The notes below the pieces were generated by a model. It saw nothing but the letters and a program-made list of their open reading frames with translations, was not told where the DNA came from and did no database searches. DNA of 64,000 nt from Bradyrhizobium guangdongense (lineage in GTDB: Bacteria > Pseudomonadota > Alphaproteobacteria > Rhizobiales > Xanthobacteraceae): positions 4,650,001 to 4,714,000 of the forward strand of contig NZ_CP030051.1 in NCBI RefSeq assembly GCF_004114975.1, in the 5' to 3' direction. Positions within the stretch are counted from its first letter, which is position 1, and every line of letters starts with the position of its first letter. Shown here piece by piece: positions 1-64,000 of this stretch. Position numbers and translations under genes: made by a program.

Positions 1-329
1 ATGCCGCCGCGCCTCGCCGAGGCGGGGATGTTGCACGATGTCATCATGCCCGACTCGCGGCTGTCTCCCCAACAGCCGCGCCACCTCAGCGCTCTCCATC
101 CGCCGCTCCCCCGTGAAATCCCACCGATATACGCAAGCTGTTGCCAAGGCCAGCACCAGCGCCTCGCCGCTCGCGCCGCGTGTAACCCCAGCCGTCAGCT
201 CTCGCAGAAGTGGCCGGAGCAAGATGCACGCAAACTGTTTCGCACGCTGCGGTCGGTTGTCTCATAGGCTCGAGAGGTCCACGATTCTGAATCGACGCCG
301 GGAATGAGCGCTTGTGTGGCCTATTTCAT
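1..329. other. Left edge, no confident gene
   Basis: No convincing gene is seen here. The rightward open frames have no plausible Shine-Dalgarno site and low-complexity translations. One leftward frame starts with ATG at position 99 behind a GGGAG-like sequence and runs off the left edge (begins MESAEVARLLGRQP). It could be the 5' part of a gene, but 33 residues are too few to judge. Confidence 0.3.
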
Positions 330-440
330 ATGCAAGGCAATCTGGAGCAACCAGGCTACCGGCGTGGCTACCTGATTGCGAGCCTGACGATCGCGATCGC
401 TCTCGTCGTCGAAATCATTGTCGTTGCCGTAGTGGCGTAG
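330..440 (+). CDS. Possible 36-residue single-pass membrane peptide
   Basis: This short frame encodes a basic, hydrophilic N-terminus (MQGNLEQPGYRRGY) followed by an unbroken hydrophobic stretch of about 20 residues up to the stop. That is the layout of a single-pass inner-membrane microprotein. No strong Shine-Dalgarno sequence is visible and no family is recognised. It lies 42 bases upstream of another small membrane protein on the same strand, so both may be on one transcript. Chance hydrophobicity in GC-rich DNA is the main alternative. Confidence 0.35.
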   Translation: MQGNLEQPGYRRGYLIASLTIAIALVVEIIVVAVVA

Positions 441-482
441 ATTCTCACACTCTTATTTTTTTCATTGTTGAAAGCACCTTAC

Positions 483-833
483 ATGAGCGAACTCGGAAGC
501 AGGGCCAAGCCCTCGATTAAGCCCACGGTCAAGTTCGGGGCCAATCCTTCACAGCAAACCGAAAAATATCCGCGGCCGACGCTTGCGCTTGCGCTGCTGA
601 TGGCGGCGGTAGTTGCATGCGGCTTGCACGCACTATTCATTTCAGGACCCGCTACGCGCGTGGCTGCCGAAGAGCAGCACGAGCGGACCATTGCCGAGGA
701 GAATCGCGAGGTCTGTGGCCGGCTCGGCATCAGTCCGGACACCGCCCAGTTCACGATCTGTAGCGGCGAACTGGCAGTCGTCCGCCGGCGACAGACCGAC
801 CGCGACGAAGCGGCCGCCATGGGCGTTCTGTAG
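483..833 (+). CDS. Small membrane-anchored hypothetical protein
   Basis: A 116-residue protein of unknown function. Residues 1-34 are polar and basic. Residues about 35-57 form one hydrophobic helix (LALALLMAAVVACGLHALFI), and the remainder is hydrophilic and probably periplasmic, with two cysteines about 15 residues apart (EVCGRLG and TICSGE). The ATG at 483 is preferred over an in-frame TTG at 465 because it is the only ATG before the membrane segment, although no strong Shine-Dalgarno site precedes it. No domain was recognised. Confidence 0.65.
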   Translation: MSELGSRAKPSIKPTVKFGANPSQQTEKYPRPTLALALLMAAVVACGLHALFISGPATRVAAEEQHERTIAEENREVCGRLGISPDTAQFTICSGELAVVRRRQTDRDEAAAMGVL

Positions 834-978
834 CGCTCCTCGCAGCGATCCAATGCAGCCTCCCCCGGGTCCGGACGGCCGCGTCAGGTGTGCAGCGGTT
901 TACCGAGAAGATCATGGTCAAAGCTGCGGCGCGATGATGATTCATCTGAATCTCATCGCGCTTCGGCGCTTCTGCCCG

Positions 979-1440
979 TCAGTAGCAGCGCATGATGTTG
1001 ACGGTGTGCTCGCCGCCGCCACGGCCAGGCACCGTCACCTGCTCGGTCGGGCAGCTCGACACGTAGGGACGGTCGGACGGCACAACCTTCGGCGGGAAGC
1101 GATGCGCCCAATCCCAGGGAACGTCATAGGTGTAAGTATAGCGAACGTCGCTGGTGACGGGCTGCCCGGCATCAACGAACGGCTCGCTATAGTTCGCGCC
1201 GTCGTAGAAGAACCCGCCGCCACCCGGCCAATAGACCCAGGGATTGTTGAAGCGATTGCCGTGGCCGCGGAATCGCCCGCCCGGCGCCATCGGCGGGCGT
1301 GCGGCAGCCGGGGGCGCGGCTGCAGTCGCTATGCCTGGCGGCGCGGCGCCACCCGGTCGGGCAAAACCGTCTGTGGCTATAAGGAGCAGCGCGGCTGCGC
1401 TGAGTGAGGCGAGCAACGCCCCATATGATCTGGACATCAT
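979..1440 (-). CDS. Secreted hypothetical protein, Pro/Gly-rich
   Basis: A 153-residue exported protein of unknown function. The start at 1440 (tandem MM) gives a classic signal peptide: MMSRSYG, a hydrophobic core, then an Ala-rich cleavage region near residue 26. A longer frame from 1506 would put about 22 charged residues before the signal and is rejected. The mature part begins with an Ala/Pro/Gly linker, then a Tyr/Trp/Gly region (WVYWPGGGGFFYDG). Two cysteines near the C-terminus (SSCPTEQV and IMRCY) may form a disulphide. This is a typical Bradyrhizobium envelope protein with no named domain. Confidence 0.75.
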   Translation of the reverse strand: MMSRSYGALLASLSAAALLLIATDGFARPGGAAPPGIATAAAPPAAARPPMAPGGRFRGHGNRFNNPWVYWPGGGGFFYDGANYSEPFVDAGQPVTSDVRYTYTYDVPWDWAHRFPPKVVPSDRPYVSSCPTEQVTVPGRGGGEHTVNIMRCY

Positions 1441-1727
1441 GATACGCACCAACTCGTTGGCTTCGCGAATAGCGGCTCCCCACCGCACGCTAGGCCGCCC
1501 TGTCATCCCCCCGCAAACGTATAATTAATTATTGGTTAAGGCACGGGTCTCGCGAGGAACGGGGGTGCGGCAGAACGCCCGAAAATCCCGCCGGATTTCA
1601 GGCACTTCGTTCCCGGGAACGCCGCTTCATAACCTCTTGATCGGAGTTGATTGCACTGCACCCAATAGGTCCGGAACGCTCCCCCATTGCGGTCGTTGGC
1701 CCCGGCAAGAAGCAAGGAGCATCTCGC

Positions 1728-2009
1728 ATGCAGAACACGTCAAAACTTCTCGGCCTGATCACGGCATCTCTCGTTGCGGGCACCACGGCCGCTTCGGCGC
1801 AAGGCTATGACTGGAACGGCCCGCGCATGGGCTGGGACCGCACCGCGCCCGCCTACGAACCGGTTCAACCGCGAGCGTACTATCCTGACGTTGCGGGTCC
1901 GTACGGCTTGTACAACGGCACCAACCATCCGACGCCGAGCTCGACGCAGGGCGATGTGGGACCTGAGGGCAATAACAACGGCACGCTGACCGGCGGCTAT
2001 CGCTGGTAA
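1728..2009 (+). CDS. Small secreted hypothetical protein
   Basis: A 93-residue exported protein. The start at 1728 follows AAGGAG at 1714-1719 and gives a signal peptide (MQNTSKLLGLITASLVAG) with likely cleavage after ASA at about residue 24. The mature part is rich in Tyr, Pro, Gly and Asn and ends GGYRW. It has no cysteine and no recognised catalytic motif. It is followed by a strong terminator, so it is probably monocistronic. The function is unknown; a surface or periplasmic structural role is a guess. Confidence 0.75.
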   Translation: MQNTSKLLGLITASLVAGTTAASAQGYDWNGPRMGWDRTAPAYEPVQPRAYYPDVAGPYGLYNGTNHPTPSSTQGDVGPEGNNNGTLTGGYRW

Positions 2010-2029
2010 AGCGGCGCGGCATGTCTTGG

Positions 2030-2068
2030 CGAGACCCGCGGCTTGATCTGGCCGCGGGTCTCGTCTTT
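2030..2068 (+). terminator. Rho-independent terminator
   Basis: A perfect 13-base stem: CGAGACCCGCGGC at 2030-2042 pairs with 2051-2063 across an 8-base loop, and TCTTT follows. It lies 20 bases after the stop of the small secreted protein gene and separates it from the phosphatase-like gene. Confidence 0.85.
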
Positions 2069-2224
2069 GCGGGCTGCGCTTCGGCAATCGCAGAAGCACC
2101 GCCCGCCTCCCCGTCACTTCTGCATGCCGATCCCCTCTTGTAACAAAACCGTCATGCAGCAAAACTAAACGATTGCCGGGGCCGCGGTTCGGCGGCCAAG
2201 CCGCCTCACCGCTAGGAGATTTTG

Positions 2225-4090
2225 ATGCGACGTTCACTGGTGTTGCTGTCAGCCGGGCTGACAGTGCTGTCCACCGGACTTTTCAGCGACCTTGCCTCCG
2301 CCGAGAACAACACGCCCCGCAACCTGATCCTGTTCATTCCCGACGGGCTGCGCGCGCTGAAAATCACCCCCGACACCGCACCGGCCATGGCCGAGGTCCG
2401 CGACAAGGGCGTCAACTTCAAGAACTCGCATTCGCTGTTCCCGACTTTCACCATGGCCAATGGCTCGGCGATGTCGACCGGTCACTACCTCGGCGACACC
2501 GGCGTGTTCTCCAACACGATATGGACCAACTACACGTCGGTGCCCGCCGGAGACACCGTGGTCCCCTTCATCGAGAACGACGCCATGCTCGGTGACATCG
2601 ACGAGCATTTCAAGGGCGACTATCTCAACGAAGAGACCATCTTGAAGATGGCCCGCGACAAGGGCCTGAGCACGGCGACGATCGGCAAGGTCGGCCCGGC
2701 CTATCAGTTCGACCACACCGATCATCCGGACAAGCCCGGCCAGCACTCGGTCGTGATCGACGATTCCACCGGCGGCAAGAATGGCGTGGCGCTCTCGGAC
2801 GAGATGAAGGACGCGCTGACCAAGGCGGGCCTCCCCCTCGCGACGCCATCGCGCGGCGACAATGCCAAGGCGGGCGACGCCAAGACGCCCGGCACGACGG
2901 TCGCCAATGTGGCGCAGCAGGCCTATTTCGCCGACGTCGCCACCAAGGTGGTGCTGCCGATGTTCAAGGCGCGCAACAAGCCGTTCGTGCTGGTGTTCTG
3001 GTCGCGCGATCCCGACGGCACCCAGCATAACCAGGGCGACAGCCTCAACCAGATCCTGCCGGGCATCAACGGCCCGAGCACGATGGCGAGCATCAAGAAC
3101 GTCGACAACAATCTCGCCCAGATCCGCAAGGCGCTGGACGAGCTCGGCCTCGCCGCCAACACCAACATCATGATCCAGGCGGACCACGGCTTCTCGACCA
3201 TCTCCAAGGAAAGCAAGACCAGCCCGTCGGCCAAGATTAGCTATGACGACACGCCAAAGGACTTCCTGCCGATGGGGTTCGTCGCCCTCGATCTGGCCAA
3301 GGCGCTCGACCTGCCGCTGTTCGACCCCAACGACAAGAACGCGAAGGTCGAGGGTAACAAGCATCCGAAGGCCGGCAACGGCGTGCTCGGCAAGAATCCG
3401 GAGAAGCCCGACCTCGTCGTCGCCACCAACGGCGGTTCTGACCTGATCTACCTGCCAAACAAGGACAAGAAGCTGGCCGTCAGGACGATCAAGGCGCTGA
3501 TGGAGCAGGACTACGTCTCGGGCCTGTTCGTCGACGACTCCCTCGGCCGCATTCCCGGCACCCTGCCGCTGTCGAGCATCAACCTGCGCGGCAAGGCGGC
3601 GACGCCGACCCCGGCGATCGTCGTGAACTTCCGCTCCTATGCCAGCGAATGCGGCGAGGCGCCGACCAACTGCTCGGTGCAGGTGGCCGACACCGTGCTG
3701 CGCCAGGGCCAGGGGATGCATGGCAGCTTCAGCCGCGGCGACACCTACAACTTCATGGCCGCGATCGGGCCGGACTTCAAAGCCGGCTATGTCGACGAAC
3801 TGCCCGTCAGCAACGCCGACGTCGGCATGACCGCGGCCCGGCTTCTCGGTCTGCACGGCGCGCACAATGGCGGTCTGGTCGGCCGGGTGATGTCGGAGGC
3901 CCTGCCCAACGGCATCGTGCCGAAGGCGTTCAAGACGGTCGAGAAGTCGAAGCCGTCCGAGAACGGGCTGCAGACCGTGCTCAACCTGCAGCGCGTCGGC
4001 AGTCAGCGCTATTTCGACGCCGCCGGTTTCCCCGGCCGCACGCTGGGCCTCGAGCCGGAGGCCGGCAAACAAAAAACGGCGGGGAAATAA
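2225..4090 (+). CDS. Secreted alkaline-phosphatase-superfamily phosphodiesterase/pyrophosphatase
   Basis: A 621-residue periplasmic hydrolase of the type I phosphodiesterase/nucleotide pyrophosphatase branch of the alkaline phosphatase superfamily. The ATG at 2225 follows AGGAG at 2214-2218. A TTG one codon earlier is not needed. Residues 1-26 are a signal peptide. Two-metal-site features are visible: FIPDGLR with Asp40, the presumed nucleophile Thr in LFPTFTMANGS (residues 71-81), STGHYLGDTGVF, and ADHGFST near residue 319. Several Lys/Asn-rich insertions enlarge it beyond a minimal domain. The substrate (phosphodiester, nucleotide or phosphonate) cannot be read from the sequence. A terminator hairpin surrounds its stop codon. 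Confidence 0.88.
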   Translation: MRRSLVLLSAGLTVLSTGLFSDLASAENNTPRNLILFIPDGLRALKITPDTAPAMAEVRDKGVNFKNSHSLFPTFTMANGSAMSTGHYLGDTGVFSNTIWTNYTSVPAGDTVVPFIENDAMLGDIDEHFKGDYLNEETILKMARDKGLSTATIGKVGPAYQFDHTDHPDKPGQHSVVIDDSTGGKNGVALSDEMKDALTKAGLPLATPSRGDNAKAGDAKTPGTTVANVAQQAYFADVATKVVLPMFKARNKPFVLVFWSRDPDGTQHNQGDSLNQILPGINGPSTMASIKNVDNNLAQIRKALDELGLAANTNIMIQADHGFSTISKESKTSPSAKISYDDTPKDFLPMGFVALDLAKALDLPLFDPNDKNAKVEGNKHPKAGNGVLGKNPEKPDLVVATNGGSDLIYLPNKDKKLAVRTIKALMEQDYVSGLFVDDSLGRIPGTLPLSSINLRGKAATPTPAIVVNFRSYASECGEAPTNCSVQVADTVLRQGQGMHGSFSRGDTYNFMAAIGPDFKAGYVDELPVSNADVGMTAARLLGLHGAHNGGLVGRVMSEALPNGIVPKAFKTVEKSKPSENGLQTVLNLQRVGSQRYFDAAGFPGRTLGLEPEAGKQKTAGK

Positions 4091-4101
4091 CCCCGCCGTT
4101 T
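4074..4101 (+). terminator. Terminator whose loop contains the stop codon
   Basis: AAACGGCGGGG at 4074-4084 pairs perfectly with 4091-4101. The 6-base loop AAATAA contains the TAA stop of the phosphatase-like gene. A-rich DNA lies on the left and TTTCG on the right, so it can serve the rightward gene and also the convergent leftward gene at 4130. Confidence 0.8.
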
Positions 4102-4129
4102 CGTCGCATCCTCGAAGAGGCGCGAGAAA

Positions 4130-4702
4130 TCACATGCCGATGTCGAAGACATTCGGCAATTGACCCGCCAGAGGCAGCGCGGTGGCGCCCAGGAAGGTCG
4201 CCACCATCGCCATCAGGCGACGGTTGTTCTGGCGCTTGCCGCGCATCTGGCCGGCGATCCACTCCAGCATCTCGCTGTTGACCTTGGAGGCATAGGACGG
4301 CGCCCAGCTCTCGATGTCGGTCTCCTGCGCCAGCGCGACGCTGCGCGGCGGCACCTTCAGGCCCGAGGCGCTCGCGGCGTAATGAGCGACGGCCTTGGTC
4401 AGCAAATCGTCGAACCGACCGCCATCGGCGCGCTCGGTCGCGGCTTCGTTGATCTCGAACAGCGCCTCGGCCTCGGCGCGGCTGACCGGCTGGTCGTTGA
4501 CGGCCGTGGCGGTCAGGATGCGGGCGCACCAGGCGGCGTCATCGGCGTCGATAGAGCGGGAAAAGTGTACCCGGCCCCTGGTGGTCGGGCCTTCACCCGT
4601 GATCACGCCGTCGCGCACGATGGAGAGCGCATGAGCCGCGGTATCGCGGCAAGACGGTTCGAGGGACGATGACTCAACGGACTTCAGCAGTGCGGCAGAC
4701 AT
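4130..4702 (-). CDS. Conserved hypothetical protein with C-terminal hydrophobic segment
   Basis: A 190-residue protein of unknown function. The soluble N-terminal two thirds are acidic and rich in Ala and Glu (VSRAEAEALFEINEAATE). It ends with a basic patch (RGKRQNNRR) followed by a hydrophobic segment (LMAMVATFLGATALPLAG), so it may be tail-anchored with its bulk in the cytoplasm. The EF-hand-like wording around residues 75-85 is not a true calcium loop. It is convergent with the upstream phosphatase gene and shares its bidirectional terminator. No family was named with confidence. Confidence 0.75.
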   Translation of the reverse strand: MSAALLKSVESSSLEPSCRDTAAHALSIVRDGVITGEGPTTRGRVHFSRSIDADDAAWCARILTATAVNDQPVSRAEAEALFEINEAATERADGGRFDDLLTKAVAHYAASASGLKVPPRSVALAQETDIESWAPSYASKVNSEMLEWIAGQMRGKRQNNRRLMAMVATFLGATALPLAGQLPNVFDIGM

Positions 4703-5094
4703 AGTTCACTTCCAGATTTCTTCTGATCGCCAGCATTTTCATGCCGGCGTAAAGGGGTGGTTAACGATTCGATATGGGGGCTCGCGACTTTTCTCAATGG
4801 TTGCCGATTAGTCGCTGCGAGGACCGTTTCGGTTCCGCAGAGCGTCGGGCGGGCGTGATGCGGGTCATAAAAGGCATTATCGGGGCAATCGGGACCGTGA
4901 AGTCCCGGTGGAGACGTTTCGCCGCCCGCGCCGCCGTAACAAAAACGTGCTCGGAAATCGGCCCTTCAGAGGAGGAATTCACATTTTACTTCAAGCAGTT
5001 CAGTTGGCGTTCACTTGAGGCCGTCGAATGCCTATACTAGCCTGACGACCAGAACAATAATTCCCAAGCGAATTCAATGTGATGAGGTCAAACC
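4703..5094. other. Intergenic region between divergent genes
   Basis: No supported gene lies in these 392 bases. Open frames on both strands lack Shine-Dalgarno sites and have arbitrary composition. A small hairpin (CGGGAC at 4890-4895 with GTCCCG at 4902-4907) has no T tract. A -10-like TATACT at 5033-5038 lies 57 bases before the peroxiredoxin start, but no good -35 is at the right distance. The region presumably holds promoters for both flanking genes. Confidence 0.5.
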
Positions 5095-5754
5095 ATGACA
5101 CTTCCGATCGGCGCCACCGCCCCCGACTTCGAAGCCGAAACCACTGAAGGGAAGATCAAGTTCCATGACTGGATCGGCAACAGCTGGGCTCTCCTGTTTT
5201 CGCACCCGAAAGACTTCACGCCGGTTTGCACGACCGAGCTCGGCGCTCTCGCCAAGTTGAAGCCGGAGTTCGACAAGCGCGGCGTCAAGCTGATGGGCCT
5301 CTCTGTCGATCCGGTCGACCGTCATGCCAAATGGTCCGAAGACATCAAGGAGACGCAGGGCGCGGCCCCGAACTACCCGATGATCGGCGACACCGATTAC
5401 AACGTCTCGAAGTTGTACGGCATGCTGCCGGCCGCGGTTTCAGGTGATCCCCTCGTTCGCACGGCCGCGGACAACCAGACCGTCCGCAACGTGTTCATCA
5501 TCGGGCCGGACAAGAAGATCAAGCTGGTGCTGGTCTATCCGATGACCACGGGGCGGAACTTCCAGGAAATCCTGCGCGTCATCGACTCGCTCCAGCTCAC
5601 GGCCAAGCATCGCGTCGCGACGCCTTCCGACTGGAAGCCGGGTGAGGACGTCATCATCGCGGGCTCGGTTTCCAATGACGAGGCCAAGACGATCTACCCG
5701 CAGGGCTGGAAAGAGCCGAAGCCCTATATTCGGATCGTACCACAGCCGAAATAG
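5095..5754 (+). CDS. 1-Cys peroxiredoxin (Prx6 family)
   Basis: A 219-residue thiol peroxidase that reduces hydrogen peroxide and organic hydroperoxides in the cytoplasm. The thioredoxin-fold N-terminus carries the peroxidatic Cys45 in DFTPVCTTE with the preceding Pro and Thr of the active site. The C-terminal part from about residue 155 matches the 1-Cys Prx extension (TPSDWKPGEDVIIAGSV, IYPQGW). No resolving cysteine is seen, which fits the Prx6 type. The length is normal. The start at 5095 is the first ATG, 6 bases after GATGAGG. It appears monocistronic and is followed by a palindromic intergenic repeat. Confidence 0.95.
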   Translation: MTLPIGATAPDFEAETTEGKIKFHDWIGNSWALLFSHPKDFTPVCTTELGALAKLKPEFDKRGVKLMGLSVDPVDRHAKWSEDIKETQGAAPNYPMIGDTDYNVSKLYGMLPAAVSGDPLVRTAADNQTVRNVFIIGPDKKIKLVLVYPMTTGRNFQEILRVIDSLQLTAKHRVATPSDWKPGEDVIIAGSVSNDEAKTIYPQGWKEPKPYIRIVPQPK

Positions 5755-5759
5755 CCAAC

Positions 5760-5868
5760 TGTCATTCCGCGGCGGTCCACAGGACCGAACCCGGAATCTC
5801 GAGATCCCCCGGGTGCGCAATTGCGCACCTGAGGCCTGGTCGTTCGGACCGGCCCGGATGACGACCTT
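5760..5868. repeat. Palindromic intergenic repeat with GGTGCGCAATTGCGCACC core
   Basis: The space between the convergent peroxiredoxin and chemoreceptor genes holds an element with outer arms GTCATTCCG (from 5761) and CCCGGATGACG, and an 18-base perfect palindrome at 5812-5829. The same 16-base core (GTGCGCAATTGCGCAC) recurs at 33949-33964 in another convergent gap, so this is a dispersed REP-like element. It may fold and act as a transcription end. Confidence 0.75.
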
Positions 5869-5871
5869 GGA

Positions 5872-7602
5872 CTACGCCGCCTGCACGCGGTCGAGGAAGC
5901 TGTCGACCTCGGCCTTCAGGTGCAGGCTCTCGCCTGAGAGCGCCTGGGCGGAGGCGAACATCCGGCTCGACGTTTCGCCGGTCTCGCCCGCGCCCTCGGC
6001 CGCCTGACGGACATTGACGACGACGTCGGAGGTGCCGGAGGCCGCAGCACGAACGCTGGCCGCGATGTTGTGGGTGGCTGTCCGCTGCTGCTCGACCGCA
6101 GCCGAGATCGAGCTCGCAATGCCGCTGATGCGCTCGATGGTCTGGCTGATAGCTTTGATGGCGGCGACCGATTCCTCGGTGGCCAGCTGCATGCTCTCGA
6201 TCTGGTTCGATATCTCGTCGGTCGCCTTGGCGGTCTGACCGGCGAGCGTCTTGACCTCCTGGGCCACGACGGCGAAGCCGCGCCCTGCGTCGCCGGCGCG
6301 TGCGGCCTCGATGGTGGCGTTCAGCGCCAGCAAATTGGTCTGCTCAGCGATCGAGGTGATCAACTTGACGACGTCGCCGATGCGCGCGCCGGCTTCGGAC
6401 AGCTGTGCGATGCGCTGGTCGGTGGCCTCCGCCTGCTGCACCGCCTCGGCGGAGATCGCGTTGGATTCCTGCACGCGGCGGGTGATCTCGGAGATCGACT
6501 GCGACAACTCTTCGGAGGCTGCCGCCGCCGAACGGACGTGGTCGGAAGCCTGCTCGGACGCACCGGCCGATTTCGCCGACAGGTCGGCAGTGGAGCGCGC
6601 GGTATCGGTCAGTTGCCGCGCCACGCGCTCGAACTCGCCGGAGGAATGCAGCACCTTGTCGAGGATGACGCCGACGCTGCCGCGGAACTCGTCGACGAAG
6701 TTGCGCAAATCGGCTTTGCGTTGTTCGACGGCTGCGGCCGTAGCTGCGGCCTGCTCGCTGCGCAGGCGCGCCCGCTCCAGCGAATTGCTCTTGAATACCG
6801 CCACCGTGCGGGCGATCTCGCCAATCTCGTCGGCGCGGTCCTCGCAGTCGATCGCGACGTCGCTCTCGCCGTTGGCAAGTGCCGTCAACGAATGTGTGAC
6901 CGAGGTGAGCGGCCGGGTAACGCGGCGGACGACCAGCATGGTGAGCACCAGGACCAGCAACGCGGCGACGCCGGCCGCGACCGCCATGCTCGACATCGCC
7001 TGGGTCAGCATGCTCTCATACTGCGCCATCGGAATGCCGACATAGAGGATGCCCACGACCTTGCCGGCGGCATCGGCGATCGGGAAATAGGCGGTCATGA
7101 AGGACTTGCCGAACAGCGTCGCCGGGCCCTTGTAAGCTTCGCCGCGCCGCAGCACGGCTTGGGCCGGATGGTCGGCGGCAAGCTGGGTGCCGACGGCGCG
7201 GTCGCCGTTTTCTTTCTTGAGGTTGGTCGAGCGGCGGACAAACTGTCCGCTCGCATCGTCGAACACGAACAGGGTCGCGCTGCCTCCGACATAGGACGTC
7301 ACGCGGTCGACGATGGCGTGATCCCTGAAATCCGGCATCTTGGCGATCTCGGCGCGAGCCACCGTGCCATCCCGCATCGTGATCCTGGCGTCAGGAACGA
7401 TCTCGGCGAAGGCCAACGCCAGCGTGCGCAGATTGACCTCGATGTCGCGTAGCGCGCGCTCGTTGAAAGCCGAGGTGAGCGACCAATAGCCGGCGCCGAC
7501 CACCAGGGCAGTGTTCATCCCAATCAGCAGGACCGCGCAGAGGACGGCCTTGGTCCCCAGCCTGATCTGCGGCACCAATTTCGTCGTTAATAGTTTGGTC
7601 AT
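5872..7602 (-). CDS. Methyl-accepting chemotaxis protein with periplasmic Cache-type sensor
   Basis: A 576-residue transmembrane chemoreceptor that would signal to CheA/CheW. TM1 is at about residues 18-40 and TM2 at about 198-222 ([19 protein letters not shown]). Between them is a periplasmic single-Cache-like domain ([10 protein letters not shown]..., [25 protein letters not shown]). A HAMP linker follows, then the cytoplasmic coiled-coil hairpin with the conserved tip around 417-450 ([19 protein letters not shown]). No C-terminal CheR-tethering pentapeptide is present. The gene is alone, outside any che cluster, so its ligand cannot be inferred from context. Dicarboxylate or other small organic ligands are possible from the Cache type only. 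Confidence 0.95.
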
Positions 7603-7716
7603 AAATGCGCTGCTCCTGGAATCCCTGCATATTCATGCAATCCGCTTACGACCCCATTAACGCTGGTTCACAGCCCCTGCGCGGGGCGCTTTCCTAATCG
7701 TAAACGAGGATATTCC

Positions 7717-9162
7717 CTGATTCCGCCAAGCCCCCCGCCCGTCATCGTCTGGTTTCGCGAAGACCTCCGCCTGTCCGACCATCCTGCCCTCCACGCCGCC
7801 GCCGGATCCGGCGCGCCGGTGATCTGCCTCTATGTGCTGGACGACGCGGCCGGACGGGCTCCCGGCGGCGCCGCACGCTGGTGGCTGGCGCAGTCGCTGC
7901 GCGCGCTCGGTGCCGACATCGCAGCACGCGGCGGATCTCTGGTGCTGCGCAAGGGATCGGCAGCCAGGGTGATCCCGGAGGTAGCACGCGAAAGCCGCGC
8001 CAGCGTCGTCTACTGGAATGCGATCGCTCAGGCCCCGCATCAGGCCGCCGAGAAACAGCTCGAAGCCGCCCTGGCAAAGCTTGGCGTGGACTCGCGAAGT
8101 TTCCCCGGCGACTTGCTCGTGCAACCCTCGGCGATCCGCAACAAGGAAGGCCGCGGCCTGCGCGTGTTCACGCCGTTTTGGCGGCGGGTGCTGTCGCTCG
8201 GCGATCCACCCAAGCCGCTCCCCGCGCCGAAGGAACTTCGCCCCGGCCCGAAGTTGGGGAGCGATAGGCTGGAGACCTGGAAGCTCGAGCCGACCAGGCC
8301 GGACTGGGCGGGCGGCCTGCGCGAGACCTGGACACCCGGCGAAGCCTCGGGCCGTACACGCCTGCGCGACTTCCTCAAGCACACCGTGCGCGGCTATGCC
8401 AGCGACCGCGACCGCCCGGATCGCCGGGGGACCTCAGGCCTCTCGCCGCATCTGCGGTTCGGCGAGCTCAGCCCCCGCCAAGTCTTTCACGCCGCACGCT
8501 TTGCCGCGGACGATAACCCGGCGATCAGCTCCGGCGTCGACAAGTTCCTGAGCGAATTAGGCTGGCGCGAGTTCTGCCGCCACTTGTTCCACGACCATCC
8601 AGGGCTTGCCACCGAAAACCTGCAAACCAGCTTCAACGACTTCCCTTGGAGATCCGACGAGAAGGCGCTCGCCGCTTGGCAACGCGGCAGCACTGGCTAT
8701 CCGATCGTCGATGCCGGCCTGCGCGAGCTCTGGCACACCGGCGCGGTGCACAACCGGGTTCGGATGGTGGTCGCCTCGTTCCTGGTCAAGCACCTCCTGA
8801 TCGACTGGCGCGCTGGCGAAGCTTGGTTCTGGGACACGCTGGTCGACGCGGACGCCGGCAGCAATCCTGCCAATTGGCAATGGGTCGCAGGCTGCGGAGC
8901 GGACGCCGCGCCTTATTTCCGCGTGTTCAATCCGATGCTCCAGGGGCAGAAGTTCGACCCCGATGGCGCCTACGTCCGGCGCTGGGTACCGGAACTGAAG
9001 GACCTGCCGGCGAAGCTGATCCACCAGCCTTGGCAGGCAACGCCGATCGAGTTGACGAGCGCAGGCATCACGCTCGGCAAGACCTATCCGCAACCGATCG
9101 TCGACCATGTCGCGGGACGCGAGCGCGCGCTCGCCGCGTACGCGAATATCCGCAAAGGTTGA
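7717..9162 (+). CDS. phrB: Deoxyribodipyrimidine photolyase (class I CPD type)
   Basis: A light-driven flavoprotein that splits cyclobutane pyrimidine dimers. The N-terminal Rossmann strand ([17 protein letters not shown]) lies upstream of the first GTG (7819), so starting there would destroy the antenna domain. No ATG, GTG or TTG exists further upstream in this frame. CTG at 7717 is preceded by GAGGA at 7706-7710 and gives 481 residues, the normal family length. C-terminal FAD/DNA-binding motifs are intact ([40 protein letters not shown]). It is divergent from the chemoreceptor gene. A cryptochrome-like role is less likely given the full-length photolyase motifs. Confidence 0.92.
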
Positions 9163-9170
9163 GCGCGGCT

Positions 9171-9198
9171 TTGACACAATCATGAAACCCGCTATCGT
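9171..9198 (+). promoter_or_regulatory. Sigma70-type promoter for the H1-like gene
   Basis: TTGACA at 9171-9176 (perfect -35) and TATCGT at 9193-9198 (-10) are separated by 16 bases, 33 bases before the start codon of the lysine-rich protein. It begins immediately after the photolyase stop. Confidence 0.6.
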
Positions 9199-9230
9199 CA
9201 TCGCTCCATGCAAACCGTGGGGGACACGCT

Positions 9231-9527
9231 ATGGATGACGCTAAGCCGATCACCGAGCAGGCGATGGAGACGATCACCACCGCAGTGGAGGCGACCAAGG
9301 ATGCTGCCGTCACCGCTGCGAAGCAGGTGAAGAAGGCGGCCAAGAAGGTCGCAAAGAAAGTCGCGCCGCCGAAGAAGGCTTCGAAGAAGAAGGCCAAGAA
9401 GTCGTCAAAGAGGTCGTCGAAGAAAGCGGCGAAGAAATCCGCGAAGAAGGCCACCAAGACATCAGCGAAGCAGTCCGCCAAGAAAGCGGCCACATCGAAA
9501 AAGAAGAGCAGGAAAGCCAAGCGCTGA
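9231..9527 (+). CDS. Histone-H1-like Lys/Ala-rich nucleoid protein
   Basis: A 98-residue strongly basic protein. Residues 1-30 are a mixed amphipathic segment (MDDAKPITEQAMETITTAVE). From about residue 31 it is almost only Lys, Ala and Ser in KKAAKK/SKKAKK-type repeats, like the C-terminal tail of eukaryotic histone H1 and bacterial AlgP/HctB-type proteins. This composition suggests non-specific DNA or RNA binding in the nucleoid. It has its own promoter and is followed by a terminator, so it is monocistronic. The same kind of tail is fused to adenylate kinase at 58934-59800. Confidence 0.85.
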   Translation: MDDAKPITEQAMETITTAVEATKDAAVTAAKQVKKAAKKVAKKVAPPKKASKKKAKKSSKRSSKKAAKKSAKKATKTSAKQSAKKAATSKKKSRKAKR

Positions 9528-9540
9528 TCGCAACGACAGT

Positions 9541-9573
9541 AGTCTCCGGATGCAGGCACGTCCGGAGACTTTT
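9541..9573 (+). terminator. Rho-independent terminator
   Basis: AGTCTCCGGA at 9541-9550 pairs perfectly with 9561-9570 across a 10-base loop, followed by TTTCCC. It ends the H1-like gene just before the convergent gene that ends at 9576. Confidence 0.85.
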
Positions 9574-9575
9574 CC

Positions 9576-10319
9576 CTACCCTCGCCGTTTTGCAACGCGC
9601 CGGCCCGGGTGATGCTTTCCCTTCGGGTCGCGAAATTCACTGCGATGGCCGCGCCGGTCTTCGGCATTGAAACGCCGCCGCTTCGCAGGCGAGCCGAACG
9701 CCTTGATCACCTTCCTGCCATTGACCTTCTTGATGACGTAGCCGCCCTCGGTCATCGAGAACGGCGCTTTCAACGTTCCCTTGTGGTCGAACTTGGTGCC
9801 GCGCGGATGCTTGAAGGGCTCAAACCAGGACGGATAGACGAAGTTCGACATCGGAAAACCGTTGACGACGAAGGCGTCCTCCTCCACGGCATCGCAGACC
9901 TCATAGGCGTATTGGGTGTTGCGGTTCTTGTCGGCCCAGAGATTGGCCATGGGGTCGAGCACCATCTCGAACAGTTCGTGCGAGGCGGCCACGCTGACCG
10001 GCTCATCGCCCAGCGCCTTCACGAAGATCTTGGAGATCGGCTGTCCCCGGTGCGTCAGCTCGTGACGCCCGAGCATATTCTTGTGCGAGGCATCGTCGAA
10101 ATAGACGAGCTGCCAATCCGTCCGCTTCGGCTTGCGCGCGACATAGAGCTCGACCGGATAGCCCCACACAGGCAGGAAATGCTCGTCGTAACACTTTTGC
10201 AGCGCTGCGGTGAGCTGCGTCATCTCGTGGTCGTTGATCGAGTCCTTCGCGTAATTGATGCAGGCAATCCGGACCGGCCTCATGGACCTTCCGAGCAGCG
10301 CGCGCCTCGGCTTCTTCAT
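9576..10319 (-). CDS. Putative metallopeptidase-like conserved protein
   Basis: A 247-residue protein (start MKKPRRALLG at 10319; an internal ATG at 10283, MRPVRIAC, is an alternative). The central region carries SVAASHELFEMVLDP, a possible zinc-binding helix of the HExxE kind, but no third ligand is certain. Other conserved-looking blocks are VWGYPVELYV, QLVYFDDASHKNMLG and YAYEVCDAVEEDAF. The C-terminal 50 residues are very basic. Similar proteins occur as uncharacterised families in bacteria and phages; catalysis is unproven. The frame continues upstream of the chosen start only through unlikely sequence. Confidence 0.75.
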   Translation of the reverse strand: MKKPRRALLGRSMRPVRIACINYAKDSINDHEMTQLTAALQKCYDEHFLPVWGYPVELYVARKPKRTDWQLVYFDDASHKNMLGRHELTHRGQPISKIFVKALGDEPVSVAASHELFEMVLDPMANLWADKNRNTQYAYEVCDAVEEDAFVVNGFPMSNFVYPSWFEPFKHPRGTKFDHKGTLKAPFSMTEGGYVIKKVNGRKVIKAFGSPAKRRRFNAEDRRGHRSEFRDPKGKHHPGRRVAKRRG

Positions 10320-10407
10320 GGAAATCACCGTGTGAAAAGGCAGCTGAAATGCGGTCAGCATAGCACGCCGGACCCTGCACGTCAGGGATGTATTCCGGCA
10401 AGCGCTT

Positions 10408-11286
10408 CTAGGAGCCGAAGCGCCGGTTGACCACGAAAACCGCAGCCGCGCACATCGCCATGCCGGCGATCGCCAGCGCATCGAGCTTTTCCCCGAACAG
10501 CAGATAGGCCATCAGCGCCGTCACCGCAGGCACCAGATAGAACAGACTCGCGACCGACGTCGCCGCGGCGTGGCGGATCAGCCAGTACAATAGCCCGATC
10601 GAGCCGATCGAGAGCGCGACGGCAAGCCAGGCGAGCGCAAGCATGAACTCCCGGGTCCAGTGCACGACACGGTCCTCGAACAGGAAGGCGCCGATGGTGA
10701 AGAAGATCGTGACGGCGACATATTGTACGAGATTGCCGGCACGCCAGTCGATGTGGTTACAGAAGCGCCGCTGATACAGCGTGCCGAGGGTGATGCTGAT
10801 CAGCGAGACCACCGAAGCGAGCCAGCCGAGCCCGGCCTCTCCCGCCATCGGGCGATTGTGCAGGATCAGTGCGACACCTCCGAGCCCGAACAGCAAGCCG
10901 CCCCATTGCACCGGCGTCACTTTCTCGCCGAGCCAACGGTTGGCAACGGTCGAGGTCAGGATCGGCTGAAGGCCTGGAATGAGCGCAGAGAGTCCTGCCG
11001 GGATCGAGTGCGAGATCGCGATCGCGGTGCCGCCGAGATAGAAGCCGTGGACCAGAATGCCGGCGACGGCGCTATGCGCGATACCGATACGATCGGGCCA
11101 TTTGGGGCGGGCAATTCCTGCGATGATCGCCATCAGGCCGACCACCAGCGCCATCCGGATGGCGAGATAGGTCAAGGGATCGGCGCTGTTGACGACGTAT
11201 TTGGTCCCGATGAAACCGGTGCTCCAGAGCAGGACGAACAGCACCGGAGCCGACCTCGCGGCCAGATGATCTTGATTATGATTCAT
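10408..11286 (-). CDS. DMT-superfamily (EamA) transporter
   Basis: A 292-residue inner-membrane protein with about ten hydrophobic helices arranged as two EamA repeats, each about five helices long. Motifs include FVLLWSTGFIGTKYVV in the first helix and IPGLQPILTSTVANRWLGE, the helix-4 signature typical of drug/metabolite exporters. Known relatives export metabolites, amino acids or drugs; the substrate here is unknown. The start at 11286 (MNHNQDH) is slightly preferred over an ATG four codons upstream. It ends 88 bases before the metallopeptidase-like gene on the same strand, so co-transcription is possible. Confidence 0.9.
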   Translation of the reverse strand: MNHNQDHLAARSAPVLFVLLWSTGFIGTKYVVNSADPLTYLAIRMALVVGLMAIIAGIARPKWPDRIGIAHSAVAGILVHGFYLGGTAIAISHSIPAGLSALIPGLQPILTSTVANRWLGEKVTPVQWGGLLFGLGGVALILHNRPMAGEAGLGWLASVVSLISITLGTLYQRRFCNHIDWRAGNLVQYVAVTIFFTIGAFLFEDRVVHWTREFMLALAWLAVALSIGSIGLLYWLIRHAAATSVASLFYLVPAVTALMAYLLFGEKLDALAIAGMAMCAAAVFVVNRRFGS

Positions 11287-11375
11287 TGCCGCCCTCATTG
11301 CCCGAGCGGGCGCGGTGCGGCAATGCGAATTTCCGATGCTGCGCTGCGACGGGCGTGGCGGCTCAGGTCAGCCGA

Positions 11376-11819
11376 TCACCATTCTTCCGGACAGGGATTG
11401 ATGATCTTCCAGAGCTCGACCCCATTCTTGATCTTCTTCATGTCGGTGGTGAGCCCGCCATTGCGGCGGATCCAGTCCTTCACCGTGTCGGGGTAGTAGG
11501 ACATCAGGTCGGAGGTCCCCTCGGCGCTGGTGACCTTGATCCCGAAGGTGAAGGCCTTATCGTAATAGGCCTGGTGGAAGCCGAGGCTCGCGCGCGGGGT
11601 CACGCAGATCTTGTTCATCGGCACGATGCCGAGCACCAGCGTGCAGGCCGAGTTGCAGATGCCATCGATGATCACGCGCTCGCCGGTGTCGCGGACGCGC
11701 TTGTACTTGGCTTTGTATTCCTCGACATAGCCGCCATGATCGCGGGTGATGTGCAGCTCCGCCCGCGCAGGCGCGGCGGCGGCGAGGAGCAACAGCAGGC
11801 TAAGGAGCGTGATGCGCAT
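11376..11819 (-). CDS. Periplasmic protein with ClpP/crotonase-like core (COG3904-like)
   Basis: A 147-residue exported protein. Residues 1-20 are a clear signal peptide (MRITLLSLLLLLAAAAPARA). The block RVIIDGICNSACTLVLGI resembles the GGxCASAC-type oxyanion/nucleophile region of COG3904-like predicted periplasmic proteins with a ClpP-like fold, followed by PRASLGFHQAYYD as in that group. It is at the short end of the family. A serine-hydrolase role is possible but has not been shown for the family. It is followed 89 bases later by the DMT transporter gene on the same strand. Confidence 0.75.
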   Translation of the reverse strand: MRITLLSLLLLLAAAAPARAELHITRDHGGYVEEYKAKYKRVRDTGERVIIDGICNSACTLVLGIVPMNKICVTPRASLGFHQAYYDKAFTFGIKVTSAEGTSDLMSYYPDTVKDWIRRNGGLTTDMKKIKNGVELWKIINPCPEEW

Positions 11820-12124
11820 GACAGCGTGACGGCGAAAACCTTGCGGGAACGAACCGGGCTCGAAAACACCCCAACGAAACCAGAAGTGGCCGGCGGGAAT
11901 CTTTGACCGGATTCTCTTTGGCCATACTTATGTGGGGAATTCGTTAAGCATCCCGAAAAGGCCAAAAATGGGCAGGTTCGGGCCGCCCTTTCCGGCAATT
12001 CTGTCACACTCGCCCGGGAATCTGCGGGATCAGTCCCTAATTCCGCGCTTCGGACGGGTGCCCCGGCGGCCCGAAATGGCTATAGATGACTGACCTATTG
12101 GCGCGGGTTTTCCGGAGAATCGAG
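11820..12124. other. Intergenic region between divergent genes
   Basis: These 305 bases separate the leftward periplasmic protein gene and the rightward secreted protein gene. No gene is seen. A candidate rightward promoter has TTGACC at 11903-11908 and TACTTA at 11925-11930 with a 16-base spacer. A GGAG Shine-Dalgarno sequence at 12114-12117 serves the next gene. Confidence 0.35.
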
Positions 12125-12388
12125 ATGAGCAAGTTGACGCTTGTAGCCGCGGTTGCTGCCCTGTCGGCGGCAATCCTAGCCCCTGGTTTCGCGGAGGCGC
12201 GGGTGCATCACCGGTATCACCGCTACTACAGCAATCCGCTACCCTACCCGATTAGCTATCTGCACAATTACGGCCCGGGAATCACCCCCGGCACCTTCGC
12301 CTTTTACGACGGCCCCTCCACCAATCACTGCTATCAGAGCGCGGCTGCCTATGTCGGCCAGGACCGCCGGCGGCATCCCTGCTACTGA
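12125..12388 (+). CDS. Small secreted hypothetical protein
   Basis: An 87-residue exported protein. The start at 12125 follows GGAG and gives a signal peptide (MSKLTLVAAVAALSAAIL) with cleavage near AEA at about residue 25. The mature part begins with a His/Tyr/Arg cluster (RVHHRYHRYY) and ends with two cysteines (NHCYQSAAAY and HPCY) that may form a disulphide. No known domain. It is convergent with the attachment-type gene 33 bases away. Confidence 0.75.
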   Translation: MSKLTLVAAVAALSAAILAPGFAEARVHHRYHRYYSNPLPYPISYLHNYGPGITPGTFAFYDGPSTNHCYQSAAAYVGQDRRRHPCY

Positions 12389-12421
12389 GGGGCGCCGCGG
12401 CGTCGTTTGGCGGCGGGAGCC

Positions 12422-12883
12422 CTATCCGACGGCCCCCGACAACAGCAACTGCTTCTCGATCTCGTAGACCGGCAGCTTGACCAGGTCTTTGCCGATCTCG
12501 CCTCGGAGCGCCCTGCGCACCGCCTCCGAATAATCGGTACGGATCATGCCCAGCGCGCGCGGAGAGGCCACCACCGTCAGGGCCGAGGTTTCCCCGGCAC
12601 CGAGTGCGGCATCGAGGCGTTCGGCGAGACTGCGCAGAAAGGTGCGTTCGGCCTCATCGTGCCAGTCGGTCTGCTCCGCCGAGCTGCGGGCACCCCCAAC
12701 AGCCGCATGCAGCCTGCCGGGCGCATCGGTCCCTTGCGCTGACGTCGATGGATTGGCCTGCTCGCGAACCTCCCTGGTATGAAGGTTCGGAAACATCTCG
12801 TCGCCGAGATTTTCCAGGATGAGCGCCTTGCGTCCGTCGCACACGACGAGCCAGTCGCCCTTGTCGATCCTCATCTTGTCCAT
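12422..12883 (-). CDS. Host-attachment-type protein (bacterial release-factor-like family)
   Basis: A 153-residue protein resembling the family annotated as required for attachment to host cells, now placed among bacterial archaeo-eukaryotic release-factor-like proteins. The N-terminal block DKGDWLVVCDGRKALILENLG and the C-terminal blocks LTVVASPRALGMIR and DYSEAVRRALRGEIGKDLVK are typical of the family. The start at 12883 (MDKMRIDK) removes an unlikely 30-residue extension. The exact function is not settled; a direct role in host attachment is a historical label. It is cytoplasmic by sequence, with no signal peptide. Confidence 0.85.
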   Translation of the reverse strand: MDKMRIDKGDWLVVCDGRKALILENLGDEMFPNLHTREVREQANPSTSAQGTDAPGRLHAAVGGARSSAEQTDWHDEAERTFLRSLAERLDAALGAGETSALTVVASPRALGMIRTDYSEAVRRALRGEIGKDLVKLPVYEIEKQLLLSGAVG

Positions 12884-13199
12884 TGCACAGCTCCCAAACA
12901 ATCGGCCGTCTTGCTTCCAACCGGCGCGGACGGCCGGTCCGAACGCGCTTCGAATTCCTCGAAGACGGCCCACACGGCAACACTAGGGAGGAAGGCGAAC
13001 GTGCGAATTGCGCAGGATCAAGCCCAGGGCGATGCCGAACCCGTGGCGATCGGCGCCGACCTGGGATAGGCTGACCACGCTTGATCGGGACCATGGCGGA
13101 TTGGCTGAAGGTTTGTTCACCAGCGTTACATTTCGGTCCCGCCACAATTTGATCCGAACAACTTCGATATCCTGTATTGCGTAAGCGGAGCAATACATC
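12884..13199. other. Intergenic region between divergent genes
   Basis: No gene is supported in these 316 bases. A candidate rightward promoter lies at TTGATC 13149-13154 and TGTATT 13173-13178 with an 18-base spacer, 22 bases before the next start codon. The rest shows no strong repeat or hairpin. Confidence 0.4.
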
Positions 13200-13484
13200 A
13201 TGAAGCTTAAGATAGGCCTTGTCGCCGCGTCTCTGTTCGGTGCTTTTGTGGCATCCTCGACGACGGCGTCGGCCATGCCCGTCGCGCCAGCCCCTGCAGC
13301 ACCGCAGGTTTCCAACATCGAGCAGGTCCGCATGGTCTGCAACGCCTGGGGACGTTGCTGGTGGCGGCCGAACTATTATTACGGCTATGGCTATGGCCCC
13401 GGCTATTATGGACCGAGGCCGTATTACGGTCCGCGCTATTACGGCCCGCGCTATTATGGCTATTACGGCTACCGCCGCTGGTAG
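13200..13484 (+). CDS. Secreted Tyr/Gly-rich repeat protein
   Basis: A 94-residue exported protein. It has a signal peptide (MKLKIGLVAASLFGAFVAS) with likely cleavage after ASA near residue 25. The mature part has one CxxxxxC pair (VCNAWGRCWW) followed by tandem PYYGPRYYG-like and YGYG units up to the C-terminus. Such low-complexity envelope proteins are frequent in Bradyrhizobium. The function is unknown; roles in the cell surface or metal binding are speculative. A near-perfect terminator follows 6 bases after the stop. Confidence 0.8.
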   Translation: MKLKIGLVAASLFGAFVASSTTASAMPVAPAPAAPQVSNIEQVRMVCNAWGRCWWRPNYYYGYGYGPGYYGPRPYYGPRYYGPRYYGYYGYRRW

Positions 13485-13490
13485 GATTGG

Positions 13491-13517
13491 AAGGGGCCTT
13501 CGGGCCCCTTCGCTTTT
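13491..13517 (+). terminator. Terminator with UUCG tetraloop
   Basis: AAGGGGCC at 13491-13498 pairs with GGCCCCTT at 13503-13510 around a TTCG tetraloop, followed by CGCTTTT. It ends the Tyr/Gly-rich protein gene. Confidence 0.92.
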
Positions 13518-13614
13518 GCGAGACGGAGCACGCGTCGGAGCCCGCGAACCTGGAGCAATTCCAAAACTGATCTAGATCAAAGATGAATTATTGTGGCGCG
13601 GTCATTCTGTATCA

Positions 13615-13788
13615 ATGGCCGACTTGATTGTTTTCCGGTGCCCCCAGACGGGCTTGAATGTGCAAACACATCTCGAGAAGCGGCAGGGGCACGAGGGACC
13701 AAGCCTCGAGTCCTTTACCTGCCCTGCCTGTATGAGGCTCCATTTCATTGATCTCACGACCGGTCAGCCGATGAGCCGCGACCGATGA
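13615..13788 (+). CDS. Small zinc-ribbon-like hypothetical protein
   Basis: A 57-residue cytoplasmic protein. The start at 13615 (MADLIVFRCPQTG) is chosen because it places the first Cys-Pro motif near the N-terminus. An in-frame upstream extension has no support. Cys9 and the CPAC pair (Cys36, Cys39) with nearby His residues could hold a zinc ion, but one ligand is uncertain. It is followed 146 bases later by an AraC regulator on the same strand. The function is unknown. Confidence 0.65.
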   Translation: MADLIVFRCPQTGLNVQTHLEKRQGHEGPSLESFTCPACMRLHFIDLTTGQPMSRDR

Positions 13789-13934
13789 TGGTGGCATCGC
13801 ATCGACAGCTTCGTGGCATGATGTCCGCAATCCTACGTTCCAGAATCCGGGTTTACACAATCGTCGTGTTTCGACAATGATGGCCACGTATCGACGTTCA
13901 TTTCATTGTCACATTGCAGCATCCGGCCAAACGC

Positions 13935-14900
13935 ATGTTCTTCGACGCTCTCGCCCCTTCCTCCGCCCTCCAGCTGACACGGTTTACCGATGTCGACGCA
14001 TTTCGACCGGCTGAGTCGTTGGAAGATTCCCGGAGTATTCCTCTCGACGTTGCCAATTTCACCGCGGCGCGAGCAATCGTGAACCTGCCGGCGTGCCGGA
14101 TCATCGTCGCGAGGTCGTTTGCTCGCATCCTGGAGACCACTTATCGCGCACCAGGCGGCATGGTGATCCTGCCGATGAGCGACAATCTGCGCGCGAGTTC
14201 GAGCGGAATGGATATCGACTCGCGCTTCTTCATCGCCCTGCGCGGCAGCCACCATTGCCATTTCGTCGAGCCCCAGATCAATCATCATGCGCTGATGATT
14301 TTCTCGCCGACACTCAGGGATCGCGGCTGGTTCGATCGCGCCGACTCACTGTGGGTCCGCATCGCGGACCCCGCCGCTCATCTCCACGCGCGGCAGCTTG
14401 TGCAAGACATTCTCAGAACAGCGGCGGTCGAACCGCGCATGTTCGAGACCCGGGAAGTCGCAGCGCATCTCCAGGAGGGCCTGCTGCTCGCCCTCGACGA
14501 TCTGTTTCAGATCGACCCATTGTCCGAGCGCAGCGCGCCGAGCGCAGGCGCGCGTTCCGCAAAGCTGGTGCAGCAGGTCGACGATTATGTCTCGGCCTAT
14601 CCGACTGCACCGATCTATACCGCCGACCTCGCCGGCGAATTCGGCGTCTCGGTCCGTACGCTCAGTGGCGCGGTGAGCAAAGTGCGCGGCATGAGCCTGC
14701 ATCAATACATTCGCCTGAAGCGGCTGTGGGCCACCCGCATGCAGCTCCTCAGGAGTGGCGGTGCCTCGGTCGCCACGTGCGCGCGCGCCCATGGCTTTCA
14801 TCATCTCGGCGAGTTTGCCGCAGCTTACCGCGCAACCTTTCACGAGACGCCTTCGGAAACGCTGGCGCGCGCCCGGCAAACTGGTCTTTCAGCCAATTGA
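13935..14900 (+). CDS. AraC-family transcriptional regulator
   Basis: A 321-residue regulator. The N-terminal about 200 residues form an effector-binding or dimerisation domain similar in layout to AraC-binding-like regulators (LPMSDNLRASSSGMD, HHALMIFSPTLRD). The C-terminal about 100 residues form the double helix-turn-helix: TADLAGEFGVSVRTLSGAVS and VATCARAHGFHHLGEFAAAY, ending in FHETPSETL, the usual AraC signature. The ATG at 13935 is the first plausible start. No catabolic gene adjoins it: a tRNA gene follows on the opposite strand, so its targets are unknown. Confidence 0.93.
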   Translation: MFFDALAPSSALQLTRFTDVDAFRPAESLEDSRSIPLDVANFTAARAIVNLPACRIIVARSFARILETTYRAPGGMVILPMSDNLRASSSGMDIDSRFFIALRGSHHCHFVEPQINHHALMIFSPTLRDRGWFDRADSLWVRIADPAAHLHARQLVQDILRTAAVEPRMFETREVAAHLQEGLLLALDDLFQIDPLSERSAPSAGARSAKLVQQVDDYVSAYPTAPIYTADLAGEFGVSVRTLSGAVSKVRGMSLHQYIRLKRLWATRMQLLRSGGASVATCARAHGFHHLGEFAAAYRATFHETPSETLARARQTGLSAN

Positions 14901-14974
14901 CCACAGTACGCGCTACGCCTGCCCTGACTCGGACTGATGCAAAGGCCAGCCTCCGACGGCTTCGGGCTGACAAA

Positions 14975-15051
14975 TGGCGCGCTCGGAGAGATTCGAACTC
15001 CCGACCCTCGGAATCGAAATCCGATGCTCTATCCAGCTGAGCTACGAGCGC
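14975..15051 (-). tRNA. tRNA-Arg (anticodon TCG)
   Basis: A 77-base cloverleaf read on the minus strand. The acceptor stem GCGCTCG/CGAGCGC is perfect, the D arm includes AGCTGGATAGA, the anticodon stem TCGGA/TCCGA encloses loop TTTCGAT with anticodon TCG, and the T arm contains GTTCGAATC. The discriminator is G and CCA is encoded. It reads CGA codons (and others in the CGN box). No integrase or direct-repeat attachment site is seen next to it. Confidence 0.97.
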
Positions 15052-15157
15052 CCTGCCCGGGTGGTGGCGGGGCTAACCGAAGCGCCACGGACATGGACTG
15101 GCACGCCAGCACATCGACGACGCTCGGATCGGATCGAATTAGCAGAGCGGTCAGACA

Positions 15158-15198
15158 ATAAAAAGCCCCTCCCCGCCTGAATCGAGGCGAACGGGCTT
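15158..15198 (-). terminator. Rho-independent terminator of the 15201 gene
   Basis: On the minus strand AAGCCC (15198-15193) pairs with GGGCTT (15168-15163), with an inner CGCCT/AGGCG stem, followed by TTTTTATT. It starts 3 bases after the stop codon at 15201. Confidence 0.75.
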
Positions 15199-15200
15199 CC

Positions 15201-15659
15201 TTACCAAGTCGTATTGAAAAGGCCGAAATGCGGCTGCTGTGCGACCAGCATCATCGGCTGGCCGCGCTGCGGCGTCGGACGCGCACGAGCCACCCTGCGC
15301 CGGGGCTGAGCGGGGGCATGGACCTGCGGTTTGGCATCGGCCTTCGGCGTGAGCTGGGCGAAAGTCTCGCGCACTCGTGCCTTCGCGGACATGTCGGCCA
15401 GCACATCCGCCTGCGCCGGCGGCTGGGCCGGTCCGGCGGCCGCCGTCTTGACCACGGGCGCGGCAATGGTCGGCTGGCTGGTGTCGAGCACCACACGATC
15501 AGGTAGATGACGGTCGGACCGGATCCGGATCAGCGGCTGGTCGTAGCCTGCACTCGCAACAGCCTGCGGGGCCGGCGACGCAGGCCAGACGAAATCGGCT
15601 GCGAACAACAGTGCGAGCAGCGCTCCACCAACGAACATGAAATACCGAAAGATGGGCAT
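15201..15659 (-). CDS. Membrane-anchored hypothetical protein, Ala/Pro-rich
   Basis: A 152-residue protein with an N-terminal hydrophobic helix at about residues 6-25 (YFMFVGGALLALLFAADFV) that could be an anchor. The remainder is Ala/Pro-rich and later Arg-rich (QPRRRVARARPTPQRGQP), probably disordered in the periplasm, and ends QPHFGLFNTTW. No catalytic motif. Similar anchored proteins are common in Bradyrhizobium but uncharacterised. It is monocistronic, ended by its own terminator. Confidence 0.75.
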   Translation of the reverse strand: MPIFRYFMFVGGALLALLFAADFVWPASPAPQAVASAGYDQPLIRIRSDRHLPDRVVLDTSQPTIAAPVVKTAAAGPAQPPAQADVLADMSAKARVRETFAQLTPKADAKPQVHAPAQPRRRVARARPTPQRGQPMMLVAQQPHFGLFNTTW

Positions 15660-15818
15660 TGGCCGCGCTCCGCCCCCCGCATCCCCGCGTGGGCTTTTCG
15701 CCTTAACCGGCGATCCTTTAATTGGTTCCTGCGCCCAGCCTTCGGTTCAAATGGCGTCGCCAAGATTTTGGCCAAGGGGGGAAGTCGGTAACTTTTCCGC
15801 TAGCGGAAACGCAGGCCG

Positions 15819-16376
15819 TTAGACGCGTCGCGCCGTGACCAGTGAACACTTCGCCTGATCGGCGTTCACGTTGACGAATCCGATGGAGACGCGTGCAAAG
15901 GTCTTGCGGCTCTTCATACCGACGGTGTCGGCCAGCACGCGGCTACGGTCAGTCAGATGGCTGCCGTCGCGCCGCGTGAAAGCGCAGACGATCTCGATAT
16001 CCTTTACGGCATAATCGTTGTCATTTCGCACGGTGAACGTGACTAGCGCCTTGGAGCCGAGCCCGCCGCGGCGCCAGGTCTGCGATGATATCTTGAGGCC
16101 GTCGAGGCCTGCCCCTCGGGCCGCGGCGGTATCTGAGGCTGATGTCGGGAGCACAGGATCGACGCTTGCCAGCGCCAAGTTCACCGGCTCGGCTTGCGCA
16201 ATGTTATTCTGAGCGGGCAGCATCAGCAGCCAGACAGCCCCGCCAACCAGGAACCCGGCCAGCAGTCCCAACAGGCCGCGCGTGAACCAAGCGTTCGTGG
16301 CAGACCCGGATCGCGGCGAAGCCTCGCCATTCCCGACGAGATTTCGCAGTCCGATCCAGCCAAACCCTGCGCTCAT
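15819..16376 (-). CDS. Single-pass membrane hypothetical protein
   Basis: A 185-residue protein of unknown function. The start at 16376 (MSAGFGWIGLRN) is preferred over an upstream frame of 27 additional residues. A hydrophobic helix lies at about residues 35-55 (GLLGLLAGFLVGGAVWLLML). The periplasmic C-terminal domain has a beta-sandwich-like pattern (LVTFTVRNDNDYAVKDIEIVC) and two cysteines (VCAFTRRDG and AKCSLVTA). The wording of the VTFTVRND...VKDIEIVC block resembles Ig-like modules, but this is only a suggestion. Confidence 0.75.
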   Translation of the reverse strand: MSAGFGWIGLRNLVGNGEASPRSGSATNAWFTRGLLGLLAGFLVGGAVWLLMLPAQNNIAQAEPVNLALASVDPVLPTSASDTAAARGAGLDGLKISSQTWRRGGLGSKALVTFTVRNDNDYAVKDIEIVCAFTRRDGSHLTDRSRVLADTVGMKSRKTFARVSIGFVNVNADQAKCSLVTARRV

Positions 16377-16534
16377 GGCGGCGTCACTCACCTCCGTCTT
16401 TAACCCGCGAGAGGAACTAAGGTTCCCGCAAGCGCGCGAATCTCCGATAGAAGCCACGGTGGCGGTCGGCGATCGGGATCGCTAACATGCACATGCGCTG
16501 CAACATTGCTCAGCCCCCACCGAGAGGATCTGAA

Positions 16535-16921
16535 ATGCCAGTCGTCGTCACCTGGGATCACGTCCATCTGCGTAGCCCCGATCCGGAAGCGACCGCGGCA
16601 TGGCTGCGCGATATCCTGGGTGGCGAGATCGTGAGCGCACCGGGGCGCATCGACGTCAATCTGGGCGGCGCAAGGATCTTCATCGCGCCGCTGGAGGGCG
16701 ACAGCGCCGTCAGCCCGCCGCCCGCGCACCCCCATCAGGGCCTCGACCATTTCGGGCTCACGGTAAAAGACATCGACGCCGTCGCCGCCGAGATCAAGGC
16801 CAAGGGCGTGACCTTCACGCGTGAGCCGACCACGATCCGGCCCGGCGTCCGCATCTGCTTCATCCGCGGTCCCGAGGGCATCTCCATTGAGCTGCTCGAG
16901 CGCGACAAGAAATACACCTGA
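16535..16921 (+). CDS. VOC (glyoxalase/dioxygenase-fold) family protein
   Basis: A 128-residue single-domain member of the vicinal oxygen chelate superfamily. Start ATG at 16535 follows GAGAGG. The two beta-alpha-beta-beta-beta modules are visible: WDHVHLRSPDPEATAAW with candidate metal ligand His9 or His11, HQGLDHFGLTVKDID with a second His, and the C-terminal GISIELLE with the Glu ligand. Relatives include glyoxalase I, fosfomycin resistance proteins and extradiol dioxygenases. The reaction here cannot be assigned. It is isolated, convergent with the next gene. Confidence 0.9.
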   Translation: MPVVVTWDHVHLRSPDPEATAAWLRDILGGEIVSAPGRIDVNLGGARIFIAPLEGDSAVSPPPAHPHQGLDHFGLTVKDIDAVAAEIKAKGVTFTREPTTIRPGVRICFIRGPEGISIELLERDKKYT

Positions 16922-16957
16922 GGCAGACCCGGCGTGCCAGAATAACCTGCTGCCGGG

Positions 16958-17542
16958 CTAGGTCATGCTACCGGGCATAAAACAGCGGATGGTCACGCCC
17001 ATATAGCCGTAGATCGGCCACACCATGGTACGTCCGACCCGATTGGGCTCCGAGATCACGGCCTCCTCGGGCACGTCGACCCAGACCAGCTCCTGCGGCT
17101 TGCCTTCGATGACGTAGCCGAGGCGCGGGATGCGGACACGATAGTGCCCGTCCTTGCTCTCCCAATCGGAATCGGAGATCGCCGAGCCGTCGGCATCGGA
17201 GCAGCATGGCCCTTTGCCGCTGCGCAAGCCGTCGAACCAGGCTTTCAGCTCGGCGCTGGTGTTGACGAACTGCCCGCGGTCGCGTGCGTGCCCGCGAGGG
17301 GCAAGCAGCGCGATCAGCGTCAGCGCGCAAGCAAGACCCGCCGCGCTTCGCCACCGTTTGGGGCGGCCATTTCGCCGTCCTTGTGTTTCGTAGATCGTGG
17401 GACGCGCACTGTATAGACGCGGCTCATCGCCGCCGGAATCGATCCAGTTGCTCACGTTCGTCTTGCTCCAGCACCCCGCGGCCAGTGCAACAATGGTTAT
17501 GCATTTCGCGGGCCAACTCTGATTCGCAACGACTGGCCTCAC
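16958..17542 (-). CDS. Secreted conserved hypothetical protein, start uncertain
   Basis: The mature region resembles a rhizobial exported family: PCCSDADGSAISDSDWE, YRVRIP, VWVDVPEEAVI, PNRVGRTMVWPIYG and IRCFMPG. A signal-like segment (SAAGLACALTLIALLAPRGHA) lies about 65 residues into the frame, but the only ATG upstream is at 17542 and no GTG or TTG starts the frame close to the signal. Either the protein starts at 17542 with an unusual N-terminus, or it uses a rare start codon, or there is a frame change near 17354, where an ATG lies in the neighbouring frame (MAAPNGGEAR). The three Cys residues may form disulphides. Confidence 0.6.
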   Translation of the reverse strand: MRPVVANQSWPAKCITIVALAAGCWSKTNVSNWIDSGGDEPRLYSARPTIYETQGRRNGRPKRWRSAAGLACALTLIALLAPRGHARDRGQFVNTSAELKAWFDGLRSGKGPCCSDADGSAISDSDWESKDGHYRVRIPRLGYVIEGKPQELVWVDVPEEAVISEPNRVGRTMVWPIYGYMGVTIRCFMPGSMT

Positions 17543-17703
17543 TGCATGATCAGACCGTCATGTCAGCGTCACAGACAATACGGGACGATTACGGTCGCCA
17601 TCCCTGCCAGCAAGAACTGCCGCGTTGCGCGAGGAACTACGCTTTGGCATAAAAGCTTCATCGGTTACGCCATTGGGCGATGGCGGCCGGCCCACGGGAC
17701 GTT

Positions 17704-18057
17704 ATGAAGAACGGCCTCTATTCAATTCACGTGAGCCTGCTCGATGGTCGAACAGGCAAGGGCAGCGGCGTGATTGTTTTTCGCGACGGCAAGATCGTCG
17801 GCGGCGATGCCTACCTCTATTACACCGGCAGCTACGTGGTGAAGGACGAGCACACCTTCAAGGGCGAGGTGCTGGTGCAACGGCACACCTCGCCGCGGGG
17901 CGATGATAATCCGCTGTTCGGCGGCCCTGCCCCGGTCGGCATTGGCGTCAGCGGGACCTACACGGACACCCGCGCCGAGATGACGGGCACCGCGCTGGTC
18001 GGCAAGGCCAGCCTGATTTTCGGCGCCACCCTGCACAAGCTCGCAGAGGTCGACTAG
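17704..18057 (+). CDS. GrlR-family regulatory protein
   Basis: A 117-residue small beta-rich protein. The N-terminal MKNGLYSIHVSLLDG and following GSGVIVFRDGKIVGGDAYLYYTGSY match the GrlR family, first known as a negative regulator of the EPEC locus of enterocyte effacement but common in soil bacteria without it. The ATG at 17704 aligns with the usual family N-terminus; an upstream in-frame start at 17680 adds eight residues. Its regulatory partner here is not known. It is convergent with the sensor kinase gene only 8 bases away. Confidence 0.85.
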   Translation: MKNGLYSIHVSLLDGRTGKGSGVIVFRDGKIVGGDAYLYYTGSYVVKDEHTFKGEVLVQRHTSPRGDDNPLFGGPAPVGIGVSGTYTDTRAEMTGTALVGKASLIFGATLHKLAEVD

Positions 18058-18065
18058 GCAAACCG

Positions 18066-20846
18066 CTATTCGGCGGCCTGCTCCAGCGGCGCAGTGCGCG
18101 GCAGGATCATCTGGATACGCGTGCCACCGCCTGGCTCGGAATCGAGGTCGAGCCGCCCGCCAAGCCGGTTGGTGACGATGCTGTAGACGATGTGCAGCCC
18201 GAGGCCGGTGCCCCCCTGGTCCCGCCGCGTCGTGAAGAACGGATCGAAAGCGCGGCGGCGCACGTCGAGGCTCATTCCGCAACCATTGTCGGAGACGATA
18301 ACCTCGACATTGTCCTTGCCGCTCTCGCGCACCTTGATGTCGATGGTCCCCGGACGTCCGTCCGGGAAGGCGTGCGCCACCGAGTTCAGGAACAGATTGG
18401 TCAGCACCTGGCCGTACGGGCCGGGATAGCTATTCATGGTCAAATTAGGCTGGCATTCGACGTTGAGCGTCAGGTTCTGCTTGCGCAGACCGGGACGCAG
18501 GCTCATCACCACCTGCTCGGTGAGGTCAGCGAGATCGAAGCTGCGCTGATCCGAATAGTTGCGGTCCGCCGCGACCTGCTTGAACGACTGGATCAGCTCG
18601 GCCGCGCGGTTGAGGTTGGAGACGAGCTGCGAGGACGCGTCCCGGCTGGTGTTGAGATAGTCGTTGAGGGTCGAGCGGCGAAGCTCGCCGCGCTCGACCT
18701 CGGCGCTGAACATCGCCGTCTTCCGCTCGAGCGCGGAGGCGACCGTCAGGCTGATGCCGACGGGATTGTTGACCTCGTGAGCGACACCGGCGACCAGGCG
18801 TCCGAGCGCGGCGAGCTTCTCCGCCTCGATCAGCGAGGCCTGCGTCTCGCGCAGGTTGCGCAGCGCAGTCTCCGCGGCATCCTTGGCTTTCCGCATCTCC
18901 TGTTCGCCGCGCTTGCGCTCGCCGATGTCGAGCGCCACGGTGACGATCCGCTCGATCTCGCCGGCAGCATCGAGCAAGGGCAGCTTGTTGACCAGCCATT
19001 GTCGCATATTGCCGGAGGCGTCTTGATACTCCTCCTCGTAGAAGCCGAGACCTTTCCGCAAGCTGAGCACGCGCTTGTCGTTCTCGTCGGTCTTGGCCGC
19101 GCCATAGCGCGACATCAGATCTGCGGTGGTGCGGCCGAGTGCGTCGCCGGGCTCAATGCCGAAGATGCCGGCCATGTAGCGGTTCATCAGCACGTAACGG
19201 AGGTCGCGGTCCTTGACGTTGATGACGGCAGGCACGGTGTCGATGACTTGTTGAAGCAGGCGCCGGCCTTCGGCAATCGCATCTTCCGCCCGTTTCTGGT
19301 CGGTTATGTCGCGCAGCGTGCCCTCGTAGCGGACGATCCTGCCCTGCTCGTCCCGTACGCCCGTCGCGCTGTCGGAGAGCCAGAGGATGTTGCCGCTGCG
19401 CTGGCGAACCCGATACTCGAACTCGCGCACCATGCCGTCGCGGTGCATCAGGCGCTGATATTCCTCGCGGGCCGCGGCGTCGACGTAGATGGTGTGGGCG
19501 ATGTCGCTGATGCTGTCGATCAAGTGCTGCGGGCTGTCATAGCCCATCATCCGCGCCAGCGCAGGATTTGCGTTGAGGAGATCGCCCGAAGGCGTCGTCA
19601 CGTAGATGCCGTCGACCGAGCCCTCGAACAGCTTTCGATAGCTCTCTTCGGCGAGCCGCTGCTCGGTGAGCGCACGCACCGCCGCCTCTCGAGCCGTGTC
19701 GGCCTCCTCCAGCGCGCGTCGAAACACCTCTGCGGCGCGCGCAATGTCGCCGATCTCGTTGCCGAGGTCGGCCGACGGGATCGAGGTGTTCTTCTCCCCG
19801 GCCGCAAGCGCGCGGATCGAGCGCGCGATCTTGGCCAATGGACGTACCGTCCGCCGCACCACGAACCCGGCGGCGAGGATGCCGATCAGCACGCCCATGC
19901 TGCCGAGCACGATGCTCTGCCAGCGCGCCTCCGCAAGCGTCCGGGCGAAGTCGCGCGACAGCACATGGCCGCGGCGATCGCTGACGTCACGGAGCAACTC
20001 GGTGACGCGGCCGATCAGCCTCCCCTCGGTTCCCAGCACCTCCCGGTCGATATCGGCGATCTGCCGTTCGCGGACGGCGACCGCGATGATGGCATCGGCG
20101 TAATTGTTCACGGCGGACTTCAACTCGCCGCCGGCGATGTCCATCGTCCGCATGCTCTGCGCGGCCTGCTCGGCCGCGGACGGATTGCGGGCGAGCAGCC
20201 CGATCGCAATCCGGCTCTGCGCTTCCGACAGGCGGGAGGCGAGTTCGCGATCCCCGCTTGCGGAGACCGCCGCATCGAACTGGTCGCGCAGCGGCGGCAG
20301 CCCGGCGAGCAATTGCGCACGGCGGTCTATCAGGGTCGAAATCCGCTCCAGCCCGCTGCGGTAGGTCGCCAGCCGCTCCGAGACGCCGTCGATCATATCC
20401 TGCTGCTCGGGGGCGAGTTCGATGCGAGTCTTCTTGAGGATCTCACTCAGGGTCGAGGCGGCCTCGCCGACCTGCTTGAACTGGATGCCGGCGCCGGGAT
20501 CTGTGACGAAGTCACGTGCGGCGAGCCGCAAATCGTTCATGCGGCGGTCGATGTCTTCGGCGAGATCGCCGACGCTTTGCAGCCGCTGAAGCTCGGCGAA
20601 GGTGGCATCGATATGCCGGATAGCGATCACGCTGGCGGTCGAGGTGACGATGATCACCGCCAGCACCAGAATGAAGCTGCCGAACGTCATCTGACCGATC
20701 GACAGCGAAAACGATCGCTTCGCCCGCGGATTGGGTGGCGCTTCGACGGGCATTGGGGCGGGACCGGACTCCATACGCCCCAATATACGCTGTATCGCCC
20801 CTCCGGGGGAACATGCCTCCTCCGGCTGGAAGGGGCTGATTTTCAT
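18066..20846 (-). CDS. PAS-domain membrane sensor histidine kinase
   Basis: A 926-residue sensor kinase. The start at 20846 shares an ATGA overlap with the end of the upstream transporter gene, indicating translational coupling; an internal ATG at 20774 is an alternative. TM1 is at 54-76, a helical periplasmic region follows, and TM2 is at about 309-332 with a HAMP linker. PAS 1 starts near 398 (EESYRKLFEGSVDGIYVT), PAS 2 near 527 (VIDTVPAVINVKDRDLRYV), each with a PAC motif. HisKA has phospho-acceptor His690 in GVAHEVNNPVG. The ATPase domain has N box LTNLFLNSVAHAF, VSDNGCGMS and GGTGLGLHIVYSIV. No response regulator is adjacent. Confidence 0.93.
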   Translation of the reverse strand: MKISPFQPEEACSPGGAIQRILGRMESGPAPMPVEAPPNPRAKRSFSLSIGQMTFGSFILVLAVIIVTSTASVIAIRHIDATFAELQRLQSVGDLAEDIDRRMNDLRLAARDFVTDPGAGIQFKQVGEAASTLSEILKKTRIELAPEQQDMIDGVSERLATYRSGLERISTLIDRRAQLLAGLPPLRDQFDAAVSASGDRELASRLSEAQSRIAIGLLARNPSAAEQAAQSMRTMDIAGGELKSAVNNYADAIIAVAVRERQIADIDREVLGTEGRLIGRVTELLRDVSDRRGHVLSRDFARTLAEARWQSIVLGSMGVLIGILAAGFVVRRTVRPLAKIARSIRALAAGEKNTSIPSADLGNEIGDIARAAEVFRRALEEADTAREAAVRALTEQRLAEESYRKLFEGSVDGIYVTTPSGDLLNANPALARMMGYDSPQHLIDSISDIAHTIYVDAAAREEYQRLMHRDGMVREFEYRVRQRSGNILWLSDSATGVRDEQGRIVRYEGTLRDITDQKRAEDAIAEGRRLLQQVIDTVPAVINVKDRDLRYVLMNRYMAGIFGIEPGDALGRTTADLMSRYGAAKTDENDKRVLSLRKGLGFYEEEYQDASGNMRQWLVNKLPLLDAAGEIERIVTVALDIGERKRGEQEMRKAKDAAETALRNLRETQASLIEAEKLAALGRLVAGVAHEVNNPVGISLTVASALERKTAMFSAEVERGELRRSTLNDYLNTSRDASSQLVSNLNRAAELIQSFKQVAADRNYSDQRSFDLADLTEQVVMSLRPGLRKQNLTLNVECQPNLTMNSYPGPYGQVLTNLFLNSVAHAFPDGRPGTIDIKVRESGKDNVEVIVSDNGCGMSLDVRRRAFDPFFTTRRDQGGTGLGLHIVYSIVTNRLGGRLDLDSEPGGGTRIQMILPRTAPLEQAAE

Positions 20847-21757
20847 GATGGTTTAGCGACCGCCGGGCCCCTGGCCGGGATTGTCATGGCGGCGACGCCG
20901 AGAACGACGCAGGCGAGACCAATCCAGGCGGTCCGGGCCAAGGTTTCCCCCAGGAACGCGACGCTGATGGCGACCCCGATGGGGACACGCAAGTAAGCCT
21001 GGGCGGTGGTGCCGACCGAGCCGAGGCTCTGGATCAGGCGGAAATAGATCGCGAACGCCGCCCCGGTCGAGAACGTCGCGAGCGCGAGCAGTGCCAGCAC
21101 AGAAGCCAGCGACGGCGACAGCGTCCAGGGCTGCTCGACGATCAGCGCGGCTGGGATCAGCACGGCCGCACCCGCGAGCAGCGAGCCGGCGGCGGGCGCT
21201 ATGGGGTCGAGGCCTTTGAAGCTGCGGCCGAAGATCGCGGCGCAGGCGTAGCAAATCGTGGCGGCGACGATGGCCGCCTCCGCGACCAGGCCGCTGCCGA
21301 TCTCGTGGAACGCGTCGACGCCGACGATCAGGAGGATGCCGGCCATTCCGGCGACCACGCCGAACAATTTTCGCGGGGTCGTTGTCTCATGGCGGGTGAC
21401 GATCGCAGTGAGCAGGAAAGTGAAGATAGGCCCGGCCGAATTGAGGATGGTGGCAAGCGCGGCATCGACGTGGCGCTCGGCCCAGGCGATCAGCGTCCAG
21501 GGGACGACGCTGTTAAGCACAGCCTGGAAGGCGAAGCGCTGCCAGGTCGCAGCGTCCATGGGCATGCTGATGCCCCGCGCCCACATGACGATGACCAGCA
21601 ACAGGCCCGCAACCGCCGTGCGCGCGGCGATCAGCGTCACCGGCGGGATGGTGGCGACGCCCAGCTTGATGAAGGTATAGGAGCCGCCCCACAGCGTGGC
21701 GAGCGCGACCAACAACGCCAGCTCGACGGCGATATTGGTGTCCTGTCTGATGTCCAC
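20843..21757 (-). CDS. DMT-superfamily (EamA) transporter, coupled to sensor kinase
   Basis: A 304-residue membrane protein with ten predicted helices in two EamA repeats. Signatures include LVALATLWGGSYTFIKLGV in helix 1, ILNSAGPIFTFLLTAIV in helix 4, and FRLIQSLGSVGTTAQAYLRV in the second repeat. It probably exports an amino acid, sugar or drug-like compound. Its last codons overlap the start of the histidine kinase gene by 4 bases (ATGA), so the two are co-translated and the kinase may sense a condition linked to its cargo. The substrate is unknown. Confidence 0.92.
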   Translation of the reverse strand: MDIRQDTNIAVELALLVALATLWGGSYTFIKLGVATIPPVTLIAARTAVAGLLLVIVMWARGISMPMDAATWQRFAFQAVLNSVVPWTLIAWAERHVDAALATILNSAGPIFTFLLTAIVTRHETTTPRKLFGVVAGMAGILLIVGVDAFHEIGSGLVAEAAIVAATICYACAAIFGRSFKGLDPIAPAAGSLLAGAAVLIPAALIVEQPWTLSPSLASVLALLALATFSTGAAFAIYFRLIQSLGSVGTTAQAYLRVPIGVAISVAFLGETLARTAWIGLACVVLGVAAMTIPARGPAVAKPS

Positions 21758-21835
21758 GACGTGCTCCGTCCATTCCGCGATGGACGGAACCTAGCGCGTC
21801 TGCGGCCGCAATACTTCGCTTGATATCGAAGTCTC

Positions 21836-22630
21836 CTAGCCGACTGCACCGACCTCGAACACCTCGCCGTCATAGCCGGCCTCGCCGGGAATGCGCAGCT
21901 GTCGGCCGCTCTCGGTTTTGGTCATGACCGGCATCACCGTGACGATCGACATCCCCCTCGCATGGTCGAGCGCGGCGCTCACGCTTGGTTGCTTGGCAAG
22001 CCGGATCAGGTTGCGCGTGGTTGGGAACGGCAGCTTGAAGCGGCCGCTCTCGCCGCCCTCCACCGCCTCGCGCGCCGAGACCCAGATCGAGTCGGTCGAC
22101 TCGCGGCCGTCATGCGCGCCGAGCTGGTCGGGCGGCGCGGCCGCAAGGAAGAACCAGGTGTCGAACCGCTTGGGCATGCCCTCCGGCGTGATCCAGTGCG
22201 CGTAGGGCACAAGCGTGTCGAGGGCGAGCTGAAGATTGTTGTCGGCCAAAATGCTGAGAAAGCTGATCTTGTGCTCGTTCAGCGCGACGCGATGCGCTTC
22301 TGCGATCTCGCCGGCGCGTTTGGCATCAACAGGCGTGTTCGACCCCTTTGCGCGCGCCAGCAGGATGCCGCTCTCCTCAAAGGTCTCGCGGATCGCGGCG
22401 ATGCGAAACCCGCGGTCGGATTCGCTCAAGGCTTCACCGCCCGAATAGAGATCGGCGCGAGCGACGATCTCCTGATCGCCGGCGTCAACGCTGCCGCCGG
22501 GAAACACCAGCGCGCCCGAATTGAACTCGATCTGATGATGGCGAACCATCATGAAGATCTCAACTTCTTTGGCGCCATCGCGCAGCAGAAGGATCGTCGA
22601 GGCGGGGCGCGATGCTGATGTCTCGGCCAT
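21836..22630 (-). CDS. Nudix hydrolase (long form)
   Basis: A 264-residue hydrolase for nucleoside diphosphate-X or CoA-type compounds. The Nudix signature is split: GGSVDAGDQE at residues 45-54 and RETFEESG at 81-88, separated by an insertion as seen in long NUDT19-like members, whose known substrates include acyl-CoA. The start at 22630 (MAETSASRP) is chosen because the upstream frame is basic and unconserved. It lies 4 bases after the DapA-like gene in a leftward operon. A CoA-diphosphatase role would fit the acyl-CoA gene cluster upstream but is inferred. Confidence 0.88.
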   Translation of the reverse strand: MAETSASRPASTILLLRDGAKEVEIFMMVRHHQIEFNSGALVFPGGSVDAGDQEIVARADLYSGGEALSESDRGFRIAAIRETFEESGILLARAKGSNTPVDAKRAGEIAEAHRVALNEHKISFLSILADNNLQLALDTLVPYAHWITPEGMPKRFDTWFFLAAAPPDQLGAHDGRESTDSIWVSAREAVEGGESGRFKLPFPTTRNLIRLAKQPSVSAALDHARGMSIVTVMPVMTKTESGRQLRIPGEAGYDGEVFEVGAVG

Positions 22631-22634
22631 GGAG

Positions 22635-23588
22635 CTAACCTGCCGCGCTGGATTGCGGGCCGAGGTTGGCGCGCTTATCGAAACGGGCGACGCGCGACAA
22701 GAGGTAATCGACCTCGGCCTTCGCAGTTGCCGTGATCGTCGCGCCCGGCTTGCGCTGCGCACTGGAGGCGATGATGCCGCGCTTCTGCAGCACGTATTTG
22801 CGGATGGTCAGGCCGACACCGGGCTGCTGCTCGTAGCGGATCAGCGGCAGATGGGCGTCGAACAGATCATGCGCGGCATCGCGCTTACCGGCCTTGGAAA
22901 GATTGACGACGTCGATCAGAAGCTCGGGGAACGCATAACCGGTCATGGCGCCGTCGGCGCCGCGCTCCATCTCGAAATCCAGGAACGTGCCGCCATTGCC
23001 GCAGAGGATCGAGAGCGGCCGGAGCGAGCCGTCCTTCTGGAAGCCGCGCAGTGTCGAGATCTTCTCCAGCCCCGGCCAGTCTTCGTGCTTGAGCATCACG
23101 CAGTTCGGATTGTCCATGACGATCTTGCGGATCACGGCGGGGGTGAACACCACCTGCAAGGTCAGCGGGTAGTCCTGGAGCACCCACGGCACATCGGGAC
23201 CGACCGCCTCCGCCGCCTGCTTGAAATAGCCTGATATCTGATCGTCGGTGCGCAGGCTTGGCGGCGGCGCGATCATCACGCCGGCCGCGCCCGCATCCAT
23301 CGAGGCCTTCGCCAGCGAGCGCATGGTGGCAAAGCCCGGTGCCGAGACGCCGACGATCACCTGCATCTTCTTCGCACGCTTGATGAAGCGCACCGCGACC
23401 TGCTCGGCTTCAGTGGCGTCGAGCTTGGGCGCTTCACCGAGGATGCCGAGCACCGTGACGCCGTCGCAGCCGACCTCCTCGTAGAAATCGGTCAGGCGGT
23501 CGATCGAGCGCTCATCGATGCGGCCGTCATCATGGAACGGCGTCGGCGCGATTGCGAAAGTGCCCTTGGCGTCGGCAGTGAGTTTCAT
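22635..23588 (-). CDS. Dihydrodipicolinate synthase/N-acetylneuraminate lyase family aldolase
   Basis: A 317-residue class I aldolase-type (beta/alpha)8 barrel. It has the family N-terminus (GTFAIAPTPFHDDGRID), the GEAPKLDATEAEQV region in place of the usual GE(xx)L, the barrel Tyr140 in LQDYPL and the Schiff-base Lys167 in VMLKHED. The C-terminus GVGLTIRKYVLQKRG is typical for divergent members. It is probably a pyruvate-dependent aldolase or dehydratase rather than the lysine-pathway DapA, because residues around the TTGE site differ. It is the first gene of the pair with the Nudix gene and lies downstream of an intergenic repeat. Confidence 0.92.
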   Translation of the reverse strand: MKLTADAKGTFAIAPTPFHDDGRIDERSIDRLTDFYEEVGCDGVTVLGILGEAPKLDATEAEQVAVRFIKRAKKMQVIVGVSAPGFATMRSLAKASMDAGAAGVMIAPPPSLRTDDQISGYFKQAAEAVGPDVPWVLQDYPLTLQVVFTPAVIRKIVMDNPNCVMLKHEDWPGLEKISTLRGFQKDGSLRPLSILCGNGGTFLDFEMERGADGAMTGYAFPELLIDVVNLSKAGKRDAAHDLFDAHLPLIRYEQQPGVGLTIRKYVLQKRGIIASSAQRKPGATITATAKAEVDYLLSRVARFDKRANLGPQSSAAG

Positions 23589-23604
23589 CAGTCTCTCTTT
23601 CTAA

Positions 23605-23706
23605 GTCATTCCGGGGCGTGCGAAGCACGAGCCCGGAATCCATTTGTCTGCTCCGCGTGCTTTACTATGGACCCGGGCTCACACTTCGCGTGCCCCGGGG
23701 ATGACG
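23605..23706. repeat. Intergenic inverted repeat (ATTCCGGGGCG...CCCCGGGGATGAC type)
   Basis: The 122-base gap between two leftward genes holds arms GTCATTCCGGGGCGTGCGAA and, inverted, CGTGCCCCGGGGATGAC, with internal GAGCCCGG/CCGGGCTC arms. This is a composite hairpin of the REP type, and the same layout recurs with different cores at 5760, 33931 and 36474. Confidence 0.75.
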
Positions 23707-23710
23707 GTGG

Positions 23711-24589
23711 CTAGAACCGCCGCGCGCCCATCTTGATCTGCTCCTCGGAGAAGAAGATCTCCTTGGCGTGATCGACGATGTCCCGGGCGTTCCAGCCCGT
23801 GTGCGGCGGTTTCCAGCCTTCCATCTCCATCATCCGCATTTCGCGCACGCCGCGGGGCCCGGACACGCCCAGCACCTTGCCGGTCTGGTCGCCCGACAAG
23901 TCGCTGACCATGTATAGCACGGCCGGCGCGATCCCGTCCGGCCCCAGAGCCGCACCTGGGTTCTCCTTGTAGCGGGGCAGGTCTGCGGTCATGCGGGTCA
24001 GAGCGCCCGGGGCGAGCGTCCAGATCCGGATATTGTACTTGCGGCCCTCGATCGCCAGCACGTTGGACAGGCCCCAGATGCCGCCCTTGGCCGCACCGTA
24101 ATTGGTCTGGCCGAAATTGCCGATCAGGCCTGATGTCGAGGAGGTGTTGACAATGACGCCGCCGCCGTTTTCCCGCATCCAGCGAAACACCGGCATGGTG
24201 CAACAAAAGGTGCCCTTCAGGTGCACCTTGATCACCTTGTCCCAGTCGGCCTCACTGGCCTTGTGAAAGGTCTGATCGCGCAAAATGCCGGCATTGTTGA
24301 CCAGAATATCGGCGCGGCCGAAATGCTTGATGGCGTCGTCGAACACCGACTGACCGCCCTCCATGGTGGAGACATCGGCGCCGTTGGCGACCGCCTTGCC
24401 GCCCTCGGCCTTGATCGCATCCACCACGAGCTGGGCCATCGACTTGTCGGCGCCGGAGCCGTCGCGGGGGCCGCCCAGATCGTTGACCACGACCGCGGCC
24501 CCTTCCCGCGCGAACAGTTTGGCGTAGGCCTCACCGAGCCCCCCACCCGCACCGGTGATCAGCGCAACCTTGCCGTCGAGTAATCCCAT
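23711..24589 (-). CDS. SDR-family 3-hydroxyacyl-CoA dehydrogenase-like (MFE-2 type)
   Basis: A 292-residue short-chain dehydrogenase. NAD(P) binding is by TGAGGGLG at 12-19; active-site Tyr164 and Lys168 lie in YGAAKGG. The sequence reads like the dehydrogenase unit of peroxisomal multifunctional enzyme type 2 (VAIL, LVNNAGILRDQTF, IVNTSSTSGLIGNFGQTNYGAAKGG), which oxidises (3R)-hydroxyacyl-CoA. Its downstream partner in the pathway, a hydratase-2 protein, is encoded by the adjacent upstream gene. The start at 24589 removes an unsupported 33-residue extension running into the repeat. Confidence 0.92.
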   Translation of the reverse strand: MGLLDGKVALITGAGGGLGEAYAKLFAREGAAVVVNDLGGPRDGSGADKSMAQLVVDAIKAEGGKAVANGADVSTMEGGQSVFDDAIKHFGRADILVNNAGILRDQTFHKASEADWDKVIKVHLKGTFCCTMPVFRWMRENGGGVIVNTSSTSGLIGNFGQTNYGAAKGGIWGLSNVLAIEGRKYNIRIWTLAPGALTRMTADLPRYKENPGAALGPDGIAPAVLYMVSDLSGDQTGKVLGVSGPRGVREMRMMEMEGWKPPHTGWNARDIVDHAKEIFFSEEQIKMGARRF

Positions 24590-24621
24590 GGTGGCTTCTC
24601 CCTGTTTTTGTTTCTTTCTTA

Positions 24622-24749
24622 CCTCGCCCCGCTTGCGGGGAGAGGTCGGATCGCCCTTGCGATCCGGGTGAGGGGGTACAGGTCTCAATACGCTCTGCCC
24701 TCGCAGGGAGGGCCCCTCACCCCACCCTCTCCCCGCAAGCGGGGCAAGG
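24622..24749. repeat. Intergenic inverted repeat (CCTCGCCCCGCTTGCGGGGAGAGG type)
   Basis: CTCGCCCCGCTTGCGGGGAG at 24623-24642 is itself a hairpin and is repeated inverted as CTCCCCGCAAGCGGGG-like sequence at 24726-24749, so the whole element can fold into one long hairpin. Shorter relatives occur at 25685-25707 (CCTCTCCCCTTGTGGGAGAG) and 51908-51930 (CCTCTCCCCGCTGGGGAGAG). These lie in intergenic gaps only. Confidence 0.8.
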
Positions 24750-24769
24750 AGACGACGGCCGATGCCGAC

Positions 24770-25630
24770 CTAACCCAGCACCGTCTTCCCGTTCTTGATC
24801 ACGGTGACCCCGCGCGACTTCACCTTGGCTTCGAACGAGATCACGTTGCCGTCCTTCCAGAGGTCCATCGTCACGGTCTCGCCGGGATAGACCGGCGAAG
24901 AGAACCGCGCGACGTGTTGGCGGAAGGCAGAGGCATCGTAGTCGGCATAGGTCTGCAGCACGCCGCGGCAGGTGATGCCGTAGGTGCACATGCCGTGCAG
25001 GATCGGACGCGGGAAGCCGGCTTTCCTTGCGAATTCAGGATCGGAGTGTAGCGGGTTGCGGTCGCCGCACAGACGATACACCAGCGCCTGGTCGGGACGT
25101 GTCGTGATGTCGATGGTCTTGTCGGGGTTGCGCGAAGGGATCTTGTGTGGATCAGGCTGGGTCAGGTTCGGCCCGCCGAAGCCGCCATCGCCGCGGGCGA
25201 AGCGCGAGGCAACGATCGTTGCCAGCTTCTCGCCCTTCTCGTTCTTCAGCACGGTCTGATGGCTGATCACGACGCCCTTGTCCTTGCCCTTGTCGTAGAC
25301 TTCGAGCACGGAGGAGTCGGCGGTGATGTTGGCGGCGACCGGCAGCGGCTGGTGGAAGGTGATGTCGCGCTCGCCATCGACCACCATCACCCGGTTCAGG
25401 TTCATCTCGCCGGGACCCGAGCCCCAGGCCGCAACGGAGGCGAAGGTCGGCACCACCTTCAGCGGCCGCGGCGTAAGCGTGCCCTCGTTGACGAAGGCGA
25501 GCTCGTTCTCGTCCATGGGATCGGCGCCGAGGCCAATGCCGCAAGCGTAGAGCATCACTTCGCGGTCGGTGTAGGCGTATTTCTGGCCGAGGTTTTTGAG
25601 GGCTTTGAGTTCTTCGTATCTGGCGGACAT
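24770..25630 (-). CDS. MaoC/hydratase-2 family enoyl-CoA hydratase
   Basis: A 286-residue double hot-dog protein. The hydratase-2 motif GDRNPLH has Asp190 and His195, matching the catalytic Asp-x4-His of peroxisomal MFE-2 hydratase. It is followed by FPRPILHGMCTYG as in that family. It would hydrate trans-2-enoyl-CoA to (3R)-hydroxyacyl-CoA in the cytoplasm, the substrate of the neighbouring SDR enzyme. The first half is a degenerate hot-dog (AFVNEGTLTPRPLKVVPTFA) typical of hydratase 2. The length and start (MSARYEELKALKNLGQ) are normal. Confidence 0.93.
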   Translation of the reverse strand: MSARYEELKALKNLGQKYAYTDREVMLYACGIGLGADPMDENELAFVNEGTLTPRPLKVVPTFASVAAWGSGPGEMNLNRVMVVDGERDITFHQPLPVAANITADSSVLEVYDKGKDKGVVISHQTVLKNEKGEKLATIVASRFARGDGGFGGPNLTQPDPHKIPSRNPDKTIDITTRPDQALVYRLCGDRNPLHSDPEFARKAGFPRPILHGMCTYGITCRGVLQTYADYDASAFRQHVARFSSPVYPGETVTMDLWKDGNVISFEAKVKSRGVTVIKNGKTVLG

Positions 25631-25724
25631 TTGTCTGGTTTCCTCCCTGAGTTTCTTATCCGCAGCGGCGATGCCCGTTAACGTGCCCTCTCCCCTTGTG
25701 GGAGAGGGTTATATTCGCGTCGCG

Positions 25725-26111
25725 TCAAGCCACCGTGAAGAACGGCAATGGCGCGCCGTCTGTCGGCTTGAACACCACCTTCACCTTTTGCCCGATCTTC
25801 AGCTTTTCCAGATCGCAGTCGACGAAATTGGTCTGCACCGACGGGCCCTCCTTCAGCGTGACGTAGCCGATGGCATAAGGACCGGTCGGCGATTTCCGCA
25901 TCAGGCTGTAGGTGTAGATCGTGCCCTCGCCCGAGGCTTCCTCCCACACTGTCTTGTCGGAGTAGCAGAACGGGCAGATCGAGCGCGGGAAGTAATGCGC
26001 TTCGCCGCAGGCGGTGCACCGCTTGATCATGAACTTGCCTTCCTTCGCCGCATCCCAGAACGCGGCGGTCTCCGGATTCGTCACCGGGGCCGAGTATTTC
26101 TTTTCGCTCAT
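25725..26111 (-). CDS. Zn-ribbon/OB-fold (DUF35) acyl-CoA-associated protein
   Basis: A 128-residue protein with a rubredoxin-like zinc ribbon (Cys32, Cys35, Cys46, Cys49 in RCTACGEAH and SICPFC) followed by an OB fold (GTIYTYSLMRKSPTGPYAIG). Such proteins usually pair with a thiolase and are needed for its activity. The start ATG overlaps the thiolase stop codon by one base (TGATG), so the two are translationally coupled. A longer frame through the antisense of the thiolase gene is rejected. Confidence 0.92.
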   Translation of the reverse strand: MSEKKYSAPVTNPETAAFWDAAKEGKFMIKRCTACGEAHYFPRSICPFCYSDKTVWEEASGEGTIYTYSLMRKSPTGPYAIGYVTLKEGPSVQTNFVDCDLEKLKIGQKVKVVFKPTDGAPLPFFTVA

Positions 26112-27268
26112 CACACGCGCTCCAGAATGGCCGTCGAGGCGGCGTGGCGGACGCCGAGAAGGCCGCCGGTGCCGTGGGCGATGGCGAGATCGCAATTCTT
26201 CACCTGCACCTTCGGATGCGCCTCGCCGCGCAACTGTCTCACCGCCTCTAGAATCTTGGTCATGCCGCCGCGGTTGACGGGATGGTTGCTGCAAAGGCCG
26301 CCGCCGTCGGTGTTGAACGGCAGCTTGCCGACGCCCGAGATCAGATTGCCGTCGGCGACGAACTTGCCACCCTCGCCCTTCTTGCAGAAGCCGAGGTCCT
26401 CGAGCTGCATCAGCACGGTGATTGTGAAGCTGTCGTAGATCGAAGCATACTTGATGTCCTTCGGCGTGATGCCGGCTTCCTCGAACGCGCGCGGGCCCGA
26501 CCACACACCGGCCGAGTATGTGAGGTCGAGATCCTTGCCGCCGCGCGGGCCCTTCATCGCCTCGCCATGGCCGATCAGGCGCACAAGCGGCTTCTTCAAG
26601 CTCTTGGCGATCTCCGGCGTCGTCACGATCAGCGCGCCGCCGCCGTCGGAGACGACGCAGCAATCCATGCGATGCAGGGGATCGGAGATCATCGGCGAGT
26701 TCAGGACGTCCTCGACGGTGACGACATCCCTGAGCATCGCATGCGGATTGTACTGCGCGTGATGAGAGGCCGCGACCTTGATCCAGGCGAGTTGCTCGCT
26801 CGTGGTGCCAAAGTCGTGCATGTGGCGCATGGCACACATGCCATAGGCATTGTGCGTGGTCGCGCCGTACGCAGATTCGAAATCGACCTCGGCGCCGGCG
26901 GCGCGCGGCGGCATCACGCCGGTGCGCGGCTTGCCGGCGAGCGTGATCAGCGCAATCGAGCACTTGCCCGCCGCGATCGCCTCGGCGGCATGGCCGAGAT
27001 GGATGATGTAGGAACAGCCGCCGGTCTCGGTGGAATCGACGTGACGGAGCTTCTTGGTATTCAGCCCGAGATAGTCGACCATCGGCCAGGCGCCGCCGGG
27101 CGCATCGCCCGCGCAGAAATAGCCGTCGACATCGTCCTTGCTGAGCCCGGCATCCTCGATGGCGCCCTTGGCGACCTCGGCATGGAGCTGGGCGGTGGAT
27201 TTGTCCGGCGCATGCCGGGTCGGGTGTTCAAAAATCCCGGCAATGTAGGCCTTGCCCTTGATGGTCAA
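26111..27268 (-). CDS. SCP2-type thiolase-like acetyl-CoA acyltransferase
   Basis: A 385-residue thiolase-family protein. It starts at TTG 27268 with GGAGA 8 bases upstream, giving the family N-terminus (LTIKGKAYIAGIFEHPT). An upstream ATG-started frame crosses the intergenic repeat and is rejected. The nucleophilic Cys85 lies in ETGGCSYIIHLGHAAEAI. The C-terminal HGTGGLLGVRHAAS replaces the second-Cys block of classical thiolases, as in SCP2-type members. With the neighbouring Zn-ribbon/OB protein it probably cleaves 3-ketoacyl-CoA in the last step of a beta-oxidation-type pathway. Confidence 0.9.
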   Translation of the reverse strand: MTIKGKAYIAGIFEHPTRHAPDKSTAQLHAEVAKGAIEDAGLSKDDVDGYFCAGDAPGGAWPMVDYLGLNTKKLRHVDSTETGGCSYIIHLGHAAEAIAAGKCSIALITLAGKPRTGVMPPRAAGAEVDFESAYGATTHNAYGMCAMRHMHDFGTTSEQLAWIKVAASHHAQYNPHAMLRDVVTVEDVLNSPMISDPLHRMDCCVVSDGGGALIVTTPEIAKSLKKPLVRLIGHGEAMKGPRGGKDLDLTYSAGVWSGPRAFEEAGITPKDIKYASIYDSFTITVLMQLEDLGFCKKGEGGKFVADGNLISGVGKLPFNTDGGGLCSNHPVNRGGMTKILEAVRQLRGEAHPKVQVKNCDLAIAHGTGGLLGVRHAASTAILERV

Positions 27269-27434
27269 AACAGAGGTCTCCGCTCGCGTTTCTTCTTGGC
27301 TCTTTTTTCTGAACCGCAAGGAGCTGATTGGCAAGCGCGGAAATATTCCGCCCCGCGAGAGGACAGCGGGTTGGCCCTTTATCGAAAACAACCCCATGCA
27401 CAGTAGAGCCGCGATTGATTTCAAAGACGAATTT

Positions 27435-27523
27435 GTAGGGTGGGCAAAGCGGCGCGGCCCACGTCTCGCGGCTATCGTGGTGAGATGGTGGGCACGGCGC
27501 AACTGCGCCTTTGCCCACCCTAC
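27435..27523. repeat. Inverted repeat GTAGGGTGGGCAAAG
   Basis: GTAGGGTGGGCAAAG at 27435-27449 recurs perfectly inverted at 27509-27523 with further pairing inside (GGCGC/GCGCC). The element lies between the thiolase start and the oxidoreductase stop. A diverged copy lies at 53477-53567. It is a dispersed palindromic element of Bradyrhizobium type; it may also end transcription of the upstream gene. Confidence 0.85.
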
Positions 27524-27529
27524 GAAGTC

Positions 27530-30500
27530 CTACTCCGCCGCGATCTGTCGCGGCGCCGGCGGCGGGCTCGCCAGATCCGCGGCGAGTTGGGCGTAGCGCG
27601 CCTTGGCATCCGCCACGGCCTTCTCCTTCACCGGACCGTAGCCGCGGATGCGGTCGGGCAGCGAGAGGAGTTCGACCGCGGTGTCGTGCGTGACCGGCGA
27701 CAGCAGGCCGAGCACGGTGGCGACGTCCTTCTCGTAGCCTGTGATCAAATCGCGCTCGAGCTTGCGGTCGGCGCTGCGGCCGAAGATGTCGAGCGCGGTG
27801 CCGCGCAGGAACTTGAATTTTGCGAGGATCCGCAAAACCTTCAGCATGCCGGGGCCGAACGCACGTTTCTTCGGACGGCCGAGCGCGTCTACGCCCTTGC
27901 TGAGGATCGGCGGCGCAAAATTGAAGTTGAACTTGTAATCGCCCTCGAACTGATCGCGCAGCTGCTGCTCGAAGGCGCCGTCGGTAAAGAGACGCGCGAC
28001 TTCGTACTCGTCCTTGTAGGCCAGCAACTTCGCATAGTTGATTGCCACCGCGCGCGGCAATGTATCGCCATAGCCGCCCTTCACTGCGGCGTCGCGGACC
28101 TGGTCGACCAGCTTGCGATAACGCCTGGCAAGACGAGCGTTCTGATACGCGGTCAGATGCTTGGCGCGATGTTCGATGATCTCGTCGAGCGACATCGCGT
28201 CCAGCGACTTGGGCGCAGTCACCTCGTCGGTGCCCTTCAGCATGCCGGCGAGGCGGGCCGGATCGGTCACCGCGAGACGACCGAGACGGAAGGCCTCCTT
28301 GTTCATCTTGATCGAGACGCCATTGACCTCGATCGCCTGCTCGATCGACTCGGCCGAGAGTGGCAGCAGGCCCTTCTGATAGGCATAACCCATCATCATC
28401 ATGTTGGTGGCGATGGCATCGCCGAGCAGTTGTTCGGCCGGCTTGGTGAAGTCGAAAAAGACGGAGTCCTCATGCAGCGCCGTTTCCAGCAATCCGTTCA
28501 GCTTGCGGGTCTGGAAGTTGAAATCGCGGTTGAGGATGAAGTCGGCGGTGGGAATGACGTGGCTGTTGATGATGCCACGTGTGCGGCTGGAGTCGCAGAG
28601 CGAGATGGTGTCCTTGGCGACTGCGACCACCTCGTCGGCGGCGAGCACGAGATCGGCCGTGCCGGTGACGATGCGCGAGCACGTCACCTCGGCCGGATGA
28701 TCCGAGAGGCGGACATGGCTCAGCACCGCACCGCCCTTTTGCGCCAGGCCCGACATATCCAGGATCATCGAGGCCTTGCCCTCGATATGAGCGGCCATGC
28801 CGAGCAGCGCGCCGATGGTGAGCACGCCAGTGCCGCCGACGCCGCCGACCGCGATGTTGTAAGGCTTGTCGAGCGAGGGCCGCGTGGCCGGCTCCGGCAA
28901 GGCGCCGATCTCCTCCAGCTCCGCCGGCGCGCGGTGACGCGGCGCTCCGCCGTCAATGGTGACGAAGGACGGGCAGAACCCCTTCACGCAGGAATAGTCC
29001 TTGTTGCAGGACGACTGGTTGATGGCGCGCTTGCGGCCGAACTCGGTCTCGAGCGGCTCGACCGAGATGCAGTTCGACTGCACCGAGCAGTCGCCGCAGC
29101 CCTCGCAAACGGCCGGATTGATCATGACGCGGCGCGCCGGATCCTCCATCAGGCCCCGCTTGCGGCGGCGACGCTTCTCGGCGGCGCAGGTCTGGACGAA
29201 GACGATCGCGGACGTGCCCTTGTATTCGCGGCACATCTTCATCACGTTCTGCAGCTCGTCGCGGTGATATTTCTTCACGCCGGGCGCGATGCTGTCGGCC
29301 GGATAGGCATCGGGATTTTCCGAGACGAGGTAGATCTCGCTGATGCCCTCGGCGTGAAGCTGGGCCATGATCTTCTGCGGCGACAGATCGCCGTCGTGCC
29401 GCTGGCCGCCGGTCATGGCGACTGCATCGTTGTAGAGGATCTTGTAGGTGATGTTGGCCTTGGAGGCGATCGACTGGCGGATGGCGAGACTGCCGGAATG
29501 GAAATAGGTGCCGTCGCCGAGATTCGCGAAAATATGGTTTTCCTTAGTGAAGGGCGCGATGCCGACCCACGGCACACCCTCGCCGCCCATATGCGTGAAG
29601 GTTTCGGTCGACCGGTCCATCCACAGCGCCATGAAGTGGCAGCCGATGCCGGCCAGCGCGCGGCTGCCCTCGGGCACTTTCGTCGATGTGTTGTGGGGAC
29701 AGCCGGAGCAGAAATAGGGAGTGCGGGAGACAGGCGCGATGGCCTGCATCTGGGTGGCCTGGCGGCCGTTGAACCAGTCGGCTTTGGCGCGGAGCATGTC
29801 CGCGATCTCGGGGTTGAGATTAAGTCGAAGCAGTCGCTCGGTCAGAGATGTTGCAAGCGAGGCGACGCTGAGCTCGGCGGAGAAGGTCAAAAAGCGCTTG
29901 TCGTGCTCGTCCATCTTGCCGACGATGCGCGGACGCACGTCGTCGCGCCAGTTGAACAGCTCCTGCTTGACCTGGTTCTCGACGATCTCGCGGCGCTCCT
30001 CGACGATGAAGATCTCCTCCAGGCCGACCGCGAACTGGCGCACGCCTTCCGGCTCCAGCGGCCAGGGCATGCCGATCTTGTAGAGACGCAGGCCGATTCT
30101 AGCGGCAACCTCCTCGGTGATCCCCAGTTCGCGCAGCGCCTGGCGCACGTCCTCGTAGCTCTTGCCCGACGCCATGATGCCGAAGCGGGCGTTCGGCGAA
30201 TCCATGGTGATGCGGTTGACCCGGTTGGCGCGCGCGAAAGCGATCGCGGCAAAGCCCTTGTAGTCCTGCAGGCGGCGATCCTGCTCGAAACGGTCGTCCG
30301 GCCAGCGCAGGTTGAGGCCGCCGGGCGGCAGCTCGAAATCGCTGGGGATGATGAACGGCTTCATCTCGTCGGTGAGATCTATCTCGGCGGTGGTCTCTAC
30401 CGTTTCCGTGATCACCTTCATGCCGACCCAGCAACCGGAGTAGCGCGACATCGCGATGCCGAGCAGGCCCATCTCGATCATTTCATGGATGCTCGAGGGA

Positions 30501-31021
30501 TAGAGATACGGCATCAGGGCCGAGATGAAGGCGTGGTCGGACTGATGAGGGACGGTGGAGGACTTGGCGCCGTGGTCGTCCCCGGCAAGGCACAGCACGC
30601 CGCCGTTCTTGGCCGAGCCCGCGGCATTGCCGTGGCGGAAGACGTCGCCGCAGCGATCGACGCCGGGGCCCTTGCCGTACCAGATCCCGACAACGCCGTC
30701 ATAGCTGGCGCCGGGCGAAAGGTTGAGCTGCTGCGAACCCCAGACGGCGGTCGCCGCCAGGTCCTCGTTCACACCGGGCTGAAATTTGATGTTGTACTGC
30801 TCGAGATGCTTTCGCGCGGCGAACAGCTGCTGGTCGTAGCCACCGAGCGGCGAGCCGCGATAGCCGGAGATGAAGCCTGCGGTATTGAGGCCATTGGCGC
30901 GATCGCGCCGGATCTGGGCCATGGGCAGGCGGACCAGGGCCTGGATGCCTGTGGTGAAGACGTGTCCGGTTTCCTGCGTGTATTTTTGATCAAGACTGAT
31001 CGGACCCTGGTTGATGCCCAT
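27530..31021 (-). CDS. Indolepyruvate:ferredoxin oxidoreductase family protein (fused)
   Basis: A 1163-residue fused 2-oxoacid:ferredoxin oxidoreductase. It has an N-terminal GYRGSPLGGYD at 53-63, a TPP-binding region (NLGDGTYFHSGSLAIRQS), a 4Fe-4S ferredoxin segment near residues 630-690 (VCEGCGDCSVQSNC), and a gamma-type domain near 725 (GGVGGTGVLTIGALLG), then a C-terminal domain of the kind found in these long proteins. It would oxidise arylpyruvates or branched 2-oxoacids to acyl-CoA with reduction of ferredoxin. The start at 31021 (MGINQGPIS) removes a basic 12-residue extension. It is 261 bases upstream of the thiolase gene and may feed its acyl-CoA product into that cluster. Confidence 0.93.
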   Translation of the reverse strand: MGINQGPISLDQKYTQETGHVFTTGIQALVRLPMAQIRRDRANGLNTAGFISGYRGSPLGGYDQQLFAARKHLEQYNIKFQPGVNEDLAATAVWGSQQLNLSPGASYDGVVGIWYGKGPGVDRCGDVFRHGNAAGSAKNGGVLCLAGDDHGAKSSTVPHQSDHAFISALMPYLYPSSIHEMIEMGLLGIAMSRYSGCWVGMKVITETVETTAEIDLTDEMKPFIIPSDFELPPGGLNLRWPDDRFEQDRRLQDYKGFAAIAFARANRVNRITMDSPNARFGIMASGKSYEDVRQALRELGITEEVAARIGLRLYKIGMPWPLEPEGVRQFAVGLEEIFIVEERREIVENQVKQELFNWRDDVRPRIVGKMDEHDKRFLTFSAELSVASLATSLTERLLRLNLNPEIADMLRAKADWFNGRQATQMQAIAPVSRTPYFCSGCPHNTSTKVPEGSRALAGIGCHFMALWMDRSTETFTHMGGEGVPWVGIAPFTKENHIFANLGDGTYFHSGSLAIRQSIASKANITYKILYNDAVAMTGGQRHDGDLSPQKIMAQLHAEGISEIYLVSENPDAYPADSIAPGVKKYHRDELQNVMKMCREYKGTSAIVFVQTCAAEKRRRRKRGLMEDPARRVMINPAVCEGCGDCSVQSNCISVEPLETEFGRKRAINQSSCNKDYSCVKGFCPSFVTIDGGAPRHRAPAELEEIGALPEPATRPSLDKPYNIAVGGVGGTGVLTIGALLGMAAHIEGKASMILDMSGLAQKGGAVLSHVRLSDHPAEVTCSRIVTGTADLVLAADEVVAVAKDTISLCDSSRTRGIINSHVIPTADFILNRDFNFQTRKLNGLLETALHEDSVFFDFTKPAEQLLGDAIATNMMMMGYAYQKGLLPLSAESIEQAIEVNGVSIKMNKEAFRLGRLAVTDPARLAGMLKGTDEVTAPKSLDAMSLDEIIEHRAKHLTAYQNARLARRYRKLVDQVRDAAVKGGYGDTLPRAVAINYAKLLAYKDEYEVARLFTDGAFEQQLRDQFEGDYKFNFNFAPPILSKGVDALGRPKKRAFGPGMLKVLRILAKFKFLRGTALDIFGRSADRKLERDLITGYEKDVATVLGLLSPVTHDTAVELLSLPDRIRGYGPVKEKAVADAKARYAQLAADLASPPPAPRQIAAE

Positions 31022-31301
31022 CGTTGTCCTCTTCCGCCCTCTCGAGCGTTTGGCCACTTAAGCCGTTGCCTGCCCGTCGTTTTTAACTAGGGGGCGCCGA
31101 CCACCTGCGCCACTCTATGTCGGATATTTCACCTTCCGCATCACAAATCTGGACCTCACCCGGCGACGGCAAAAAAACGCAATTTCGTGGCCGGAAAAGC
31201 ATTGGCGATTTTCAATTTGTGTCACCATCGCCCGGCGCCGCGAAACGACGTGACGCCGTATGATGTGAGCGGCTGATGAGTCGCAGCAAGAAGGGTCGAC
31301 G

Positions 31302-32513
31302 ATGCGGAGGATTCTGGCTGGCCTGGTCTTGTGCAGTGCGGTTGCGAGCGCAGCCGTGGCCGCCGAGCCGGCACCCGAGCTGATCGCCGCCGGCAAGACG
31401 CTGGTCGAGGCCGGCGATTGCGCCGGCTGCCACACCGCCGATCCCGCAAAGCCGTTCGCGGGCGGGAAGCGCATCGACACGCCGTTCGGAGCGATCTATG
31501 CGCCGAACCTGACGCCGGACCGCGACACCGGGATCGGCGCCTGGACGGATGCCGACTTTACCCGCGCCGTGCGCTACGGCACCGCACCGGACGGCTCGCT
31601 CTACTATCCGGCCTTCCCCTACCCCTACTTCACCCGGATGACCAAGGACGACACGCTGGCGATCCGCGCCTATCTCGGCACGCTGACGCCCGTTGTCAGC
31701 CGCAACAAGCCGCCGGAGCTGCGCTGGCCGTTCGGTTATCGCGGCCTGATGCGAGCCTGGAACTGGTTGTTCTTCAAGCCCGGCCTGTTCGAGCCGGACC
31801 AGAGCAAGAGCGTGGCCTGGAACAGGGGCGGCTATCTCGTCAGCGGGCCCGGCCATTGCGGCGCCTGCCACACCCCGAAGAACTATTTCGGCGCCGACAA
31901 GAACGCGCAGGCATTGACCGGCAGCGAGCTCGGCGGCTGGTACGCACCGCGGCTCGATGGCGCCGCGCGCACCGGGTTGCAGTCCTGGAGCGAAGAGGAC
32001 ATCGCCGAATATCTGCAAAGCGGCCGCAACGCCAAGAGCCATGCCGGCGGGCCGATGGCCGAGGTGATCGTCAATTCGACCTCGAAGATGAGCGATGCCG
32101 ACGTGCACGCGATCGCGGTCTACCTGAAGAGCTTGCCGCCGGCGCGCCGCGAGACCATCGTGACGCCACCCGACGTGGCCGAGATGAAAGCGGGCCAGGC
32201 GGTCTATGCAAAACTCTGCATCGCCTGCCATGAGGCCGACGGCAGCGGCGCCCCGCGCATCTATCCGCCGTTACCAGCCAATGCGCTGCTGCAATCGATC
32301 AATCCGTCCTCGACCTTGCGCGTCATTCTCGACGGCGCCCACACCGTGACGACGCCGCGGGCGCCGAACACGGGCGAGATGCCGGGCTATGCCAAGCAAC
32401 TGTCCGACGAAGAGATCGCGGCGGTGACGAACTATATTCGCAATTCCTGGGGCAATGCCGGCCCTTTGGTAACGCCGGCGCAGGTGGCGAAGGCGCGCGG
32501 GCAAGGGCCGTAG
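31302..32513 (+). CDS. Three-haem cytochrome c (alcohol dehydrogenase cytochrome subunit-like)
   Basis: A 403-residue periplasmic cytochrome c. Residues 1-21 are a signal peptide (MRRILAGLVLCSAVASAAVA). Three CxxCH haem sites lie at residues 40-44 (CAGCH), 186-190 (CGACH) and 306-310 (CIACH), with Met ligands expected after each. The spacing matches the AdhB-type triple-haem subunits of quinoprotein or flavoprotein dehydrogenases, which pass electrons to ubiquinone or an oxidase. No dehydrogenase subunit lies next to it, so its electron donor is unknown. It is divergent from the oxidoreductase gene. Confidence 0.93.
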   Translation: MRRILAGLVLCSAVASAAVAAEPAPELIAAGKTLVEAGDCAGCHTADPAKPFAGGKRIDTPFGAIYAPNLTPDRDTGIGAWTDADFTRAVRYGTAPDGSLYYPAFPYPYFTRMTKDDTLAIRAYLGTLTPVVSRNKPPELRWPFGYRGLMRAWNWLFFKPGLFEPDQSKSVAWNRGGYLVSGPGHCGACHTPKNYFGADKNAQALTGSELGGWYAPRLDGAARTGLQSWSEEDIAEYLQSGRNAKSHAGGPMAEVIVNSTSKMSDADVHAIAVYLKSLPPARRETIVTPPDVAEMKAGQAVYAKLCIACHEADGSGAPRIYPPLPANALLQSINPSSTLRVILDGAHTVTTPRAPNTGEMPGYAKQLSDEEIAAVTNYIRNSWGNAGPLVTPAQVAKARGQGP

Positions 32514-32528
32514 CTCTCTCCTCCCCAT

Positions 32529-32639
32529 CATTGCGAGCGCAGCTGAGCAATCCAGAGTCCCTCCGCGGAAAGATTCTGGATTGCTTCGCGGAGCCTGTCG
32601 TCGGGCCGCGCCTTGCGGACCCGGTGGCTCGCAATGACG
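32529..32639. repeat. Inverted repeat CATTGCGAGC...GCTCGCAATG
   Basis: CATTGCGAGCGCAGCTGAGC and CAATCCAGA at 32529-32556 are mirrored by TCTGGATTGCTTCGCGGA at 32575-32592 and GCTCGCAATGACG at 32627-32639. It lies between the convergent cytochrome and TRIC-like genes, as expected for a Bradyrhizobium intergenic palindrome. Confidence 0.8.
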
Positions 32640-32663
32640 TCGATAGAGCTGCAAAAGAAGCAA

Positions 32664-33308
32664 CTACTTCTGCTCATCTCCCGTGAACACGAATTTCGGC
32701 ATCTCCCATTTGTAGCGCACTGCGAGCAGGCGGAAGCTGATGCCGAGGACGAAGGTGAGGATGGTCCAGAGCTCGGCGTTCAGATTCAAGCCGAAGGCGG
32801 TTGCGTAGAACAGGCCCGTTACTACCGAGACGCTGGCGTAGAGCTCGGAGCGAAACAACAGCGGCACGTCGTTGCAGAGCACGTCGCGCAGCACGCCCCC
32901 CGCACAGCCGGTCACCATACCGGAGACGATCACGATCGGCAGCGAGGCATCCATCTGCCAGGCGATGTCGCAGCCGGCCATGGTGAAGACGACGAGGCCG
33001 ATCGCATCGAGCACGATGAAGGCGACCTTCAGCCGGTGCACGAGCCGCGCGGTTAGAATGGTGAGGAAGGCCGCCCCGCCCGCGAGGGCGAGATAAACGG
33101 GGTTTTGCACCCAGGCCAGCGGATAGTGCCCGAGGAAGAGATCACGCAGCGTGCCGCCGCCGAGCGCAGTGATGCAGCCGAGGAAGCAGACGCCTAGCCA
33201 GTCCATGCTGCGGCGCCCGGCGGCAAGCGCGGCCGTCATGCCCTGCGCGGCCACGGCAACCAATGAGAGGAAATGCAGCACGCTATCGCTTGGCGGCAGG
33301 CTCCACAT
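32664..33308 (-). CDS. Trimeric intracellular cation channel-like (UPF0126) membrane protein
   Basis: A 214-residue protein with about seven helices in two repeats. The paired motifs ALGGGTLRDLFLG and CAGGVLRDVLCND are the glycine-rich signatures of the UPF0126/TRIC family, whose bacterial members form cation channels in the inner membrane. The start at 33308 (MWSLPPSDS) is chosen because the upstream frame is basic and not membrane-compatible. It is divergent from a small anchored protein gene at 33474. Confidence 0.92.
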   Translation of the reverse strand: MWSLPPSDSVLHFLSLVAVAAQGMTAALAAGRRSMDWLGVCFLGCITALGGGTLRDLFLGHYPLAWVQNPVYLALAGGAAFLTILTARLVHRLKVAFIVLDAIGLVVFTMAGCDIAWQMDASLPIVIVSGMVTGCAGGVLRDVLCNDVPLLFRSELYASVSVVTGLFYATAFGLNLNAELWTILTFVLGISFRLLAVRYKWEMPKFVFTGDEQK

Positions 33309-33473
33309 CGCCTTGTTCCCTTTCCTGCAGGATGGAACCGTCCGCGCAGGGTCCCCGATGAACTGGTTCCCGATTCCTCGCCGGAGGGCAACATACGACG
33401 AAAGCATTAGGGGCGCGGAACAGAACCTCGCAGCCGAGGGTTGTCAGGACGCAATCAACGAGGAGACCAATCG

Positions 33474-33902
33474 ATGGCTGACGACCGTTTTCCCAACGAT
33501 CCGTACCGCCCGACGAACCTCGCCGACGATGAGTATCTTCGCGCGGCGCGTCGGGATGCCGACCTGCAGGCCGATCCCGAACTGGGCGAAGGCCCCGCCT
33601 CCAGCGGCAAGGTCGCCCTGTTCGCCGTGGCGATCGCCCTGGTGCTCGGCGCCGTGTTCTATGGCTTGAACAACACCAGCACCGGCAACCAGGCCAGCAA
33701 CACGCCTGCGACCCAGACCGCACAGCAGACGGCTCCGGCCAATCCGGCCGCGCCTCCCGGCATGCGCGACGTGACGCCGCGCAACAACACCGCGCCCGGC
33801 GTGACCACGGGTGCCGCGCCGAGCAAGCCGGCCGCTCCGGCGGATACGCCTGCGGCAAAGCCGGCGCCGGACACGCAGACGCCGTCTGACGGCGCAAAGT
33901 AA
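33474..33902 (+). CDS. Single-pass membrane protein with Ala/Pro/Thr-rich tail
   Basis: A 142-residue protein of unknown function. The ATG at 33474 follows GAGGAG. Residues 1-43 are polar and cytoplasmic (MADDRFPNDPYRPTNLADDE). One helix follows at about 44-66 (VALFAVAIALVLGAVFYGL). The C-terminal 75 residues are Ala/Pro/Thr-rich and probably disordered in the periplasm. No motif was recognised. The upstream in-frame start at 33441 adds eleven residues and lacks a Shine-Dalgarno sequence. Confidence 0.75.
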   Translation: MADDRFPNDPYRPTNLADDEYLRAARRDADLQADPELGEGPASSGKVALFAVAIALVLGAVFYGLNNTSTGNQASNTPATQTAQQTAPANPAAPPGMRDVTPRNNTAPGVTTGAAPSKPAAPADTPAAKPAPDTQTPSDGAK

Positions 33903-33930
33903 CAAGGCGATTGCCGTCGCGTAACACATC

Positions 33931-34053
33931 ACTGTCATCGCCCGGGCAGTGCGCAATTGCGCACCAGGACCGGGCGATCCAGTACTCCGAGACAGTTGTG
34001 ATAGAGTCGAGAAGCAGCGGCGTACTGGATGCCCCCTTTCGCGGGGCATGACA
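33931..34053. repeat. Palindromic intergenic repeat with GTGCGCAATTGCGCAC core
   Basis: Between convergent genes, an outer arm TGTCATCGCCCGGGCA pairs loosely with the terminal GGGGCATGACA, inner arms CCAGTACTCC/GGCGTACTGG also pair, and the core GTGCGCAATTGCGCAC at 33949-33964 is the same as that at 5813-5828. The element is followed by a bidirectional terminator. Confidence 0.75.
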
Positions 34054-34067
34054 CCGAGAGGATGAAA

Positions 34068-34096
34068 GAGCGGCGGGACATAACATCCCGCCGCTC
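34068..34096 (-). terminator. Bidirectional terminator hairpin
   Basis: GAGCGGCGGGA at 34068-34078 pairs perfectly with TCCCGCCGCTC at 34086-34096 around a 7-base loop, with A-rich DNA on the left and CCTCGTTTGG on the right. It serves the leftward gene ending at 34121, and possibly the rightward one. Confidence 0.75.
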
Positions 34097-34120
34097 CTCG
34101 TTTGGCTCTATTGCTTGCTC

Positions 34121-34930
34121 CTAGCCGAACATCTTGTTGAGCTCGCCGCCGGGATACCCGCTGGCAAGCTCGGTGAACGTCCCCTTCTCTGCCATTTCCT
34201 TTGCCGCGCGCATGAAGCCGCCCCAGGCGGCGCGGGCGAGCGAGCCGCCGACGCTGATCCGGCGCACGCCGAGATCTTCGGCCTCCTTCAGCGACAGACC
34301 GGAGCCGCCGATCAGGAGATTGAACGGCTTGGGTGCGACGGCCTTCACCACGGCACTGATATCCTCGCGGGTCTTCAGGCCGGGCGCATAGAGGCAATCG
34401 GCGCCGGCGTCCGCGTAAGCGGTGAGCCGGTCGATGACGAGCTTGAGATCCGTGACACCCCACAAGTAAGCCTCGCAGCGGCCGACCAGCAGCGTGCCGC
34501 TATCGCCGATCGCCTTGCGCGAGGCCTTGATGCGCTCGACTGCCAGCGCACGCTCGTAAAGCGGCTTGTCCTTGTCGCCGGTGGAATCCTCGATCGAGAG
34601 ACCGGCGACGCCGGTGCGCACGCCGCGCTCGACATGATCGGCGACCTGATCCGGCTCGACGGCGAAGCCGCCCTCGAAATCCGCATTCACGGGGATGTCG
34701 ACGGACGAGCTCAATGCTGCCAGGTGCTGACAGACATCCTCGACCGTGACACGATTGTCGGCCTTGCCGATGGTCCAGGCAAAGCCCGCACTCGACGACG
34801 CGATCGCCTTGAATCCGAGATGCTGCAACGCCTTGGCGCCCCCGACATCGACCGGATTGGGCAAAATGAAGCAACCGCTTTCGTGCATCTTCCGGAAGGT
34901 CGCGCGCTTGTCAGCAGTTGTCACATGCAT
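34121..34930 (-). CDS. Isocitrate lyase/PEP mutase family protein
   Basis: A 269-residue (beta/alpha)8-barrel protein of the isocitrate lyase/phosphoenolpyruvate mutase superfamily. Recognisable parts are FILPNPVDVGGAKAL, SVDIPVNADFEGGF with metal-site acidic residues, VAGLSIEDSTG, LLVGRCEAYLWG and APGLKTREDI. No KKCGH-type isocitrate lyase loop is present, so it is more like oxaloacetate decarboxylase or 2-methylisocitrate/phosphonopyruvate-type members. The start at 34930 (MHVTTADK) trims 12 residues. It is the last gene of a leftward operon with a monooxygenase and a NIPSNAP protein. Confidence 0.9.
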   Translation of the reverse strand: MHVTTADKRATFRKMHESGCFILPNPVDVGGAKALQHLGFKAIASSSAGFAWTIGKADNRVTVEDVCQHLAALSSSVDIPVNADFEGGFAVEPDQVADHVERGVRTGVAGLSIEDSTGDKDKPLYERALAVERIKASRKAIGDSGTLLVGRCEAYLWGVTDLKLVIDRLTAYADAGADCLYAPGLKTREDISAVVKAVAPKPFNLLIGGSGLSLKEAEDLGVRRISVGGSLARAAWGGFMRAAKEMAEKGTFTELASGYPGGELNKMFG

Positions 34931-34981
34931 GTTTCTCTCCCTTGTTGGCCGCGCAGAGATAGGCACGCGCTTTCATGACCG

Positions 34982-35332
34982 CTAGTGCGCGTCGTGCACG
35001 GCGCGACTGTCCTTCGGCGCCTGCTCGCGATCGTTCATGCCGTAGTCTCTGACCACGCTGGCGATGCGCAGATGATAATCGGCAAAGATCTGCGCCCTGC
35101 CCTTGGCCTGGGTGCGGCGGTGCTCCATCGTGTTGCGCCAGGCCTGCACCGCCGCCTCGTCCCGCCAAAACGAGACCGACAGGATCTTGCCCTTCTCGGT
35201 CAGGCTTTCGAACCGCTCGACCGAGATGAAGCCGTCGATGGTTTGCAGGATTGGCTTCAGATCGGCCGCGAGGTCGAAATAGTCCTGTCGGTGTTCCGGC
35301 TTGGGCCAGACTTCGAAGATCACGGCGATCAT
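34982..35332 (-). CDS. Antibiotic biosynthesis monooxygenase (ABM) family protein
   Basis: A 116-residue ferredoxin-like dimeric alpha/beta-barrel protein (MIAVIFEVWPKPEHRQDYFD, FISVERFESL, LSVSFWRDEAAVQAWRN), as in the ABM family that includes cofactor-free monooxygenases and haem-degrading IsdG-like enzymes. The start at 35332 follows AAGGAG. It lies between the NIPSNAP gene (24-base gap) and the PEP-mutase-like gene (51-base gap) in one operon. Its substrate is unknown. Confidence 0.92.
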   Translation of the reverse strand: MIAVIFEVWPKPEHRQDYFDLAADLKPILQTIDGFISVERFESLTEKGKILSVSFWRDEAAVQAWRNTMEHRRTQAKGRAQIFADYHLRIASVVRDYGMNDREQAPKDSRAVHDAH

Positions 35333-35356
35333 GGGCGTCTCCTTGTCGTTGATGGC

Positions 35357-35665
35357 CTACACTACCACCTTGCGCAGGAAGGTGCGCTCCTCCGCGAGAA
35401 TGAATTTGTTGTCCTCGGCGAAATGGAAATTCGCCATGCCCTCAGCGTCCTGCCGCAGCCGCGCGCGATAGGCTTCATAGGCGGCGAGGCTTTCGAAGGT
35501 GATCAGCGCAAAGGCGATGTTGTTGGTGCCCTCATGCGGCATGAAATAGCCGATCAGGTCGCCGCCACATTTCGGGATGATGGTGAGCCAGCGCTTGGAG
35601 TATTCCTCGAACTGCGCGCGCTTGAACGGATCGAGCTGGTAGCGGATGAAGACGGTGACGGACAT
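35357..35665 (-). CDS. NIPSNAP-family protein
   Basis: A 102-residue dimeric alpha/beta-barrel protein with the NIPSNAP layout: [20 protein letters not shown], the characteristic [21 protein letters not shown], and [15 protein letters not shown] domains are common near stress or aromatic-degradation genes, but their activity is not defined. The start at 35665 is the first gene of a leftward operon, 81 bases from the divergent ArsR gene. A much longer frame continuing through the ArsR gene on the opposite strand is an artefact. Confidence 0.92.
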
Positions 35666-35724
35666 GATGGGCACTCCGGTGCTTATGACGACGTAGTGAG
35701 AGGCTACGCGCTTGCCTGTCCACA

Positions 35725-35748
35725 ATGCTTCGGCTATCATCGAAGCAT
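35725..35748. promoter_or_regulatory. Palindrome overlapping the ArsR start codon (candidate operator)
   Basis: ATGCTTCG at 35725-35732 and CGAAGCAT at 35741-35748 form a perfect 8-base inverted repeat with an 8-base spacer, in the 81-base gap between the divergent NIPSNAP and ArsR genes; its right arm contains the first two bases of the ATG at 35747. This is the size and place of an ArsR-type dimer site that would repress both directions. Confidence 0.6.
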
Positions 35749-36445
35749 GAAAGCAGGACCCGACATCGCCATGGTCGCCTCGCTGGTCGGCGACCCCGCC
35801 CGCGCCAACATGCTCACGGCGCTGATGAACGGACGCGCGCTCACGGCCAGCGAGCTCGCGCAGGAGGCCGGCATCACGCCGCAGACCGCGAGCTCGCATC
35901 TGGCCAAGCTCGAGGCCGGCGGCCTGGTCGAGCCCGAGAAGCAGGGCCGCCACCGCTATTATCGTCTCACCGACGACGACGTCGCCGGGGTGCTGGAAGG
36001 CCTCGCCGGCCTTGCCGCGCGCACCGGCCACATGCGCGTGCGCACCGGACCGAAGGATCCGGCGCTGCGGCGCGCGCGGATCTGCTATGACCACCTCGCC
36101 GGCGATCTCGGCGTGCAGATGCTCGACACGATGCGTGCGCGAAACCTGGTCAGGCAGAAAAAGCAGGACATCGAGCTGACGACGGAAGGCGAGCGCTTCC
36201 TCGCCAAGCATTTGCAGATCTCGCCCGAGATGCTCAGCCATCCGCGCCGCCCGGTCTGCAAGGCCTGTCTCGATTGGAGCGAACGGCGGCACCATCTCGC
36301 CGGCACCCTGGGCGCCGCCATGATGCAGCGCTTCTCCGAGCTGAAATGGGCCGCGCGCGACGCCACACCCGGCAGCCGCGTGGTCAACTTCACCCGCACC
36401 GGCGAGAAGCAGTTCGCGGCCCTATTCGGGAACGGCAAGGACTGA
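35747..36445 (+). CDS. ArsR-family transcriptional regulator with extended C-terminus
   Basis: A 232-residue repressor-type protein. The N-terminal winged helix covers about residues 5-90 ([62 protein letters not shown] is the HTH and wing region, shown here in fragments: [18 protein letters not shown]). The additional C-terminal domain ([36 protein letters not shown]) is found in long ArsR proteins and holds three Cys that might sense metals or thiols. The start at 35747 lies inside a palindrome. It is divergent from the NIPSNAP-ABM-PEP mutase-like operon, its probable target. Confidence 0.92.
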
Positions 36446-36473
36446 CAACACGTTTGCGTGTGGACTCTCACCG

Positions 36474-36585
36474 CCGTCATGGCCGGGCTTGACCCGGCCA
36501 TCCACGTCTTTATTGCGGCTGGCACATGGATGCCCCGGGACATCTGGCGCGAAGACGCGCTTCGCGCTTTTGCCGGGCATGACGG
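36474..36585. repeat. Palindromic intergenic repeat (CGTCATGGCCGGGCTTGACC type)
   Basis: CGTCATGGCCGGGCTTGACC at 36475-36494 with GGCCATCCACGTC is mirrored by CATGGATGCCCCGGGACAT and TGCCGGGCATGACG ending at 36584. The last bases (GACGGAGACC) also supply the Shine-Dalgarno GGAGA of the following hydrolase gene. Confidence 0.8.
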
Positions 36586-36593
36586 AGACCGCA

Positions 36594-37601
36594 ATGAACC
36601 GCATCTTCCCGGCAACGCTCGGTATCGCCCTTATGACTATCCCGTTTGCAGCACGTGCCACCGACACGCCGCAACGCGAGCCCTATGGCATCGCGCTCGA
36701 AGGCTTTGCCTATCCCTATCCCGTGCACCTGCTGCCGGTAACCAACGACGGCGAACAGCTCAGCATGGCCTATATGGATGTCGCGCCGGCGCAACCGAAC
36801 GGGCGCACCGTGGTGCTGCTGCACGGGCGCAATTTTCCGTCGAGCTACTGGGCTGATGTCATCAAGATGTTGAACGATGCCGGCTATCGCGTCGTAGTGC
36901 CCGACCAGATCGGCTTCGGCAAATCGTCCAAGCCCATCGGCGAATTGCATTTCGACACCCTGGCGCGCAACACCATCGCGCTGCTCGACCATCTCAAGAT
37001 CGACAAAACGGACATCATCGCACATTCAATGGGCGGCATGCTGGGCGTGCGTATCGCGCGCGCCTATCCGGACCGCGTCACCCATCTGGTGCTGACAGCG
37101 CCGATCGGCCTCGAAGACTACCGCCTCTACGTGCCGCCGACGCCGACCGAGAAGATGATCGAGACCGAAGACAAGCTCACCGCCGACGGCTATCGCAAGC
37201 AGCTCCAGACCAACTACGCGATCAAGCTGCCGCCCGACGCCATCACGCCGTTCATCGACGCCCGCTTCAACATCAAGGGCAGCCCGGATTATCCCCGCTG
37301 GCTGCGCGCCTTCGTCTCTTCCGGCCAAATGATCTATCGCGAGCCGGTCGCGCACGAGATTGCTCTCGTCACAGAACCGGTGCTGTTCGTCATGGGCGCC
37401 GACGATCATAACGCACCGGGCCGACCGAATGCGCCGGAAGCATTGCGCGCAAAGATGGGACAGAACGCCGCACTCGCAAAAGCATTTGCGGCAAAGATGC
37501 CGAACGCGCGGGCGGAGGTGATCCCGGACACCGGGCACCTCGTCTTCCTCGAGGCGCCGGCGACCTACAAGGAGATGGTGCTGGGCTTCCTCGGCCGCTA
37601 G
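36594..37601 (+). CDS. Secreted alpha/beta hydrolase
   Basis: A 335-residue exported alpha/beta-hydrolase-fold protein. Start ATG at 36594 follows GGAGA and gives a signal peptide (MNRIFPATLGIALMTIPFAA). Catalytic features: oxyanion HGRNFPSSYW, nucleophile elbow IIAHSMGGMLG, an acidic residue near VLFVMGADDHNAPG and the His of PDTGHLVFLE. It resembles epoxide hydrolase/lipase-type proteins; substrate unknown. It lies downstream of a repeat that separates it from the ArsR gene. Confidence 0.92.
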   Translation: MNRIFPATLGIALMTIPFAARATDTPQREPYGIALEGFAYPYPVHLLPVTNDGEQLSMAYMDVAPAQPNGRTVVLLHGRNFPSSYWADVIKMLNDAGYRVVVPDQIGFGKSSKPIGELHFDTLARNTIALLDHLKIDKTDIIAHSMGGMLGVRIARAYPDRVTHLVLTAPIGLEDYRLYVPPTPTEKMIETEDKLTADGYRKQLQTNYAIKLPPDAITPFIDARFNIKGSPDYPRWLRAFVSSGQMIYREPVAHEIALVTEPVLFVMGADDHNAPGRPNAPEALRAKMGQNAALAKAFAAKMPNARAEVIPDTGHLVFLEAPATYKEMVLGFLGR

Positions 37602-37791
37602 CGCCATTCATGTCGCGCAAGGCCGTGCGCGAGAAATGTTCATGCCGCATTCAGGTCATGATTGGCAGGCTTGGATCGCGACGTGCCGACACGGCTTTCA
37701 AATTTAACGTGTCGAATCGTGTCTCTTGATTCATTGTGCGCCGCAAGCGCGCGACCTCAAAGATTTGCCCCAAGGACGAGAGGAAGACCCC

Positions 37792-38037
37792 ATGAAATAT
37801 CTCTTCGCCGCCGTGATGCTCGCCAGCGCGGTCGTCGGTTTCAGCGAGGCAGCCAGCGCTGCCGGTGGTTGCGGACCCGGCTGGTACCGCGGGCCCTATG
37901 GCGGCTGCCGTCCGATGCGCGGTCCTGTCGTCGTGGCCCCCGGCCCCGTCGTGGTCGCCCCGCCTGTTGTCGTCGTGCGTCCGCGCGTGTGCCCCTATGG
38001 CTTCCGCTGGTATGCCGGCCGCTGCCGTCCGTTCTGA
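37792..38037 (+). CDS. Small secreted GCG/CRP-rich protein
   Basis: An 81-residue exported protein of the Bradyrhizobium type with GCG...CRPx prefix. The signal peptide is MKYLFAAVMLASAVVGFSEA. The mature part starts GGCGPGWYRGPYGGCRPMRG, then a Val/Pro-rich stretch, and ends VCPYGFRWYAGRCRPF. Four Cys may form two disulphides. The function is unknown. A terminator follows 20 bases after the stop. Confidence 0.82.
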   Translation: MKYLFAAVMLASAVVGFSEAASAAGGCGPGWYRGPYGGCRPMRGPVVVAPGPVVVAPPVVVVRPRVCPYGFRWYAGRCRPF

Positions 38038-38056
38038 TCTCCCGTACTTGCGACAT

Positions 38057-38084
38057 GGCCGCGCAGAACTGCGCGGCCGTTTTC
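38057..38084 (+). terminator. Rho-independent terminator
   Basis: GGCCGCGC at 38057-38064 pairs with GCGCGGCC at 38071-38078 across AGAACT, followed by GTTTTC. It ends the small secreted protein gene. Confidence 0.88.
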
Positions 38085-38101
38085 GCTGAAGCACCATCAA
38101 C

Positions 38102-38133
38102 AAAAAGGGGATCGTGATCGCGATCCCCTTTTT
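38102..38133 (-). terminator. Bidirectional terminator hairpin
   Basis: AAAAAGGGGATCG at 38102-38114 pairs perfectly with CGATCCCCTTTTT at 38121-38133. The A and T tracts on both sides allow termination in either direction between the convergent genes; it probably ends the leftward His/Trp-rich gene at 38148. Confidence 0.9.
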
Positions 38134-38147
38134 CATTCCAGGCGCTG

Positions 38148-38447
38148 TTACCAATGACGCCAGTGGTGGCGATGCCAGCGATGGCGCCAGCCCCAATGGC
38201 GATGGCGCCAACCCCAGTGACGGTGGTGCCAACCCCAGTGACGGCCGTGCCAATGCACCTGCTCGGGCTTGAGCTGCGCGGCTTCCTCGCTGGTGGTCAC
38301 CGCAGGGTGAACTTCCGGATGGCCTTGCGGCAGCCCGACCTCACCGAGCGGCTGCGGCGCCAACGGCGCGGCCTGAACGGCAGCAGTCAATGCCGCGGCG
38401 CCCGCCGCGACACCAAAGGCAAGTTTCAAAAAGTTCCGGCGCTCCAT
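38148..38447 (-). CDS. Tat-exported His/Trp-rich repeat protein
   Basis: A 99-residue protein with a twin-arginine-like signal (MERRNFLKLAFGVAAGAAAL). The second half is a striking tandem repeat of HWGWRHR/HHRHWGWRHR units, about one third His, ending WHRHHWRHW. Such clusters can bind Ni, Cu or Zn. The start at 38447 is chosen because MERRNFLK fits a Tat signal and the upstream frame is poor. The function is unknown; periplasmic metal storage or sensing is inferred from composition only. Confidence 0.78.
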   Translation of the reverse strand: MERRNFLKLAFGVAAGAAALTAAVQAAPLAPQPLGEVGLPQGHPEVHPAVTTSEEAAQLKPEQVHWHGRHWGWHHRHWGWRHRHWGWRHRWHRHHWRHW

Positions 38448-38552
38448 GAAGATATCCTCTATCCAATCGATCGAGTGATGCGCCAGAAGTGTCGCGGCGA
38501 TGACATGAACTGAGGCTGAATGCAATTCAGATAGGCTGCAGGCGTAAGCCCG

Positions 38553-38867
38553 CTACTGCGCAAATTCCTGCGCCAGCACCAGCGTCTCGCGCGCACGTTG
38601 CACCTCTGGCCAGTCGCGGTTGAAATCGGCGACGAGCCGCTTCAGCGCATCACCCTTCAGTATCGCCTGAAGCTTGGCCTCGTCGTCGAATTGATACATC
38701 GCCTGATGCAGCGAGGGATCGTCCAGACTCCAGAATCGCCACGCCTTGCTGACTCCGAACGTCTTGACCGCATCGGGAAGGTGCTCGGTCTCGTACCAGG
38801 TATCGAAGGCGGCGCGCTTGCTGGCGTCAGTGATGATGGCGCGGACGACGAAGTAGGCGGCGGGCAT
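38553..38867 (-). CDS. Small dimeric alpha/beta-barrel-like hypothetical protein
   Basis: A 104-residue protein. MPAAYFVVRAIITDASKRAA, TWYETEHLPDAVKTFGVSKAW and MYQFDDEAKLQAI fit a ferredoxin-like dimeric alpha/beta-barrel fold as in EthD-like or ABM-like proteins. No catalytic residue can be assigned. The start at 38867 is preferred because the upstream frame lies outside the conserved region. It is divergent from the GST gene. Confidence 0.72.
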   Translation of the reverse strand: MPAAYFVVRAIITDASKRAAFDTWYETEHLPDAVKTFGVSKAWRFWSLDDPSLHQAMYQFDDEAKLQAILKGDALKRLVADFNRDWPEVQRARETLVLAQEFAQ

Positions 38868-39135
38868 CGGATTTCCTCCTGTTGTTTGGCCGGAGCATAG
38901 ACGGTTATAGTGCCGGCGGCGGAAGATCGAGCTCGGAACAGAGAGGGAATTGTCACCCCTCCAAGGCATTCGTCTTAACCACGCCTTCGCCTTTCATTCG
39001 ATCTCAGGACGCGAGATCGTCAGGCGCTCCGGCTTGCCGGTAAGCCGGCGCAGCGCGACGTAGAAAAATCGTTTCCTCGCTGTCGGAACGCACGGCCCTC
39101 GTCCGTCCTAGGCCCAGACAGCACGGAGACACAGC

Positions 39136-39789
39136 ATGCCCGACCTCACCCTCGCCACCTTCGACTGGGTTCCCCCGCCGCCGCGCGGTTTCGTACGCGA
39201 TCTCAGGGTGCGCTGGGCGCTGGAGGAAGCCGCCTTGCCCTATCGCGTCGCCAGCGTGCCGTTCGATAATCGCGGCGCCGAACATCTCGCGCACCAGCCG
39301 TTCGGCCAGGTGCCGTGGCTGACCGACGGCGACCTCTCGATCTTCGAGACCGGGGCGATCCTGCTCCATCTCGGCGGGCTCAGCGCAAAGCTGATGCCCC
39401 CGGATCGCCGCGGTCGGAATGAAGCGACCGAATGGCTGTTCGCCGCGCTCAATTCGGTGGAGATGGCGAGCCTGCCCTGGGGAATGTCGAAATTCATGAA
39501 ACATCCGAGCGACACCGCGGCGTGGAAGTTCGTCGACGACTTCCTCAAGCTCCGTCTCAAGCATCTCGAGCCGGTGCTTGCGAGCCGCGAATGGCTCGCG
39601 GGCTCCTTCTCCGTCGCCGACATTTTGATGGCCGACGTGCTGCGCGTCGTCGATGGCTTCGACGGGCTGGCGGACAGCCCTGCCTGCCGCGCCTATGTCG
39701 CGCGCGCGACCAGCCGACCGGCCTTTGCCAGGGCCCACGCGGACCAGCTGGCGCATTTCGCTGCGGCGGATAAGGCGCGCGGGATGTGA
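39136..39789 (+). CDS. Glutathione S-transferase family protein
   Basis: A 217-residue GST. The N-terminal thioredoxin-like domain has LATFDWVPPPPRGFVRDLRVRWALEEAALPY-type sequence (read as LRVRWALEEAALPY), QVPWLTDGDLSIFETGAI with the cis-Pro and the glutathione-binding Glu-Thr/Ser. The helical C-terminal domain ends with SVADILMADVLR. The catalytic residue is not obvious (no Tyr/Ser at the usual position), as in many bacterial GSTs. GGAG precedes the ATG at 39136. It is monocistronic. Confidence 0.93.
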   Translation: MPDLTLATFDWVPPPPRGFVRDLRVRWALEEAALPYRVASVPFDNRGAEHLAHQPFGQVPWLTDGDLSIFETGAILLHLGGLSAKLMPPDRRGRNEATEWLFAALNSVEMASLPWGMSKFMKHPSDTAAWKFVDDFLKLRLKHLEPVLASREWLAGSFSVADILMADVLRVVDGFDGLADSPACRAYVARATSRPAFARAHADQLAHFAAADKARGM

Positions 39790-39842
39790 TCCACCGCACA
39801 GAATTAACCCGGGGTTAGCCATAGGCTCACGACCACCGGAAC

Positions 39843-39857
39843 GAAGCAATTTGCTTC
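39843..39857. promoter_or_regulatory. 15-base palindrome upstream of a small gene
   Basis: GAAGCAA at 39843-39849 and TTGCTTC at 39851-39857 are perfect inverted arms around one base, 38 bases before the start of the 50-residue gene. It could be a repressor site; no protein is known. Confidence 0.35.
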
Positions 39858-39895
39858 AAATTATCGGCTTAAGTTCTTTCCGCGGAAGGTGACAC

Positions 39896-40048
39896 ATGGC
39901 CCGCATCGATTATCTCAGAGAGCAAGTCGCCCGCGCCGAGCGTCTGGCGAAAGCGATCCTCGACCAGCAGACCTCGGAACGGCTGCAGGCGTTTGCCGCC
40001 GAATGTCGCGCGGAGCTGCAGGTGCTGAGCCTCAAGACCGCCGCATAA
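39896..40048 (+). CDS. Small 50-residue hypothetical protein
   Basis: This protein is short, helical and charged: it begins MARIDYLREQVARAERLAKA and ends LQVLSLKTAA. Heptad-like spacing of Leu and Ala suggests a coiled coil. AAGG lies 8 bases before the ATG. It is a typical small rhizobial protein of unknown function. It ends 9 bases before the convergent two-helix membrane protein gene at 40058. Confidence 0.65.
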   Translation: MARIDYLREQVARAERLAKAILDQQTSERLQAFAAECRAELQVLSLKTAA

Positions 40049-40057
40049 GGCAGCGCA

Positions 40058-40405
40058 TCACACCAGCTTCATCGGCGTATCGGTGACCACGCGCAGGTCG
40101 ATCCTGCCGATCAGTGCAGCACGGCGCGCCTCGGCAGCACTGATCGCACCGTCCGTCTGCCGCAACGTTGAGACGTTCGAGCCGAGCGAAACGATGCCGC
40201 CGAGCACCAGCGCAATCGCGCCGAGCGCGGCAGTCTGACCCAATCCGAATAGCCCGAGGATGGTGACCAGAAGCAGCGCTGCACCGCTGCCGATCGCGAT
40301 CTTGGACGCCAGGATGTACTTCCGGCATCGCTCCGCGATCCCGGCGAGCCGCTCGATCCGATCCTCGATATCGGAGATTTCGTCGGTCGGATCGTCTGAA
40401 GTCAT
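40058..40405 (-). CDS. Two-helix membrane hypothetical protein
   Basis: A 115-residue protein. Residues 1-30 are acidic and helical (IEDRIERLAGIAERCRKYI), then two adjacent hydrophobic helices follow at about 33-76 (ASKIAIGSGAALLLVTILGL and TAALGAIALVLGGIVSLGS). The C-terminus is soluble (EARRAALIGRIDLRVVTDTP). Both ends are probably cytoplasmic. No family was named. It is 67 bases downstream of the carboxylase-beta gene on the same strand. Confidence 0.72.
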   Translation of the reverse strand: MTSDDPTDEISDIEDRIERLAGIAERCRKYILASKIAIGSGAALLLVTILGLFGLGQTAALGAIALVLGGIVSLGSNVSTLRQTDGAISAAEARRAALIGRIDLRVVTDTPMKLV

Positions 40406-40472
40406 GGGGTATCAACCAGCAACGGTCGATGGGTGACCCGGATTTCGCCTGCGCTCCATCCGGGCTACGCGA

Positions 40473-42005
40473 TCACAACGGCAAATTGTCGTGCTTCTTC
40501 GCCGGCGCCTCGACCTTCTTGTCCTTCAGCATCGCCAGCGCCCGGGCGATCCGCTTCCGCGTCGAGTGCGGCATGATGACGTCGTCGATGTAGCCGCGCT
40601 CGGCGGCGATGAAGGGTGACAGGAAGCGGTCTTCGTATTCCTTGGTGCGCGCGGCGATCTTGTCGGGGTCGCCGATGTCACTGCGGAAGATGATCTCGAC
40701 CGCGCCCTTGGCGCCCATGACGGCGATCTGGGCGGTCGGCCAGGCGTAGTTCATGTCGGCACCGATTTCCTTGGACGCCATGACGTCGAAGGCGCCGCCA
40801 TAGGCCTTGCGGGTGATGATGGTGACTAGCGGCACGGTGCACTGCGAGTACGCGAACAGGAGTTTTGCGCCGTGCTTGATCAGGCCGCCATATTCCTGCG
40901 CAGTGCCCGGCAGGAAGCCCGGCACGTCGACGAAGGTGACGATCGGGATGTTGAAGGCGTCACAAAAACGAACGAAGCGCGCGGCCTTGCGCGAGGCGTC
41001 AGAATCGAGCACGCCGGCCAGCACCATCGGCTGATTGGCGACGAAGCCGACGGTGCGGCCCGCGATGCGTCCGAAGCCGGTGACGATGTTCTTGGCGAAG
41101 GCTTCCGCGATCTCGAAGAAGTCGCCCTCGTCCACGACCTTCAGGATCAGCTCCTTCATGTCGTAGGGCTTGTTCGGATTGTCGGGGATCAGGGTATCGA
41201 GCGACATGTCGATCCGGGCGGTGTCGTCGAAGCTCGGCCATTCCGGCACGCCGTCGGTGTTATTGGACGGCAGGAAGTCGATCAGGCGCCGCATCTGCAG
41301 CAGCGTCTCGACGTCGTTCTCGAAGGCGCCGTCGGCGATCGAGGAGCGCGTCGCGTGCACCGAGGCGCCGCCGAGCTCTTCCGCCGTGACGACCTCGTTG
41401 GTCACGGTCTTCACCACGTCGGGGCCGGTGACGAACATGTAGCTGGTGTTCTTCACCATGAAGATGAAGTCGGTCATCGCAGGCGAATAGACGTCGCCGC
41501 CAGCGCAGGGACCCATGATGACCGAGATCTGCGGGATCACGCCCGAGGCGAGCACGTTGCGGCGGAACACGTAGGAATAACCTGCGAGCGCGGCGACGCC
41601 CTCCTGGATGCGCGCGCCGCCCGCGTCATAGAGGCCGATGATGGGCGCCCGCGCCTTCATCGCCATGTCCTGGAGCTTGGTGATCTTAAGCGCGTGGGTC
41701 TCGGAGAGCGAGCCGCCGAACACCGTGAAGTCCTTGGCGAAGACGAACGTCTTGCGGCCGTTGACGGTGCCCCAGCCGGTGACGACGCCGTCGCCCGGCA
41801 CCTTGGTCTTCTCCATGCCGAACTCGGTAGAACGGTGCTCGACGAACATGTCGAACTCCTCGAACGATCCCTTGTCGAGCAGCAGCTCGATGCGCTCGCG
41901 CGCGGTCAGCTTGCCGCGGGCGTGCTGCGCCTCGATGCGCTTCTCCCCGCCGCCGAGCTTGGCGCCGGCACGACGGTCTTCAAGGGCGTCCAGGATGTGT
42001 TTCAT
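40473..42005 (-). CDS. pccB: Acyl-CoA (propionyl-CoA) carboxylase beta subunit
   Basis: A 510-residue carboxyltransferase that moves CO2 from biotin to propionyl-CoA or a similar acyl-CoA. The N-terminal half has [20 protein letters not shown] and [12 protein letters not shown]; the C-terminal half has GQ-like biotin-site sequences [15 protein letters not shown] and [19 protein letters not shown]. The length is normal for PccB. The biotin-carboxylase alpha subunit is not in this window. Acetyl-CoA carboxylase is excluded because the protein contains both carboxyltransferase halves. It feeds methylmalonyl-CoA metabolism from odd-chain or branched substrates. Confidence 0.95.
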
Positions 42006-42144
42006 TTGCTCCCGCCAGTTCTTAAGTGATGCGGGGTTCTAACACGGCATTTTGCGGGGCGGGAAGCCGCTTTCGGCCTTGCAGGGCAGCCCTGAATCAG
42101 CGTGAAAGCGCAAGGAATTTCAAAGTTTTGCCCGGGAGACGAGC

Positions 42145-42549
42145 ATGAGCGAAGCAACGGCCGAGACCGGCGCGGCAACGGGCGGTGTCAACATCCTGCT
42201 GCGGCTGGAGGGCCTGACCTTGTTTGCGGGGATGGTGGTGCTCTACTGGGCCTGGGACGGTTCCTGGTGGGTCTTTGCCCTGCTGTTCTTCGTCCCCGAT
42301 CTGAGTTTCCTGGCCTACCTCGTCGATGCCAGATTCGGCGCGCTGGTCTATAACGCCGCCCACAGCTACATGACCCCGGTGGCGCTGCTGACGCTGGGCT
42401 TCGGCCTGGCCTCGCCGCTCACTTTGTCCATCGCCTTGATCTGGCTCGCCCATATCGGCATCGACCGTGCGCTGGGCTACGGCCTGAAATATTCCGCCGG
42501 GTTCGGCTTCACCCATCTGGGGCGGATCGGCCGACAGAAGGACGCCTGA
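42145..42549 (+). CDS. DUF4260 family membrane protein
   Basis: A 134-residue integral membrane protein with about four helices. The conserved wording fits the DUF4260 family: LLRLEGLTLFAGMVVLYWAW, FFVPDLSFLAYLVDARFGAL, YNAAHSYMTPVALL, IWLAHIGIDRALGYGLKY. The function is unknown. It is small, monocistronic, and divergent from the carboxylase gene. Confidence 0.92.
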   Translation: MSEATAETGAATGGVNILLRLEGLTLFAGMVVLYWAWDGSWWVFALLFFVPDLSFLAYLVDARFGALVYNAAHSYMTPVALLTLGFGLASPLTLSIALIWLAHIGIDRALGYGLKYSAGFGFTHLGRIGRQKDA

Positions 42550-42714
42550 GCTCGGCGTGCCTGGGCGGCAGGATCGCCGTCATTTTGTCGCGCGTCGCCG
42601 GTTGACCTGACCAGCCGATTCAGGCTTGCTCAGGGCTTGCGATCAGGCGCCGAATGTTGCGTGAGCTCAGTCGGTACGGCGGCGGTCATCACGTCCGGCT
42701 GCAAGCATCTGTCC

Positions 42715-43311
42715 ATGTCCGCCACGGTCGTTCCCCTGCTTCCGAACAGCGCGTCCGAGACCACCGATTTCCTGCGGCGGATGGCCAGCATGGTGTCGGG
42801 TCGGAACGGCGAGATGCTGCTGCGCGCGGCCAGCCTGATCGAGTCGCTGGCACAGCGCGCGATGTCGGCCGAGCGGCTGTTCCACGAGCAGCAGGAGGAG
42901 AACAAGCGGCTCGCCGAGCGGCATGAAGCCGCCGAGCTCGCCTCCGACGCCATGTTCAACCAGATCGCCGCGCTGCGAACGCAGCTTGCGGAGGTGAGCG
43001 CGGCTGCAGCTGCCGAACGGGCCGGCTTCGATAGCGAGCGCAGCAAGCTGCTCATGCTGATGCAGGATGCGGAAAGCCATATCGGCAGGCTCACCGCCGA
43101 ACTCGATGGCCTGCGCGCCTCCGTCGATGCTTTCAACGAGACCGCGGTCTCCGTGCCGATCGAGGTGCTGCGGCTGGCGCGGACCCAGTTCGACTATCTC
43201 TCCAGCGGCTTTGCGCGTAAAGGCGACGTGATCTCGCAGGCGATGAGCGAGATCGGCGGCTTCGCCATCGACCAGGCACTGGCAGCAAAGAAGCCGGTCG
43301 ACAAGGCGTGA
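42715..43311 (+). CDS. Coiled-coil hypothetical protein
   Basis: A 198-residue soluble protein. The central region from about residue 50 to 145 is a predicted long coiled coil (AERLFHEQQEENKRLAERHE, QIAALRTQLAEVSAAAAAER). The ends are less ordered; the C-terminus contains QFDYLSSGFARKGDVISQAM. No domain recognised. It may be a cytoskeletal or scaffold-like protein. The start at 42715 (MSATVVPLLPNSAS) removes a 26-residue extension in an unlikely context. Confidence 0.72.
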   Translation: MSATVVPLLPNSASETTDFLRRMASMVSGRNGEMLLRAASLIESLAQRAMSAERLFHEQQEENKRLAERHEAAELASDAMFNQIAALRTQLAEVSAAAAAERAGFDSERSKLLMLMQDAESHIGRLTAELDGLRASVDAFNETAVSVPIEVLRLARTQFDYLSSGFARKGDVISQAMSEIGGFAIDQALAAKKPVDKA

Positions 43312-43380
43312 GACGCGCCAGCGCAAATTGACAGCGCGTACGGGCGTTGATCTACTTCCCGAAAATCGAGGGAGGATCCG

Positions 43381-44373
43381 ATGCCGAGGCCATTCCGCGC
43401 CGCTGCGGCGCTCATCGCGCTCTGCATGTCCACCGGGCTCGCCGGCGCGCAATCGCTTCCCAAGGACGCGCCTGCCCGGACCGAGATCTTCCCGATCCCG
43501 TCACTCACCCTTTCCGACCAGCAATTCCTGAGCGGCGATGCCGCGGCCGGCAAGCCGGTCACGGTGGCCGGCGAATTCCGCGTCGCGCAAGGGTCAGGCA
43601 AGATGCCGGTCGTCGTGCTGATGCACGGCTCGAGCGGCGTCGGCCCTACCACGGACGCCTGGGTGCACGCCTTCAACGCCATGGGCATCTCGACCTTCGT
43701 CATCGACGGCTTCACCGGCCGCGGGCTCACCGTGGTCGGACCGAACCAGGCGCTGCTCGGACGGCTCAATCTCATCATCGACGTCTATCGTTCGCTTGAG
43801 ATTTTGGCGAAGCATCCCCGCGTCGATCCTGAGCGCATCGTGCTGATGGGCTTTTCGCGCGGCGGCCAGGCGACACTCTATGCGAGCCTCGAGCGCTTCC
43901 ACAAGCTCTGGAATAGGTCCGGTTTGCAGTTTGCGGCCTACATCCCGTTCTATCCGGACTGCTCGACGACCTATCAGGCCGACACCGACGTCGCCGCGCG
44001 CCCGATCCGCATCTTCCACGGCGCGCCTGATGATTATAATCCCGTGAAGAGCTGCAAGGCCTTCGTCGAGCGGCTCAAGATCGCGGGACGCGACGTGGTG
44101 CTGACCGAATACCCCGATAGCGCCCACGGCTTCGACAGCGGCCTGCTCGGCGTCGCCTCGGTCGCGGTGTCGGCCAACGCGCAGACCGTGCGCAACTGTC
44201 ATATCAAGGAAGGCGACGGCGGCGTGCTGATGAACGGCGACACCAACGCGCCGTTCACCTACAAGGATTCCTGCGTCGAGCTCAACCCGCATGTCGGCGG
44301 CAATCCCACCACGGCCGCGGAGTCGCGCAAAGCGGTGGTGGAGTTCTTGCAGGCGTTGTTCAAGTTGGGCTAG
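43381..44373 (+). CDS. Secreted dienelactone-hydrolase-like alpha/beta hydrolase
   Basis: A 330-residue exported hydrolase. The signal peptide is MPRPFRAAAALIALCMSTGL with cleavage near AGAQ. The domain has VVVLMHGSSGVGP (oxyanion strand), nucleophile Ser in LMGFSRGGQATLY, and His of SAHGFDSG, so the dienelactone hydrolase family is likely. Several Cys residues may form disulphides. Its substrate is unknown. GGAGG precedes the ATG at 43381. Confidence 0.9.
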   Translation: MPRPFRAAAALIALCMSTGLAGAQSLPKDAPARTEIFPIPSLTLSDQQFLSGDAAAGKPVTVAGEFRVAQGSGKMPVVVLMHGSSGVGPTTDAWVHAFNAMGISTFVIDGFTGRGLTVVGPNQALLGRLNLIIDVYRSLEILAKHPRVDPERIVLMGFSRGGQATLYASLERFHKLWNRSGLQFAAYIPFYPDCSTTYQADTDVAARPIRIFHGAPDDYNPVKSCKAFVERLKIAGRDVVLTEYPDSAHGFDSGLLGVASVAVSANAQTVRNCHIKEGDGGVLMNGDTNAPFTYKDSCVELNPHVGGNPTTAAESRKAVVEFLQALFKLG

Positions 44374-44413
44374 GCGCTTCTCCGTCACTGCGAGCGAGAG
44401 AGACGCGTCAGCG

Positions 44414-44677
44414 CTACCGCCCCCGGCCCGACAGCCGCAGCACGAACACCAGCACTTCAGCGACGGCCTTGTAGAGATCTGGCGGAATCTCTTCGCCGAG
44501 TTCGACCTTGGAGAGTGCGCCGGCCAGCACTTCATTCTCCTCGATCGGGATATCGTGGGCTCTGGCGATCTCGACAATCTTGGCGCCGATCGTGCCTTTG
44601 CCTTTGGCGACGACCACGGGCGCGCCGCTGCCCTTCTCGTAATGCAGCGCAATTGCGAGCTTGGAGTCCTCGCTCAT
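44414..44677 (-). CDS. FlhB C-terminal-domain-like protein (FlhB2/FlhX type)
   Basis: An 87-residue protein equivalent to the cytoplasmic FlhBc domain: VVVAKGKGTIGAKIVEIARA, IPIEENEVLAGALSKVELGE and IPPDLYKAVAEVLVFVLRL line up with FlhB after the cleavage site. The NPTH autocleavage motif is absent (DSKLAIALHYEKG takes its place), so it is an uncleaved stand-alone domain. It starts inside the last codons of the FliK-like gene (4-base ATGA overlap), so the pair is probably co-translated. It may assist flagellar or type III export switching away from the main flagellar locus. Confidence 0.9.
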   Translation of the reverse strand: MSEDSKLAIALHYEKGSGAPVVVAKGKGTIGAKIVEIARAHDIPIEENEVLAGALSKVELGEEIPPDLYKAVAEVLVFVLRLSGRGR

Positions 44678-46311
44678 GTGGCGCGATCCAGGAAATGCCC
44701 GGCACGCGCCGGCGCAGGTTGCGGCGGCGTGCCCTCGCGCACGATGATCTCACCGGGCTTAAGCTCGGCCTTGGTGAGCGCCTGATTGAGCTCACCGATG
44801 CCGGCGCGGAGCTGCTGCGCCGTCGCCGGCCGTTCGGCCCACATCCGCACAAAAGTCTTGTCGCCATTCAGCGTGATCAACGCATGCACGGGACCGCTCG
44901 GCTCGACGTTGAGGGTGAAGCGCGCGCGCCAGGCACGCTTGGCGGGATCTGGTGTTTCGTTGTCGCCATCTCGCGAAATCTCGAATTGAGCCATCGCGGT
45001 GCCCTGCGGGGTTGCGAACGGAATCTCGAAATTCCACTGCGGCACGGTCGGATCGACGCGATGGCCGCTGGCATCGGTGCGATCAGGGAGTGAAGCGACC
45101 TGCAGCAGCGTCTGCCGCGCGGTCGCGGCGTCGGTGTCGCCAAGCAGGCGATGCACGGCTGCAGCGAGCGGTGCGTTTGGTGCGAGCGAGGGCAAGGCGA
45201 CCGCTTGCGGTGACGGCAAAGCACCGCGGAACGGCGGTGGCGTCGTCGTACGCGTGGCGGCTTCGAAGACGTGACCGTCAGGCACGGGCTTATTCGAGCC
45301 CGGCACGTTGCCGGTCATGCGCGGCAGGCTTTGCGTGACCTCTTGCAGCAGGGTTGCGGCGAGACTCGCCGACATGCGCGGCAGCGCCGCCGGCGGTGTT
45401 GCGCCAGCCACGTCCGCCAGCACGGCAGCCGCGAGCGCAGCGTTGCGCGGCAATTGCTCGGCTTGGGCACCTCCAGCGTCAGGCGTTGGCAAAGCCGTTT
45501 GCGCGGTCTCGCCTGCCACTTGCGGCACCGATGCAGCGGTCTGCGGAGCCGCAACAACACTTGGGGTAGGCGTGCTATTTGGCGCGGCGACCTGTGGCGC
45601 GGCCGGCTCGATCGCGCCCGATGTTGCCGCCAGCGTCTGGCGCAGCACCAACAGCGCCGCCTTCAGGTCCGGCACGGTGTCCGACGGCGGCGTCGTACCT
45701 GACGCGAGCGAGGCCTCGAGAAACAGGCCGGACTTCTGGAAAGCGGATTCGATGTCGCCGCCGTCGAGCGCGGTGTTGAGCGGCGTCTGTTGCGCCAGCA
45801 CGGCCTGCACGGCCTGCTTGAGGCTTTCGGGCAGATCGCTGCCTGATACGATCGACGCCAGATTGGCGAACAGCGGCGCCTGACTGCCCTGTATTGTGAC
45901 CGCCTCGGCCGAAGCTGCGGTGACGGCGACCTGCTCTGAAGGCGTCAGGGTGTTGCGGGCCGCGGTTGCCGATGGCGCGAGCGAGGGGCTTTCGACCAGC
46001 GAGGCCGCCGTCGGCGTCAGCGTGATCTGATCAGCGCTCGCCTCGCCTGCCCCGTTGACGACGGCAAGCCGGATCGTACCGGCGTTCTGCGACACCGCGA
46101 GCTGGAGATTCTGCCCTGGGGTCAGCGACACCTCGGACATCACGTCCATCGAGAGATTGGCGATCGCGATCCGCACCAGATTGTCGGCAAGCACGCTGAC
46201 GACCCTGGCATCGACCACGCTGCCGGCCTGCAGCACAATATCCGGGCTCGCCGCATCAGCCGCGGGGCTGGGAGCACTGACGGGAAGGATCGAAGTGACA
46301 GGCGTCGGCAT
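44674..46311 (-). CDS. FliK-like hook-length control protein
   Basis: A 545-residue protein. The long central part is Ala/Thr/Pro/Gln-rich and probably extended. The C-terminal about 120 residues are ordered (PQWNFEIPFATPQGTAMAQF, VEPSGPVHALITLNGDKTFV, WAERPATAQQLRAGIGELNQ), like the FliK/Flg_hook domain that contacts FlhB. The start at 46311 (MPTPVTSILPVSAP) is chosen over an upstream start that adds 10 residues. It is translationally coupled to the FlhB-like gene, which strongly supports a ruler/switch pair. Confidence 0.88.
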   Translation of the reverse strand: MPTPVTSILPVSAPSPAADAASPDIVLQAGSVVDARVVSVLADNLVRIAIANLSMDVMSEVSLTPGQNLQLAVSQNAGTIRLAVVNGAGEASADQITLTPTAASLVESPSLAPSATAARNTLTPSEQVAVTAASAEAVTIQGSQAPLFANLASIVSGSDLPESLKQAVQAVLAQQTPLNTALDGGDIESAFQKSGLFLEASLASGTTPPSDTVPDLKAALLVLRQTLAATSGAIEPAAPQVAAPNSTPTPSVVAAPQTAASVPQVAGETAQTALPTPDAGGAQAEQLPRNAALAAAVLADVAGATPPAALPRMSASLAATLLQEVTQSLPRMTGNVPGSNKPVPDGHVFEAATRTTTPPPFRGALPSPQAVALPSLAPNAPLAAAVHRLLGDTDAATARQTLLQVASLPDRTDASGHRVDPTVPQWNFEIPFATPQGTAMAQFEISRDGDNETPDPAKRAWRARFTLNVEPSGPVHALITLNGDKTFVRMWAERPATAQQLRAGIGELNQALTKAELKPGEIIVREGTPPQPAPARAGHFLDRAT

Positions 46312-46368
46312 TTTCAGAGCCCAGGGAACGCTGGTCTTCACCCTAAGGCCGCCGTCGTAAACCTCTCG

Positions 46369-47163
46369 TTAAGGACCTTTGGCCGTCTCGGCAGTGACGG
46401 CCGCCAGCACCGCCACGGCAGCCTCGAAATCCCGCAAGCGGGTGGCGCGGCGGGCGGCTGCCTCCTCGTCCACGCCCCACTGGTCGATGTTCCAGTCCTC
46501 GTCGACATGGGCGGCGGCCCAGACCTGATCGGCGTCGCGCATGCCGTGGGCCAGCGCCAGCGCCAGCAGCGCCGAACCGGTCAGGGTCGTCACCATGTGG
46601 AGGGCCGCGACCGACCAGGGATCATCAGGCAGCGCCGCGCGGGCGGCCCTGAGCGCCTCGTCCGGCTGCTTCACATGCATGACACCCTCGGACAGGATGA
46701 AATGCGCTCCCAGTCTCTCCGCGGCCCAGAACAGCACAGGATCCCAATGTGCGGCCTCGCGGGCGACCAGCCCCTCGGGGTGGCCGGCGCGATAGAACAG
46801 CAGGTCGGTCTCGAAATATTTTGCGAGGTCGTCAGTGACAAGCTGGACGCGGTCGATCACCCCCTCAACCACGCTGTTGGCGATCCGCGTCAGCGGCATA
46901 GTGACTGGATCGATCGCCTCGCCCTGAGCGGCCCATTCCGCGGCCACGGCATCGGCGAGCGCCCGCGCGGGGATTACCACTTGTCGGCTGGACGGTGTGC
47001 GGATCGGCCTCCCATCGAGCGTGATGGCAAAGCCGCCCTCGGCTTCCGCGACGCCGGCTTCCTTGTAGAAGCGCTTGCGCAGCGGCGTGCGCGCGGAGGC
47101 CCGCGCCGACTCCCTGGGATCCGGCGGGGGCTGGCCAGCTGCCTCTTCGAACAATTCGCGCAT
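46369..47163 (-). CDS. ATP12-family F1-ATPase assembly chaperone
   Basis: A 264-residue soluble protein of the ATP12 family, whose mitochondrial members bind the F1 alpha subunit before assembly; alphaproteobacteria keep the ancestor. Conserved parts: RKRFYKEAGVAEAEGGFAI, LDGRPIRTPSSRQVVIPARA, VAAEWAAQGEAIDPVTMPLT, DLLFYRAGHPEGL and HVDEDWNIDQWGVDEEA. Length is normal. It is divergent from the DUF3828 gene, 75 bases away. Confidence 0.93.
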   Translation of the reverse strand: MRELFEEAAGQPPPDPRESARASARTPLRKRFYKEAGVAEAEGGFAITLDGRPIRTPSSRQVVIPARALADAVAAEWAAQGEAIDPVTMPLTRIANSVVEGVIDRVQLVTDDLAKYFETDLLFYRAGHPEGLVAREAAHWDPVLFWAAERLGAHFILSEGVMHVKQPDEALRAARAALPDDPWSVAALHMVTTLTGSALLALALAHGMRDADQVWAAAHVDEDWNIDQWGVDEEAAARRATRLRDFEAAVAVLAAVTAETAKGP

Positions 47164-47238
47164 GTGAGTTTTCGGTCCCGGTCGCTCGATGCTAGGCTTT
47201 TAAGATAAGACCTGTGGCCGATAAAGCGAGCGGCGGGC

Positions 47239-47685
47239 ATGAGGGAACTTGCGGCCATTGCGGCCCTGTTGACCGGGCTGTGGCCCGCCGCCGGCGAAGC
47301 CGGTTTTCGCAGTCCGGAATCGCTGGTCCGCAACGTCTATGCCCATTACGGCGATGGCGCGCCGGAACTCTCCAAGGGCCTGCCGCGGGATGAGGCCACG
47401 GCCCGGCAATTCTTCGATCCCACCCTGCGCAAGGCGTGGTCTGCGCCACGCAGCGAGCCCTATGACTTCCTGGTGCAGAGCCCGAGTTGGAAGCTCGGCC
47501 CGATCACCATTGCCATCATCCGCAAGCAGTACGACAAGACCTATGTCGCGGTGAACTTCGACAATCGCGGCCGACCGGCGACGCTGAACTTCGTCTTGGT
47601 CAACGGTCCGGAGGGCTGGCTGATCACGGATGTCGAGAGCCCGCATGACAGTCTGCGGATGTTTCTGGAGCAGTTCCGGAATTGA
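47239..47685 (+). CDS. Secreted DUF3828-type protein
   Basis: A 148-residue exported protein. The signal is MRELAAIAALLTGLWPAAGE. The mature part has SPESLVRNVYAHYGDG, ARQFFDPTLRKAWSAPR, and LNFVLVNGPEGWLITDVES, the DUF3828/SnoaL-like pattern. The function is unknown but the fold is probably a small cystatin/NTF2-type cone. The start is the first ATG after AAAGCGAGCGGCGGGC. It is convergent with the RluA-type gene. Confidence 0.85.
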   Translation: MRELAAIAALLTGLWPAAGEAGFRSPESLVRNVYAHYGDGAPELSKGLPRDEATARQFFDPTLRKAWSAPRSEPYDFLVQSPSWKLGPITIAIIRKQYDKTYVAVNFDNRGRPATLNFVLVNGPEGWLITDVESPHDSLRMFLEQFRN

Positions 47686-47728
47686 GGGAGCCAGAGCTGC
47701 CTCCACGCTAGGAACGGGGGCTCCGCCC

Positions 47729-48958
47729 CTACTCCTCCGGCGCGTTCTCGATCGGGTCGAACCGGCTGGCGTCCAGCCCGAGCAGATTCCACGACTGCTG
47801 CATATGCGGCGGCAGTGGCGCGGTGGCGTCGATCACACCGCCGCGGGGATGCGGAATGACGATGCGGCGCGCCAGCAGATGCAGCCGGTTTTGCAGGCCC
47901 CCCGGCAGCTGCCAGTTCTCGATGTTGAAATATTTGGGATCGCCGACGATGGGATGGCCGATATGGGCCATGTGGGCGCGAAGCTGGTGGGTGCGGCCGG
48001 TCACGGGCTTCAGCGACACCCAGGTCAGCTTGTTGCCGGCGGTTTCGACCACTGCGTAATAGGTCACCGCGTGGCTGGCGCCCTCGTCGCCGTGCTGGGC
48101 GATGCGCATGATGGTGTCGTCCTCGCTCTCTTCCTTCGCAAGAAAGGTCGAGATGCGGCCCTGCTTGGGCTTCGGCAGGCCCGGCACCAGTGCCCAATAG
48201 ACCTTGCGCGCCGAGCGCGAGCGGAAGGCGCCGGTCAGATGCGAGGCGGCAAAGCGCGTCTTGGCGATCAGCAGGCACCCCGAGGTCTCGCGATCGATGC
48301 GGTGCACGAGCCGCGGCTTCTGACCTTTGGCATCGCGCATCACCTCCAGCATCTGATCGATGTGCCGCGTCATGCCCGAGCCGCCTTGCACGGCAAGGCC
48401 GGCGGGCTTGTTCAAGACGAGGACGTCGTCGTCCTCGTAGATCGTCATCTCCTTCAGCGCCTTGAGCGTCTTCTGCTCAGCTTCCGAGAGCTCGCCGCCG
48501 ACCTTCGGCGTATCGAGCTTCAGCGGCGGAATGCGGACGCTCTGGCCCTCCTCCAGGCGGTCCTTGCTGTCGACCCGCTTGCCGTCGACGCGCAGCTCGC
48601 CTTTGCGGACCACGCGCTGGATGTGGGAGAACGACAGCCCGGGAAAGCGCGCTTCGAGGAAGCGATCGACGCGCATGTTGTTCTCGTCCGCCGTCACCTT
48701 GACCGTCTGCACCTTGGTCGGCAGCAGTGCCTCGACCGGCTTGGCCGGCGCGGCCCTTTCCAGCTCAGCCCTCTCCAGCTTTGCTTTGGGCGGGCGCCGC
48801 TCGGCGCGCTCGCCGGCAAAGCGCGGCGGCTTGCCTCCGGGTTTACCACCCGGCCGCGGCCCGGCCTTTTTCGCGCTCCGCGCCTGATGCGGGCGCGATT
48901 CCTTGCGCTCGTCGCGCGAACGGGGCTGTTGGTTGGTTCTTTTGATGCGGCGGCTCAT
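47729..48958 (-). CDS. RluA/RluC-family rRNA pseudouridine synthase
   Basis: A 409-residue pseudouridine synthase that modifies uridines of 23S rRNA. The N-terminal about 75 residues are a basic, low-complexity extension (NQQPRSRDERKESRP) like those of many alphaproteobacterial RluC-like proteins. Next is an S4 RNA-binding domain (FLEARFPGLSFSHIQRVVRK), then the catalytic domain with Asp222 in HRIDRETSGCLL, and PVTGRTHQLRAHMAHIGHPI. The gene ends at the convergent DUF3828 gene. Site specificity cannot be assigned from the sequence. Confidence 0.93.
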   Translation of the reverse strand: MSRRIKRTNQQPRSRDERKESRPHQARSAKKAGPRPGGKPGGKPPRFAGERAERRPPKAKLERAELERAAPAKPVEALLPTKVQTVKVTADENNMRVDRFLEARFPGLSFSHIQRVVRKGELRVDGKRVDSKDRLEEGQSVRIPPLKLDTPKVGGELSEAEQKTLKALKEMTIYEDDDVLVLNKPAGLAVQGGSGMTRHIDQMLEVMRDAKGQKPRLVHRIDRETSGCLLIAKTRFAASHLTGAFRSRSARKVYWALVPGLPKPKQGRISTFLAKEESEDDTIMRIAQHGDEGASHAVTYYAVVETAGNKLTWVSLKPVTGRTHQLRAHMAHIGHPIVGDPKYFNIENWQLPGGLQNRLHLLARRIVIPHPRGGVIDATAPLPPHMQQSWNLLGLDASRFDPIENAPEE

Positions 48959-49010
48959 GCTTGCCTGCCTACCCTAAAAGCGGCCTTTCGTCACGACGAA
49001 ATGGCCGACT

Positions 49011-50348
49011 CTAGCGCGAGCCGCCCCGCTCCTTGCGCAGCTTGGCCCAGTAATCCAGTCGCTTCCTGATCTCGCGCTCGAAGCCGCGCTCGGGCGGGTC
49101 GTAGAAGGTCTGGCGGCCCAGGGCTTCCGGAAAGTAGTCCTGGCCGGAGAAGGCGTCGGGGGCGTCGTGATCGTATTCGTAAGCTGCGCCGTAGCCCTCC
49201 GACTTCATCAGCTTGGTCGGCGAGTTCAGGATGTGCTTGGGCGGCAGCAGCGAGCCAGCCTGCTTTGCCACCTGCATCGCCGTGCCGAAGGCGGTGTAGA
49301 CCGCATTCGATTTCGGTGCGGTGGCGAGATAGACCACCGCCTGCGCGATCGCGAGCTCACCCTCGGGATGACCCAGGAAGTCGAAGGCGTCTTTCGCCGC
49401 ATTGGCGATGACGAGCGCCTGCGGATCGGCAAGCCCAATATCCTCGACAGCCATGCGCACGACGCGGCGGGCCAGGAACAGCGGGTCCTCGCCGGCGTCC
49501 AGCATGCGCGCGAGATAATAGAGCGCGGCGTCCGGATCGGAGCCGCGCACCGATTTATGCAGCGCCGAGATCAGGTTGTAATGGCCGTCGGCGGATTTGT
49601 CGTAGATCGGCGCGCGGCGTTGCAGGATGTCCTGCAACTGCGCGGCATTGAATATCTCGTCCGCTCGTGCCGAACGCCAGACCTCTTCGGCGAGCGTCAG
49701 TGACGCGCGGCCATCGCCGTCGGCCATCCGCACCAGCACCGCCCTCGCCTCCGCATCGAGCGGCAGCTTCTTGCCCTCGACCTCCTCGGCATGCGCGAAC
49801 AGTTTTTCGATGGCGGCGGCATCGAGCGAGCGAAACACCAGCACGCGTGCGCGGGAGAGCAACGCCGCATTGAGCTCGAACGACGGATTTTCCGTGGTGG
49901 CGCCGACCATCACGACGGTGCCGTCCTCCATGACCGGCAGAAAGGAATCCTGCTGGGCACGGTTGAAGCGATGCACCTCGTCGACGAACAACAGCGTGCC
50001 CTTGCCCATCTCGCGGCGGGCACGCGCGGCGTCGAATGCTTTCTTCAAGTCCGCAACGCCGGAGAACACCGCAGAGATCTGCTCGAAATGCAGATCCGTC
50101 GCGTCCGCGAGCAGCCGCGCCACCGTGGTCTTGCCGGTGCCGGGCGGACCCCAGAACACCAGCGAGCCCAGCGTGCGCGTCTCCAGCATGCGCGTCAGCG
50201 CACCGTCGGGGCCGAGGATGTGATCCTGACCGACGACTTCCGACAATGCACGCGGCCGCAGCCGGTCCGGCAGCGGATGCGGAGCCTCGTGATCGAGCCC
50301 CGCCGCGGCGAAGAGAGTTGGCGTGTCGTGTGGTCGCTTCGGACTCAT
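49011..50348 (-). CDS. rarA: Replication-associated recombination protein A (AAA+ ATPase)
   Basis: A 445-residue AAA+ ATPase of the RarA/MgsA/WRNIP1 family that acts at stalled replication forks. Walker A is GPPGTGKTT at 67-75, Walker B is LLFVDEVHRF near 123, sensor motif GATTENPSFEL follows. The C-terminal tetramerisation region includes EVWRSARADEIFNAAQLQDI and ALHKSVRGSDPDAALYYLAR, typical of RarA. Start ATG shares an ATGA overlap with the stop of the Deg protease gene, so the two are translated from one message. Confidence 0.95.
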   Translation of the reverse strand: MSPKRPHDTPTLFAAAGLDHEAPHPLPDRLRPRALSEVVGQDHILGPDGALTRMLETRTLGSLVFWGPPGTGKTTVARLLADATDLHFEQISAVFSGVADLKKAFDAARARREMGKGTLLFVDEVHRFNRAQQDSFLPVMEDGTVVMVGATTENPSFELNAALLSRARVLVFRSLDAAAIEKLFAHAEEVEGKKLPLDAEARAVLVRMADGDGRASLTLAEEVWRSARADEIFNAAQLQDILQRRAPIYDKSADGHYNLISALHKSVRGSDPDAALYYLARMLDAGEDPLFLARRVVRMAVEDIGLADPQALVIANAAKDAFDFLGHPEGELAIAQAVVYLATAPKSNAVYTAFGTAMQVAKQAGSLLPPKHILNSPTKLMKSEGYGAAYEYDHDAPDAFSGQDYFPEALGRQTFYDPPERGFEREIRKRLDYWAKLRKERGGSR

Positions 50349-51751
50349 CCGCCCAGCGTGACGTTGATCTGCTGACCGCCGCGCACCACCGCGATGCGCC
50401 AGAGCCGAGGCTGCTCCTTGGCGGCCTTCTCCAGGTCGCTGGTCTTGGCGATCTTCTGGTTATTGACGGACAGGATGATGTCGCCCTTCTGGAAGCCAAC
50501 GTTCTGCGCCGCCGTGCCGTCGCCGATGTCGGTGACGACGACGCCCTCGGTATCGGCATCCAGATGCAGCTCGTCGGCCACCGCTGGCGTGATGGTGGAA
50601 ATCCTGGCGCCCTGGAACGGCGAACGCGTGGTGATGACGAGTTCGTTGCGGCCGGTGTCAGGCGCGGTCTCGAGCGCGATCGTCAGCTTGAGCGGCTTGC
50701 TGCCGCGCTGCACGTCGATCTGCGCGGTGCCGCCGAGTGGACGGGTGGCAAAGCGATAGTCGAATGCGTTGGGATCGTCCACGGTCTGGCCATCGATCGC
50801 GGTGATCAGGTCGGAGGATTTCAGGCCGGCCTTCGCCGCGGGACCGTTCGGCACGACGCTTGCGACCAGGGCGCCGCTCGGCGTCTTGAGGCCGAGGCTT
50901 TCGGCGATCTCCGGCGTCACCGCCTGCAACTTCGCGCCGAGCCACGGACGCTTCACGGCCTTGCCGCCGCTCTTGGCGGAGGCCACGACCACGCGGACCA
51001 TGTTGGCCGGAATCGCAAAACCGATGCCTTGCGAGCCGCCGGAGCGCGAATAGATCGCGGTGTTGATGCCGGCGAGCCGGCCATTCATGTCCACCAGCGC
51101 GCCACCGGAATTGCCGGGGTTGATCGGCGCGTCCGTCTGGATGAAGAACTGATAGTCGGTGATGCCGACCTGCGTGCGGGCCAACGCCGAGATGATGCCG
51201 TGGGTCACGGTCTGGCCGACACCGAACGGATTGCCGATCGCCAGCACGACGTCGCCGACCATCAGTTCATCGGAGTTGGTGAACTCGAGCGCCGGGAACT
51301 TCTCGTGGCTGTCCTTGAGACGCAGCACGGCGAGGTCGCTGCGGGAATCCTTCAGCACGATCTCGGCCTCAAATTCCCGCTTGTCCGACAGCGACACCTT
51401 CACCTGGTCGGCGCCCTCGATGACATGGACGTTGGTGACGACGAGCCCGGAGGAATCGACGATCACGCCCGAACCCAGCGAGCGCTGCACCTGCTCCTGC
51501 TGCCCGCCGCCGCCGAAGAAACGACGGAAGATCGGATCGTCCAGCAGCGGATTTCGGTTCTGCACCACCTTGGCGGCATAGACGTTGACGACCGCCGGCT
51601 GCACCCGCTGCACGATCGGCGCATAGGACAGCCGCAGTTCGGCCGGCGAGGACGGGACGCGACGGTCCTGCGCGGCAGCCGGATTGAAGTGGGCCGAAAA
51701 GCCTATGCACAATGCCGTGACGACGGCGGCGGTCGAGATCGATCGAAACAT
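50345..51751 (-). CDS. Do/DegQ-type periplasmic serine protease
   Basis: A 468-residue HtrA family protease with signal peptide (MFRSISTAAVVTALCIGF). The trypsin-like domain has catalytic His108 (VTNVHVIEG), Asp138 (SRSDLAVLRL) and Ser214 (NPGNSGGAL). Two PDZ domains follow (LGAKLQAVTPEIAESLGL and ISTITPAVADELHLDADTEG). It degrades or refolds misfolded envelope proteins. The start at 51751 places the signal at the N-terminus; a longer frame is rejected. It is translationally coupled to rarA by a 4-base overlap, an uncommon pairing of envelope quality control and fork rescue. Confidence 0.94.
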   Translation of the reverse strand: MFRSISTAAVVTALCIGFSAHFNPAAAQDRRVPSSPAELRLSYAPIVQRVQPAVVNVYAAKVVQNRNPLLDDPIFRRFFGGGGQQEQVQRSLGSGVIVDSSGLVVTNVHVIEGADQVKVSLSDKREFEAEIVLKDSRSDLAVLRLKDSHEKFPALEFTNSDELMVGDVVLAIGNPFGVGQTVTHGIISALARTQVGITDYQFFIQTDAPINPGNSGGALVDMNGRLAGINTAIYSRSGGSQGIGFAIPANMVRVVVASAKSGGKAVKRPWLGAKLQAVTPEIAESLGLKTPSGALVASVVPNGPAAKAGLKSSDLITAIDGQTVDDPNAFDYRFATRPLGGTAQIDVQRGSKPLKLTIALETAPDTGRNELVITTRSPFQGARISTITPAVADELHLDADTEGVVVTDIGDGTAAQNVGFQKGDIILSVNNQKIAKTSDLEKAAKEQPRLWRIAVVRGGQQINVTLGG

Positions 51752-51905
51752 TCCTACCTCTTGGAAAAGACGCCGGAATATAGGCGTGTTCGCCCCCCAA
51801 TAGAAGGGCGCCCGGCGGTAATAATGGGGCCCCGTCTTCGGTGAAGGCCAGCACGTCGTTGAATGCGGTTGCCCTGCGCGCGCAGGTGGCTTTCCGAAGA
51901 CGCTA

Positions 51906-51930
51906 CACCTCTCCCCGCTGGGGAGAGGTG
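51906..51930. repeat. Short palindrome ACCTCTCCCCGCTGGGGAGAGGT
   Basis: This 23-base perfect palindrome (ACCTCTCCCC / GGGGAGAGGT) lies in the 202-base gap between the HxlR and Deg protease genes. It matches the core of the larger CTCTCCCC elements at 24622-24749 and 25685-25707. It may act as a terminator for HxlR or simply be a mobile palindrome. Confidence 0.6.
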
Positions 51931-51953
51931 AGGAATGCAACCGCTCCCGCTCC

Positions 51954-52331
51954 TCACGCCGCGCGCTTCGGCTTTCTCACGACGACCGGCGGCGGTGCGC
52001 AGGACAGCCGCTGTTGGTGGCTCTCGCCCCAGGCCTTCAGAATATCGATCACCGGCTTGAGACTCTCGCCGAGTTCGGAAAGGCAATACTCCACCCGCGG
52101 CGGCACTTCGGCGTAGACCTTGCGGATGACGAGCTTGTCCTCTTCCAGCGCGCGAAGCTGCTTCGTCAGCATGCGCTGGGTGATGCCGGGCATCCGGCGG
52201 CGCAATTCGCCGAAGCGCTGGGTGCCGCTCTGGAGATGGTAGAGGATCACGCCCTTCCATTTGCCGTCGATCAGGTCCAGCGTCGCCTCGACCGAGCAGC
52301 CCGGGCGCCGGGCAAAATTGCGCCGTTTCAT
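51954..52331 (-). CDS. HxlR-family transcriptional regulator
   Basis: A 125-residue winged-helix regulator. The HxlR signature is present: CSVEATLDLIDGKWKGVILY, RFGELRRRMPGITQRMLTKQ, LRALEEDKLVIRKVYAEVPP, VEYCLSELGESL. Cys20 precedes the recognition region as in redox-sensing HxlR (QorR/YtcD) members, so it may respond to reactive electrophiles or quinones. The start at 52331 removes an 8-residue extension. It is divergent from a quinone oxidoreductase, as HxlR genes usually are. Confidence 0.93.
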   Translation of the reverse strand: MKRRNFARRPGCSVEATLDLIDGKWKGVILYHLQSGTQRFGELRRRMPGITQRMLTKQLRALEEDKLVIRKVYAEVPPRVEYCLSELGESLKPVIDILKAWGESHQQRLSCAPPPVVVRKPKRAA

Positions 52332-52342
52332 GCGTGTTTTCC

Positions 52343-52369
52343 CAATAGTATCCAAACAGGGACTATATC
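52343..52369. promoter_or_regulatory. Candidate HxlR operator
   Basis: AATAGTATCC and GGGACTATAT face each other in the 120-base divergent gap (imperfect inverted repeat ATAGTatCC/GGgACTAT). Such dyads are the usual binding sites of HxlR proteins and this would allow control of both genes. Confidence 0.4.
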
Positions 52370-52451
52370 CCCGAATTTACAGTACTTGCCAAATCGGAGC
52401 CAGGGCGACAGTTAGAGCGGTAGGCGAAACGCCATCTGATGGAGACAAGCC

Positions 52452-53465
52452 ATGAAGGCCGTCGGCTACAAGCAGTCGCTTCCGATCGAGGATCAGGATG
52501 CGCTGATCGATTTCGAAACCGCTAAGCCCGAGCCGAAGGGACGCGACATCCGCGTCGCCGTGAAGGCGATCTCGGCCAATCCCGTCGATTACAAGGTGCG
52601 CAAGCGCGCCGCCCCGCCCGAAGGCGAGACCAAGATTCTCGGCTATGACGCCGCCGGCGTGGTCGACGCCGTCGGCCCCGAGGTCACGCTGTTCAAGCCG
52701 GGCGACGAGGTGTTTTACGCCGGCTCGATCCTGCGCCAGGGCACCAATGCCGAATTCCACCTGGTCGACGAACGCATCGTCGGCAACAAGCCGAAGTCGC
52801 TGTCGTTCGCGCAGGCCGCGGCCCTGCCCCTCACCTCCATCACCGCGTGGGAACTGCTGTTCGACCGGCTCGGCGCAGTCCCCGGCAAGAGCGTCGATCC
52901 GCGCACGCTCCTGATCACCGGCGGCGCCGGCGGTGTCGGTTCGATCCTGATCCAGCTCGCGCGCCGCCTCACCGGCCTCACACTGGTTGCGACTGCGACG
53001 CGGCCGGAATCGCAGAAGTGGTGCCTCGATCTCGGCGCCCATGCGGTGATCGATCACGGCAAGCCGATGAAGGAGCAGATCGAGAGCTTGAGGCTGCCGC
53101 CGGTCGCGCTGGTGGCGAGCCTCACCTTCACCGATCAGCACTACAAATCGATCGCCGAGTTCATGGCACCGCAGGGCCGTTTCGGCCTGATCGACGATCC
53201 CCCGGAATTCAACATGGGCACGTTCAAGGGCAAGGCGATCTCCGTGCATTGGGAATCCATGTTCACGCGCTCCTCGTTCCAGACGCCGGACATGATCGCG
53301 CAACATAACCTGCTCAATGACGTCGCCGACCTCATCGACAAGGGCGTTTTGCGCACCACGCTCGACCAGACTTTCGGCACGATCAACGCCGCCAACCTCA
53401 AGCGCGCGCATGCGCTGCTGGAAAGCGGCAAGTCGCGCGGCAAGATCGTGCTGGAAGGATGGTAA
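52452..53465 (+). CDS. Zinc-binding-type quinone oxidoreductase (QOR2-like MDR)
   Basis: A 337-residue medium-chain dehydrogenase of the quinone oxidoreductase branch. Residues 1-130 form the GroES-like domain (AISANPVDYKVRKR, GYDAAGVVDAVGPEVTLFKP), and the Rossmann domain has LLITGGAGGVGSILIQLARR. No catalytic zinc Cys is present at the usual position, which fits QOR rather than alcohol dehydrogenase. It would reduce quinones or enones with NAD(P)H. Divergent from HxlR, which probably controls it. GGAG precedes the start. Confidence 0.93.
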   Translation: MKAVGYKQSLPIEDQDALIDFETAKPEPKGRDIRVAVKAISANPVDYKVRKRAAPPEGETKILGYDAAGVVDAVGPEVTLFKPGDEVFYAGSILRQGTNAEFHLVDERIVGNKPKSLSFAQAAALPLTSITAWELLFDRLGAVPGKSVDPRTLLITGGAGGVGSILIQLARRLTGLTLVATATRPESQKWCLDLGAHAVIDHGKPMKEQIESLRLPPVALVASLTFTDQHYKSIAEFMAPQGRFGLIDDPPEFNMGTFKGKAISVHWESMFTRSSFQTPDMIAQHNLLNDVADLIDKGVLRTTLDQTFGTINAANLKRAHALLESGKSRGKIVLEGW

Positions 53466-53476
53466 GCTGAGACCTC

Positions 53477-53567
53477 GTACGGTGGGCAAAGGCGCGCTTG
53501 CGCCGTGCCCGCCACCTCGCGACGGCGGCAAGAGATCGGGGGCACGCTTGCGCTTTGCCCAACCTAC
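53477..53567. repeat. Inverted repeat GTACGGTGGGCAAAGG (diverged copy)
   Basis: The arm GTACGGTGGGCAAAG (53477-53491) and the inverted CTTTGCCCAACCTAC (53553-53567) resemble the element at 27435-27523. It lies between the convergent QOR and ClC genes. The ClC stop codon (CTA at 53564-53566 on the plus strand) is inside its right arm. Confidence 0.75.
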
Positions 53568-54880
53568 GGCGTCTTATCCTCCGGCGGACGGCTCGCCCGC
53601 TCAATGAAGCCTTTGGCGAGCGCGTGATAAATGCCTTCCTCGCAGATTATTCGCGAGGTTGCATGCGCAATCAACGCAGACGCCATCAACGGCACGACCA
53701 TGCCGTGATTGTCGGTCATCTCGGTCACGATCACGAAGGCAGTGATCGGCGCCTGCACCACGCCGGCGAAATAGGAGACCATGCCGAGCAGCATGATCGC
53801 GCCGAGCGGCGCATCGTGGAAGAACGAGGCGATGTTGCTGCCGATGCCGGCACCGACGGCGAGCGACGGCGAGAAGATGCCGCCCGGGACACCGCTGATC
53901 GCGGCAAAGGTCGTCGCGAGGAGCTTGAGGATTCCGAAGTCTTGAGGCAATGGCGCGCTGTGGTCGAGTGCGGTCTTCACCTGCGCATAACCCGTGCCGT
54001 AGATCGTGTCTCCGGACACCAGGCCACAGATCGCGACGGCAAGGCCGCAGGCGAAGGCGAACCAGAGCGGATGGCCCTTGATCGCCCTTCCGAGCGGATT
54101 GTTGAAGCCGCGCGCCATGGCGATGACGACGCGGCTGAACAGGCCACCCGCGAGTCCCCCCGCCACGCCGCAAAGCGGAATGGCCAGCCAGTCGGCACCG
54201 CGCGCCAGCGTCATCGCGCTGCTGCCGAAATAGGCGTAATTGCCAGCCAGTGCGAGCGAGGTCAGACCGGCCGCGATAACGGCGGCAATGATGAGGCTCG
54301 ACGTGCGGGTCTCGAACGCGCGGCTCATCTCCTCGATGCCGAAGACGATTCCCGCCAGCGGCGTATTGAAGGCCGCAGCGACGCCCGCGGCGGCACCGGC
54401 CAGGATCAACCCCGGCTGGCGGCGCGGCGAGACACGGCCGAGCGCAAACATGATGGAGGCACCGACCTGAACGGTCGGCCCTTCCCGCCCGACCGAGCCG
54501 CCGCACAGCAGCCCGAACAAAGTGAGGATGATCTTGCCGATCGCGATCCGGATCGAGACCAGATTAGCGCGCGCCGTCTGGTCGGTCAGATGCCGGGCGG
54601 CGATGGCCTGCGGAATGCCACTGCCCTGCGCATTCGGGAACAGGCGGATGGTCAGATAGGCCGACAGCATGAAGCCGAGCGGCGTCACCGCCAGCACGGC
54701 ATAGCGCGACTTGGTCAGCAGGAGCGCAAAGGCGTGCTGCGCGAGATCGGCGAGCTGTGCCAGCGCCACCGCCGCGGCGCCGACCCCAATGCCGCCGAGC
54801 ACGAAGATCGTGCGCCGCTGCCATCGCGCGGATGTGAGCCTGAACAGACGTTTGTGGCGGGTGGAGAGGGGCCAGAGCAT
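53564..54880 (-). CDS. ClC-family chloride channel/transporter
   Basis: A 438-residue membrane protein with ClC motifs: GSGIPQ early, SVGREGPTVQVGA, and GVPGGIFSPSLAVGAGIG, which form the chloride pathway. The GREGP Glu that is the gating glutamate is present, so it may be a Cl-/H+ exchanger or channel. Most helices are visible from AVLAVTPLGFMLSAYLTIRL to PITAFVIVTEMTDNHGMVVP. The start at 54880 (MLWPLSTRHKRLF) removes an unlikely 51-residue extension. No CBS domain follows. Its stop codon lies in the repeat. Confidence 0.94.
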   Translation of the reverse strand: MLWPLSTRHKRLFRLTSARWQRRTIFVLGGIGVGAAAVALAQLADLAQHAFALLLTKSRYAVLAVTPLGFMLSAYLTIRLFPNAQGSGIPQAIAARHLTDQTARANLVSIRIAIGKIILTLFGLLCGGSVGREGPTVQVGASIMFALGRVSPRRQPGLILAGAAAGVAAAFNTPLAGIVFGIEEMSRAFETRTSSLIIAAVIAAGLTSLALAGNYAYFGSSAMTLARGADWLAIPLCGVAGGLAGGLFSRVVIAMARGFNNPLGRAIKGHPLWFAFACGLAVAICGLVSGDTIYGTGYAQVKTALDHSAPLPQDFGILKLLATTFAAISGVPGGIFSPSLAVGAGIGSNIASFFHDAPLGAIMLLGMVSYFAGVVQAPITAFVIVTEMTDNHGMVVPLMASALIAHATSRIICEEGIYHALAKGFIERASRPPEDKTP

Positions 54881-54936
54881 GGAGCCCTGTTGTACCCGGT
54901 TGCGCTCCGAAAAGAAGGGGCAAACCGGCAGATCAG

Positions 54937-55233
54937 CTAGATGGGAGCCGTCCCCTCGACAAACAGCAGCCGCCGCTCCAGCGCCGTCCGCCGCAGCTTG
55001 AGCGCCTCGGCGTAGTCCGGCGAGGCATACCATTCCTTCAGCCGCGCCATCGAGGGGAATTCGACGATCACGATGGCCTTCGGCGGGAGGTTGCCCTCCG
55101 CCATTTCCGCCTTGCCGCCGCGCACGAGATAGCGCCCGCCGTACTGTGCGATCGTCTGCGCGGCGAGCGTGCGATAGGCTTCAAATCCCTCGGGATCGCG
55201 CATCTCGACTTCGGAAATCACATAGGCCGTCAT
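54937..55233 (-). CDS. DUF1330 family protein
   Basis: A 98-residue dimeric alpha/beta-barrel protein (MTAYVISEVEMRDPEGFEAY, RYLVRGGKAEMAEGNLPPKA, VIVEFPSMARLKEWYASPDY), the DUF1330 pattern. Function unknown; some members occur with oxidoreductases. It is 9 bases downstream of an SDR gene in the same operon. Confidence 0.93.
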   Translation of the reverse strand: MTAYVISEVEMRDPEGFEAYRTLAAQTIAQYGGRYLVRGGKAEMAEGNLPPKAIVIVEFPSMARLKEWYASPDYAEALKLRRTALERRLLFVEGTAPI

Positions 55234-55242
55234 GCTTCGCTC

Positions 55243-56031
55243 CTACGCGATCGTGTTGACGATGCCGCCTTCGGCGCGCAGCGCCGCGCCGTTGGTTGCG
55301 GAGGCTTCTTTCGAGGCGACGTAAACCACCATGTTGGCGATCTCGTCGACACTGGCAAAACGCTGGATCAGCGAGCTCGGGCGGTGCTGCTTGACGAAGT
55401 TGGCCGCGGCCTCGTCGACCGATTGCCCGTTCTGCCTGGCGAGATCCTTCACGAAGGTCTCGACGCCCTCGGACATGGTCGGGCCAGGAAGCACCGAGTT
55501 GACGGTGACGCCGCTGCCCCGGGTGAGCTGCGCGAGGCCGCGCGCGACCGCAAGCTGGGCCGTCTTGCTCATGCCGTAGTGGATCATCTCGACGGGAATG
55601 TTGAGCCCGGACTCCGAGGAGATGAAGACGATGCGGCCCCAATTGCGCTTGAGCATGCCCTTCATGTAGGCGCGCGACAGCCGAACGCCGCTCATGACGT
55701 TGACCTCGAAGAAACGGCTCCAGTCCTCGTCCGGAATCTCGAAGAAGTCCTTCGGCTCGAAAATGCCGGCGTTGTTGATGAGGATGTCGACCTCCGGCAG
55801 ATCAGCCACCAGCGCCTTGCAGCCCGCGACGGTCGAAACGTCGGCGGCGATGCCGCGCACCTTGGCCCCGGCTCCCTCGAGCTTGCGCAGGGCCGCATCG
55901 ACCTTGTCCTGGCCGCGCCCGTTGATCACCACGCTGGCGCCCGAGCCGGCAAGGCCCTTGGCGATGGCGTGGCCGATGCCGGCGGTCGAGCCGGTCACGA
56001 GCGCGGTCTTTCCGGAAAGGTCGATCTTCAT
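55243..56031 (-). CDS. SDR-family oxidoreductase
   Basis: A 262-residue short-chain dehydrogenase. NAD(P) binding TGSTAGIGHAIAKGL; LVADLPEVDILINNAGIFEP; active-site Ser/Tyr/Lys in RIVFISSESGLNIPVEMIHY and GMSKTAQLA. It probably oxidises a secondary alcohol. No CoA signature is seen. Start at 56031 (MKIDLSGKTALV) follows the usual family N-terminus. It is the first gene before DUF1330 and after a 150-base spacer that holds the L17 operon terminator. Confidence 0.93.
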   Translation of the reverse strand: MKIDLSGKTALVTGSTAGIGHAIAKGLAGSGASVVINGRGQDKVDAALRKLEGAGAKVRGIAADVSTVAGCKALVADLPEVDILINNAGIFEPKDFFEIPDEDWSRFFEVNVMSGVRLSRAYMKGMLKRNWGRIVFISSESGLNIPVEMIHYGMSKTAQLAVARGLAQLTRGSGVTVNSVLPGPTMSEGVETFVKDLARQNGQSVDEAAANFVKQHRPSSLIQRFASVDEIANMVVYVASKEASATNGAALRAEGGIVNTIA

Positions 56032-56130
56032 GCGATGTCTCCATTGATGCTGATGGAGATATCGGGCGCAGCACCGACGGCCGCAATCGGCCCTCACTCA
56101 TGCGTGAGGGCCGAACGAGCACGCGGCAAC

Positions 56131-56159
56131 AAAAAAGCGGCGCCCGGAGGCGCCGCTTT
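56131..56159 (-). terminator. Terminator of the ribosomal/rpoA operon
   Basis: On the minus strand AAAGCGGCGCC pairs perfectly with GGCGCCGCTTT around TCCG, followed by TTTTTT. It lies 24 bases after the L17 stop codon (56183). Confidence 0.93.
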
Positions 56160-56182
56160 CGGAATACTGATGTCGAGTTGGC

Positions 56183-56599
56183 TTACGCCGCCTCGGCTTC
56201 CTTCGCCTGCACCGGGCCGGAGTCCTGGCCCTTGGCATCGACGTCGCGATCGACGAATTCGATTACGGCCATTGCGGCGTTGTCGCCGTAGCGGAAGCCT
56301 GCCTTGATGATGCGGGTGTAGCCGCCCTGACGGTCCTTGTAGCGGGGCGCCAGCACGTCGAACAGCTTCTTGACCTGGTCCTTGTCGCGCATCTCGGAGA
56401 TGGCCTGGCGACGCATGGACAGGCCGCCCTTCTTGCCGAGAGTGACGAGCTTCTCGACGATCGGACGAAGCTCCTTGGCCTTGGGCAGCGTGGTGACGAT
56501 CTGCTCGTGCTTGATCAGCGCGGCCGCCATGTTGGCGAACATCGCGCGGCGGTGCTCGGCCGTGCGGTTGAGCTTCCGATGAACCTTGCCGTGACGCAT
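56183..56599 (-). CDS. rplQ: 50S ribosomal protein L17
   Basis: A 138-residue large-subunit protein that lies next to the exit tunnel. [41 protein letters not shown] and [24 protein letters not shown] sequence, with [17 protein letters not shown], match L17. The C-terminal extra about 15 residues ([19 protein letters not shown]) are typical of alphaproteobacteria. It is the last gene of the operon, ended by a strong terminator. Confidence 0.97.
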
Positions 56600-56721
56600 G
56601 TAACTATTCCTTGTTCTAGAACTGCCGCGACCGTTCGTCGGACATGTTGCTCAGGTGGGCTGCCTGCGTTCGCCCAATAAAAATCGTGGCCGGATGACTC
56701 CGGCCACGACGGTCGAAATGC

Positions 56722-57753
56722 TCAGTAGTGATCTTCGAAGCGCTTGGCGAGCTCGTCGATGTTCTCCGGCGGCCAGCCCGGCACTTCCATGCCGAGATGC
56801 AGACCCATCTGGGCCAGCACTTCCTTGATCTCGTTCAGCGACTTGCGGCCGAAGTTCGGGGTGCGGAGCATTTCCGCTTCGCTCTTCTGCACGAGGTCGC
56901 CGATGTACACGATGTTGTCGTTCTTCAAGCAGTTGGCCGAACGCACCGACAGCTCGAGCTCGTCCACCTTCTTGAGGAAGGCCGGGTTGAAGGCGAGGTC
57001 CGGGATGATCTCCTGGGCGACTTCCTTGCGCGGCTCTTCGAAGTTGACGAACACGTTGAGCTGATCCTGCAGGATGCGGGCGGCGTAAGCCACCGAGTCA
57101 TCCGGCGAGATCGCGCCGTTGGTCTCGATCGTCATGGTCAGCTTGTCGTAGTCGAGGATCTGGCCCTCGCGGGTGTTCTCGACCTTGTAGGAGACCTTGC
57201 GGACCGGCGAGTACAGGCTGTCGACCGGGATAAGGCCGATCGGCGCGTCCTCGGGACGGTTGCGCTCGGCGGGCACGTAGCCCTTGCCGGTGGAGACCGT
57301 GAACTCCATGCGGATCTCGGCGCCCTCGTCGAGGGTGCAGATCTGGAGGTCAGGGTTGAGCACGACGACGTCGCCCACGGTCTGGATGTCGCCGGCGGTG
57401 ACGACGCCCGGGCCGGACTTCTTCACGACCATGCGCTTGGGGCCTTCGCCCTGCATCTTGATCGAGATGTCCTTGATGTTCAGCACGATGTCGGTGACGT
57501 CCTCACGGACGCCCGCGATCGAGGAGAACTCGTGCAGCACGCCGTCGATGTGCACCGACTGCACCGCCGCGCCCTGCAGCGAGGAGAGCAGAATGCGGCG
57601 CAGCGCATTGCCGAGGGTCTGGCCGAAACCGCGCTCGAGCGGCTCGGCAACGATGGTCGCGAAGCGGCTGGGGTCGCTGCCGGGCGTGACCTGGAGCTTG
57701 TTCGGCCGAATCAGTTCTTGCCAATTTTTCTGGATCGTCACTGTTTCACCCAT
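56722..57753 (-). CDS. rpoA: RNA polymerase alpha subunit
   Basis: A 343-residue alpha subunit. The N-terminal assembly domain has [20 protein letters not shown] and [10 protein letters not shown]; the C-terminal domain has [39 protein letters not shown], which contacts DNA UP elements and activators. The start at 57753 ([14 protein letters not shown]) gives the normal length. It is between S11 and L17 as in the alpha operon. Confidence 0.98.
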
Positions 57754-57865
57754 ACAGGCCAGTCGATTTGAAAATTCAAACACTGGCGTTGGAGAAAGGC
57801 CGCAGATCAAACCCGCGGCTTCTTAAAAAAAGCATCGCGGGCACCACAGCGCCCGCAACTTCGTA

Positions 57866-58255
57866 TCAGACGCGCCGACGCTTGCGCGGACGGCAACCGT
57901 TGTGCGGGATCGTGGTCACGTCGCGGATCGAGGTGACGGTGAAGCCAGCGGCCTGGAGCGCGCGGAGCGCCGACTCACGGCCCGAACCGGGACCAGCGAC
58001 CTCAACTTCCAGCGTGCGCATGCCGTGTTCCTGCGCCTTCTTCGAAACGTCTTCGGCGGCGACCTGCGCGGCGTACGGGGTCGACTTGCGCGAGCCCTTG
58101 AAGCCCATCGTGCCGGCGGAGGACCAGGCAATCGTGTTGCCCTGCGCGTCGGTGATGGTGATGGTCGTGTTGTTGAACGACGAGTTCACATGCGCGACGC
58201 CCGAGGCGATGTTCTTGCGCTCACGACGACGAACGCGGGTGGCTTCCTTGCCCAT
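57866..58255 (-). CDS. rpsK: 30S ribosomal protein S11
   Basis: A 129-residue small-subunit platform protein. [60 protein letters not shown] and CRPRKRRRV at the C-terminus are the S11 pattern. It binds 16S rRNA near the Shine-Dalgarno helix. It lies 122 bases after S13 in the same transcript. Confidence 0.98.
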
Positions 58256-58377
58256 AGACTACCTTTCCTGGAGATCTCAAACGCCGCCGTAATGCCAGCG
58301 GCTACACCTGTGGAACGAAAAGCGCGTGGCGAACGGGTTGCCCCTCTTCGCCACACGCCGCGACTGGAATAGAAAAC

Positions 58378-58746
58378 TTACTTCTTCTTGCCGGCGATGG
58401 CCTTGGCCGGGCCCTTGCGCGTACGCGCATTGGTGTGGGTGCGCTGGCCGCGCACCGGCAGACCGCGACGATGACGCAGGCCACGATAGCAGCCGAGGTC
58501 CATCAGACGCTTGATGTTGATGCCGACTTCGCGACGCAGATCGCCCTCGACGAGATAGTCGCGGTCGATGACTTCGCGGATCTGGAGCACTTCAGCGTCG
58601 CTGAGCTGATTGACGCGACGATCCTCGGGGATCTTCACCTTTTCGAGGATCTCACCAGCAATCTTCTGGCCGATGCCATGGATGTACTGGAGCGCGATCA
58701 GCACGCGCTTGTTGGTCGGAATGTTCACGCCGGCAATACGGGCCAC
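58378..58746 (-). CDS. rpsM: 30S ribosomal protein S13
   Basis: A 122-residue head protein that contacts tRNA and the large subunit. [57 protein letters not shown] and the basic C-terminal tail ([13 protein letters not shown]) are present. A good promoter lies upstream at 58898-58927, so this gene probably begins a transcript of its own as well as belonging to the long operon. Confidence 0.98.
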
Positions 58747-58897
58747 GGCCTTCTCTCCTGTTGCCGATCCCTCGTCAGGAATCGGGCTTTAAGTGCTTAT
58801 GTTTCTCGGGCAGGTGTTCACAAACGCGAACACGACGCCCACCCCTGGTCTTCCTGGGGCCCGGCATCGTTTGAAACTATCCGACTTGGATGCGGGC

Positions 58898-58927
58898 TTA
58901 TTAGGGGATTCAGGGGGCTTTCGTCAA
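58898..58927 (-). promoter_or_regulatory. Sigma70-type promoter upstream of rpsM
   Basis: On the minus strand TTGACG (58927-58922) and TAATAA (58903-58898) are 18 bases apart, in the 187-base gap between adk and rpsM. It begins 6 bases after the adk stop codon and would drive S13-S11-RpoA-L17 separately. Confidence 0.55.
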
Positions 58928-58933
58928 CCGCTG

Positions 58934-59800
58934 CTAGCGCTTAGCTCGCTTTTTCGTGACCTTTTTTGCTGCCTTCTTGGCACCTTTCTTGACGGCCTTC
59001 TTAGCGGTCTTTTTGGCACCCTTCTTGACGGCTTTCTTGGCAGCCTTTTTGGGGCCCTTCACGGCCTTTTTGGCTGATTTTGCCGGTTTTGCAGCCTTTT
59101 TGGCCACTTTTGCCGGCTTTTTGGCTGCCTTGACCTTTTTGGCCGCCTTCTTGGCTGGCGCCGCCTTGGCCGCGCTGCGGGCGTGGGTCTTACGATGGGT
59201 CTTTGGCTCGACCGCGCCCAGCGCCAGGAGCTGGCGGTGGATGGCACGGGTGACCTCGTCGATCGCCATCATGCCGTCGATGGTCGAGAGCTTCCGCCGC
59301 TCGGAATAGTAGTGAATCAGCGGTTCCGTCTGGCTGCGGTAGCTGGCAAGCCGCTTGGTCAGGACCTCCGGGGTGTCGTCAAGCCGGACTTCCTCCCCGC
59401 GCTCCCGCATCTGGGCGACGCGAGTCTCCACACGACTCAGCAGCGCGCTCTCGTTGACACGCAGCTCGATCACCGCATCGAGCTTCATGTGCTTGTGCTT
59501 CAGCAGCTCGTCGAGCGCCTCGGCCTGCGGCACGGTGCGCGGGAAGCCGTCCAGGATGAAGCCGTGCTTCGCGTCCGGCTGGTCGATCCGGTCCGAGATG
59601 ATTCCGACCACGACGTCGTCGGGGACGAGACCACCGCTGGCCATGATCTCCTTGGCCTTCAACCCGACCGGCGTTCCGGCAGCGACCGCCGCGCGCAACA
59701 TCTCGCCGGTCGAGAGCTGGACGATACCATAGCGCTGCACCAGCAGCTGCGCCTGGGTCCCCTTGCCCGACCCCGGCGGTCCCAGAAGTATAATTCTCAT
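58934..59800 (-). CDS. adk: Adenylate kinase with histone-H1-like C-terminal tail
   Basis: A 288-residue protein. Residues 1-196 are a short-type adenylate kinase that converts ATP and AMP to two ADP: P-loop [10 protein letters not shown] at 7-16, [18 protein letters not shown], and [18 protein letters not shown]. Unlike usual adenylate kinases, about 90 further residues follow, nearly all Lys, Ala, Val and Pro in [13 protein letters not shown] and [15 protein letters not shown] units, ending KKRAKR. The tail resembles the free H1-like protein at 9231-9527 and could bind DNA or RNA. The start has an ATGA overlap with the stop of the second secY gene. Confidence 0.95.
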
Positions 59801-60999
59801 CGGCGTACGCCCCCCGGATTGGTGAGCGATACGTCGCGCACCTGTGTTTGAAGATCGAGAATGGTGCAGACCACAATCAGCGCCGCACCACCATTCATAC
59901 TATAGGGCAGCCCGTTTCCGTAAACCAAGAGTGCTTCCGGAATCATCTGCACCATCGTCAGGTAGACGGCTCCGACGAGGGTCGTCAATGACACGACGCG
60001 ATCGAGATGATCCGCGGTGGCCTCCCCCGGCGCGATGCCGGGAATCGCGCCGCCCTGCCCGGCAAGCTGTTCGGCGACCCGTTCGGGATCAACCACAAAG
60101 GATGTGTAGACGAACGCCAGCACGAACACCGCGACCGAGATCACGATCAGATGGGCAGGACGCCCGACCTGGAGGGATTGGTAGAGCGCTTCGATCCAGG
60201 GGACGCCCCCAAGCAGGAAGCCTGCAGCCGACAGCGGCAGGAAGATGAACCAGGGCGCCACCGTGGTCGGTATCAGGAAGCCGGCGTTGTTCAACTTGAC
60301 CGGGAGCAGCGCCGTCCGCGCCGGCAGGATCCTTGCCCCCACGCTACGCTCGGCAAAGGCGATTCCGATGTTTCGCCGCGCGCTTTCGACAACGACGATC
60401 AGGACGACCGCAGCGACCCAGAACACGATGTGGAACAGCACGAGATCGCTGGAGACCGAACCGCTTCGAACCAGCTCCCGCACGTTTGACACATCAGACG
60501 GCAGCGCCACGAGGAAGCCGACGCTCAGCACCAGCGCCAGCCCGTTACCGATGCCGTGGCGGGTAATCTGCTCGCTGAGGAAGATCAGGGCGAACACGCC
60601 GCCGACCATGGTCGCGGTCGCCGTGACCACGAACCAGCCCTCGGGGTCGCTAACCAGATTCGGCACGTCCTTGAGCGCCGAGGCGATGCCGTAGGCTTGG
60701 AACGCGGCGAGGACCAAGGTCAGGGCGAGCGTAAGGCGGGCTATGCTTCGCCGGCCTGCCTCGCCCGATCGCTCCAGCGCGTTCAAGCCGCGCCAGACCA
60801 CCGACAACAGCCGGATCAAGATGGCAGCGCTGAGATAGGGAACGAGACCGAGCGCAAACAGCGAGAGACGAGCAACGACCCCGGCGGTGAGTGGCAGGGT
60901 CGAGGTCAGCACGCCCGGCACGGGAACATGCGTGCCTAGCCTGAAAAGGAGCAGCGCGCCAATCGTGAAACCGATCCGGCGCGCAAGCTCCCCATTCAT
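59797..60999 (-). CDS. Second, divergent SecY-family translocon protein
   Basis: A 400-residue ten-helix SecY homologue next to the normal secY. Helix pattern and blocks are conserved ([61 protein letters not shown]). Differences: the plug region between PVPGV and [11 protein letters not shown] is about 16 residues shorter than in SecY-1, so the plug helix is absent; the C5-loop Arg of PGIRPGE is Ala323 here (PGIAPGE); the N-terminal 22 residues of SecY-1 are missing. It overlaps secY-1 and adk by 4 bases (ATGA) at each end. No SecA2 or SecE partner is seen. All helices are intact, so it is not an obvious pseudogene. Confidence 0.93.
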
Positions 61000-62327
61000 C
61001 TACGGCGGCCCCTCAGCTTCGACTTCCGGATCAGGCCTTCGTACTGATGAGCGAGCAGATAGCCCTGAACCTGCGCCACCGTATCCATGGTCACGCTGAC
61101 CACGATCAGGAGCGACGTCCCGCCAAAGTAGAACGGCACCGAGGCGTAGGAAATCAGAATTTCCGGGATCAAGCAGACGATCGCCAGGTAAATTGCGCCG
61201 AGCACGGTGATCCGCGACAGCACGTAGTCGATATATTCCGCGGTGCGCTCGCCGGGACGGATGCCCGGGATGAAGCCGCCATGCTTCTTCAGATTGTCCG
61301 CCGTCTCGGTCGGGTTGAACACGATCGCGGTGTAGAAGAAGGCGAAGAACACGATCAGCGCGAGATAGAGGATCAGGAACAGCGGGCGGCCATGGCCGAG
61401 CTGGGTGGTGATCCACTGGAACCATTCCGGCCCCTTGCCGGCGTTGAAATTCGCGACCGTCGTCGGCAGCAGCAAGAGCGAGGACGCGAAGATCGGCGGG
61501 ATCACGCCTGAGGTGTTGAGCTTGAGCGGCAGATGCGAGGACTGGCCCTCGAACATCTTGTTGCCGACCTGACGCTTCGGATACTGGATCAGCAGCCGGC
61601 GCTGGGCGCGTTCCATGAACACGATGAAAGCGATCACGGCGACCGCCATCACGATCACGATCAGGATCAGGCCGGTCGACATCGCACCCTGGCGGCCGAG
61701 CTCGAGCATATTGGCGAGCGCTGCGGGAAGTTCAGCGACGATGCCGGACAGAATGATCAGCGAGATGCCGTTGCCGATGCCGCGCGAGGTGATCTGCTCG
61801 CCCAGCCACATCAGGAACATGGTGCCGCCGGTCAGCGTGATCGCGGTGGAGAGGCGGAAGAACATGCCGGGATCGCTGACGACGTTGCCGGCGCCTTCGA
61901 GGCCAACGGCGATGCCGTAGGACTGGAACGCAGCCAGGATCACCGTGAGGTAGCGGGTGTACTGGTTCAGCGTCTTGCGACCCGCCTCACCTTCCTTCTT
62001 CAGCGCCTCGAGCTGCGGCGAGACGGTGGTGAGCAGCTGGATGATGATCGAGGCCGAGATGTACGGCATGATGTTCAGCGCGAAGATCGCCATGCGGTGG
62101 ATGCCGCCGCCGGCGAACATGTTGAACATGCCGAGAATGCCGCCCGCCTGCGACCTGAACACCTGCTCCCAGATGTTGGGATCGATGCCGGGCAGCGGGA
62201 TGTAGGTCCCGAGCCGATAAACGAGCAGCGCACCCAGCGTGAACCAGATGCGCTTCTTCAGTTCGTCGGCCTTGGCAAACGCGCCGAAATTGAGGTTGGC
62301 TGCCAGTTGTTCCGCTGCTGAGGCCAT
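60996..62327 (-). CDS. secY: Preprotein translocase subunit SecY
   Basis: A 443-residue, ten-helix channel protein of the Sec translocon. The plug region GILGMFNMFAGGGIHRMAIF, SASIIIQLL, GITSRGIGNGISLIILSG-like block (EQITSRGIGNGISLIIL), PLKLNTSGVIPPIFASSLLL and Arg357 in GGFIPGIRPGERT (the Arg needed for SecA function in E. coli SecY) are all present. It lies between L15 and the second secY, as in other spc operons for its upstream part. The stop overlaps the start of the second secY by 4 bases. Confidence 0.98.
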   Translation of the reverse strand: MASAAEQLAANLNFGAFAKADELKKRIWFTLGALLVYRLGTYIPLPGIDPNIWEQVFRSQAGGILGMFNMFAGGGIHRMAIFALNIMPYISASIIIQLLTTVSPQLEALKKEGEAGRKTLNQYTRYLTVILAAFQSYGIAVGLEGAGNVVSDPGMFFRLSTAITLTGGTMFLMWLGEQITSRGIGNGISLIILSGIVAELPAALANMLELGRQGAMSTGLILIVIVMAVAVIAFIVFMERAQRRLLIQYPKRQVGNKMFEGQSSHLPLKLNTSGVIPPIFASSLLLLPTTVANFNAGKGPEWFQWITTQLGHGRPLFLILYLALIVFFAFFYTAIVFNPTETADNLKKHGGFIPGIRPGERTAEYIDYVLSRITVLGAIYLAIVCLIPEILISYASVPFYFGGTSLLIVVSVTMDTVAQVQGYLLAHQYEGLIRKSKLRGRRR

Positions 62328-62443
62328 ATTGGACTTTCTCCCGCCGCCTTTTGCGCCGTCATACCCGCGGCCGGGCTATTGGGCGGACGCCGGACATTAT
62401 CTGGTGCTCGGCTTCGATAAGTCCATCGTCCCGCATGCGTAAA

Positions 62444-62465
62444 GGCCCGCGAGGCGCGGGCCAAT
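62444..62465 (-). terminator. Intra-operon hairpin between rplO and secY
   Basis: GGCCCGCG at 62444-62451 pairs with CGCGGGCC at 62455-62462 around AGG. On the minus strand it is followed by TTTACGC. It lies 13 bases after the L15 stop codon in an unusually long 148-base gap. It could attenuate transcription or mark mRNA processing before secY. Confidence 0.5.
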
Positions 62466-62475
62466 GACGCAGTTG

Positions 62476-62961
62476 TTACGCCGCCTCGCCTTCTTCCTTG
62501 GCAGGGGCGAGGATCTTCACCGAACCGCCGGCCTTCTCGACCGCTTCGATCGCGGACTTGGTGGCGCCGTGCACTTCGATGTTCAGCTTGGCCTTGAGTT
62601 CGCCGCGGCCAAGCAGCCGCAGGCCGGCCTTGGCGCGGCGCAGCACGCCGGCCTTCACCAGCGCCTCGACGTTCACGACACTGCCGGTGTCGAGCTTCTT
62701 GGCATCGACGGCGTCCTGGAGACGGTCGAGATTGATCTCGGCGTACTCGACGCGGAAGATGTTGTTGAAGCCGCGCTTGGGCAGACGGCGATGCATCGGC
62801 ATCTGGCCGCCTTCAAAACCCTTGATGCGCACGCCCGAACGCGCGGTCTGGCCCTTGCCGCCGCGGCCGGACTGCTTGCCCTTGCCCGAACCGATGCCAC
62901 GGCCGACGCGCATACGCTTCTTGCGCGAGCCGGCGTTGTCGGCGATATCGCTGAGCTTCAT
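62476..62961 (-). CDS. rplO: 50S ribosomal protein L15
   Basis: A 161-residue large-subunit protein. [57 protein letters not shown] and the C-terminal [20 protein letters not shown] match L15. The gene is in its usual place before secY. Confidence 0.98.
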
Positions 62962-63035
62962 CGCCCTGCTCCTTGTTTCTTGCGCATGATCTTCACCGAA
63001 AGCCGGATCCGGTCTTCGGGATCATGCGCCGCTTC

Positions 63036-63230
63036 TTACTTCTCGCCGACGATACGGACGAGATGGTGAACCTTCTCGATCATGCCGCGGACAGCCGGAG
63101 TATCCGGCAGCTCGCTGGTGCGGCCGATCTTGTTGAGCTTGAGCCCGATCAGCGTCGAACGCTGCGAGTGATGGCGGCGGATCGCGCTGCCGGTCTGCTC
63201 GAGCTTGATCGTCTTTACGGCCTTGGCCAT
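63036..63230 (-). CDS. rpmD: 50S ribosomal protein L30
   Basis: A 64-residue protein. [40 protein letters not shown] and [17 protein letters not shown] match L30 of alphaproteobacteria. It lies between S5 and L15, 25 bases after S5. Confidence 0.97.
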
Positions 63231-63255
63231 CGTGGTCTACTCCGAAAAGCGTTGG

Positions 63256-63852
63256 TTAGTCCGCAGCCGCCTCGGCATCGCCGCCGACGCGACGACCCTG
63301 GAGGGTGGACACCTTGATGTTGCGGCGCGCCGCGACCGAACGCGGGCTGTCCTGATGCTTGAGCGCATCGAAGGTCGCGCGAACCATGTTGTACGGGTTC
63401 GAGGAGCCGATCGACTTCGCCACCACGTCCTGGACGCCAAGCGTCTCGAACACGGCGCGCATCGGACCACCGGCGATGATGCCCGTACCGGCCGGAGCTG
63501 CACGCAGGTAGACACGACCCGCACCGTGACGGCCGGCGATGTCGTGATGCAAGGTGCGGCCCTCGCGCAGCGACACGCGGGTCAGGTTGCGCTTGGCGGA
63601 CTCGGTGGCCTTGCGGATCGCCTCAGGAACTTCGCGCGCCTTGCCGTGACCGAAGCCGGCGCGGCCCTTCTGATCCCCGATCACGACCAGCGCTGCGAAA
63701 CCGAAGCGCTTGCCGCCCTTGACGACCTTGGCGACGCGGTTGATGTGCACGAGCTTGTCGACGAACTCGCTGTCGCGCTCCTCGCGCTCCCTGCGTTCAC
63801 GTCCGCCGCCGCCGCGTTGATCGCGTCCACCACGTTGTTCGCGTTCTGCCAT
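63256..63852 (-). CDS. rpsE: 30S ribosomal protein S5
   Basis: A 198-residue small-subunit protein. The N-terminal 30 residues are Arg/Glu/Gly-rich ([20 protein letters not shown]). Then come the dsRNA-binding-like domain ([20 protein letters not shown]), [20 protein letters not shown] and [20 protein letters not shown] of S5, ending with a short acidic tail. It helps decode and supports proofreading. It is 44 bases after L18. Confidence 0.98.
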
Positions 63853-63896
63853 TTTTCCAATCCTTCAGAGGCTTGCGCCTCAATCCTCAAATTCTG

Positions 63897-64000
63897 TTAG
63901 AAGCTCAGCCCGCTCTCACGCGCTGCGTCGGCGAGAGCCTTGACGCGCCCGTGGTAGAGGTAGCTGCCGCGATCGAACACGACTTCCTTGACGCCCTTCT
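63897..64000 (-). CDS. rplR: 50S ribosomal protein L18, C-terminal part
   Basis: The right edge of the window cuts this gene. The 34 visible C-terminal codons read [20 protein letters not shown] then [18 protein letters not shown] sequence (the Arg-Glu-Ser/Gly-Gly-Leu end of L18). The 5S-binding protein precedes S5 as in other spc operons. Confidence 0.93.

Follow-up and report, generated by a model that had tools for sequence, protein, structure and literature searches.

The spc operon of Bradyrhizobium guangdongense carries two tandem genes for SecY-type proteins. The product of the second, here termed SecY2, appears from its sequence to be a SecY fold without the coupling arginine, the plug or the C-terminal tail, and as such a new variant of SecY. 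We tentatively, and with somewhat less than even confidence, regard it as an old SecY paralogue whose fold has become uncoupled from SecA and the ribosome and which may act as a passive partner of SecYEG or as a decoy rather than as an export channel. The role of passive partner or decoy is arrived at by exclusion.

The secY-secY2-adk locus

The window, i.e., the whole stretch of 64,000 nucleotides that was analyzed, contains secY (60996–62327), secY2 (59797–60999) and adk (58934–59800), all on the minus strand. The secY gene encodes a protein of 443 amino acids with Arg357 in the motif PGIRPGE and a complete plug, and secY2 a tandem paralogue of 400 amino acids that is devoid of the plug, the Arg357 equivalent and the C-terminal tail. 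The third gene, which we take to be adk on the basis of its sequence and operon position, encodes an adenylate kinase whose C-terminal extension is rich in Lys and Ala. An earlier reading of the sequence alone had described a tandem secY pair overlapping by 4 bases, and exactly this arrangement was recovered: the stop codon of secY and the start codon of secY2 share an ATGA (60996–60999, minus strand), and a second ATGA overlap of 4 bases joins the secY2 stop to the adk start (59797–59800, minus strand). The ATGA between secY and secY2 is present at 21 of 27 intact Bradyrhizobium loci. From their sequences, the neighbors of secY2 are presumably secY, rplO, adk and rpsM, and secY2 is thus not linked to secA2 or asp genes.

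In the whole genome (8.44 Mb, two contigs), secY and secY2 are the only genes whose products match PF00344 at an E value of 0.001. With 392.5 bits for SecY and 213 bits for SecY2, both exceed the cut-off of 32.2, and SecY2 passes as a member of the SecY superfamily with its ten-helix fold. It falls below the cut-off of the TIGR00967 equivalog family (215.2 bits, cut-off 253.6), for which SecY reaches 433.2 bits. SecY2 and the neighboring SecY are 42% identical. The nearest named relatives of SecY2 among the matches listed stem from B. guangdongense (98% identity) and B. campsiandrae (92%). In databases, SecY2 proteins bear the name "preprotein translocase subunit SecY", and among the matches listed in the openly licensed literature no description of a Bradyrhizobium secY2 or a tandem second secY was found.

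Features kept and lost in SecY2

Ala323 of SecY2 and Arg357 of SecY both align with E. coli R357, just as had been proposed; the alanine codon, the counterpart of the RPG-motif arginine by alignment, lies at 60031–60033 (minus strand). While all 35 SecY proteins used have arginine here (those of G155 and G171, which are truncated, were not included), alanine occupies the position in 25 of the 27 intact Bradyrhizobium SecY2 copies and is therefore not fixed. Two SecY2 copies from other genera have glutamate. The plug had been estimated to be about 16 residues shorter, in agreement with the 16-residue gap in the HMMER alignment; the shortened stretch comprises codons 30–45 (60865–60912, minus strand), with 16 residues fewer than in E. 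coli SecY. In an AlphaFold2 model built from 144 sequences (a version from 61 sequences was poor, pLDDT 55.9), a six-residue helix (residues 39–44) is predicted, which does not amount to a plug helix TM2a. The shorter N-terminus was likewise borne out (18 residues).

Two further features, absent from the sequence-only reading, are the loss of the cytosolic C-terminal tail (E. coli residues 428–437), which is gapped in 30 of 30 SecY2 proteins, and the exchange of the pore-ring residue I278 for threonine, seen in every one of the 27 intact copies from Bradyrhizobium. The pore ring is otherwise mostly hydrophobic. S89A, I191L, Q241R, N338D, V412T and M414L are fixed in 30 of 30 SecY2 proteins and differ from the SecY majority; residues that are invariant in SecY2 and SecY alike are numerous in TM1, TM5, TM7 and C5.

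Distribution

A total of 146 Bradyrhizobium genomes was searched, and the secY-adk interval was read at 137 loci. The other nine genomes yielded no match (G041, G097, G100, G101), were unlisted (G065), ended with the contig (G073), or contained partial (G075, G091) or doubled (G137) loci. Two Bradyrhizobium genomes from outside the 146 have a remnant (G306) and an intact copy (G662). At the 137 loci, secY2 is intact in 27 cases, frameshifted in one (G112), reduced to a remnant in 55 and gone in 54. Because an intact frame is found at 27 of 137 loci, a chance origin can be excluded. Remnant or gone was first assigned by interval length and then by protein-to-DNA comparison, in which 53 of the 55 remnants match SecY2, G025 and G045 being classified by length alone. 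Remnant intervals measure 262–290 bases in 50 of 55 cases, and the short intervals (n = 54) 68–128 bases. When the last 60 bases were removed, a SecY2 match persisted in 51 of 55 remnants versus none of the 54 short intervals, five of which (116–128 bases) may carry a shorter trace of secY2 as judged by eye. Although 42 of 55 remnants retain 45 or more open codons ahead of the adk overlap, these lie partly in shifted frames, and a coding mini-gene is not supported.

Of 198 genomes searched in the family, 187 belong to other genera, and ten of these gave two matches: G155, G171 and G275 have an intact tandem copy, G303 a remnant, G308 and G315 a second canonical-like copy elsewhere, and the remaining ones split or partial genes; weaker secY2 remnants would be missed by this search. 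At order level (397 genomes), 18 genomes outside the family have two PF00344 matches. Sixteen were re-searched (G390 and G523 were left out), and the second copy lies elsewhere in ten, whereas in the other six the SecY2-search query found the canonical copy alone and the second place was not seen. That most related genomes would have a single secY had been named as a sign of a recent non-functional duplication. Intact copies are indeed confined to 27 of the 137 Bradyrhizobium loci, but dN/dS and the trees (below) speak against such a duplication, and the outcome is mixed. We propose that secY2 is dispensable, in keeping with its patchy distribution.

Age of the duplication and order of losses

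SecY2 from four genera is separated from the canonical SecY proteins used by a branch with 100/100 support, albeit with a program warning of long branches meeting there. Together with the identity of 42% to the neighboring SecY, the trees rule out a recent duplication, which had been raised as a possible explanation, and show an old duplicate. The searches speak against an origin from mobile elements: blastn against plasmids gave six matches, none covering 80% of the query, and tblastn against phages gave 14 matches, all below 60% identity, with two of the five listed being Salmonella genome contigs.

Three protein searches with 120 listed matches each (360 in total) returned 108 canonical-like proteins and 252 others, of which P0250, a chimera of SecY pieces, was left out. 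Most of the 251 listed SecY2-like proteins are full length. Alanine is found at position 357 in 133 proteins, glutamate in 100, arginine in one and other residues in 16, with one gap; the stretch equivalent to E. coli residues 45–75 has 28–31 residues in 19 and 7–22 in 231; and the tail (428–441) has six residues or fewer in 249 of 251. In a tree of 113 rows (P0013, P0058, P0246, P0247, P0248 and P0250 excluded), the deepest SecY2 branches have a stretch of plug length but Glu or Ala at position 357. On the same tree, the plug state requires six changes, gain and loss not being distinguished, and five of them are forced by well-supported branches. Most simply, then, the arginine would have been lost first and the plug later, more than once. 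P0194, with Arg357 and a stretch of plug length, has either reverted or preserved the older state.

Selection on SecY2

In Nei-Gojobori comparisons of the 27 Bradyrhizobium copies, dN/dS ranges from 0.16 to 0.51 (median 0.34, 351 pairs), below the value near 1 that had been named as a sign of decay, and all 27 frames are open although the copies differ at synonymous sites by a median of 0.44. The open frame and dN/dS rule out a pseudogene in B. guangdongense. The median values of the neighbors are 0.058 for SecY, about one-sixth of that for SecY2, and 0.066 for adk. Intact SecY2 is under relaxed purifying selection.

The relaxation is unevenly distributed. In SecY, pN/pS is 0.016 for cytosolic loops, 0.074 for helices and 0.155 for periplasmic parts; in SecY2, the values are 0.384, 0.368 and 0.605, the region lists being hand-drawn and slightly different for the two proteins. 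From SecY to SecY2, relaxation is 24-fold on the motor-facing side and five- and fourfold elsewhere. The special constraint on the cytosolic loops has gone, which indicates that SecY2 probably no longer works with SecA and ribosomes as SecY does. We take this to be the strongest sign of such uncoupling. The C5 loop, with a dN/dS of 0.23, is relaxed but not free, and something may still dock at the cytosolic loops of SecY2. The plug stretch and the periplasmic loops are the fastest-varying parts. Regional dN/dS is below 1 throughout except for the 3′ tail (1.46), where the adk leader holds dS down.

The 3′ end of secY2 as adk leader

The 3′ end of secY2 contains a hairpin, GGTGCGCG-ACGTAT-CGCTCACC (59821–59842, minus strand), with a G-run between it and the start codon of adk. 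The consensus GGTGYGCG-loop-CGCYCACC plus G-run precedes adk with or without secY2; its GGTG/CACC ends are present at 140 of 142 loci, and a stricter pattern occurs once in the B. guangdongense genome. In intact copies this DNA encodes a conserved 12-residue SecY2 tail with a mean dS of 0.088. Since the hairpin is kept regardless of secY2, conservation of the tail is no evidence for the protein.

A putative, weak promoter-like pair, CTTGGT-N18-CTATAG, is located at 59900–59929 (minus strand). In other species the remnants retain CTTGGC-N18-CTATGAT, and the two elements, chosen after the alignment had been viewed, have mean pairwise identities of 0.993 and 0.958 in 50 remnants. The pair and the hairpin region (0.967) are thereby better conserved than the spacer (0.803), the stretch between (0.866) and the fourfold sites of secY (0.823) and of adk (0.739, 49 genomes). 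A search of positions 58000–64000 found no known RNA family at the adk leader; it gave a below-threshold Alpha_RBS match before rpsM and an sRNA match at an E value of 0.17.

Exchange of secY2 alleles

For the same 27 genomes, the SecY2, secY and adk trees reject one another, and imposing the secY tree on the SecY2 data costs 1007 lnL units. Recombination is general at the locus, given that even the adk and secY trees are incompatible. G067 and G046 share 97.0% (secY) and 95.9% (adk) DNA identity and only 61.8% SecY2 protein identity, and G000 and G018 share 94.7%, 96.1% and 61.5% for secY, adk and SecY2. Such divergent alleles between near-identical flanking genes suggest exchange. Mean dS of SecY2 is low at both ends (0.38 in TM1, 0.34 in TM9–TM10) and reaches about 0.65–1.1 over most of the central part. 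The overall pattern suggests that SecY2 alleles are exchanged by recombination through homologous flanks. On the secY plus adk tree of 142 loci, intact copies and remnants are intermingled, and well-supported branches force the full-length state (in which G112 was included) to change 14 times or more; this tree stems from the same locus and so is not an independent species tree.

Partners and production

Each of 48 genomes encodes one SecA of 953–980 amino acids and one SecE above the cut-off, and no second SecE over the cut-off was found in these 48 genomes. In B. guangdongense, the gene for SecA (C1:616350) is distant from secY2 (C1:4709800). A second, shorter SecA-like protein (frames of 666–696 amino acids) occurs in nine of the 48 genomes. 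It was considered as a partner of SecY2 and rejected, as it is present in six of 30 genomes with intact secY2 and three of 18 without, so that no correlation is seen.

Codon adaptation is 0.454 for SecY2, 0.688 for SecY and 0.488 for adk; 10 of 57 window genes, which were crudely called, lie below SecY2. Equal production of SecY2 and SecY, which the overlapping genes had been taken to suggest, is not supported by this low codon adaptation, and the ATGA is not universal at intact loci.

Comparison with known SecY proteins

SecY2 resembles canonical SecY (PF00344; TIGR00967) in its ten-helix fold, operon neighborhood and 42% identity and differs from it in lacking the RPG arginine, the plug and the C-terminal tail and in scoring below the equivalog cut-off. 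The accessory Sec SecY2 of streptococci and other Gram-positive bacteria is likewise a second SecY in addition to the canonical one of the genome. The Bradyrhizobium protein, however, is far below the cut-offs of both accessory profiles (103.1 of 249.6 bits for TIGR02920, 116.8 of 353 for NF009082), and its gene resides in the spc operon and not beside secA2/asp genes. The streptococcal complex, according to PMC5076819, has its own SecE- and SecG-like partners. Orphan SecY-like proteins from other Hyphomicrobiales families (L183–L192) have a SecY-like N-terminal half and, as SecY2, no evident plug or PGIRPGE motif, but are unlinked to secY, apparently lack the C5 loop and are far more diverged.

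Parallels to the changes in SecY2 are provided by laboratory mutants of E. coli, R357E and plug deletions. The same kinds of change occur naturally in SecY2; the E. coli mutants, however, are engineered alleles of the sole SecY, whereas SecY2 is a second gene beside an intact one. According to PMC6021171, R357E in E. coli leaves SecA binding undisrupted, but the plug stays closed and the channel fails to open. PMC4826270 describes R357 as conserved without exception, and in all three domains, and as a candidate switch for coupling; R357 is not mentioned in PMC4907695. According to PMC3689939, plug-deleted SecY conducts ions, SecY opened by the ribosome has a conductance similar to that of a plug-deletion mutant, and ribosome gating survives R357E, which counts against a need for R357 in ribosome binding.

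Possible functions of SecY2

In the reading that we tentatively prefer, SecY2 would have kept the ten-helix fold and been released from its motors. As both the tail and the arginine through which SecA is coupled to gating are lost, neither SecA- nor ribosome-driven translocation would be expected. Modest amounts would be synthesized from the secY-adk mRNA, SecE would be drawn from the common pool, and beside SecYEG, SecY2 could serve as a passive partner or decoy, for example by taking a place in SecY oligomers (both a functional monomer and a dimer have been reported for SecYEG; PMC8082313) or by capturing agents that approach SecY from the periplasmic side. Recombination via the conserved flanks would swap the secY2 alleles. 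Against motor uncoupling speaks the mostly hydrophobic pore ring, as a working channel needs it.

The main rival, which we consider unlikely, is slow decay: an old duplicate whose function is minor or outdated would be disappearing in one lineage after another, with intact copies surviving through their co-translation with secY and adk and through renewal by recombination. This would account for the predominance of remnant (55) and empty (54) loci over intact ones (27, plus one frameshifted) among the 137, the roughly sixfold higher median dN/dS as compared with SecY, the low codon adaptation and a 3′ end held at the DNA level before adk and not for the protein. It fits poorly with dN/dS values of 0.51 or lower in 351 of 351 pairs, the persistence of 27 open frames despite a median synonymous difference of 0.44, the 251 mostly full-length SecY2-like proteins among 360 listed matches, and the SecY2-specific fixed residues.

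Quite unlikely in our view is a constitutively gated, SecA-independent channel that would open easily for want of a plug and insert simple membrane proteins via its lateral gate together with SecE or YidC. The retained fold and helices, the largely preserved pore ring, the invariant TM5 and TM7 residues common to SecY2 and SecY and the reported ion conduction of plug-deleted SecY (PMC3689939) are compatible with such a channel. Against it, the cytosolic loops that receive ribosome and SecA are specifically relaxed, a permanently open pore would be leaky, loss of the gene is frequent, and several deep-branching members combine a stretch of plug length with Glu357, a residue with which the E. 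coli channel stays shut.

It is improbable that SecY2 is a decoy that diversifies in response to a toxin or other periplasmic agent that uses SecY, with allele swaps altering sensitivity. The divergent SecY2 of G067 and G046 (61.8% identity) between secY (97.0%) and adk (95.9%) and the fast variation of plug stretch and periplasmic loops would agree with this, as would the resistance to two CDI toxins that SecY mutations confer on E. coli (PMC7858069). However, the main such mutation described there (S281F) lies in TM7 and not in a periplasmic loop, periplasmic loops vary fastest in canonical SecY too (0.155 versus 0.016 for cytosolic loops), and no region of SecY2 apart from the 3′ tail (1.46) exceeds a dN/dS of 1.

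A true accessory SecA-driven translocon like the Gram-positive SecA2-SecY2 system is highly improbable despite the homology to SecY and the short SecA-like protein in 9 of 48 genomes, as that protein does not follow secY2 (6 of 30 versus 3 of 18 genomes), the scores are below both accessory SecY2 cut-offs, and the coupling arginine and the tail are lost. The original proposal of an accessory translocon survives as regards a real SecY paralogue without plug and Arg357. A translocon is less likely than a motor-uncoupled fold because the cytosolic loops are relaxed and because, in the 48 genomes, a single SecE over the cut-off was found in each and the second SecA does not follow the presence of secY2.

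Implications

The role of the arginine in coupling motor and channel has so far been derived from laboratory mutants, and SecY2 offers a natural test. In this natural family, 250 of 251 listed members lack Arg357 and plug-region lengths are graded, with an intact SecY in the same cell, so that the mutual role of arginine and plug and the use of the SecY fold outside export become testable. Caution is warranted with the database label "preprotein translocase subunit SecY", as it also covers SecY2 proteins. Doubtful as it is, SecY2 might even be a natural non-translocating SecY that serves as a decoy or shield, its divergent, swapped alleles changing the response to agents that block SecY or use it for entry. 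If so, SecY2 would be kept for a role in the membrane and periplasm other than export, and this within an operon that ranks among the most conserved in the genome.

SecA- and SecY-like proteins encoded elsewhere

A second, shorter SecA-like protein, with an open frame of 666-696 aa, is encoded in nine of the 48 genomes compared (G011, G014, G056, G084, G092, G095, G117, G131 and G138), and across these 48 its presence does not track that of SecY2, the tandem SecY paralogue encoded between secY and adk. Degenerate SecY-like proteins with frames of 367-487 aa occur in other Hyphomicrobiales families, where their genes are unlinked (loci L183-L192); a plug is not evident in them and the C5 PGIRPGE loop is apparently absent. 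What we take to be a purB-like gene adjoins the SecY-like locus in two of the seven cases for which neighbors were viewed.

The secY-adk interval and the adk leader

Shortened traces of secY2 in the secY-adk interval are near-uniform in length (262-290 bases in 50 Bradyrhizobium genomes, e.g., loci L072 and L088), and in these 50 genomes a promoter-like pair within them is more conserved than the surrounding sequence. At least 45 open codons upstream of adk persist in 42 of the 55 remnants.

The adk gene itself carries a long Lys/Ala-rich C-terminal extension (58934-59240, minus strand), which is likewise present in loci L004 and L044, and 5' of rpsM (58714-58789, minus strand) the Rfam model RF00140, for the alpha operon ribosome binding site, scores 33.6 bits, below its threshold of 38. 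A hairpin with a G-run precedes adk (59821-59842, minus strand); when its GGTG/CACC ends were compared across 142 loci, 140 had them, and the hairpin proved to be retained both with and without secY2. It matched no Rfam family in a search over 58000-64000 of the window, and a stricter pattern occurs only once in this genome. The hairpin with its G-run is possibly an unlisted adk leader element.
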